Source of the DNA: Acidobacteria bacterium 13_1_20CM_3_53_8
Lineage (GTDB): Bacteria > Acidobacteriota > Blastocatellia > Pyrinomonadales > Pyrinomonadaceae
Length of the DNA: 33,040 bases
Direction: 5' to 3'
Assembly (NCBI GenBank): GCA_001920415.1
Contig: MNJR01000003.1
Span: forward strand, 1-33,040
This document shows positions 1 to 33,040 of this stretch, piece after piece. The first letter of the stretch is position 1; each line of letters opens with the position of its first letter. A model generated the notes under the pieces. It was not told the DNA's origin. It searched no databases and saw nothing but the letters and a program-made list of their open reading frames with translations. The position numbers were made by a program, and so were the translations under genes.

Positions 1-566
1 CTCCCAACGATTTTCTGGGCGGCATCCTCCCGCTATTGGAAGAGAAACGCGGCGTGCAGAAAAAGTTCGAGTACATAGGCGAGAAGCGAGTGATGCTCAC
101 ATATGAACTGCCGCTCAATGAAATCGTTCTTGATTTCTACGACCGGCTGAAATCCGTCTCGCGCGGCTACGCTTCGCTCGACTATCATTTCGCTGGCTAC
201 TGGCAGAGCGATCTCGTGAAGCTGGACATACTGGTTTCCGGCGAACCTGTTGATGCTCTTTCAATCATCCTGCACCGCGCAAACGCGCCGCAGCGAGGTC
301 GAGCGCTCGCCGAAAAGATGAAGCAGCTAATCCCGCGCCAGCTTTTTGAAGTTCCCATTCAAGCCGCCATAGGCAACAAAGTCATCGCGCGCGAAACCGT
401 CAAAGCACTTGGCAAAAACGTTCTGGCGAAATGCTACGGCGGCGACATCACGCGCAAGCGCAAGCTTCTGGAGAAACAGAAAGAGGGCAAGAAGCGCATG
501 AAGAAGGTTGGCCGCGTGGAGATTCCGCAGGAAGCTTTCTTGGCTGTGCTGAAAGTGAACGAGTAG
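1..566 (+). CDS. lepA: Elongation factor 4 (LepA), C-terminal part; 5' end outside window
   Basis: The reading frame is open from base 3 to the TAG at 564-566 and runs off the left edge, so only about the last 187 of roughly 600 residues are present. The GTPase domain lies outside the window. The visible part is the EF-G-like domain plus the LepA-specific C-terminal domain. It ends in the family hallmark [20 protein letters not shown], closely followed by [12 protein letters not shown]. LepA is a ribosome-bound GTPase that acts on stalled or pre-translocation ribosomes and in 30S assembly. The TTG at 36 is internal and not a start, because the family sequence continues upstream of it. Downstream is an unrelated antitoxin gene after 19 bp. 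Assignment is firm. Confidence 0.95.
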
Positions 567-585
567 AATTGCAAAGGAACGAGCT

Positions 586-852
586 ATGTCAGTAACGATA
601 GAATTGCCGGAAGAGATAGAGCAGCAACTTAAAACGGAGTGGAGCAATCTGCCGCGCCGCGCGTTAGAAGTTTTGGCACTCGAAGGCTATCGCTCAGGCG
701 CGCTCACGCTGGAGCAGTTGCGCCGAATGCTTGGGTTTCAGACGCGTATGGAAGCGGATGCTTTTTTGAAGCAGCACGGTGTTTATCTGGAATATTCCGT
801 CGAAAATTTGGAGCGAGATCGTGAGACGCTTGAACGGATATTGGCGAAATGA
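586..852 (+). CDS. UPF0175 family protein, probable antitoxin of a PIN-toxin pair
   Basis: This 88-residue protein starts with a beta-strand (SVTIELPEEI) followed by helices. It contains LEVLALEGYRSGALTLEQLR and a C-terminal acidic helix, which is the layout of the UPF0175 family. These proteins are usually DNA-binding antitoxins encoded just ahead of a DUF3368 PIN-domain ribonuclease. An AAAGGA ribosome site lies about 7 nt before the ATG. Its stop codon overlaps the ATG of the next frame (ATGA at 849-852), the coupling expected of a toxin-antitoxin operon. The partner toxin is truncated, so this may be an orphan antitoxin. The family call rests on sequence pattern alone. Confidence 0.8.
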   Translation: MSVTIELPEEIEQQLKTEWSNLPRRALEVLALEGYRSGALTLEQLRRMLGFQTRMEADAFLKQHGVYLEYSVENLERDRETLERILAK

Positions 853-977
853 TCGTCATTTCAGATACCACACCGCTCAACTATCTGGTCTTGATTGGGC
901 AGCAGGGATTACTGGCTCGGCTCTTCGGGCACGTTATTATTCCGCGTGCGGTCTGGACAGAATTGCAAGCCGATTGA
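849..977 (+). pseudogene. Truncated DUF3368 PIN-domain toxin (42 residues)
   Basis: Translation from the ATG overlapping the antitoxin stop gives MIVISDTTPLNYLVLIG, then LLARLFGHVIIP and WTELQAD before a TGA at 975-977. The start is the typical N-terminus of DUF3368 PIN-like ribonucleases, with the first catalytic Asp in SDTTPLNYL and the conserved alternation up to the VIIPxAVWxEL helix. Family members run to about 150 residues. The rest, including the remaining acidic metal ligands, is missing here. The next gene begins 6 bp further on, so the toxin is inactive unless the fragment has another role. The remnant is too short to be picked up by most gene callers. Confidence 0.75.
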
Positions 978-982
978 AATAA

Positions 983-1261
983 ATGAACACCAGACCTGAA
1001 TCACACGATAAGGTGGAGATTGACGAAATCGTAACCGCTCAGGCCAATGATGATTCTGCGTGGGAGAAGCCCGTTCGCGTGCGTAGGTCTAAGACTGTTA
1101 ATGTCGAGTTGCCGTCTGAGCTTGCTGCTCGCGCGGCCTTTTTCGCTCGCCTGCATCGCGGAATGAGCGTTGAAGATTGGGTGGCGCGAGTTATTGAAGA
1201 GCGAATCGAATTGGAAGAAGCGGCCTTTGCTGAACTCAAGCGCGAACTCGCTGCGAAATAA
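983..1261 (+). CDS. Small hypothetical protein, antitoxin-like
   Basis: This 92-residue acidic protein has no signal peptide or membrane segment. After a polar N-terminus it has a strand-helix-helix pattern: VNVELPSELAARAAFFARLH, then SVEDWVARVIEERIELEEAA. That pattern resembles ribbon-helix-helix or prevent-host-death-like antitoxins, but no family is firmly recognised. No clear ribosome-binding site precedes the ATG, which lies 6 bp after the stop of the truncated toxin, so translation may be coupled. Position in a decayed toxin-antitoxin locus supports a related role by inference only. The following TPR gene has its own good ribosome site. Confidence 0.6.
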   Translation: MNTRPESHDKVEIDEIVTAQANDDSAWEKPVRVRRSKTVNVELPSELAARAAFFARLHRGMSVEDWVARVIEERIELEEAAFAELKRELAAK

Positions 1262-1281
1262 ATAGTCTGAGGAGAAGTTTG

Positions 1282-2922
1282 ATGAAGCGTTTCCTCCTTG
1301 TCTTGTTCTTCTTATCAAGTTCACTTCCCATCCTAGCGCAGCATCGTCACCAGATGCCTGCGAATCCTAAGCCTGTCGCGTTGATGACGGGCATTGGCGA
1401 GAACCATCATCGGGTCTCGACGCAGAACGCGGAGGCGCAGAAGTTTTTCGATCAGGGCTTGCTGCTGGTCTATGCGTTCAATCATGACGAAGCTGTTCGG
1501 TCTTTTAAGCGCGCGGCGGAGCTTGATCCGAATCTGGCTATGGCTTACTGGGGCGTGGCGCTGGCGCTTGGGCCGAACATCAATCTGGATGTTGACCCGG
1601 ATAGAGAAAAGGCGGCTTACGAGGCGGAAGCTGCGGCGCTTGCGCTTCGGTCGCACGCTTCGGATGAAGAGCGTGCTTATATAGAAGCTCTGGCGAAAAG
1701 ATATTCGATTGCGCCGCAGGCTGATCTTAAAAGATTGGCTGTTGATTATAAGAATGCTATGAGTGCGCTCGTGCGCCGTTACCCGGATGATCTGGATGCG
1801 GCGACGCTTTATGCTGAGAGCGCTATGGATTTGCGTCCGTGGAAACTGTGGAATCAGGATGGCTCTCCGGCTGAAGGAACTGAAGAGATTGTCTCTGTTC
1901 TGGAGTCCGTTCTTAAACGCAATCCGAATCACGTCGGAGCGAATCATTACTACATTCACGCCGTAGAAGCTTCGCCTCATCCCGAGAGGGGCTTGACTAG
2001 CGCGGACACTTTGCGTAGAGACATCTTGGCTGCAGGGCATCTGGTTCACATGCCCGGCCACATATACATGCGCGTTGGCGATTACGCGGCTGTCGTTGAT
2101 GTGAACGAGCATGCCGCTGCGGTTGACCGCGCTTATCTTCAGACGACTGGCGTGCAGGGCTTTTACGGCGCGGGCTACTACAGCCACAATCTACATTTTC
2201 TGGCCGTAGCCTACAGCATGATGGGAGATTACAGGGACGCGCGGCGCGCTATTGACCAACTGGATGCGAACGTCGCGCCTTACGTCAGAAATATTCCGCC
2301 GCTGGAAGGCTTTCTTATAAACAAGCCTATGGTGCTCGTTCGCTTTCGCCGTTGGGATGAAATCTTGAGAGCGCCTGCGACTTATCCCACCAGGACGCCT
2401 ATGACGAACGCAATGTGGCACTGGGCGCGCGGGATGGCTCTGGCCTCTACTGGACAAATTGAGAGAGCCAGAGTCGAATTAAGATTGCAGCGCGGCGCAG
2501 TAAAGCGTCTGCCCGCAGACGCACAGGCTGGATTGAACAAAGCGTCAGACATCTTCGCAATAGCTGAGAACGTACTTAACGCGCGTATTGCGAGCGCACG
2601 GCATGACTATCAGATGGCCGCGCGCTTCTTGCAAAAGGCTGTGCAGATGGAAGACGCTCTTGCTTACGACGAGCCGCCCCCCTGGTATCTGCCTTCACGC
2701 GAGTCTCTGGGCGCAGTGCTGATGCTCGGCGGGCGTTACAGTGAAGCCGAAAAAGTTTTCCGAGATGATCTAGCCAGAAACCCGCACAACGGTCGTTCCC
2801 TCTTCGGCTTAATGCAAAGCCTAAAGGCGCAGAACAAACAGGACGAGGCGCGGGCGTTTGAAACGGAATTCAACAATGCATGGAAGCGCGCCGACACGCA
2901 GCTTAAGATTGAAGAAATGTGA
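1282..2922 (+). CDS. Secreted tetratricopeptide-repeat protein
   Basis: The 546-residue product begins with a classical signal peptide (MKRFLLVLFFLSSSLPILAQ, cleavage near residue 20) and a short His-rich stretch. TPR units follow: residues 45-90 contain FDQGLLLVYAFNHDEAVRSF and then AAELDPNLAMAYWGVALALG. Further helical repeats run to the C-terminus, ending with YSEAEKVFRDDLARNPHNGR. This matches a family of about 550-residue periplasmic TPR proteins often annotated only as TPR repeat protein. It has no catalytic motif and presumably acts as a protein-interaction scaffold outside the cytoplasm. The ATG at 1282 is preferred over the TTG just before it because AGGAG at 1270-1274 is 7 nt upstream. 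Substrate and partner are unknown. Confidence 0.85.
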   Translation: MKRFLLVLFFLSSSLPILAQHRHQMPANPKPVALMTGIGENHHRVSTQNAEAQKFFDQGLLLVYAFNHDEAVRSFKRAAELDPNLAMAYWGVALALGPNINLDVDPDREKAAYEAEAAALALRSHASDEERAYIEALAKRYSIAPQADLKRLAVDYKNAMSALVRRYPDDLDAATLYAESAMDLRPWKLWNQDGSPAEGTEEIVSVLESVLKRNPNHVGANHYYIHAVEASPHPERGLTSADTLRRDILAAGHLVHMPGHIYMRVGDYAAVVDVNEHAAAVDRAYLQTTGVQGFYGAGYYSHNLHFLAVAYSMMGDYRDARRAIDQLDANVAPYVRNIPPLEGFLINKPMVLVRFRRWDEILRAPATYPTRTPMTNAMWHWARGMALASTGQIERARVELRLQRGAVKRLPADAQAGLNKASDIFAIAENVLNARIASARHDYQMAARFLQKAVQMEDALAYDEPPPWYLPSRESLGAVLMLGGRYSEAEKVFRDDLARNPHNGRSLFGLMQSLKAQNKQDEARAFETEFNNAWKRADTQLKIEEM

Positions 2923-2926
2923 AGCG

Positions 2927-3044
2927 ATTTTGGATTTTAGATTTTGGATTTTGGATTGAGCCTTTCGGGAAAGTTGAATGCTTAAGATTAAAATCCAACA
3001 TGATTGCTACTCCAATCTAAAATCCAAAATCTAAAATCCAAAAT
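2927..3044. repeat. Intergenic stem-loop with heptamer tandem-repeat arms
   Basis: The left arm (2927-2960) is built of the heptamers ATTTTGG and ATTTTAG. The right arm (3011-3044) is its near-perfect reverse complement, with one mismatch over about 33 bp. The loop is about 50 nt. The element fills the gap between the TPR gene and the SbcC-like gene, and its right arm runs into the start codon of the latter. Confidence 0.9.
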
Positions 3045-6000
3045 GCATATAACTCGCGTCGAACTCGAAAATATAAAATCTTACCCTCATGCCGTCTTTC
3101 AGTTCAGGCGTGGCACGACCGCAATCACGGGCGAGAACGGCGCTGGCAAGACCACTATACTGGAAGCCATCGCGTGGGCGCTCTTCGACACGCTCGACTA
3201 TAAGAAAGAGGACTTTCTTCGTCGCGGCGCGAAGCGTGGAAACGTGCGTGTATCGTTTGAAACGTCGCCTGAAGTGGATGGACGGCAGTACATCGTCTAT
3301 AGAGATACGGCGCAGGGTTATTACATTTTCGATCCGGGCTTGGGCCAGAAGATTGCTGAAAAGAAGCTTGATGTCTCTGCCAAGCTTCGCGAGCTTCTAG
3401 GCATAGAGGCTGGCACAGATGTAGAGGCGCTCTTTCGCTCGGCCATAGGCGTTCCGCAAGGCACTTTCACAGCAGACTTCCTGCGCGCAGCGACTCAACG
3501 TAAAGCCGCTTTTGATCGCCTGCTGAAAGTTGAAGAGTATCGTGAGGGAGCAGAGCGATTACTGTATACGGTCAAGCTCATCAGCGAAAAAAGAACCGCA
3601 GTGCTTGTGCGCATAGCTGGCGCTGAAGGCGAGCTTGTGCGATACGACGAGCGCGTGGCGGAACACAAAGAGGTGAGCGAGCGCGTTAAGACGCTGACCC
3701 AATTGCTCCAAGAGTTGAAGAAGGAGATTGAAACACGCGAGCGAATTGTAATGGAGATGGATAGCGCAGAAGCTTTCTTGAACGACGCGCGCGCGCGCGC
3801 AGATCGTCTGGCGGTTGAGCGTGATGCCGCGTCTCGTCGCGTAGAAGATGTTCGAGGGGAGCGAGACGTGGCGGCTGCGGCTCTGGAAAGACAGCGCGCG
3901 GTGGAAGCAGATTATCGAACGCATCTTTCATCGCTCGAACGGCTGCGCGCCTTGGAAGCTTCGCGCGTAGCGCGCGACCGCTTGCGCGCCGAAGAGAAGG
4001 AAATAACTCTAAAGCTCGCCTCTGCGACAAATAAGTTGCAACGTCTGGAAGATTCTCTTGCGCGTGCAGTAGAGGCTGCGACCTCTATCAAAGCCCTGGA
4101 AGATGATATTCAAACTCAGGAAGAGTTTGAAAGAGAGCGAGAGCGCTTGCGCGACCTTCGAGCGCAGGCCATGAGCGAGAGAGCGCGGCTTGCTACCTTA
4201 GACGGCGAACTTGAAATCCTGCGGTCACAGCACGCGCAGACTCAGCGACGAATCAAGGATGCGGAGGCTGGACGCGACGCTCAGGAGCGCGCGGAACGGT
4301 TGGAGAGCGAGCGGGTTGATATTGAAAATCGTTTGAGCAAGGCCGAAAAGGACGCTACGAGCAAAGAGCACCTGCGACGCCAGCGCGCCGAAAGCGTACG
4401 CGAAATCGAGCGACTGGGGCGCGAAATCAGTGCGCGCGAAAAAGAGGTTGCGCGTCTTGAGAAACTTTCTATTAAAGCTTCGGAGGCCGAACGCTTAATT
4501 GCGCGCGAGAATGATTTGACTCAAAAGCTTGCGCGCCTGAACGCCAGCCTTGAGCGCGACGAGAAGTTTCACAGCGAAGTCAAAAACGGACTCTGCCCGA
4601 TTCTCTCCGAAAAATGTTTGAACCTGCGCGAAGGCGAGACGCTGGAGACTTACTTTCAAGATCACAGGGCGGGGAATACGCTTCAACTCAAAAAGCTGGA
4701 ACGCGAGCGCGCCACAATCGGTGTCGCAGTGCGCGAAGCGCGCGATGCCGAGAAGCATCTTGCCAAGCTCGAAAGCGTGCGCCAGCAACTCGCTCAAGAC
4801 CGCGCGCTTCTCTTCGAGCGCCAATCTGCGCTCGCGAAGATTGACGAAGAGATTGCCTCGCTCAAGTCTAGCAGCAAAGATCGTCTTTCGGATTTGAAGC
4901 CTCAACTATTTGGTATTGACGCGGAACTGAAGACTGTGCGCGATGCCGCGCTCAGATTCGCAGAGCTTCAACCGTTGCGCCAGCGCCTTGAAGAGATAGA
5001 GCAGGAGGGCAAGCGCAAAAGGGATGAACGCGCCGGAGCGGCTGCTGCATCGGACGCGCTCGCTAGCTTGGAGAAGGATTTCGCGGAAGTCGAGAGAAAG
5101 TTGCGCGCGCTCAAAGACCCGCGTGGTCGAGCAGCATCACTGCGCGTTGAGGCAGAGCGCGAACCCGCGCTGCGTGCAGAGATGTCGGGCGCGCGTGATG
5201 CGCAGGCCGCGCTTGAGAAACAGGCTAAGGTCATAGCCGAACAGATACGGCAGTACGCGGCGTTGGACGCGCAGTGGGAAGAGGCAAGTGCGGCGCGCGA
5301 CCGCACGATGGACGCGCACCGCGAGTATGTGGCGAGCGCTGGCGTGGCCGCGACGCTGCCAGCGCGACAGGCAGAGTTTGATAAAGCGGAAAGTGAAGCT
5401 TCACGCGCCGCGCGTGAAGCCGAAATTGCGCGCGCCGAATTCGATAAAGCCACAGCAGCTTATGACCGAAAACGCCACATGACGGAGCGCGCCGCGCTTG
5501 TCGAAGCCACGAAGCGTGACGCGACAACTTCCGCTCAACTGAGCGCAGCGCTGGACGCGGAGGCCAGTCTTGTTGCCGAGATAGCGCGATTGTCGGAGAT
5601 AAGAGACCGTATGCGCGAAGAGTTTCTGGAAAGAGACAGGCTCGAAAGATTAGATCAAGCAACTGACTTTATACGTTACGTGCTGCGCGAAGCAGGGCCG
5701 CGCGTTACAGAAAGCTATCTTTACAATGTCTCGATTGAAGCGAACCAACTTTTTCGTGAAATCACTGGAGACGCTTTGCGCTCGCTTCGTTGGTCGCGCG
5801 ATTACGAGATTGTTCTTGAAGAGGAGGGACACGAGCGCTCGTTCCTGAATCTTTCCGGCGGCGAGCAGATGGCCGCTGCTCTCTCCGTTCGACTTGCTCT
5901 ATTGAAACAGCTATCGGACATACGCATGGCCTTCTTCGATGAGCCTACGATTAACATGGATCAGCGGCGGCGCGAAGGATTGGCGCAGCAGATAGGTCAG

Positions 6001-6117
6001 ATCAAACACTTCGACCAGCTATTCGTCATCTCGCACGACGACACTTTCGCAGAAGCAGTTGACCACACAGTTCACGTTCCCGAAGATGGATTAGTCCAAC
6101 AGGAAGCGGTCGCTTGA
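3043..6117 (+). CDS. SbcC/Rad50-like SMC-family ATPase
   Basis: This 1024-residue protein has the split ABC-ATPase and long coiled-coil layout of Rad50/SbcC. Walker A (GENGAGKTT) is at residues 30-38. A Q-loop region (AIGVPQGTFTADFL) follows at about 140. About 700 residues are rich in Glu, Arg and Ala heptads. C-terminally come the signature LNLSGGEQMAAALSVRLAL, Walker B (MAFFDEPTINMDQ) and the H-loop ISHDD. The hook sits mid-protein at C518 and C525, but as C-P-x5-C rather than the usual CxxC. Rad50-SbcC proteins act with the Mre11/SbcD nuclease in double-strand break and hairpin processing. No nuclease partner is in the window. The chosen ATG starts MHITRVELENIKSY, matching the family. The upstream TTG extension would only translate repeat sequence. 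No ribosome-binding site is visible. The gene overlaps RNase HI by 4 bp. Confidence 0.88.
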   Translation: MHITRVELENIKSYPHAVFQFRRGTTAITGENGAGKTTILEAIAWALFDTLDYKKEDFLRRGAKRGNVRVSFETSPEVDGRQYIVYRDTAQGYYIFDPGLGQKIAEKKLDVSAKLRELLGIEAGTDVEALFRSAIGVPQGTFTADFLRAATQRKAAFDRLLKVEEYREGAERLLYTVKLISEKRTAVLVRIAGAEGELVRYDERVAEHKEVSERVKTLTQLLQELKKEIETRERIVMEMDSAEAFLNDARARADRLAVERDAASRRVEDVRGERDVAAAALERQRAVEADYRTHLSSLERLRALEASRVARDRLRAEEKEITLKLASATNKLQRLEDSLARAVEAATSIKALEDDIQTQEEFERERERLRDLRAQAMSERARLATLDGELEILRSQHAQTQRRIKDAEAGRDAQERAERLESERVDIENRLSKAEKDATSKEHLRRQRAESVREIERLGREISAREKEVARLEKLSIKASEAERLIARENDLTQKLARLNASLERDEKFHSEVKNGLCPILSEKCLNLREGETLETYFQDHRAGNTLQLKKLERERATIGVAVREARDAEKHLAKLESVRQQLAQDRALLFERQSALAKIDEEIASLKSSSKDRLSDLKPQLFGIDAELKTVRDAALRFAELQPLRQRLEEIEQEGKRKRDERAGAAAASDALASLEKDFAEVERKLRALKDPRGRAASLRVEAEREPALRAEMSGARDAQAALEKQAKVIAEQIRQYAALDAQWEEASAARDRTMDAHREYVASAGVAATLPARQAEFDKAESEASRAAREAEIARAEFDKATAAYDRKRHMTERAALVEATKRDATTSAQLSAALDAEASLVAEIARLSEIRDRMREEFLERDRLERLDQATDFIRYVLREAGPRVTESYLYNVSIEANQLFREITGDALRSLRWSRDYEIVLEEEGHERSFLNLSGGEQMAAALSVRLALLKQLSDIRMAFFDEPTINMDQRRREGLAQQIGQIKHFDQLFVISHDDTFAEAVDHTVHVPEDGLVQQEAVA

Positions 6118-6572
6118 AAGAAGTCACCATTTACTGCGATGGCTCAAGTCTAGGCAACGGACTTCAGACTACGCGCGCGGCTGCGGTCGCTCTTCTGGGC
6201 TATCGCGGGCTTTGGCGTGCAGTAGGAACTTTTCTAGGAGAGGCCACGAACCAGCAGGCTGAGATAGCAGCAGCCGCGCTTGGCCTTGAATCTTTGCGCG
6301 AGCCTTGCCGCGTACATCTTTTCACGGACTCGCGCTACGTTGTCGAGACAATGAGCGGGCGATTCAAGCGAAAGTCTAATCAAGATTGGTGGAAGCAATT
6401 GGACGAGGCCGCGCGCCCGCACAAGGTTACATGGGAATGGGCCAAAGGCCACGCAGGTCATGTGATTCAAGAAGCGACAGACCGCGCCGCGCGCCGCATA
6501 GCTCAACTCGGAAGAGTTGACGAAAGCATACTGCGCGACGCCGTTGACAGCATCGGCACAGCAGAAGCTTAG
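6114..6572 (+). CDS. Ribonuclease HI family protein
   Basis: The 152-residue product hydrolyses the RNA strand of RNA-DNA hybrids by family knowledge. All catalytic positions of RNase HI are visible: D9 in YCDGSSLGNG, E50 in NQQAE, D72 in FTDSRYV, the flexible-loop His in WAKGHAGH (H113) and D123 in EATDRAA. A DWWKQL segment around 91-96 matches the substrate-handle region. The start is a TTG whose last two bases overlap the TGA of the SbcC-like gene (TTGA at 6114-6117), so translation is probably coupled. The pairing with a break-repair ATPase suggests a shared role in clearing hybrids or Okazaki primers, which is inference. It could serve as the cell's main RNase HI (rnhA), but that cannot be told from this window. 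Confidence 0.9.
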   Translation: MKEVTIYCDGSSLGNGLQTTRAAAVALLGYRGLWRAVGTFLGEATNQQAEIAAAALGLESLREPCRVHLFTDSRYVVETMSGRFKRKSNQDWWKQLDEAARPHKVTWEWAKGHAGHVIQEATDRAARRIAQLGRVDESILRDAVDSIGTAEA

Positions 6573-6596
6573 ACTTAGAGCGCACTTCAAAACCCG

Positions 6597-6720
6597 CTTT
6601 GCGAGCTTGTCTTTTATCTTTGCTTCTACAGCGTGAACCTGCAATTCACATAATTCTTAAGAACTAAGAGAATTGCAGTTTCACGCAAAGGCGCAAAGGG
6701 AAATACTTAAGCTCGCAAAG
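6597..6720. repeat. Inverted repeat with CGCAAAG-type units, copy 1
   Basis: The left arm (6597-6647) and right arm (6670-6720) are imperfect reverse complements. Their outer ends are CTTTGCGAGCTT and its complement, and the arms include the octamer-like units ACGCAAAG and GCGCAAAG. The centre holds the palindrome TTCTTAAGAA. The right arm, read in reverse, nearly matches the left arm of the element at 13195-13318. It ends 50 bp before the DUF1570 gene. Confidence 0.85.
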
Positions 6721-6769
6721 AATGTTCTGAAATTGCCTTTTAATACTCACGACTCCGAAAGGAACCGCA

Positions 6770-8545
6770 ATGAAACGAAACTCTCTCATATCCGTTCTAG
6801 TGCTCACTTCACTTCTTCTAGTTCCCTTTCCAGCTTCTGCAAAGGAGACATGGAATAGCATTCGCACAAAAAACTTCAAGCTCGTCGGCAACGCCAGCCA
6901 GGGAGATATGCGCAAGGTCGCCGTCAGGCTTGAACAGTTTCGCCAGACGCTATCCGTTATCTTCCCGCGCACACGAATCGAAGCAAGCGTGCCCACGACC
7001 GTTGTCGTCTTCAAATCCGACGACGCGTTACGCCCATTCAAGCCCAAGTACAAGGGTAAGACACAGGATTTGGTAGCAGCCTATTTCACCACATCTGCCG
7101 ACGTGAACTACATAGCGCTCTCAACTGCGACGGAAGGGTTAAATCCGTACGAAGTAATTTTTCACGAATACATGCACTTCGTTACAGGCAACAATCTTCA
7201 TAGAGCGCCACTATGGTTGAACGAGGGGCTGGCAGAGTTCTATAGCACGTTCGAGTCTAGCGACAATGGGCAGAAAGCTACGCTAGGGGATCCGATTGCC
7301 AGGCACATCTATTATTTGAGAGAACGCCCTCTGCTGCCGCTCAAAACTCTGCTGACCGTGAACGAAAGATCGCCTTATTACAACGAGAGCGGCAAGATAG
7401 GAGTCTTCTATGCTGAGTCTTGGGCGCTCATGCACTACCTTATGCTTGGCAACGGAGGAAAGCGCCGCGACCAACTCACGCACTTCATCAGTCAACTCAA
7501 CTCCGGCATATCTCTCGAAGAGAATTTCCGCCAGTCGTTTCAGGCCGACTACAAAACCATAGAGGACGAATTGCGCGGCTATGTAACCAAGATGCTTTTC
7601 CCAGTGATGACGCTGACTTTCCGAACGCCTTTTGATTTCTCGCGCGAGACAGAGAGCGCCCAACTGTCCGAGGCCGAAACCGAATACTACGCGGGCGACC
7701 TGCTTCTTCATATAGGGCGACTGGACGACGCAGAAGCGCACCTGCAAAAATCCATATCGCTCAACGACCACTTTGCCCCAAGCCAGATTTCCATGGGCAT
7801 TCTTCGCCTGCGACAGGGCAAGCTTGCCGACGCCCGCCAATTGTTCGACACCGCAATCAAGGTAGACCCGCAAAACTACCTGAGCTATTACTACTACGCT
7901 TTAATGCTCAATGCGGACGGCCAGTATGAAGAGGCAGTTAAATTATTAAAGCAGGCGGCGCAACTAAACGGGGATTCGTCGCGCGTGTTTGCAGAGATGG
8001 GTTATATCTATCTGCGCTTGAAACGCGACGATGAAGCTATAACCGCGCTCAATCGCGCGACGCAATTAGACCCTTTCAACGACAGCATCTACCGCAATCG
8101 CAGTTACATTTATTTGCAACTTGCTCGCGGGCTGCTGGCCGCTTCTAACGCCTTAATCTACATACGTCACGTGGGCTGGCAGGACGACCATTCTGCTTAC
8201 ATGGCGCTTGCGGCGCATTTCGGTTACAGGCAGGCGCGACAGACGACTGACGCCGATCATATGCTGGAAGAGGCCGCGTCCAAACTTGATGCTTCCGCCT
8301 GGCCTTATCCGGTCATACGTTACCTGCGGCACGAGCTTTCCGGGGAAGAGCTTCTGGCGCTCGCCACAGACAACGACAAGCTGACGGAAGCGCACGCCTA
8401 CATAGGGCTTGACCTCTCTTTGAGCGGCAACCGAGAGCGTGCGGCTGAGCACTTGCGATGGGTCAGAGAGAACGGGAACAGAAACTTTGTTGAATACCCT
8501 CTGGCGCTAGCAGAGTTGAGTCGCATAGAAGCACAGACGCAATAA
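6770..8545 (+). CDS. Secreted DUF1570/TPR protein, putative gluzincin-type metallopeptidase
   Basis: The 591-residue product has a signal peptide (residues 1-24, ending PASA). A DUF1570-like domain carries the zinc motif HEYMH at 132-136 and the probable third ligand E152 in LNEGLAEFY. A second conserved block, FYAESWALMHYL, lies near 220. From about 300 onward are TPR units (AEAHLQKSISLNDHFAPSQI, then ARQLFDTAIKVDPQNYLSYY and more). The motif set predicts a periplasmic zinc peptidase with a protein-binding tail; activity and substrate are unknown. AAAGGAACC lies just ahead of the ATG. It is clearly paralogous to the - strand gene ending at 11186, with HEYxH and E at identical residue numbers. 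Confidence 0.85.
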   Translation: MKRNSLISVLVLTSLLLVPFPASAKETWNSIRTKNFKLVGNASQGDMRKVAVRLEQFRQTLSVIFPRTRIEASVPTTVVVFKSDDALRPFKPKYKGKTQDLVAAYFTTSADVNYIALSTATEGLNPYEVIFHEYMHFVTGNNLHRAPLWLNEGLAEFYSTFESSDNGQKATLGDPIARHIYYLRERPLLPLKTLLTVNERSPYYNESGKIGVFYAESWALMHYLMLGNGGKRRDQLTHFISQLNSGISLEENFRQSFQADYKTIEDELRGYVTKMLFPVMTLTFRTPFDFSRETESAQLSEAETEYYAGDLLLHIGRLDDAEAHLQKSISLNDHFAPSQISMGILRLRQGKLADARQLFDTAIKVDPQNYLSYYYYALMLNADGQYEEAVKLLKQAAQLNGDSSRVFAEMGYIYLRLKRDDEAITALNRATQLDPFNDSIYRNRSYIYLQLARGLLAASNALIYIRHVGWQDDHSAYMALAAHFGYRQARQTTDADHMLEEAASKLDASAWPYPVIRYLRHELSGEELLALATDNDKLTEAHAYIGLDLSLSGNRERAAEHLRWVRENGNRNFVEYPLALAELSRIEAQTQ

Positions 8546-8560
8546 AACAGATGTAAGAAA

Positions 8561-8669
8561 AGTCTGGAGTCAGATTGATTTTCGATTTTAGATTTTGGAT
8601 TTTCGATTTAAAAGCTCTCCGCTTCTTTCAATCGAAAATCCAAAATCTAAAATCGAAAACAACCAGACT
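8561..8669. repeat. Intergenic stem-loop with heptamer tandem-repeat arms
   Basis: The inner arms at about 8577-8609 and 8630-8660 are perfect reverse complements over about 30 bp. They are made of the heptamers ATTTTCG, ATTTTAG and ATTTTGG. An outer 7-bp pair, AGTCTGG at 8561 and CCAGACT at 8663, encloses them. The outer sequence AGTCTGGAG followed by GATTGATTTT is shared with the element at 15257-15379. Confidence 0.9.
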
Positions 8670-8789
8670 CTCGATTAGCATCTGCTCTTTTGTGATTCGC
8701 TTTTCTTCCAGCACAGCCATTATAATTCCCTCTCCCCGATTAAAAGTTCACGCGGACAAGTTCCAGGCGACCTGCGCGGAATTCCGAAA

Positions 8790-10817
8790 ATGCCCAGTGT
8801 ACTCAGCAAAAATCATCACGCCTCGCGGAGCGAGCAGTTCGCACGCGCGCTCGGCCTTGTTCTGCTCGCGTGCCTTTGCGCGCTCGTCACGTTAGCGCAG
8901 GTGCGAAGGCCTCTGCCGCCTGAGCGCGGCTGGCTCTGGCAGAATCCTTTGCCGCAGGGCAACTCCATCTACTCGATTCGCTTTGCCAGAGATAAGAGAC
9001 ACGGATGGGCCGTAGGCAGCGACGGCGCTATACTCTACACGCGCAACGGCGGATTCACGTGGGAGCCGCAGGCCGCGCCCTCTGCAACTACGCTTTACGG
9101 GCTTCACGTCATTGACATGAAGCGAGCCGTCGCGGTCGGAGCGCGCGGCATTGTGCTTACTACTGACAATGGCGGCGTGCGTTGGACGCTGCGCCCTACG
9201 TTCGAAGGGATGAAGAACCATCTCTACGCTGTGACGTTCGCGCCGGATGATGCGCGCGTCGGCTGGGCTGTCGGCAGCTACGGGCAGATTATCAGGACGA
9301 GCGACGGCGGGCGCACATGGACGGCGCAAGAGAGCAACACGCGCGCTCATCTCTTCGCAGTCTCGTTCGCTAACAAGCAAGTGGGCGTGAGCGTAGGCGA
9401 TCACGCTACGCTATTAGTCACAGATGACGGCGGCGCAACATGGAAAGCGCGCGTTGTCGGCGGCGACGCTAGCGATCAACCTCTATCCAGCATCGCTTTC
9501 ATCAATCAGAAACGCGCGATTGCAGTTGGCTACTCCGGTCGAATCATACAAACGGAAGACGGAGGCCAGACGTGGACGCCGCATGATTATCTTATTCACA
9601 CAGACCTCTTCACAGTTTTCTTCGCTGACGAGCGGCATGGCTGGGTCGCTGGCGATGGCGGCATTATCTTAGCAACGGGCGACGGAGGCCAGACGTGGCT
9701 TCCCATCAGCGTTAAGACTAACCCGCGTCTTTCGACTATCTTCTTCGCGGATTCGGAGACGGGATGGGCTGCGGGCAATGATGGGCTTGTGCTGCGCACG
9801 GACGACGGCGGCTTTCAGTGGCGTAGATTGACGGAAGGCGGGCGCGACGATCTTTCAGACATCTTCTTTCTGGACGGGGCACGCGGCTGGGCTGTAGGAG
9901 CGCGCGGGAAGATTCTATACACGAGCACGGGCGGCAGAAATTGGACTGTGCGCCCGTCGAATACGACCGCGCGCTTGAACGCTATCTTCTTCGTCAACGA
10001 GAGAGAGGGCTGGGCCGTAGGTGAGAAAGGAACAATTCTTCATTCCGTGACGGGCGGCGTGACGTGGGACGAAGTGAAGACTGAGTTTCATGAAGATTTC
10101 TTTGGTCTCTTCTTCACATCACTTGAGCGCGGCTGGATAGTTGGCGCGCGCGGCACGATCATTCACACGGACGATGCGGGCGCGACGTGGCATTTCCAGC
10201 ACAGCACTGTGCAGTCTTGGCTCGAAGACGTGCGCTTCACGGACGATAAGCACGGAATAGCCGTAGGCTCGCAGGGCACAATACTTCGCACCGAAAACGG
10301 CGGCGAGACGTGGCAGCAGATGAAGACGAATCTTCGTGAATGGCTCTACGGCGCGACCTTCGCAGATGCCGAGCGCGGCTATGTCGTAGGCGCAAACGGA
10401 ATAATCCTGCGCACGGATGACGGAGGCCAGACGTGGAAAGATTTGGAGAGCGGCGTTAAGACAAATCTCTTCTCGGTCGCTGCGGCCAGCCGCGACGACG
10501 TGCTGGTCTGCGGCGATCAGGGTCGCGTGTTGAGAACGCGCGACGGCGGCCAGACGTGGGAGTTACAGCCAACCATCACCAGTTCACCTCTCTTTGCCGT
10601 AGCCTATCGCGGCGGCTCAGACGCATGGGTCGCTGGTCGCGGCGGCGCAATCCTTCGTCGCTCAGGCGATATAGCCACCGTCAGAATCCCCAAGCCCAGA
10701 GTCCCGCCCGTACTTCGCGGCGCTCCAAAGCTTCAACAACAATCGCCCCCAACCATTGACGACGACATCCCGCGCGCTGTTCCTCCGCAGCAGAGCAGAA
10801 CCCCGTCGCGGCCTTGA
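8790..10817 (+). CDS. Secreted YCF48-repeat beta-propeller protein
   Basis: The 675-residue product starts with about 20 polar residues and a hydrophobic segment (ALGLVLLACLCALVTLA), suggesting export with a long N-region. Then come about 14 repeats of roughly 43 residues, each centred on a motif like WAVGxxGxILxTxDGGxTW. Examples are WAVGSDGAILYTRNGG, IAVGYSGRIIQTEDGG and YVVGANGIILRTDDGG; the last (WVAGRGGAILRRSG) is degenerate. These are YCF48/BNR-like blades, so one or two beta-propellers are expected. The final 45 residues are Pro- and Gln-rich. The plant and cyanobacterial relative Ycf48 assists photosystem II assembly. No such role is implied here, where the fold is probably used for surface or periplasmic binding. 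No strong ribosome site precedes the ATG. Confidence 0.85.
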   Translation: MPSVLSKNHHASRSEQFARALGLVLLACLCALVTLAQVRRPLPPERGWLWQNPLPQGNSIYSIRFARDKRHGWAVGSDGAILYTRNGGFTWEPQAAPSATTLYGLHVIDMKRAVAVGARGIVLTTDNGGVRWTLRPTFEGMKNHLYAVTFAPDDARVGWAVGSYGQIIRTSDGGRTWTAQESNTRAHLFAVSFANKQVGVSVGDHATLLVTDDGGATWKARVVGGDASDQPLSSIAFINQKRAIAVGYSGRIIQTEDGGQTWTPHDYLIHTDLFTVFFADERHGWVAGDGGIILATGDGGQTWLPISVKTNPRLSTIFFADSETGWAAGNDGLVLRTDDGGFQWRRLTEGGRDDLSDIFFLDGARGWAVGARGKILYTSTGGRNWTVRPSNTTARLNAIFFVNEREGWAVGEKGTILHSVTGGVTWDEVKTEFHEDFFGLFFTSLERGWIVGARGTIIHTDDAGATWHFQHSTVQSWLEDVRFTDDKHGIAVGSQGTILRTENGGETWQQMKTNLREWLYGATFADAERGYVVGANGIILRTDDGGQTWKDLESGVKTNLFSVAAASRDDVLVCGDQGRVLRTRDGGQTWELQPTITSSPLFAVAYRGGSDAWVAGRGGAILRRSGDIATVRIPKPRVPPVLRGAPKLQQQSPPTIDDDIPRAVPPQQSRTPSRP

Positions 10818-10867
10818 TTAATGTGAGTTCAATATGAAGGAGAACGAGAAGAGAGAGAATTATCCAC

Positions 10868-11059
10868 TAGAGCAGTGTGCTAATCAATTCACCCTTGGTT
10901 TAGAGGCGTGCATAGCCAGCCGCCACGAATTACATCGCAGATAGAACCGGCGGGCATAGCCCTCCTCTAAACGTAACGGGATAAACACAAACGCAAACTG
11001 CTCTAAATCACACTAAACTACACTAAACGAATTCTTCTCTTCGTGTGGCTTCGTGTGAT
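10868..11059. repeat. Nested inverted repeats in the 368-bp gap after the YCF48 gene
   Basis: The gap between 10818 and 11185 has no convincing gene. It contains a 9-bp pair, TAGAGCAGT at 10868 and ACTGCTCTA at 10997. These enclose a second 9-bp pair, GTTTAGAGG at 10898 and CCTCTAAAC at 10964. A third element beside them has 25-nt arms (11007-11031 and 11035-11059) made of about 10-bp units such as ACACTAAACT and, in the other arm, CACACGAAGC. The outer 7 bp of the third element are perfect and the rest is imperfect. The remaining bases up to 11185 show nothing clear. Confidence 0.6.
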
Positions 11060-11185
11060 GCGCGTGGATAGTTCTCCCCTTCATCTTTTCTGAACACTTA
11101 TATCGAACTCACGCTGGCTAAATATCGAAGCTTCTATTGAATCTCTGAAAAGCTTTTTTTGAAACCTCGTACCGCCGCGCGCTGT

Positions 11186-13132
11186 CTACTGAGTCTGCAA
11201 AATTTCTCTGGGAAGGAATTCTACGGCGACGACTTCGCCTGCTGTATTGAGCCGCGAGTTGGGCGCGGGTCGGTAGGTGACGAAGACATCGTTGGCGGGT
11301 TCACGCGCTCCGCAGGTCATCATTCCGCGCACTTCGGTTGTGTATGTTCTGAAGCGTATCTCGCGCAGGTTGTTGTTGTGAAGCCGTAGCGTGTGCCCTT
11401 GCGTCTGAACGTAAATGATGACGCCGTGCGCGGCTTGCGCGCAATCTATTCTGATTAAAAACCCGCGCACCTGAGCTTCGCCGTTCTCAGCATGTCTCAG
11501 CCCTCTTACTAAATCAGGCGGCAAACCCGTTGCTTCCGCAACCGGGTCATGCTCTTCCGTGTTCTCAGCCTGCGCAGCGCCTTCACGTCTCACCGTATCA
11601 TCCCTTTGCAATTGCGCCAGATAGTTTTCAGTGTTCCTGATTGAATTGAGCAGAGCATCGGCGCGTGCGCGTATTTGTCTGTTCGTGGCGTTGCGTGCAA
11701 TTGGCTCAAGAGTTGCGCGGGCGCTAGCCCAGTCGCTTCTTCGCATGTGTAGCTGCGCCAGCACAAGCTCGAACTCGCCGCGTCCTAGCGAAAGCTCTAT
11801 GGCGCGGCGTATGAGCCGGAAGGATTCATCAGCCTGCTCGTCGCGCACTAGATTGACGAACGCAAGCAGGTGGTAAGATTCTGGAAAGTCCGGCCTTAGT
11901 TCTATTGCGCGTCGCAGTTCGGCACGCATCAATTCTGCATCGTTGGTGTTGTAGCTGTAAGCTGTCTGGTCGTCATCCATTCCTTCGCGGCTCACCGCGT
12001 AAGCGTACTTGTAATGTAGCAGGTAATCATTTGGACTCGCAGCGACAGCCAATTTCAAATGCGCTCGGGCTTCCGAGTAACGCTTCTGTTTTGCGCGCAC
12101 GAGTCCAAGTGTAGAGTGCGCCAGCGCCGAATCTGGATCGAGCTTTAGCGCCTCTTGCAATCGCGCGTCCGCATCATCCGTGCGTTTGAGATGTAGCAGC
12201 AAATCTCCCAGATGCGCCAGCGCTTCCGATTCCGTTATCGTCGCGCTCCTAACACTTGCGTCAAACTCCACTCTGCTCGGAAACGTCACGGCGCGCGCAG
12301 CGTAAGAACCGCGACGCACGTACTCGGCAAATTCTCTTTCCAGACTATCAATGCCAATCCCGAACGATTGTGTGAATGCTTCATCTAGCGGCTTGCCTGA
12401 TGCGCACAGATCAATGAAGCGATAGAGTTGAGGCGCGCGCGCTCCATCGTTCGCGTGCAGCAGATAGTGAACTAGCGCCCACGACTCCGCATAAAAAATT
12501 CCGTTCTTGTCGCGCTCGTTGTAGTAGGGCGAATCCTGCTCGACCGCCAGAAGCGTTCTGAGCGGAATCAAGCTCTCTGTGCGAAGCCAGGCCATGTGAT
12601 TTCTGACGGGCAAGCCCAACCACACGCGCGTGCCATCATTGTTCGCATCAAACGTGCTGTAGTATTCGGCCAGCCCCTCGTTGAACCACGTGGGCACATC
12701 GCCCATAGTGTTGTTGACCAGAAGATGCACGTACTCGTGAAAAATAATTCGGTAAGCTTCGCCAGCGCTATGTTCCGTAGAGAGCGTGATGTAATTTGTG
12801 TCCGCGCCGGATTGGAAGAACCCTGTGGCGTCCGCAGGCTGACCTCTGTAGAGCGGCTTGTACGGCCTGAACGACTCTTCTGTTCTGAAGACTACGACGG
12901 TCGTGGGCACATGCGCGAGCGTCCTCAAATTTCCAGAAAGGCGCGAGAAGATTTCATGGAACTGTTCAAGGCGCGCAGCCACTTCACGAATCTCCCGCTC
13001 GTCAGCATTGCCTATCAGCGTGAAATTTTTCGAGACGACCTTCGTCCACACTTCGCCCGCCATCACCGTTTTCGCGGACGCAGATAGCAGCATCAGCAGA
13101 ACAACCGAAAAGATTTGAACTAGACGCTTCAT
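11186..13132 (-). CDS. Secreted DUF1570/TPR protein with extra C-terminal domain, putative metallopeptidase
   Basis: The 648-residue paralog of the gene at 6770 has a signal peptide (residues 1-25, ending VMAG). HEYVH lies at 132-136 with E152 in FNEGLAEYY, and FYAESWALVHYLL near 220. TPR-like helices run from about 300 to 520 (DARLQEALKLDPDSALAHST and others). It differs from its paralog in a C-terminal extension of about 110 residues. After a charged linker this contains GFLIRIDCAQAAHGVIIYVQ and then a predicted beta-rich segment that I do not recognise. ATG at 13132 is chosen over the TTG 21 bp upstream because it starts the signal peptide. A promoter-like pair is seen at 13164-13192. Periplasmic or outer-membrane location is likely; substrate is unknown. 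Confidence 0.85.
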   Translation of the reverse strand: MKRLVQIFSVVLLMLLSASAKTVMAGEVWTKVVSKNFTLIGNADEREIREVAARLEQFHEIFSRLSGNLRTLAHVPTTVVVFRTEESFRPYKPLYRGQPADATGFFQSGADTNYITLSTEHSAGEAYRIIFHEYVHLLVNNTMGDVPTWFNEGLAEYYSTFDANNDGTRVWLGLPVRNHMAWLRTESLIPLRTLLAVEQDSPYYNERDKNGIFYAESWALVHYLLHANDGARAPQLYRFIDLCASGKPLDEAFTQSFGIGIDSLEREFAEYVRRGSYAARAVTFPSRVEFDASVRSATITESEALAHLGDLLLHLKRTDDADARLQEALKLDPDSALAHSTLGLVRAKQKRYSEARAHLKLAVAASPNDYLLHYKYAYAVSREGMDDDQTAYSYNTNDAELMRAELRRAIELRPDFPESYHLLAFVNLVRDEQADESFRLIRRAIELSLGRGEFELVLAQLHMRRSDWASARATLEPIARNATNRQIRARADALLNSIRNTENYLAQLQRDDTVRREGAAQAENTEEHDPVAEATGLPPDLVRGLRHAENGEAQVRGFLIRIDCAQAAHGVIIYVQTQGHTLRLHNNNLREIRFRTYTTEVRGMMTCGAREPANDVFVTYRPAPNSRLNTAGEVVAVEFLPREILQTQ

Positions 13133-13163
13133 TAATTCCGAGACAACAGGCAAGGTCTAAAAA

Positions 13164-13192
13164 ATTATAGTGTCGCAAACAGGAATTCAACT
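13164..13192 (-). promoter_or_regulatory. Putative sigma70-type promoter for the DUF1570 gene
   Basis: Read on the - strand, AGTTGA (13192-13187) is followed after 17 bp by a perfect TATAAT (13169-13164). This lies 32 bp ahead of the start codon at 13132, inside the spacer between that gene and the repeat element. The -10 box is perfect but the -35 box is weak. No transcript data support it. Confidence 0.45.
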
Positions 13193-13194
13193 CT

Positions 13195-13318
13195 CTTTGC
13201 GAGCTTAAGTTTTTATCTTAGCGCCTTTGCGTGAACATGCAACTCTGATTAAGTTCACTTCCTAAGAAACTTGATGGTTCACGCAAAGGCGCAAAGAAAA
13301 GAGCAAAGCTCGCTAAGG
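13195..13318. repeat. Inverted repeat with CGCAAAG-type units, copy 2
   Basis: The left arm (13195-13236) reads CTTTGCGAGCTTAAG and ends GCGCCTTTGCGTGAAC. The right arm (13277-13318) is its imperfect reverse complement. It is nearly the same sequence as the element at 6597-6720 and stands in the same place relative to a DUF1570 gene, 63 bp before the start codon at 13132. Confidence 0.85.
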
Positions 13319-13334
13319 TTTTCAAACTTTCAAT

Positions 13335-14090
13335 TCAGCTTTCTCTCTCATCCAACTCTTTGGCCGCCGCTTCATCAACGAGAAAGTTCAAGCTTCCATT
13401 TGAAGGCTGCACGAAACGCGCAGGATACTCGCGCGGGTCTGCCTCATCCGACAACACAGCGCGCAAAGCCGCACTCTTCTTTTCACCTGAGACAAGAAAG
13501 ACCACGCTCGCCGCTCGATTTATCAGCGGCACTGTGAAAGTCAAACGATAGGCCGCGAGCTTTTCAACACGGTTCGTAGCGACCAGCTTCTCTCTCTCTT
13601 CCAACGCTGGCGAATGTGGAAAGAGCGAAGCTGTGTGCCCGTCTTCGCCCAATCCTAACAGAATCAGATCGAATTTGAGAGCGCGCGGCGCAAGGATTTT
13701 TTCTATGGCGGCGCTGTAATCCGCAGCGGCTCTTTCTGGATTGTCCTCGCCCAGCATGCGATGAATGTTCTCCCTGGGAACGGCGACGCGCGCGAGCAGC
13801 GCTTCATTCGCCATGCGATAATTGCTCTCTTCATCATCGGGCGGAACACATCGCTCGTCGCTCCAGAAAACCTGCGTGCGCGGCCAGATTGAATCATTCG
13901 CAGCCTCATGCGCCAGCCGCTCGTACAGAGCTTTCGGCGTAGAGCCGCCGGAAAGCGCTACCATGAAATCGCCGCGCGTCACGATTGATTTTCGAGCGAT
14001 TGAAAGAAAAATCGCGGCTGCGTGCGTGCTTAACTCCTCCGCATCACGCAGCACCTCAACACGCGCGCCTCTCTTCTCCAGAAATCTCAC
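13335..14090 (-). CDS. pgl: 6-phosphogluconolactonase
   Basis: The 251-residue enzyme hydrolyses 6-phosphogluconolactone to 6-phosphogluconate, the second step of the oxidative pentose phosphate branch, in the cytoplasm. Family motifs are visible: ALSGGSTPKALYERL at 45-59, FWSDERCVPPDDEESNYRM at 75-93 and LLGLGEDGHTASLFP at 144-158, which holds the catalytic His. The length is normal for the DevB/Pgl family. The start is GTG and overlaps the opcA stop by 4 bp (GTGA), so it is translationally coupled to opcA. It is the last gene of the pgi-gnd-zwf-opcA-pgl cluster. The assignment is firm. Confidence 0.95.
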   Translation of the reverse strand: MRFLEKRGARVEVLRDAEELSTHAAAIFLSIARKSIVTRGDFMVALSGGSTPKALYERLAHEAANDSIWPRTQVFWSDERCVPPDDEESNYRMANEALLARVAVPRENIHRMLGEDNPERAAADYSAAIEKILAPRALKFDLILLGLGEDGHTASLFPHSPALEEREKLVATNRVEKLAAYRLTFTVPLINRAASVVFLVSGEKKSAALRAVLSDEADPREYPARFVQPSNGSLNFLVDEAAAKELDERES

Positions 14091-15256
14091 TCCGCTCGTA
14101 TCAACTCCACAGCAGCAGCCACAGCCTCTTCGTAGATTCTATCTTGCGAAGGAATCTCAAGCTCGCGCCCCAATAAATTTCCAGTGCTCCTGTTCCTCAC
14201 CTTGAACACGCGCTCGCCGCGCGACTCCTCACGCTCACGCGCGCACGTCTCAAGATAAACACCGTCTTCGCTCCTTAGAACTTCAAAGCTCGCGCGTGTG
14301 TCATCGGTCGTCTCAAGCCGAACGCGCGCAAGACGCCCGCGCCGCATCTCAGGCCGCTCGACGCTTTTTAACTCGACCGCAATCACTCTGCCATCTTTTG
14401 TGATAGAAACTCTTTTCGTCACAGCGTCAACGTCTTCAATCTTCCCATCGCTAGCGCGCCAGCCAAGACGGCTTGCGAGCCAGCCCACAATCATCAACGC
14501 CTGCGGCGCAATCTCTTCCTGCGCGCTTTCGTGCGCGACATATTCGACCAGCACGCCTGTTATTCGCTCAAGATGCGCGCGACTCTCCGGCGCATCGAAA
14601 AAGCCTGCAAGGAGCGCACGCCATGCTGTGAGGCGCGCCCAGTTCAGATCGCTCACAGCCGCGCCCTCGTCCAAATCTTTTTCCATGAACGCGGCCAGCG
14701 CCAGCATATTCTCGTGCGGCTTGCCGAACATAGCGGAGTCAATCACAACGCGGCTGGCTTCGTGGCTCAGTCGCTTGAAAGTTTCCTGCGTGAAGCGCGC
14801 CTCGTCGTGCCAGTAAAGAAAAGTTGGCAGGTCTGAGACAAGCAGAGGCACAGCCGCGCTCGGCAATTCAACCGTGAAGCGACCGCGCGCGATGAGCGAC
14901 ACCTGCTCGCAGCAGAGTTGTCTTTCCGACGCCTCGCCCTCTCTCTCCTGACAGAAAGCCGAGATGAACATCTCTATGTCCTTGTCCGCGCCAGCGCGAA
15001 GCGCGCACATCACAATCGCGCGGCACGGATGCGTCGTGGCGACTTCGGCCAGCGCCTCGTTAATTTCGTCTAACGCATCTTCCCCGGAAACATAAATCAT
15101 CAGGTTGAGCACGCGCGCACGCATCATCGCGCCTTCATTGTCATCATCGCGCGCCTCTCGGTTCTGCCTTTTCCACAACTCATTCAGTTCGCGCTCAACT
15201 GACTGAACATCCAGCGTAGCGGGAACCGGAATCTGTTGATGATGTGTGCGTTCCAT
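14087..15256 (-). CDS. opcA: Glucose-6-phosphate dehydrogenase assembly protein OpcA
   Basis: This 389-residue protein shows the OpcA layout. The N-terminal part contains LNELWKRQ and RARVLNLMIYV. It is followed by THPCRAIVMCALRAGADKDI, a segment conserved in the family. The central block is LPSAAVPLLVSDLPTFLYW, and a helical C-terminal domain follows. In cyanobacteria OpcA activates and helps assemble Zwf, and it also occurs beside zwf in actinobacteria. Here it lies directly downstream of zwf. The ATG at 15256 is immediately preceded by an arm of a heptamer repeat and has no visible ribosome-binding site. It overlaps pgl by 4 bp. The call is well supported by both sequence and context. Confidence 0.92.
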   Translation of the reverse strand: MERTHHQQIPVPATLDVQSVERELNELWKRQNREARDDDNEGAMMRARVLNLMIYVSGEDALDEINEALAEVATTHPCRAIVMCALRAGADKDIEMFISAFCQEREGEASERQLCCEQVSLIARGRFTVELPSAAVPLLVSDLPTFLYWHDEARFTQETFKRLSHEASRVVIDSAMFGKPHENMLALAAFMEKDLDEGAAVSDLNWARLTAWRALLAGFFDAPESRAHLERITGVLVEYVAHESAQEEIAPQALMIVGWLASRLGWRASDGKIEDVDAVTKRVSITKDGRVIAVELKSVERPEMRRGRLARVRLETTDDTRASFEVLRSEDGVYLETCAREREESRGERVFKVRNRSTGNLLGRELEIPSQDRIYEEAVAAAVELIRAE

Positions 15257-15379
15257 TTTTAGATTTTAGATTTTAGATTTTAGATTTTCGATTGAAAGGC
15301 GGCCTCTAAGTTAAACTGAACCTTGTCCGCCAATCCAAAATCCAAAATCTAAAATCCAAAATCAATCAGGCTCCAGACT
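15257..15379. repeat. Heptamer-armed stem-loop between zwf and opcA
   Basis: The left arm (15257-15295) consists of repeats of ATTTTAG, ending in ATTTTCG. The right arm (15330-15367) is the reverse complement with ATTTTGG units, so several pairs are G-T mismatches. The outer sequence at 15369-15379, read in reverse, is AGTCTGGAGCC, as in the element at 8561. The left arm touches the opcA start codon. The zwf stop is 5 bp beyond the right end. Confidence 0.9.
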
Positions 15380-15383
15380 GTTA

Positions 15384-16913
15384 TTACAATTTCCTCCAGT
15401 GTCTTCCGTCTCGTTCTATTAAATCGAAAGCTTCTTCCGGCCCCCAAGTGCCCGCTTCGTAGTTTGGGAAATCGGGCGCTAGGTGTTTCCAGGCTTCGAG
15501 TAGGGGCGTAACAATCTCCCAGCCTCTTTCCGTCATGTCGCGGCGCGCGTAAAGAGTAGAATCGCCAAGCATGCAGTCTAACAGCAGGCGTTCGTATGCT
15601 TCGGGCGCGGGCACGCCGAACGACGAGCCGTAGCGAAAGTCCATGTTGACCGCGCGTATGCGCATGGCCTGGCCCGGCAATTTAGACGAGAAGCGCAACG
15701 TGATGCCTTCGTTCGGTTGAATGCGAATCACGAGCACGTTCGGCTCTACGGGCGCATCCGATTGCGTGAACAGACGAAGCGGCGCGTCCCTGAACTGAAT
15801 AGCAATCTCCGTCACGCGCTTCGCAAGACGCTTTCCCGAACGAATGTAGAACGGCACGCCAGCCCATCGCCAGTTGTCGAAGTAGAGTTTCAGAGCGGCG
15901 AAAGTTTCGGTCGAAGAATTAGGATCAACTCCGGGTTCTTCTCTGTAAGCAGGAACAGTGTCGCCCAGTACATAGCCTGCGCCGTACTGCCCGCGCACTG
16001 CGAATTCGTCAACGCGATCAGGCGGGACTGGGCGAACGGCCTGCATAGCTTTCACCTTTTCATCTCGCACGGCGTTCGCGCCTAAATTGACCGGCGGCTC
16101 CATAGCAATCAAGGACGCGACCTGAAACACGTGATTCTGAATCATGTCGCGCACCGTGCCAGCCGATTCGTAGTATGAGCCGCGCCCTTCGACACCGATT
16201 GCCTCCGCATTCGTTATCTGCACGTGGTCAATGTACTGGCGATTCCACAGCGGCTCGAAGATGCTGTTTGCGAAGCGAAAGACCAGAAGATTCTGAACAG
16301 TCTCTTTCCCAAGATAATGGTCAATGCGATAGACCTGCTCTTCATGGAAAACTTTAGCCAACTCCTGATTCAACGCGCGGGCGCTTTCAAGATCATGGCC
16401 GAAAGGTTTTTCGACGATTATGCGTGTCCAGCCCTTCGATTTATTCAAACTGACTTGGCCCAACTTCCCAGAAATGACGCCGAAGAACTGCGGCGCGGTC
16501 GAAAGATAGAAGAGATGATTGCCCTGCGTGTCGCAATCTCTATCAATCTTTTCAAGCTGATCTTTCAACCTATTGTAAGTTCCATCGTCGCCGAACTCGC
16601 CCGAAACATAAGAGAGTCCGCCAGCAAAACTCTGCCACACAGCATCATCAACCTGTTTGTCTTCGCCGAACTCCTCAAGCGCTTTACGCATCTCGGCGCG
16701 AAACTCTTCATCACTCATCTCCTGCCGCGCCGTGCCTATGACTGCGAACTCCGCGGGAATCAATCTTTGCTGCGTTAGACGATAGAGCGCGGGCATCAAC
16801 TTCCTTCTAGTCAAATCGCCCGTCGCGCCGAATATGACCAGCGCGCACGGCGGCGCTGCACGCTCAATGCGCATTCCTGCGCGCAACGGATTTTCAGTAA
16901 GAGAAACTGCCAC
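15384..16913 (-). CDS. zwf: Glucose-6-phosphate 1-dehydrogenase
   Basis: The 509-residue enzyme oxidises glucose-6-phosphate to 6-phosphogluconolactone with NADP (or NAD). The dinucleotide motif FGATGDLTRRKL is at 28-39, EKPFG at 168-172 and the active-site signature RIDHYLGKE at 196-204. Further on are FANSIFEPLWN, which follows RIDHYLGKE closely, and FYIRSGKRL in the C-terminal domain. The length is typical. The start is taken as the GTG at 16913, with AAGGTGAG about 12 nt upstream. An in-frame ATG at residue 14 (16874) is an alternative, since the first 20 residues are not conserved. It lies between gnd and opcA in the same direction. Long gaps to both may mean separate or attenuated transcription. 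Confidence 0.96.
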   Translation of the reverse strand: MAVSLTENPLRAGMRIERAAPPCALVIFGATGDLTRRKLMPALYRLTQQRLIPAEFAVIGTARQEMSDEEFRAEMRKALEEFGEDKQVDDAVWQSFAGGLSYVSGEFGDDGTYNRLKDQLEKIDRDCDTQGNHLFYLSTAPQFFGVISGKLGQVSLNKSKGWTRIIVEKPFGHDLESARALNQELAKVFHEEQVYRIDHYLGKETVQNLLVFRFANSIFEPLWNRQYIDHVQITNAEAIGVEGRGSYYESAGTVRDMIQNHVFQVASLIAMEPPVNLGANAVRDEKVKAMQAVRPVPPDRVDEFAVRGQYGAGYVLGDTVPAYREEPGVDPNSSTETFAALKLYFDNWRWAGVPFYIRSGKRLAKRVTEIAIQFRDAPLRLFTQSDAPVEPNVLVIRIQPNEGITLRFSSKLPGQAMRIRAVNMDFRYGSSFGVPAPEAYERLLLDCMLGDSTLYARRDMTERGWEIVTPLLEAWKHLAPDFPNYEAGTWGPEEAFDLIERDGRHWRKL

Positions 16914-16952
16914 TAGTTTGCTTGTCTCACCTTACGCGAAAGTTTGTTTCCA

Positions 16953-17159
16953 GCCCGCGCAAGCGGGCGACAGAATAGAGCATAGTACGTTAGCGCTGGG
17001 AACAAATAGCAATAAAGATTATCAAAGCCCGCGTGAGCGGGCGATAGCGCATTGATAATCATAGGGCTGTCGCTCGTCTTCGATAGCTTGCTTTTCATTA
17101 CTTAACTCCTAACCCAGCGCTTACGCACTGGGCTTTACTCTGTCGCCGTCTTCGACGGC
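16953..17159. repeat. Cluster of short GC hairpins between gnd and zwf
   Basis: This 273-bp gap holds four compact hairpins. GCCCGC-GCAA-GCGGGC is at 16953-16968. GCCCGC-GTGA-GCGGGC is at 17027-17042, enclosed by ATTATCAA and TTGATAAT at 17018-17059. CCCAG...CTGGG is at 17113-17132 and GCCGTC-TTC-GACGGC at 17145-17159. Two copies of a larger unit face each other. From the first hairpin, CGACAGAATAGAGC leads to AGCGCTGGG on the + strand. From the last hairpin, CGACAGAGTAAAGC leads to AGCGCTGGG on the - strand. A sequence TAGGAGTTAA next to it resembles the ends of the element at 18650. Confidence 0.8.
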
Positions 17160-17186
17160 TTAAAATTTTTGGCTACGTAACACGAG

Positions 17187-18626
17187 TTACTTACCTGATT
17201 TAGCCACTTCCTCTTCCCACTTCGTATGAACCGCTCCCAACTGAGGCTTATCAACGCGCTCGTAGGTGTGCGCGCCGAAGAAGTCGCGCTGCGCCTGCGT
17301 TAGATTCTGCGGAAGTCGTTCCGTGCGATAGCTGTCAAAGTATGCGAGGCTCGCGGCCATCGCCGGGACGGCAACGCCGTGCTGCTGCGCAACGCTCAAG
17401 CAAGTGCGCCAGTTCTTCTGCGCGCCCTCCATCCACCCTGAAAACTCTTCGTCGAGCAGAAGATTCTTGAGATCGGGCGTGCGCTTGTATGCCTTTTTGA
17501 TTCCGTCCAGAAACTTCGCGCGTATGATGCAGCCGCCCTTCCATATTCGCGCCATCTCGCTCGAATCAATGTTCCATTGCCATTCATCCGAGCCTGCGCG
17601 TATGAGGTTGAAGCCTTGAGCGTAGGAACAGATTTTTGAAGCATAGAGCGCATCGTGAACTGCCGCGATTAAATACTGCCCGTCGCCGCTCCAAGTGGAA
17701 ACCTGCGGCCCCTTGATTCGCTTGCTCGCCTCAACTCGTTCCTCTTTCAGAGCCGACATGAACCGAGCGTCTAGCGCCGCGCCGATTGTAGAGATGGGCA
17801 CGCCCAGATCAAGCGCTGTTTGCGAAGTCCACTTGCCAGTCCCCTTCTGTCCGGCCTTATCCAGAATCAGATCAACGAGCGGCTTCCCTGTCTCTTCATC
17901 TTTGACACGAAAAATTTCCGAAGTTATCTGTATGAGATAAGAATCAAGAATGCCCTCGTTCCACTTCGCAAAAACATCTGCGAGTTGCGCGGCCTCCATG
18001 CCAAGCACGCGGCGCAAGATGTCGTAAGCTTCGGCTATAAGCTGCATGTCGCCGTACTCTATGCCGTTGTGAACCATCTTGACGAAGTGCCCCGCAGCGT
18101 TTGGGCCAACGTAGGTGGTGCACGCCCCGTCTTCAGTCTTCGCCGCTATAGCCTCCCAGATTGGTCGAATCTCTTCGTAAGCCTCGCGCGCTCCGCCCGG
18201 CATCAGACTTGGCCCATGCAGCGCGCCCTCTTCACCGCCCGAAACGCCAGAGCCTATGAACCTGAAACCTTCATCTTTCAACGCGGCCTCGCGCCTGCGC
18301 GTGTCTTCAAAAAAAGAGTTGCCGCCGTCAATCAATATGTCATCATGGTCTAGAAAGGGCTTGAACTGCTCGACAGTCCAGTCAACAGGCGCCCCAGCCT
18401 TAACCATAATCATTATCTTGCGCGGTCGTTTGATAGAGCGCACGAACTCTTCAGGAGTTTTAGTCGGTGTGATTCGTTTACCCTCTCCCACCTGAGCCAT
18501 AGCCTTTTCGACGAAAGACGGATCACGATCCCATACGACGACAGAAAAACCGTGACTCTCCATGTTGAGCGCAAGATTAGAACCCATCACGCCCACGCCA
18601 GCCATGCCTATGTCCGATTCAGGCAT
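17187..18626 (-). CDS. gnd: 6-phosphogluconate dehydrogenase, decarboxylating
   Basis: The 479-residue enzyme converts 6-phosphogluconate to ribulose-5-phosphate and CO2, making NADPH. It has the N-terminal Rossmann motif GVGVMGSNLALN at 11-22 and then VSGGEEGALHGPSLMPGG. The catalytic region HFVKMVHNGIEYGDMQ follows, then the helical domain with DKAGQKGTGKWTSQTALDLG and the C-terminal GDGQYLIAAVHDALYASKI. The length fits the long (480-residue) type. The ATG at 18626 is chosen because GGGAG lies 8 nt upstream and the family N-terminus starts there; the open frame upstream runs into a repeat element. It lies downstream of pgi and upstream of zwf. Confidence 0.96.
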   Translation of the reverse strand: MPESDIGMAGVGVMGSNLALNMESHGFSVVVWDRDPSFVEKAMAQVGEGKRITPTKTPEEFVRSIKRPRKIMIMVKAGAPVDWTVEQFKPFLDHDDILIDGGNSFFEDTRRREAALKDEGFRFIGSGVSGGEEGALHGPSLMPGGAREAYEEIRPIWEAIAAKTEDGACTTYVGPNAAGHFVKMVHNGIEYGDMQLIAEAYDILRRVLGMEAAQLADVFAKWNEGILDSYLIQITSEIFRVKDEETGKPLVDLILDKAGQKGTGKWTSQTALDLGVPISTIGAALDARFMSALKEERVEASKRIKGPQVSTWSGDGQYLIAAVHDALYASKICSYAQGFNLIRAGSDEWQWNIDSSEMARIWKGGCIIRAKFLDGIKKAYKRTPDLKNLLLDEEFSGWMEGAQKNWRTCLSVAQQHGVAVPAMAASLAYFDSYRTERLPQNLTQAQRDFFGAHTYERVDKPQLGAVHTKWEEEVAKSGK

Positions 18627-18649
18627 CAAATTTCTCCCGTTAATGAATA

Positions 18650-18785
18650 TAGGAGTTACGCAGTTGACAGAAAAGCGCAAGCCTTGTCAGTACCGCCTGC
18701 GGTAGCGGGCGGGTAGTAGCCGCATCTAAGACCCGCCCGCTACCGCAGGCGGTACTGACCTGTTCGTTCAACTGCGTAACTCCTA
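18650..18785. mobile_element. MITE-like palindromic element between pgi and gnd
   Basis: It has an 18-bp terminal inverted repeat, TAGGAGTTACGCAGTTGA, at 18650-18667 and 18768-18785. Inside is a perfect stem of 28-29 bp starting GTCAGTACCGCCTGCGGTAG (18686) and ending at 18759, with a loop of about 17 nt. No transposase is encoded. It starts 23 bp upstream of the gnd start codon, so it lies in the gnd leader. No clear target duplication is visible. Calling it a mobile element is inference from its structure. Confidence 0.65.
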
Positions 18786-18808
18786 AAATAATACAATCCT
18801 TTGCGTTA

Positions 18809-18857
18809 TTCTTAGCGCCTCCAGCGTAAAATCATTCTCACGCAAAGGCGCTAAGAA
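18809..18857. repeat. Hairpin just after the pgi stop codon
   Basis: A 12-bp stem, TTCTTAGCGCCT with AGGCGCTAAGAA, encloses an inner GCGT/ACGC pair. It begins 7 nt beyond the pgi stop on the - strand, so it could slow or end pgi transcription. No U-run follows directly. The sequence shares the CGCAAAGGCG core with the elements at 6597 and 13195. Confidence 0.6.
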
Positions 18858-18863
18858 CAGCGC

Positions 18864-20606
18864 TCAACTTTCAGCCGCGCCTGTAGCTTCTAGCACAAGC
18901 TCAAGCAATTTTTCCAAACCAGCCGTCGCGTCTTTTCCTAAATGAAAACGGATTGCGCGGCGGTTACGTTTTTCCAGTGACGAAAAATCTCCGAGCGCCT
19001 GCGCCTGCTTGAGCACGCTGAACGAGTAAGGCTCGCCCGGAATCTGCAAGTCTGTAGAATCCTCATCCGTCAATTGAATGAAGACGCCGTTTCCAGCGCC
19101 ACCTTTGTGCAGTTGCCCCGTCGAATGTAGAAATCGTGGGCCATAACCCGTGGTCGTTGCTACGTGAAACTTGTAGCGCAGAGCGGTGCGAATCTCACGA
19201 AGAAGGCGATCGTGCTCGTCCCTTTCCTGAATGTAAGCTAGGAGCGCTATGTAATCGTTGGCATGAACGCGCGCAAGATGCGCAGCGATTACAGATGAGA
19301 GCGTTGCTGTCTTTGCGTCAGAAAATTTCTCTTCAGCCCACTGACGGGTAACGTAGATTTTTAGATCGTCTTCCGTAACGAGCGCAGCAGTCTCCGGCAA
19401 AGCGCCCGTCTTCTTAAATTCATCCAACAGCGCGTTCGTGTTGTCTTTGCTCTCTTGAACGTTAGGTTGATCGAACGGGTTTATCCCCAAAAATTTTCCG
19501 GCCACAGCCGTTGCCATCTCCCAGACGAAAAACTCTGCGCCAAGATCATAAACATCATCCAGCGAGCGACGAACCACAGGATGCCCTGCCGATTCAATAG
19601 CGCGCAGAGCGCCGTCCGTGTCTTTGTTCATAGCGCCTGCGTGAATTGCCACGAATAATCTGTCCGACCCGTAAACGTTCGGCGCGCCCAGAGGCTCATT
19701 CGCAACCGGCACAATGCCCTTTCCCTCTTTGCCTGTGCTCTCCGCAATCAGTTGCTCGACCCACAGGCCGAGCGATGAGATTGATCCGTCAGTAATGAGC
19801 GTTAGCTTATCCCGTCCAACATTTGCCAGTGCGCCCAGGATACAGCCCAATCGCACGCCCGGATTTTCATTTGCAGGAACCGACGCGCCGCACTCTTCTA
19901 CGGCACGCACAGCGCGCGCAAGCAACTCGCGCACGTCCAATCCCATCAGCGCAGCCGGGACCATGCCGAAATAGGAGAGCGCGGAGTAACGCCCGCCTAT
20001 GTCCGCAGGGTTCAGAAAAATCTTCCTGAATCCATGCTCTGTCGCCTGCCGCTCCATAAGCGTCGCGGGGTCTGTGATGGCTATGAAATTTTCGCCAGCA
20101 CGTTCGCCCTTCTCCCTTTGCACACGATCATAAAAATATCTGTAGAAGGAGAGCGGCTCTATGGTCGTGCCCGATTTTGATGAGACTATGAAGAGAGTTT
20201 TGGAGAGATCGATTTTTTGCTCGAAAGCGGCGATGGTGTCCGGGTCTGTCGTGTCCAGCACAAGAAGTTTCGGGAAATTTTCCTGACGGCCGAACGTACG
20301 CCGAAAGACTTCCGGGCAGAGGCTTGAGCCGCCCATGCCCAGCAACATCAGATGAGTAAATCCCGCCTCACGAATTTCACCAGCAAAACTTTCAAGCTCG
20401 TGGACGCGCTCGCTCATAGTGCGTGCAACGTCAAGCCAACCGAGCGCATTCCTTATAATCTTCTGGTGCGCACCTTCCGTTTTCCAGAACGACGCATCTT
20501 TAGCCCAGATGCGTTCGGCGAACCTTTCCGTACGGGCGCGTACGAGCGCATCTTCTATAACAGATTGAAAACCGATAACCTCACCCTGCCTCGGCGTGCT
20601 GCTCAT
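18864..20606 (-). CDS. pgi: Glucose-6-phosphate isomerase, transaldolase-fusion type
   Basis: This 580-residue protein interconverts glucose-6-phosphate and fructose-6-phosphate. SIS-fold motifs are seen: LMLLGMGGSSLCPEVF near 90 and FIVSSKSGTTIEPLSFYRYF near 140-158. Then come GGRYSALSYFGMVPAALMG, LIAESTGKEGKGIVPV and FLGINPFDQPNVQESK. The sequence resembles the C-terminal half of bifunctional transaldolase/phosphoglucose isomerases rather than classic Pgi, but no transaldolase domain is present. Translation probably starts at the ATG at 20606, 9 nt after GAGGAG. A second ATG at 20615 sits directly on that site. It heads the pentose phosphate cluster. Confidence 0.9.
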   Translation of the reverse strand: MSSTPRQGEVIGFQSVIEDALVRARTERFAERIWAKDASFWKTEGAHQKIIRNALGWLDVARTMSERVHELESFAGEIREAGFTHLMLLGMGGSSLCPEVFRRTFGRQENFPKLLVLDTTDPDTIAAFEQKIDLSKTLFIVSSKSGTTIEPLSFYRYFYDRVQREKGERAGENFIAITDPATLMERQATEHGFRKIFLNPADIGGRYSALSYFGMVPAALMGLDVRELLARAVRAVEECGASVPANENPGVRLGCILGALANVGRDKLTLITDGSISSLGLWVEQLIAESTGKEGKGIVPVANEPLGAPNVYGSDRLFVAIHAGAMNKDTDGALRAIESAGHPVVRRSLDDVYDLGAEFFVWEMATAVAGKFLGINPFDQPNVQESKDNTNALLDEFKKTGALPETAALVTEDDLKIYVTRQWAEEKFSDAKTATLSSVIAAHLARVHANDYIALLAYIQERDEHDRLLREIRTALRYKFHVATTTGYGPRFLHSTGQLHKGGAGNGVFIQLTDEDSTDLQIPGEPYSFSVLKQAQALGDFSSLEKRNRRAIRFHLGKDATAGLEKLLELVLEATGAAES

Positions 20607-20615
20607 ATGCTTCAT

Positions 20616-20635
20616 CTCCTCTTTTTTTTGAGGAG
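20616..20635 (-). promoter_or_regulatory. Ribosome-site hairpin before pgi
   Basis: On the - strand CTCCTC, eight A residues and GAGGAG form a 6-bp hairpin. The GAGGAG arm is the only good ribosome-binding site for pgi, so folding would hide it. The pairing is exact; a regulatory role is inference. Confidence 0.5.
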
Positions 20636-20647
20636 ACAAGCATACAA

Positions 20648-20746
20648 AGAAAAGGCAAAAGGTAAAAGTAAAAAGGCAAAAGTTCAGGAAGAAATCTAAG
20701 TCTTCCTCCTAACTTTTGCCTTTTACCTTTTTACTTTCGCCTTGAG
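20648..20746. repeat. Heptamer-armed stem-loop upstream of pgi
   Basis: The left arm (20648-20692) is built of units such as AAAAGGC, AAAAGGT and AAAAGTA. The right arm (20701-20746) is the imperfect reverse complement with the same units in a slightly different order, and the loop is short. The element lies in the pgi leader on the - strand, about 40 bp before the start codon. Confidence 0.85.
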
Positions 20747-20884
20747 TTTCAGACCCTGACTCGATGTTCTTTGGCCTCTGTCTTTTCTCATCCTTTCCCG
20801 TTCCGTCTAAAAACATCAGCGCAATCAATTCCTTGCGAGCCTTGCTAATAAATCCGCGCAAGATCAATTCCAGAATTACATTAA

Positions 20885-21045
20885 TTACAGGAATTCTCGT
20901 AGGCCGTCCTTCTTGAGCCAGCTAGCGCTTTCTGTTGCAGGTGGCGTTGGCGTTGGACACTCGGCGGGCGCTGGTGGGGGTATGTCATGGATGGTATGAG
21001 CCAGCGTGTCGGATTCCCTTCTAATCCCTAGCCAGAGGTAAAGCT
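20885..21045 (-). pseudogene. Possible C-terminal remnant of an unrecognised gene
   Basis: The gap 20747-21283 has no intact gene. On the - strand a frame of about 52 codons without an ATG, GTG or TTG start ends at the TAA at 20885-20887. It encodes a Pro-rich linker (IPPPAPAECPTPTPPATES) followed by ASWLKKDGLREFL. The linker-plus-tail look suggests the end of a longer protein whose 5' part is gone. The rest of the gap shows only a small palindrome, CTGGCA-TCA-TGCCAG, at 21215-21229. Confidence 0.3.
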
Positions 21046-21283
21046 AGCGAGCAGAGCATGGACTAGAACTCCCTTCAAGAAAAGATTGACTCAAGCCTAA
21101 AGTTCGGCGTATCGTCTCTCGCGTCTCAAACTTCTGCATAGTCCTTAGACCTTGCAGATAGCTTTTAATTCTCGCACCTTTCAAAAAAGGAAATTACCGT
21201 CACGCGTTGTCTAACTGGCATCATGCCAGTGCTGGCCTACTAATCAGTACGATTGTTAAATCAGAAAGCAGGAGGCATAGACG

Positions 21284-23092
21284 ATGATTCAGGTAAAGAC
21301 CCAACAGCATCGGTTCTGGAGAAAGACCTTTAGAGTAACGTCGCTTCCTTTTGTAGCGGTTGCGTTTTGTGTCTCTGCGCTCTTCTTGCTTTGGCTTATC
21401 CCGTCAGGCATCAGGGCGCAACTCCCTCCCTCCAACTCAAATTCCGTGTCACACGAACCTTGCAGATCTAGACCTGACGGAACGGCTTGCAGCCTAGAGC
21501 CAAGCGAGGCCTGCGCGGAGGGGCGTTGTCATCATGGCGCATGCCAGGCTGTGCCTGTGACTGATGCTCGAACTTGCCCTGACACAGATGGCAGTCCATG
21601 TACGATTGCGCGCTGCTCGCCGACGGGAAGATGCGAACAGAGGAGTCAGCTTCGACCTGACGGCACATCCTGTACAGACCTCACGCCGGGCTGCAGCGGA
21701 ACGCAGAGTTGCTTCGGCGGTCAATGCTTGCCCCCGCCGGGCGTCAGCGATCCCTCTCAAGTTGAGGCGATGAATACAGAAGCCGTTGAGGTGCGGGCAG
21801 TGGAGCCGCGCGTGCAGCAGGCGACGGCTTTCACCGATTGCTGTGTCCTTTGCGAAGAGCAGGTGCTTGAGGCTTTGCGGCCCACCCCTAATGGCCCGTT
21901 GCCGCGTGAAGCTGATAACCGTTTGCCGCTGAGAAGGAAGTTCTGCGGCACGGTCACAAGATACGGCGTTAACGACGAGTTGGCGGACCCGCGCGACATC
22001 ATGCTCAATATCCTTCCGCAACAGGCTCCATATACTGATTTCGTCGCAGGCTTCGTGAACACAGAAGAGACGCCCCTGAAGGGCAATGATCTCTTACGAT
22101 TCGGGGGCATCCTCGGTTTCACCCGTTGCGATCCGCAGGAATGTCGTCTAAGGGCCCCACAGATATCTGGTAAAGTCATCCACGCCGAGGTGACTCCAGA
22201 CGAACACTTCTACGGACAAGACGCACGCTTTCTGCCGATTGAGGGAAGTCCGTTTGCTTGCGGGGCCGTGCCCGGTGCGTTCCCTAGTACGACCGGCAAT
22301 CCGAAATGTCTGGATTGTCTGAGCAGTTGGGATTGCAAATCGGAGTTGGAGCCTGCCGACGGTCTGGCGGGCAAGCAAGTTTGCGTTTACGGCGTTTATG
22401 CCATTGATCATGGCCCACACCACTCCGCTTCCAGCCATAGAGAGTTTTGTTGCTCGCCTGATCCCTCTCATGACCGGCCTGAGATTCACCCGTTCGACGC
22501 CGTTTGGTGGCGTCATCCTGAGGGAAACGGCCTCGTCTTCGGAGTCTTTCAGGACGACTCAAACCGTTATAGCTTTCCGCATTGCGGCGACAACAACGAA
22601 AACACTTGGTCGCAAGCGCCACGCGACTTGATTTTCCATTTCCCTTTCAAGTTCCCGCTCCGCAGCAGCCCGCAGCGAGCCTGTTTGCGCCACGTTCGCA
22701 CGCGCAAGCTCAGAGACAATAAGCCGAACGTGGTCGCCCCGCTCAATGTCACCACAGGAGCGCTCTCTACACTTGAACCGGAAGTGACAACTCTTTTGGC
22801 AGGCCGCCGGGTCTTATTGCAGGTGGTGAAGGAGCCTGGCTCGGAGAGGGAAACGCACGTGCATGTACAGGGGTCAATCGTTGGCGACAACGTTGTGGGC
22901 CAGATCATTCTACGCATCACCGTCGGGTGCGATAACCGCTCAGGCAACAGGGGCACGCGCTCTCAAGGGTCGCAACCATCCCTCTTCGACAGCCTGCGCG
23001 CAAGGAATAGTCTCGTCACCTATGACGGAGGCGATCCGGGCGCCGGTTACTTCTACGCGGAACTGAAGTTTGAATGCGCGTGCGCGTTCTGA
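21284..23092 (+). CDS. Cysteine-rich secreted protein of unknown function
   Basis: The 602-residue product has an N-terminal hydrophobic segment at about 21-40 with likely cleavage after IRA (45). Residues 55-155 are a Cys-rich repeat region with spaced CxxxPDGTxC motifs (RPDGTACSLE, CPDTDGSPCTIARC and RPDGTSCTDL). It resembles the disulphide-rich DGTxC repeats of secreted myxobacterial and eukaryote-like proteins. The body has further paired cysteines (TDCCVLCEEQ, CLDCLSSWDC, EFCCSPDP). A conserved-looking centre follows, CVYGVYAIDHGPHH leading to RPEIHPFDAVWWR, where His and Glu might bind metal. The C-terminus is beta-rich and ends ELKFECACAF. AGGAGG stands 8 nt ahead of the ATG. It has no functional neighbours and lies between two gene remnants, so recent acquisition is possible. 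Confidence 0.75.
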   Translation: MIQVKTQQHRFWRKTFRVTSLPFVAVAFCVSALFLLWLIPSGIRAQLPPSNSNSVSHEPCRSRPDGTACSLEPSEACAEGRCHHGACQAVPVTDARTCPDTDGSPCTIARCSPTGRCEQRSQLRPDGTSCTDLTPGCSGTQSCFGGQCLPPPGVSDPSQVEAMNTEAVEVRAVEPRVQQATAFTDCCVLCEEQVLEALRPTPNGPLPREADNRLPLRRKFCGTVTRYGVNDELADPRDIMLNILPQQAPYTDFVAGFVNTEETPLKGNDLLRFGGILGFTRCDPQECRLRAPQISGKVIHAEVTPDEHFYGQDARFLPIEGSPFACGAVPGAFPSTTGNPKCLDCLSSWDCKSELEPADGLAGKQVCVYGVYAIDHGPHHSASSHREFCCSPDPSHDRPEIHPFDAVWWRHPEGNGLVFGVFQDDSNRYSFPHCGDNNENTWSQAPRDLIFHFPFKFPLRSSPQRACLRHVRTRKLRDNKPNVVAPLNVTTGALSTLEPEVTTLLAGRRVLLQVVKEPGSERETHVHVQGSIVGDNVVGQIILRITVGCDNRSGNRGTRSQGSQPSLFDSLRARNSLVTYDGGDPGAGYFYAELKFECACAF

Positions 23093-23109
23093 CGGAATCT
23101 GGTTACAAC

Positions 23110-23141
23110 ATGGGTTGAGCAAGTGGCATCGCTCAACCCAT
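23110..23141 (+). terminator. Stem-loop after the cysteine-rich gene
   Basis: ATGGGTTGAGC and GCTCAACCCAT form a perfect 11-bp stem with a 10-nt loop, 17 bp past the stop codon at 23092. No T-run follows, so it is at best a partial intrinsic terminator or an RNA 3'-end stabiliser. Confidence 0.45.
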
Positions 23142-23278
23142 AGCAGGGCTGAGAGGAGAGCGCACACCGACAACTCTTTCAACCGGAGCGCAGCGCAAGA
23201 CTTGTCTCTCGCTCACGCCGCGCGTCTCTGATGCTCACAATATGGCCTATTGGCTTTCGATTGATTGCAGTTGTAGCA

Positions 23279-23464
23279 AAGCACCTGGCACTCATCACGT
23301 TCGCGTCACGGCTCCCGGCAGACCCGTACCTGAGACGTGACCTGTTAGGCCATGCTACGGTTGATATGAGCGCCCGCTACTCTCATACGAGCATGGAAGA
23401 GAGACGCCGGGCCGTGGAGAATCTTGGCGGCGCAGAGGTAGTTGAAATCAGAAAGAAAGCATGA
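23279..23464 (+). pseudogene. C-terminal remnant of a tyrosine recombinase/integrase
   Basis: The frame ends with YLRRDLLGHATVDMSARYSH and then TSMEERRRAVENL. This is the end of the phage-integrase catalytic domain, with the box II His in LGH and the nucleophile Tyr in ARYSH. Upstream, KHLALITFASRL corresponds to a degraded HDLRHTFASRL motif in which the Arg and one His are lost. Only about 60 of the usual 300 or more residues remain, and the preceding bases (23142-23278) show no further homologous sequence that I can recognise. The remnant marks past integration or rearrangement next to the cysteine-rich gene. Confidence 0.75.
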
Positions 23465-23545
23465 AAACCTGGACGAAAAGGTACGCAGGTGGAACGGAAG
23501 GATGAGAGGAAAACACGAAAGAGCTTTGCTTTTAGAGGCTTACGG

Positions 23546-23755
23546 CTACAGTCGAACGCGGTGCTCTTTCGCGTAAGAGTAGGCGCAGTAGGCCGCTATA
23601 ATGTGCATGACCCAGCCGAGCGTGCCCGCCGAGCCTATCCACGAAAAGCCGGTCACAATCAGCCAGATGATGCCGATTAAAATTCGGCCATTGTAGATTT
23701 GCCCCAATCCGGGAATGAGAAAACTCAAAAGTCCTGCAACAAATGGATCGCGCAT
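23546..23755 (-). CDS. Small membrane protein, TM2-like
   Basis: The 69-residue product is almost wholly hydrophobic with two or three membrane segments. PFVAGLLSFLIPGLGQIYNG is followed by ILIGIIWLIVTGFSWIGSAG and then LGWVMHIIAAYCAYSYA. The IPGLGQIYNG turn is shared by many short TM2-domain-like and related small inner-membrane proteins of unknown function. GGAGGT lies about 13 nt before the ATG, farther than usual. It is downstream of dnaX on the same strand, separated by a long hairpin, and so may be transcribed alone. Confidence 0.7.
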   Translation of the reverse strand: MRDPFVAGLLSFLIPGLGQIYNGRILIGIIWLIVTGFSWIGSAGTLGWVMHIIAAYCAYSYAKEHRVRL

Positions 23756-23818
23756 CTTTATATAAAGACCTCCGAGCGAGCTATACGATGAGATCGTAGT
23801 GTTGGTTCATAAAAATTT

Positions 23819-23898
23819 AGTGATGAGTGCAGAGTGATGAGTGATGAATGAAAGACAATTTCTTATTATTCATCACTCATCACTCTGCACTCATCACT
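23819..23898. repeat. Heptamer-armed stem-loop at the dnaX 3' end
   Basis: The arms at 23819-23849 and 23868-23898 are perfect 31-bp reverse complements with an 18-nt loop. They are made of GTGATGA-type heptamers with one variant unit. The right arm contains the dnaX stop codon (TGA read on the - strand at 23896-23894). In a dnaX transcript it would form a very stable terminal hairpin. Confidence 0.92.
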
Positions 23899-24775
23899 GC
23901 TCGTCAATTCTTCTCACGTCAACTATCTCGCCGCGAAATGTGCGCAGCATCTCCTGAACCATTGGATTCTTCTCGGCTATTTCGCGCAGCCGCTGCTTCT
24001 CGCGCGCTTCGGCTTCCTGTTTTGAAATCGCGTGGTCATCGCCTGCGCCCACTTCTTTGACGACAATGCGAACGCTAACATCGCGCCCCAACAGTTCGCG
24101 GCACGCCTCGCGCAACGTCTTGATGCTGTCGGGCTTCGATAGCGTGTCACGCAGGTGTTTTGCGCCGGGCGCGAACTCAACATAAAGCTCGTCTTCTTCT
24201 AAAGCGGAGCGTCGGGCGCCCTCAATCGCAACGGCCAAGAACATGCGCCTTCGTTTTTCCAGAGCCGCTTTCAATTTTTCAACGAACGAATCATTTGACG
24301 AGGCGGCCATTACAGGAGCGCTCGTGCCAACTGCGTCTTCAGGCTCAGTAGAAAAGTCGAAGGGCGCTTCCTCAGTGAATGCTGATGAAGAGTTTTGAGG
24401 AGGCGCGGGAGTTTTCTGAACGAGCGTGAGAGGAGGGCGCTGGGTTGTGCCGCCAACTCCGCCGAACGGTGGCTCTTCTGAAAAAGCCTGTACATCATTA
24501 ACAGCATTTTTCTCAACTTCAACCGCAGAAGCGCGCGACTGGAAGTTGCTAGCCGTACTCTTAGGCTTAGTTGATTTAAGTTGCGAACCGCCGCCAGCAG
24601 CCGCAGCAGGCGGAAGACTGCCGCCTCCCGCCACAGGCGCTTTGCCCGTACGCATAGATTCTTCCAGCGCAGCGAGCCGTTCGAGAATCTGATTGAGCGG
24701 CGCGACTCTGCGCATCTCCATCAATTTCGCCAGACCAATTTCCAGTTGGTAACGAGGATGCGCAGCAGTCTTCAG
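23894..24775 (-). pseudogene. dnaX: dnaX 3' part (tau C-terminal region), out of frame with the 5' part
   Basis: This frame has no start of its own. From about 24775 it resumes recognisable DnaX sequence, [18 protein letters not shown], the last helix of domain III. A low-complexity linker rich in Gly, Pro and Ala follows, then a folded C-terminal region: FVEKLKAALEKRRRMFLAVA, later ELYVEFAPGAKHLRDTL, and finally MVQEMLRTFRGEIVDVRRID. About 290 codons are open and look constrained, so the break is recent, artefactual or bypassed. Joining to the 5' part needs a +1 shift at about 24776. Compared with other DnaX proteins, roughly 27 residues of domain III are also missing at the join. The stop codon lies in a repeat arm. 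Confidence 0.75.
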
Positions 24776-25736
24776 ATTCCTCCGTAGCTGACGAATCGAG
24801 CAGCCCCGTTGCATCGCCAGCAACTTTAGCAACGAGCAGGTCGCGCAAGTGAGCCAAAAGATCACGACAGAAGTTGCGCAAGTCCTGCCCGCGCATCACA
24901 AGATCGTCAACGACGGCGAGCGCTTCTGCCGCCCTTTGTTCAGCGATAGCAAGCACGACGCGCGCAAGCACCTCAGTGCCCGCCAGTCCCAGCGCCGTCT
25001 CGACATCTTCCGCCTTAATTTTTTTGCCCGAAAAGCTTATGACCTGATCGAAAGCCGACTGCGCATCGCGCATAGAGCCTTCGCCCGCTCGCGCAATCTC
25101 ACGAAGCGCGTCCTCGTCAACATCAATCTTTTCTTCTCTGGCAATTCGTCGCAACGCTTCGGCAATCTTCGCCGTAGCAATCGTGCGAAACTCGAACTGC
25201 TGGCAGCGCGACAAGATAGTGTCCGGGACTTTGTGAATCTCTGTGGTCGCCATAATGAAGACTACGCGCGGCGGAGGTTCTTCCAAAGTTTTCAGTAGCG
25301 CATTGAAGGCCGCGCCCGACAGCATGTGAACTTCGTCAATGATGAAGACTTTATAGCGGTCGCGCGCCGGAGCAATCGCAACGTTTCCTATAATCGCGTC
25401 GCGCACGTTGTCAACGCCAGTATTCGACGCCGCGTCAATCTCCATCACGTCAATCGAGCGCCCCTCGGCAATCTCGCTGCACGAAGCGCACGCGGTCGGG
25501 TCGTTCATAGAGCATGGCGTCGCCGTAGGTTTTTCAGATTTATGGCAGTTTAGGGCTTTCGCCAGAAGGCGCGCAGTCGTAGTCTTCCCCACACCTCGCG
25601 CTCCCGAAAAAAGATAAGCGTGATGAAGCCGCTCGTGCTCAATAGCATTCTTGAGCGTGCGCGTTATAGGCTCCTGGCCTGTGACCTCTTCGAATGTTTG
25701 TGGACGCCATTTTCTGGCGATAACTTGGTAAGACAT
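24576..25736 (-). CDS. dnaX: DNA polymerase III gamma/tau subunit, 5' part of a frameshifted gene
   Basis: DnaX is the clamp-loader ATPase of the replicative polymerase. Residues 1-318 are authentic. They include [20 protein letters not shown], Walker A GARGVGKT at 45-52 and a zinc module with C64, C75, C83 and C86. DEVH is at 134-137 and the sensor/arginine-finger motif LSRCQQFEF at 175-183. Domain III then begins ([19 protein letters not shown]). After LLDSSATEE the frame runs 65 codons into a meaningless Cys- and Ser-rich tail and stops at 24576. A 386-residue gamma-like protein would result. The ATG at 25736 fits the family start. It has no clear ribosome site and lies 10 bp from a heptamer hairpin. 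The ffs gene is directly upstream, a common arrangement. Confidence 0.85.
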
Positions 25737-25746
25737 GTGGGTAAAT

Positions 25747-25816
25747 AGTAAATGGTGAATGGTAAATGGTGTCAAGACGTTTCCGTCCATTTACCATTTA
25801 CCATTCACCATTTACT
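25747..25816. repeat. Heptamer-armed stem-loop between ffs and dnaX
   Basis: Perfect 24-bp arms lie at 25747-25770 and 25793-25816 with a 22-nt loop. They are made of the heptamers GTAAATG and GTGAATG. The element fills the dnaX leader: one end is 10 bp from the start codon and the other 11 bp from the 3' end of ffs. Confidence 0.92.
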
Positions 25817-25827
25817 CGTGAATTGGC

Positions 25828-25931
25828 CAGACTCCGGACTGACCCGCAACACACGCGGCCACTGCTACCGTTGCTCCGTTCCCGGCCTGGCGGGGTTCAC
25901 AGGGCAGGCGTTGTGCGGAGCCCGAAGTCTG
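25828..25931 (-). ncRNA. ffs: Bacterial small signal recognition particle RNA (4.5S type)
   Basis: Read on the - strand the sequence contains the SRP domain IV core: GTGAACCCCGCCAGGCC, then GGGAACGGAGCAACGGTAGC. This includes the symmetric loop and the GGAA-type tetraloop (GGCC-GGGAAC-GG region) that bind Ffh. The outer ends pair: CAGACTTCGG at the 5' end with CCGGAGTCTG at the 3' end. The length of about 104 nt fits the small bacterial form without an Alu domain. The RNA works with Ffh in co-translational targeting of membrane proteins. Its place just upstream of dnaX is common in bacteria. Ends are set by the terminal stem and may be off by a few bases. No convincing promoter could be picked in 25932-26039. 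Confidence 0.92.
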
Positions 25932-26039
25932 ATAAATTGAGAAAAATCAAGATTGCTGCTGATAAAATTGTTCAGACAACTAACACTTTAACCTAATAGA
26001 CGCGTCATGCGCAATTTGCCTCGACGAGCGCTCTCGGCT

Positions 26040-26555
26040 TTAAGTTCCGTTGAAGCCAGCGCGCATACGTCGTATGTTCGCGCCGTTGAATCTTCCTGTG
26101 GCCTTGACCTCGTTTAGCACGCGCTGCGCTTCTGCCATAGTCTCGCCCGCATAAACGGCCATGATTTGATGGTCGTGCGCGATGCTCGTGTAATAGACTG
26201 TGCCCGGCTCGCCGCACTTAGAAGCGAAGACTTTGCGATGCGGGAAGAGTCTTTGCGCATCCTGTCGCTCTTCTTCCGAAAAATTAGCGTTGCAATTAGG
26301 GTCGCTCAAGCTTTTCAGTATGACGGCATAGAAGGGCTGCGTCTCTATGATGCCGAATCTTTCGGGCAATTTGAACTGAAGGTCATATGGCTGAAACCAA
26401 TCGCTATTGACAGGGCATCGCGCCATTGGATCGCCGCAGATAACGCTACGGCGATTCGTGGCGCTGCGCCTCTGCTGCGCGTCCACACCTGCGACCAGAG
26501 AAGTGACTAGGATTACTGTCATGATGAATAACAACATCACACGTCTGCTCATCAT
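26040..26555 (-). CDS. Secreted hypothetical protein
   Basis: The 171-residue product has a signal peptide (MMSRRVMLLFIMTVILVTSL, cleavage near VDA/QQ at 26-27). The mature part of about 145 residues has four cysteines: C40 and C47 in ICGDPMARCPVN, one in DPNCNANF and one in ASKCGEPG. The C-terminal segment HDHQIMAVYAGETMAEAQRV is alternately hydrophobic and recalls SPOR-like small alpha/beta folds, but no family is recognised. AAAGGAT lies 4-5 nt before the first ATG. It stands alone between ffs and tRNA-Ser. A periplasmic location is likely; function is unknown. Confidence 0.7.
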   Translation of the reverse strand: MMSRRVMLLFIMTVILVTSLVAGVDAQQRRSATNRRSVICGDPMARCPVNSDWFQPYDLQFKLPERFGIIETQPFYAVILKSLSDPNCNANFSEEERQDAQRLFPHRKVFASKCGEPGTVYYTSIAHDHQIMAVYAGETMAEAQRVLNEVKATGRFNGANIRRMRAGFNGT

Positions 26556-26574
26556 TTTATCCTTTCACCCTTCT

Positions 26575-26667
26575 GATTGCGGAAAGAAAGAATTGAATCA
26601 TTGGTTCATTTCTTCATTGATTCAATGAGCCAATGAATAAATGAATCAATTCTTTCTTTCCGCAATC
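26575..26667. repeat. Octamer-armed stem-loop, 3' side of tRNA-Ser
   Basis: A perfect 22-bp outer stem starts GATTGCGGAAAGAAAGAATT (26575-26596 with 26646-26667). It encloses degenerate 8-bp units of the type ATTGATTC and ATTGGTTC on both sides. It begins 10 bp beyond the tRNA 3' end on the - strand and could act as its terminator, or separate it from the gene at 26555. Confidence 0.9.
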
Positions 26668-26677
26668 TAAGATCGAA

Positions 26678-26768
<91 letters not shown>

Positions 26769-26769
26769 T

Positions 26770-26938
26770 AAGAGCAGTGACAAGTGACAAGTGACGAGCA
26801 AGAGAGAATTTTTAATCTTTAATTCAAATTGTTTTCAGCTTACAGAAATAAGCTAATTGCTTTCACTTATCACTATAAATGAAAAATTAAAAGTGATTCC
26901 TGCTCGTCACTTGTCACCTGTCACTTGTCACTGCTCTT
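26770..26938. repeat. Heptamer-armed stem-loop, 5' side of tRNA-Ser, unequal arms
   Basis: The left arm (26770-26800) carries AAGAGCA followed by three heptamers of the GTGACAA type, then GCA. The right arm (26901-26938), in reverse complement, has the same ends but four heptamers. The loop is about 100 nt and AT-rich. The element sits directly 5' of the tRNA gene. From 26939 to 27025 nothing else is seen. Confidence 0.92.
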
Positions 26939-27025
26939 AAAGCATAGCCTATCTTAGCAATTTCTGTCACATCATCACGCCAACTTCACGCCAAGTGTGA
27001 GAAGGTGGTCAGTAGCGTGCAGATG

Positions 27026-27964
27026 TCACCTTGGCAAGCCGTCTAAGAACTCATTTACTATCTTCCAGGTTTGCTCAGGCTGTTCGAGCCAAGGCATGTG
27101 CCCACACCTGTTGATGAATTTCAGTATAGAATTCTTAATCAGCAGGTGCGCCTCGTAGATGTTCGCCTCTCCCGCTAAGTCTTGGCGTCCCTGTACAAGT
27201 AGCACGGGCGCGGTAATGGCTTTCAACTTCGGGCGCAGGTCGAACGCCCCCTCTGCCCTGATGAAAGCGGGCACTACGTGAGGATTAAACTCATCCGGGG
27301 TAAGTTCCATGGCGAACCGTAAGGCAGCCCTGCGGTCATAAAAGTAGGCGGGCGCTGTCGCTCGCACCCGCTCGAATTCGGCGCGCTCAAAGTTGGCGGC
27401 GCGACGTGACGGCTCAGACCAGTACTGAACTACCTCCATGTCGGACGAACACAACCGCGTGTTCAGGTTCTCGACGAAAACGGCTAAGTATTCGCTCGTG
27501 ATAGGGCCGGAGCCGATGGTTACTATAGCCCGGACGCTTTCAGGGTACGTGCCGCCGTAAGCGAGCGCCAGCATCATGCCCCAAGAGTTTCCTACTAGCG
27601 TGAGCTTATTTACTTGTAGGTGCTTACGCAGAGCTTCAACGTCTTCTATGTAGGCGTTTAGGTTGATCGTCGAAGGGTCGTAACGGCTCAGTCTAGACCT
27701 GCCCGTGCCGCGCTGCTCAAGCATGATGCATTGATGCTTTTTACTGAGTTCATCGGCGACCGCCTGCATTGAGCGTACCTCTTCGCCGGGGCCGCCGCTC
27801 AGGATAAGCACGTAAGGGCCATCATTCCCTACGATCCTGTAATAAAGATCAAAACCATCGCGTGCAACTTTGCCTTCCCTCTGGGACTGTTGTGCGCTCG
27901 CGTACGCGCTTTGCGCCACGCCTGTTACGAGCAGAAGCAGAACGGTAATGAAAAGTCTTTTCAT
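27026..27964 (-). CDS. Secreted alpha/beta hydrolase, peptidase S33 (prolyl iminopeptidase-like)
   Basis: The 312-residue product has a signal peptide (residues 1-24, ending AYASA) and an alpha/beta-hydrolase fold. Visible motifs are the oxyanion region LILSGGPGEE at 53-62 and MLEQRGTGRS at 81-90, equivalent to the DQRGxGxS of prolyl iminopeptidases. The nucleophile elbow is GNSWGM with S127, and the catalytic D262 lies in VQGRQDLAGE and H289 in CGHMPW. The enzyme probably hydrolyses small peptides or esters in the periplasm; the substrate is unknown. The HGGPG motif appears as SGGPG. No strong ribosome site is visible. The DUF1330 gene 51 bp upstream is on the same strand and may be cotranscribed. 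Confidence 0.85.
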   Translation of the reverse strand: MKRLFITVLLLLVTGVAQSAYASAQQSQREGKVARDGFDLYYRIVGNDGPYVLILSGGPGEEVRSMQAVADELSKKHQCIMLEQRGTGRSRLSRYDPSTINLNAYIEDVEALRKHLQVNKLTLVGNSWGMMLALAYGGTYPESVRAIVTIGSGPITSEYLAVFVENLNTRLCSSDMEVVQYWSEPSRRAANFERAEFERVRATAPAYFYDRRAALRFAMELTPDEFNPHVVPAFIRAEGAFDLRPKLKAITAPVLLVQGRQDLAGEANIYEAHLLIKNSILKFINRCGHMPWLEQPEQTWKIVNEFLDGLPR

Positions 27965-28015
27965 AATTAGCTTACTGAATTTTTAAACTACTCATTAGGA
28001 CGCAATCGTGGCAAA

Positions 28016-28303
28016 TCACACTCCTTCGACAACTATCATCTGCGTGCGCGCTGTCGCCTGACGCAGAGCCTTCGCATCTGCGTACTCGCTCGATTCCCAC
28101 CACGCTTTAGCCCGCTCGACCGAGGGGAATTCCAGAATTACAAGTCGTCTTGGTGACCATATACCCTCAAGCGCCTCCACTTGGCCTCCGCGTACCAGAA
28201 ATTTTCCGCCGTAGGCTGCGAGTGATGACGGGACCATCTGCTTATAAGCTTCGTATCTTTCCTTGTCCAGCACTTCTATTTCGACCACGATGTAAGCAGG
28301 CAT
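28016..28303 (-). CDS. DUF1330 family protein
   Basis: The 95-residue protein matches DUF1330, a dimeric ferredoxin-like alpha/beta-barrel fold. It shows AYIVVEIEVLDKERYEAYKQ, then AAYGGKFLVRGGQVEALEG, and then RLVILEFPSVERAKAWWESS followed by EYADAKALRQATA. Proteins of this family have no settled function and are often found near oxidoreductases or hydrolases. AGGAGTG lies about 8 nt before the ATG. It is 51 bp ahead of the S33 hydrolase and 44 bp downstream of the ankyrin gene, all on one strand, so an extended operon is possible. Confidence 0.88.
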   Translation of the reverse strand: MPAYIVVEIEVLDKERYEAYKQMVPSSLAAYGGKFLVRGGQVEALEGIWSPRRLVILEFPSVERAKAWWESSEYADAKALRQATARTQMIVVEGV

Positions 28304-28347
28304 GTCGCAACACTCCTAGAAACAGATTGCTACTTAAGAAGCGCTCT

Positions 28348-29121
28348 TCATTGTACGCCCCCGCGCCCGCGCAGGAAATTTGCCATCTCGGTCTGATTGC
28401 TTTCCATGGCGATGGTTAACGGAGTCTTTCCGTCATCGCCTCTAGCGTTAATGTCGGCCCCGTGATCCAGAAGGAGCTTTGCGAACTCGATTCGACCGCC
28501 GCCCGCGACCTCATGAAGTGACGTGTACCCGCCTTCGCCGCGAGCGTCAACTTCAGCCCCGCGCGCGATTAGCAGCCGAGCTATATCTAGGTGCCCGGCG
28601 ACGGCGGCTGACCTCAGAGGCACAGCCTTCAGCACATTCCTGGAACTGACGTTGACTTTCGCACCGCCGTCCAACAGAGCCTCCACAGTCTCCCTGTGGC
28701 CGAAGAAGGCCGCGAGACCGAGCGGCGTAAAACCGTCCGGCGCGAAGGCGTTCGCCAAGTCAGGGCTGTTTTTGAGGAGAGCGCGCAAGCGCTCTGTACG
28801 TCCTGTAGCAGACGCTTCAAAGATGTTGAGTTCAATCCTCGAAGCGAGTAGCAAGTTGGCTACCTCATTACGACCGTGATAGACCGCTAGTAGCAGAGCC
28901 GAAACGCCGTTCTGATCTGTGGCTGTAGCGAGAGAAGGCTTTTTCTTGAGCAGAACCCGCACCTTCGCCACATCGCCGTCAGTTACAGCCTTAAGGAACT
29001 CTTGCTTCATGTCCACATTATCTTCCCGTCGTTGTGCGTAAGCTTGGCCTGCGTAAAAGAGCGACCACAAAGAGCAGATGACTAAAATGGTCTTGATAAT
29101 TCTGCACGTTCTCCCTTTCAT
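28348..29121 (-). CDS. Exported ankyrin-repeat protein
   Basis: The 257-residue product starts with a signal peptide (MKGRTCRIIKTILVICSLWS, cleavage near YAQ at 30). About six ankyrin repeats follow, including NGVSALLLAVYHGRNEVANL, DGFTPLGLAAFFGHRETVEA, GGYTSLHEVAGGGRIEFAKL and DGKTPLTIAMESNQTEMANF. The repeat order and the unusual second repeat (LNIFEASATGRTERLRALL) match the ankyrin part of the upstream sigma fusion, so the two are paralogous. The ATG at 29121 is chosen for its AAGGAG site about 7 nt upstream; the longer frame has no signal sequence at its start. It lies 28 bp downstream of the sigma fusion, in one operon. It is predicted to bind proteins in the periplasm; partners are unknown. 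Confidence 0.85.
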   Translation of the reverse strand: MKGRTCRIIKTILVICSLWSLFYAGQAYAQRREDNVDMKQEFLKAVTDGDVAKVRVLLKKKPSLATATDQNGVSALLLAVYHGRNEVANLLLASRIELNIFEASATGRTERLRALLKNSPDLANAFAPDGFTPLGLAAFFGHRETVEALLDGGAKVNVSSRNVLKAVPLRSAAVAGHLDIARLLIARGAEVDARGEGGYTSLHEVAGGGRIEFAKLLLDHGADINARGDDGKTPLTIAMESNQTEMANFLRGRGGVQ

Positions 29122-29149
29122 CGTTATCTCCTTCACCGAAGACTTCCAT

Positions 29150-30412
29150 TCATTCGACGCCGCCCATTTGACGAAGAATTTCCGCCTCCTCCTTTTGTCC
29201 CTCTTCCATCGCCACGCGTAGCGGCGTTCGGCCTTCATCATCGTGAGCGTTCGCGCCAGCACCCCGGTCAAGCAAAAGTATGATTAATTCTACAAACCCG
29301 TAGCCCGCAGCGTAATGCAGAGCCGTCCATCCGGCGCGCGGCATGTTTTGACTGCCCCGCCTGGCATTAACGTCCGCCCCATGCTCTATTAACAGTCTCG
29401 CCGTCTCCACTTCGCGCCCGTATAACGCAGCGTGCAGAGGAGTGACCTCTAACTCATTTTTGGAAACAGCGTTGACGTCGGCTCCGCGAGCGAGCAGAAA
29501 TTCGACCACTTCTGCGTGTCCGAAATGAGCTGCCAAAGCTAGAGGCGTGAAGCCCTCCGGCGAATAAGAGTCAAGCGCGCCGTTCCCGCCCAAAAGTTTC
29601 CTTACCAAATCGGTTCTTCCGATTGCCGCCGCTTCATAGATGTCCGGCTGTATGCCGGAACTTAAAAGCAGTTCTGCAACTTCCGTGTGGCCGGAATCCA
29701 CCGCAAGTATTAGAGCCGTGTTGCCGAGCCGGTCTCGCGCACGCAGAAGGCGCGGGTCTCGTTCTAGAAGTTGCTTGACGCGCGCCGCGTCGCCTGTCCT
29801 CGCCGCCTTGAGCATCTGCATTACACTTGCGGCGAACGTCTCGTGGCGCGAGGGGCGCTCGTTTCGCAGACTCTCTTCTAGCACGTCGAAGAGCATGTTG
29901 CGCAGACGCTTGCGCGCTGAGAAGAGTCGCTTCTTGATGGTTGTCGTGGGCGTATCCAAGAAAGCGCCGATCTCTTTCTGTGAATACCCGCTGATGTAAT
30001 AGAGCACAGTCGCGGTGCGTTCGTGTTCGGGCAAAGAGTCAATCGCCTCCCAGAGTCTTTCTTTCATCGCTCTGTGTTCCATCTCTTCCGCTTGATCTGA
30101 CACTTGCGACGCACGGTCCTCAACTGATTGAAGCTGAACGGTCACTAAGCGTAGCCCGCGCGTCATACGGTCGCAGTGCTTGAAGACTATGCGTCGAAAC
30201 CATCCGGGGAAAGCTGCCGTGTCACGCAACTTGTGAAGAGTCCGGTACGCTTCCAGGAACGCTTCCTGCGCGGCGTCTTCCGCCGACTGAAAATCTCGCA
30301 TGATAGCGTAGCCGTAGCCGACGGCCATGTCCTGGAAGCGCCAGACCACCATACCGTAAGCGTCCGCATCGCCCGCGCGCGCGCGTAAGATTAGCGACTC
30401 TAAGCTATTCAT
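29150..30412 (-). CDS. ECF sigma factor fused to C-terminal ankyrin repeats
   Basis: This 420-residue protein has an ECF sigma70 module followed by about six ankyrin repeats. Region 2 is at about 10-85 (YAIMRDFQSAEDAAQEAFLE, then FPGWFRRIVFKHCDRMTR). Region 4 is at about 115-172, with the helix-turn-helix GYSQKEIGAFLDTPTTTIKK. Ankyrin repeats occupy 195-420, including GNTALILAVDSGHTEVAELL, EGFTPLALAAHFGHAEVVEF and GWTALHYAAGYGFVELIILL. The product should direct RNA polymerase to its own promoters, with the ankyrin part as a built-in regulatory or partner-binding domain. There is no membrane segment and no separate anti-sigma gene beside it. The exported ankyrin gene follows after 28 bp. A motif shared with the second ECF gene lies 56 bp upstream. 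No ribosome site is evident. Confidence 0.9.
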   Translation of the reverse strand: MNSLESLILRARAGDADAYGMVVWRFQDMAVGYGYAIMRDFQSAEDAAQEAFLEAYRTLHKLRDTAAFPGWFRRIVFKHCDRMTRGLRLVTVQLQSVEDRASQVSDQAEEMEHRAMKERLWEAIDSLPEHERTATVLYYISGYSQKEIGAFLDTPTTTIKKRLFSARKRLRNMLFDVLEESLRNERPSRHETFAASVMQMLKAARTGDAARVKQLLERDPRLLRARDRLGNTALILAVDSGHTEVAELLLSSGIQPDIYEAAAIGRTDLVRKLLGGNGALDSYSPEGFTPLALAAHFGHAEVVEFLLARGADVNAVSKNELEVTPLHAALYGREVETARLLIEHGADVNARRGSQNMPRAGWTALHYAAGYGFVELIILLLDRGAGANAHDDEGRTPLRVAMEEGQKEEAEILRQMGGVE

Positions 30413-30467
30413 ACGGGTTTATGGTCTTTTGCCCAAGAGCTTCTACAGTAAAGTCCCAACTCAGGGG

Positions 30468-30478
30468 TGAAAGGTTAC
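30468..30478 (-). promoter_or_regulatory. Putative ECF-type -35 motif upstream of the sigma-ankyrin gene
   Basis: On the - strand it reads GTAACCTTTCA, 56 bp before the ATG at 30412. One base differs from the motif upstream of the other ECF gene. ECF promoters typically have an AAC-containing -35 box, so autoregulation is plausible. No matching -10 box could be fixed. The rest of the 165-bp gap to the VOC gene shows nothing else. Confidence 0.45.
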
Positions 30479-30577
30479 CTAGACCTTCTGGACAAGGCAG
30501 CAGTTTATCTGTCGGACGGGCGATCTGAAGATGCGCTTACGGCAACGATGTACATAATCTTTGCCGTCTATATGTTT

Positions 30578-31204
30578 CTATGCCCCTTCAGGTGATACGT
30601 CCTTCTTGTGAGTAGCGATAATCCAGACGTGCCCGAACGGGTCTGCCAGTTTACCAGCCCGGTCGCCGTAGAATTGGTCTGCCACCGGTATCAGCAGCTT
30701 CGAGCCAGCATTAGTCATTCGCTCGACCAACGCGTCCACATCCTCTACGTAGAGGTGTATGATCACGGCAGATCCGCCGAGCGACTGTGGACTGGGGATG
30801 CCCATCTCCGGGTACTCGTCTGCAATCATAATCCGCGAATCGCCTATCTCGATCTCGGCGTGCCCGATTCTGCCGTCGGGCATCTCCATGCGCGACAACT
30901 CCGTCGCCCCGAACACCTCCTTGTAAAACTCTATGGCGCTGGCCGCATCCTTGAGTATTAAGTAGGGCGTAGCCGTGTGGTAACCTTCCGGCACTGCTTT
31001 CGCTTTGTCTCTCATCATAGCTCTCCTCTCTAATTCGGCCTTCAGTTCTGCTTTGAAATCCTCGCGGGGAAGATCGCGCAAGCTGGCGGCAATGCCTAGA
31101 AGCGCGGCAAGTTTCGGGTCATCTGCCACGCGCGCGGAACTCTCGCGGGCGATGATTGCCTCCACCGCGTTGTCTAGTTGTTCGCTCAAGCTTCGCTTAA
31201 CCAT
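30578..31204 (-). CDS. VOC-family protein with N-terminal sigma-associated helical region
   Basis: The 208-residue product has two parts. Residues 1-65 are helical and charged (SLSEQLDNAVEAIIARESSA, then LAALLGIAASLRDLPREDFK), and resemble the segment seen in proteins encoded beside ECF sigma factors. Residues 75-200 are a VOC/PhnB-like glyoxalase fold with TPYLILKDAASAIEFYKEVF, then GHAEIEIGDSRIMIADEYPE and DPFGHVWIIATH. The ATG at 31204 overlaps the sigma gene stop by 8 bp, so the two are translationally coupled. The N-terminal part may bind the sigma factor and the VOC part may sense a small molecule. That is inference; many such VOC proteins have no known ligand. Confidence 0.8.
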   Translation of the reverse strand: MVKRSLSEQLDNAVEAIIARESSARVADDPKLAALLGIAASLRDLPREDFKAELKAELERRAMMRDKAKAVPEGYHTATPYLILKDAASAIEFYKEVFGATELSRMEMPDGRIGHAEIEIGDSRIMIADEYPEMGIPSPQSLGGSAVIIHLYVEDVDALVERMTNAGSKLLIPVADQFYGDRAGKLADPFGHVWIIATHKKDVSPEGA

Positions 31205-31733
31205 TCGTCTCACCCATGCGCTTCCGCAGATTTTCGAGAGCGCGCAGTTGTAGCTGTTTGACGGCCCCTTCAGTGCGCCCGAGTTCTTGCGCGACCTCGC
31301 GTATACTCCTCTGCTCGGCGAAGCGCATTACTATGACCCGCCGTTGGGCAGGTGGAAGAGTTCCGACAAGCCTGAAGAGGAGTGCGCGCTCTTGCGCTTC
31401 CTCAACATCGTCTTCAGTCAGATTATTCAGGTTGGAAATGGCTTGTTCTTTCGCAGCGCGCTTCCAACGGTCGGCGATGAGATTCGCGGCGATTCTGAAG
31501 AGCCAGGCAGAGAACGGCACGCCGCGCCAGCGAAAGCGCGGGAGATGAGCGAGCGCTTGGTAGAAGACCTCTGCGGTGATGTCCTCGGCCTCGTCGCGGA
31601 CGCCAATGCGGCGTGCGACGAAGGCGTAAACGCGCTCGAAGTTCTGCTCGTATAGGTCGCTGAAGCGGCTAGGGTCTTTCTGCGCCGCCTCTATCAGAAG
31701 CCGCTCAGCCGCCTTTTCTTCAGTTGCTTTCAA
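31197..31733 (-). CDS. ECF-type RNA polymerase sigma factor
   Basis: The 178-residue protein has sigma region 2 at about 20-85 (FSDLYEQNFERVYAFVARRI, then RDEAEDITAEVFYQALAHLP and FSAWLFRIAANLIADRWKR). Region 4 is at about 115-172 (LPPAQRRVIVMRFAEQRSIR, then EVAQELGRTEGAVKQLQLRA). The length is typical of a compact ECF factor without extension. The start is a TTG at 31733; an in-frame stop a few codons upstream leaves no ATG. Its stop overlaps the VOC gene start. The motif GTAACTTTTCA 50 bp upstream is shared with the sigma-ankyrin gene. The divergent MarR-GNAT gene starts 271 bp away. Confidence 0.92.
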   Translation of the reverse strand: MKATEEKAAERLLIEAAQKDPSRFSDLYEQNFERVYAFVARRIGVRDEAEDITAEVFYQALAHLPRFRWRGVPFSAWLFRIAANLIADRWKRAAKEQAISNLNNLTEDDVEEAQERALLFRLVGTLPPAQRRVIVMRFAEQRSIREVAQELGRTEGAVKQLQLRALENLRKRMGETNG

Positions 31734-31782
31734 TGCGATTTCACCATCGCCCAGTTTCTAACTATATAAACTGCCGGAACGC

Positions 31783-31793
31783 TGAAAAGTTAC
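31783..31793 (-). promoter_or_regulatory. Putative ECF-type -35 motif upstream of the second sigma gene
   Basis: On the - strand it reads GTAACTTTTCA, 50 bp ahead of the TTG start at 31733. It matches the motif at 30468-30478 at 10 of 11 positions. An AT-rich TTTATATA about 10 bp further downstream may be part of a -10 region. Confidence 0.45.
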
Positions 31794-31943
31794 GGTAAAT
31801 AGGGAAACGGCGTTAATATTCCAGCATCAACCCTGTACGAGCATTTTATTAAGCTCGGCGTAAGAGACCACGTTGCTCGCTTATACGCGACTCTTAATGC
31901 TTACCACCGCTCTTCATCAATAAAGCTGCCAGACTCGGATTAT

Positions 31944-31973
31944 TTGACAAAGTCAACTTAATATTTGATATTA
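31944..31973 (+). promoter_or_regulatory. Promoter with two palindromes ahead of the MarR-GNAT gene
   Basis: TTGAC-AAA-GTCAA (31944-31956) is a perfect inverted repeat that also contains a consensus -35 box, TTGACA. It is followed by TAATAT-TTG-ATATTA (31959-31973), a second perfect inverted repeat overlapping the -10 region, with GATATT 17 bp after TTGACA. MarR proteins bind such palindromes, so self-repression is likely. The rest of 31794-31943 shows nothing distinct. Confidence 0.55.
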
Positions 31974-32004
31974 GCAAGTAATCTAACAGGAGGGCGTATT
32001 AGCT

Positions 32005-32934
32005 GTGGCTGAACCAGACTTCGTCCGGCGCGTCGAGACCGTGCGCCACTTTAACAGGTTTTACACGCAGCAGATCGGCATACTGCACGAGGGTTTGTTA
32101 AAGAGTCCGTTCTCGCTAACTGAGGTGCGCGTGCTCTACGAGATCGCGCGACGTGATGAGCCAACGGCGGCAGAACTGAGCAAAGACCTTGGGCTAGACG
32201 CTGGTTACCTGAGCCGCATCCTGCGTGACTTCGTCAAAAAGGGGTTCGTCGAGAAGCGCCCCTCGAAGGAGGATGGAAGACTGTGCCTGCTGCGACTGAC
32301 GAAGAAAGGGCAGAAAGAGTTCGACGCGCTCGACGCGCGCCAGAACGACGAGGTGGGCGCGCTGCTGAATAAGCTGCACCCGCACGAGCACGACCGTCTG
32401 ATCGGGGCGATGCAAACTATTCACGGATTGCTCAACTCGCAGCCTGAACGAAAAGTCCCTTACGTCCTACGGCCCCACCACCCCGGCGACATGGGCTGGG
32501 TCGTACACCGCCACGGCGTCCTGTATTCGCAGGAGTACGGCTGGGACGAGCACTTCGAAGCACTGGTCGCACAAATCGTCGCAGATTTCATCAAGAACTA
32601 CGACCCGAAGCGCGAGCGCTGCTGGATAGCCGAGCGCGATGGCGAGATCGTCGGTTCGGTGTTCTTCGTTAAAAAATCAAAGACGGTGGGGCAACTGCGT
32701 CTACTTCTGGTCGAACCCAAGGCGCGTGGCTTAGGCATAGGCAAGCGGCTGGTTGATGAGTGCATACGCTTCGCACGCCAGGTAGGCTACCGGAAGATTA
32801 TGCTCTGGACAAACGACGTGCTCGATGCAGCCCGTCACATCTACGAACAAGCTGGCTTCCGCCTTGTAAATGAGGAAGCGCACCACAGTTTCGGCCACGA
32901 CCTAGTAGGACAAAACTGGGAGTTGACGCTGTAG
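32005..32934 (+). CDS. MarR-type regulator fused to a GNAT acetyltransferase
   Basis: The 309-residue product joins two modules. Residues 1-145 are a MarR winged helix with TEVRVLYEIARRDEPTAAEL, then LGLDAGYLSRILRDFVKKGF and the wing RPSKEDGRLCLLRLT. Residues 153-309 are a GNAT domain with the acetyl-CoA loop VEPKARGLGIGKRLVDECIR and YEQAGFRLVNEEAHHSFG. Such MarR-GNAT fusions are a known type. The ligand and the acetylated substrate are not predictable here. The start is GTG with AGGAGG about 11 nt upstream. It is divergent from the ECF-VOC pair, with promoter palindromes upstream. The last 106 bp of the window (32935-33040) hold no gene that I can support. Confidence 0.9.
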   Translation: MAEPDFVRRVETVRHFNRFYTQQIGILHEGLLKSPFSLTEVRVLYEIARRDEPTAAELSKDLGLDAGYLSRILRDFVKKGFVEKRPSKEDGRLCLLRLTKKGQKEFDALDARQNDEVGALLNKLHPHEHDRLIGAMQTIHGLLNSQPERKVPYVLRPHHPGDMGWVVHRHGVLYSQEYGWDEHFEALVAQIVADFIKNYDPKRERCWIAERDGEIVGSVFFVKKSKTVGQLRLLLVEPKARGLGIGKRLVDECIRFARQVGYRKIMLWTNDVLDAARHIYEQAGFRLVNEEAHHSFGHDLVGQNWELTL

Positions 32935-33040
32935 GCCGGGCGCGCTTTCGTGTAGCCTGCTTTTACTTTCCTTCGCGCCAAGTTTGAAGAGAGGAAGCCG
33001 AAGAAGCGACAAAGAGGTTTCAATCTAGCGGGATTACCTT

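Follow-up and report, generated by a model that had tools for sequence, protein, structure and literature searches.

ECF sigma factors are a main bacterial signaling route, and those carrying on-board regulatory tails are poorly understood. According to a 2022 review, at least 26 ECF groups have extensions, 15 of which are unstudied (PMC8999054). ECF41 members possess a C-terminal extension and no anti-sigma factor, are regulated by their tail, and act on a single target transcript whose promoter is conserved (PMC3426412). For ECF42 and ECF57, repeat tails (TPR and WD40-like, respectively) were proposed to control the sigma factor via protein-protein contact (PMC8999054). ECF promoters have AAC in the -35 element, and the majority of ECFs autoregulate (PMC3426412, PMC8103513). 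Among exported ankyrin (ANK) proteins, AnkB of Pseudomonas aeruginosa is described, as cited in PMC7567364, as a periplasmic protein needed for full activity of the catalase KatB. No ankyrin-tailed ECF was found in the open papers searched, and an earlier mention may exist.

Such a protein is encoded in the stretch of DNA analyzed here (the window, 33,040 nucleotides of the genome of a soil member of Acidobacteriota, contig MNJR01000003.1). The gene at 29150-30412 on the minus strand, hereafter sigma-ANK, encodes 420 aa with sigma2 at residues ~25-76 (Sigma70_r2 at 25-76), sigma4 at ~118-170 (Sigma70_r4_2 at 118-170), a linker RPSR at ~186-189, and an ANK tail at ~191-420 (Ank_2, E=4e-39). Both sigma domains passed the Pfam cut-off and are the only ones present, as defines an ECF, and TIGR02937 matched with 74.8 bits at a cut-off of 42.9. 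The fusion reported by the initial annotation was thus confirmed, and its estimate of about six repeats was fair, as the tail in the AlphaFold model (pLDDT 80) consists of seven helix-pair units. Since the pTM of 0.55 leaves the placement of the tail relative to the sigma domains uncertain, control by the tail is argued below by analogy. Orthologues of the protein were 62-75% identical.

The next gene (28348-29121, minus strand) starts with ATG at 29121, preceded by GGAG, and encodes a 257-aa protein with a signal peptide at ~1-29 (AYA/QRR) followed by six to seven ANK units (AlphaFold pLDDT 94). It was assigned by Pfam, signal-peptide features, orthologues and alignment to the sigma tail. The two genes are separated by 28 bp (29122-29149), which contain the ribosome-binding site GGAG and in which the terminator scan found no terminator-like site on the minus strand. 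These coordinates and sequence features agree with the arrangement first described, and the operon was supported. Signal peptides were judged by simple sequence features. A hydrophobic core and an A-x-A type site made them plausible in all five intact downstream copies, and none was present in the five free-standing ANK relatives checked.

The pair was located by searching relatives, the class and named genomes, all analyzed as metagenome assemblies. The initial annotation had proposed searching for sigma-ankyrin fusions followed by an exported ankyrin gene, and this arrangement was recovered in every carrier: in six of six genomes from three families of the class (the window, G012 (L042), G036 (L043), G510 (L044), G506 (L098) and G503 (L045)), sigma-ANK lies directly upstream of the exported gene. 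With adjacent copies in six genomes, the pairing exceeds what chance would give. The distribution is patchy, these being the only carriers among 162 genomes of the class. In G503 the sigma/ANK junction falls in an assembly gap, beyond which a fragment of the downstream ANK gene is found. The distance between the two genes in G036 is 167 bp; this gap (L043:7258-7424) holds an inverted repeat (GTTTGGAGTACCGC...) and resembles a small inserted repeat element. A sigma-domain profile run against 297 genomes of the phylum (E 1e-40) returned only the window and one weaker case. Plasmids were also considered as a home of the fusion, and the search found none.

Apart from the pair itself, no neighbor recurred in the relatives. 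In the window the pair is flanked by genes for a DUF1330 protein and a VOC protein, and in other carriers by genes for MarR, DUF2238, an NTF2-like protein or a penicillin-binding protein. As originally noted, no anti-sigma gene adjoins the pair in the window, and the same holds for the relatives examined.

Several other genes of the window deserve mention. The product of 30578-31213 (minus strand) begins with ~80 aa (SLSEQLDNAVEAIIARE...) that match no Pfam family and continues with a glyoxalase (VOC) domain; it may combine an anti-sigma-like part with a domain for ligand binding. A BldN-like ECF gene (31197-31733, minus strand) overlaps it by 17 bp. The dnaX gene for DNA polymerase III gamma/tau (23894-25790, minus strand) occupies two frames, 24576-25790 and 23894-24865. 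Some residues seem to be lost where the frame changes, and a slippery sequence is not evident; an assembly error or gene breakage is the probable cause.

A candidate ECF-type autoregulatory promoter is located upstream of sigma-ANK at 30451-30476 (minus strand), with a -35 element AACCTTT (30470-30476), a spacer of 12 nt, and a -10 element GGGACTT (30451-30457). All 14 positions and the spacer length were identical in the six carriers, 64-82 nt ahead of the start codon, and the rest of the 150 nt upstream was poorly alike among the six genomes. In shuffled upstream regions any gapped word of 5+5 nt was common to at most two of six. The -35 element has the AAC typical of ECF promoters, separated by 16 nt from the -10 element; GGGACTT differs from the textbook CGT. 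An exact match occurs once in the window's genome, at the operon. The operon carried the sole exact match in five of the six carriers, and four genomes without the pair had none. The extra match in G012, 307 nt before a Fur-family gene, was set aside, as one site in ~38 Mb is near chance. Since the exact promoter is sole in five carriers and absent from the four non-carriers, sigma-ANK probably acts mainly on its own operon, and autoregulation of the two-gene operon with few other strong targets would be the simplest reading. Counts of one-mismatch sites did not exceed the reversed-pattern control in most genomes, and therefore we claim no regulon beyond the operon; one made of weaker sites may exist.

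The sigma core, recognized by the motif RFQDMA and often by the linker RPSRxxxF, has relatives in at least seven phyla (Acidobacteriota, Poribacteria, Latescibacterota, Planctomycetota, Chloroflexota, Armatimonadota and Nitrospinota). A tail of some kind was found on each of the 30 close members examined. These tails include ANK arrays of several lengths, GNAT with DUF3471 (L021), HEAT (L060), and further ones that Pfam did not recognize. About five changes of the ANK label were counted on the sigma tree, of which well-supported branches force only one. A promoter-like element matching at 11 or more of the 14 positions within 100 nt upstream was present in 14 of 26 held-out members; nine of these 14 are near relatives within Chloroflexota, and for that reason the pooled p-value is too favorable. 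L054, L059, L060, L062 and L070 are separate cases for which no control window was as good. The family appears as one sigma core with interchangeable tails and, in several members, a similar promoter. Neither the promoter nor this wider modular family was part of the initial annotation. Tails swapped among ANK, GNAT, HEAT and others on one core and promoter style amount to a natural domain-swap experiment.

Outside Acidobacteriota, no family sigma gene was followed by a gene for an ANK protein. In Chloroflexota (L049-L053, L055, L057, L058, L061, L071), sigma-ANK genes have a longer ANK tail, and the next gene, on the opposite strand, is conserved and probably encodes a membrane protein (MLGRILSPIRAF...); several of these sigma genes are preceded by a promoter-like TGAACCTTTC-N12/13-GGCTCTTTA. 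G012, which carries the sigma-ANK pair, additionally has a gene with the same sigma core and GNAT and DUF3471-like parts (L021:2576-4435, minus strand).

The sequences show a fused sigma-ANK gene, its conserved pairing and a conserved promoter; on this basis we favor with reasonable confidence a self-contained autoregulated ECF module in which the tail would be the on-board regulator and the exported ANK protein the output. The sigma factor would bind AACCTTT-N12-GGGACTT before its own gene and drive the two-gene operon, other strong targets being few or absent. In place of an anti-sigma factor, the ANK tail may hold the sigma factor off or stabilize it, and binding or release of a specific cytoplasmic protein at the conserved surface of the tail would change the state of the sigma factor. 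The exported protein, made when the sigma factor is active, may be an envelope protein-binding or chaperone-like protein with a partner of its own.

The initial annotation had instead supposed that one ANK module was duplicated and that the two copies, on opposite sides of the membrane, recognize a partner of the same type. This explanation draws on adjacency and on the alignment of the two arrays (48% identity over 223 aa, E=1e-60), which confirmed the shared repeat order and a short atypical repeat common to both (DIYEAAAIG / NIFEASATG). That repeat proved to be the signature, DI(Y/F)EAAA-x-G, of a widespread bacterial ANK family of ~230 aa to which both arrays belong. Among 396 genomes of the phylum, 12 others have free-standing members of this family, and the window's own genome has one more (L041). 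In the ANK tree the sigma-tail clade (100/100) and the exported clade (84/76) were surrounded by free-standing proteins. The phylogenetic check suggested for the duplication gave a divided answer: forcing the two clades together cost 3.3 log-likelihood units and was not rejected (p-AU 0.124), but no supported branch unites them, so that their sister grouping is neither shown nor rejected. Mean identities were 42% between sigma tails and exported proteins, 39% between sigma tails and free-standing proteins, and 41% between exported and free-standing proteins; pairs from one genome resembled each other no more than pairs across genomes (mean 0.436 vs 0.435). An old duplication is possible, as is one that did not take place in situ. 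The exported clade also occurs without the sigma gene, in G017 (with a signal peptide), in G486 (without one) and in G501 behind a TPR-like region. The last of these genes (L100:3868-5373, minus strand) has a signal-peptide-like start ahead of the TPR-like region and the ANK array, and no sigma neighbor.

A common partner is further disfavored by the predicted contact surfaces. Twenty-seven ligand-contact positions of the ANK fold (DARPin-type positions 2, 3, 5, 13 and 14) were chosen from the DARPin convention before counting, with residues assigned by eye. Sigma tails and exported proteins agreed at 22% of these positions and at 47% elsewhere (p=0.00025, the frequency of random position sets as low), and sliding the set by 1 to 8 residues never reached 22%. 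Sigma tails agreed with one another at 75% of the contact positions, N231, S240, H296, W362 and Y371 being among the conserved ones, and exported copies agreed with free-standing proteins at 44% of contact and 45% of other positions. Hence, the exported protein apparently retained the older surface, and the sigma tail apparently acquired a conserved one of its own. A single duplicated module with one type of partner was thus left unsupported in both its parts, and we regard it as improbable. A Foldseek search returned ankyrins and DARPin-containing entries. Divergence of the surfaces argues against a shared ligand, not against binding of the sigma tail and the exported protein to each other. 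The exported protein might regulate the sigma factor, its precursor or cytoplasm-retained form binding the tail or the partner of the tail and so reporting the state of secretion or of the envelope. Strict co-occurrence with sigma-ANK in the six genomes and the lack of an anti-sigma factor are in keeping with such a role, and autoregulation would close the loop; the evidence against a common ligand weakens it, and we hold it to be unlikely. We are similarly doubtful that the tail is a mere stabilizing or recruiting appendage, with the sigma factor regulated purely at the level of transcription or through an anti-sigma factor encoded elsewhere. The many different tails borne by relatives of the sigma domain speak for this view, but the contact surface is conserved within the sigma-tail clade, and varied tails on all 30 close members are as expected of interchangeable sensors. 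A bolder extension is speculative: the pair may represent a new class of one-operon envelope sensors lacking an anti-sigma factor, a branch of the cross-phylum family with swappable tails, in which readout of the ECF tail occurs by, or against, an exported ANK protein that shares its autoregulated promoter. Because the sequence already defines the tail and its conserved contact surface, as well as the target promoter and the probable main target, two genes and one promoter suffice to test directly how a repeat tail senses.

Returning to the self-contained module, the comparison with ECFs bearing C-terminal extensions, already drawn by the initial annotation, was upheld. MzaA of the MZA anti-phage system, named by NCBIfam as a sigma-70 family factor, has ankyrin similarity near the N-terminal end of its profile. 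This identity was rejected, as NF041931 scored 66.8 bits against a cut-off of 800 and matched in the ANK part only; the PADLOC and MzaA hits reflect generic ANK similarity. By its description, AnkB is likewise an exported ankyrin protein encoded in an operon, but no catalase gene adjoins the exported gene here. Typical ECFs have a cognate anti-sigma gene next door, although not universally, unlike sigma-ANK in the window and its relatives. With ECF42 and ECF57 our protein shares a repeat-protein tail, the repeat being ankyrin only (Pfam) instead of TPR or WD40-like, and it differs from both in being paired with an exported homologue. The conserved YCII-type neighbor of ECF42 has no counterpart, the DUF1330 neighbor of the window's pair not being conserved in relatives. 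ECF41 is similar in its sigma2-sigma4 architecture with a C-terminal extension, the lack of an anti-sigma gene, a conserved neighbor gene and a very small promoter-defined regulon (PMC3426412), the last predicted from sequence in our case. The ECF41 tail is SnoaL-like, whereas that of sigma-ANK is ankyrin (Pfam); its neighbors are COE genes (carboxymuconolactone decarboxylase, oxidoreductase, epimerase) vs. ANK, DUF1330 and VOC here, and the promoters differ. By analogy, sigma-ANK would work like ECF41, ECF42 and ECF57 while belonging to none of them, as their defining tails were sought and not found. Ankyrin tails add to the known ways in which ECF switches carry their own control domain.
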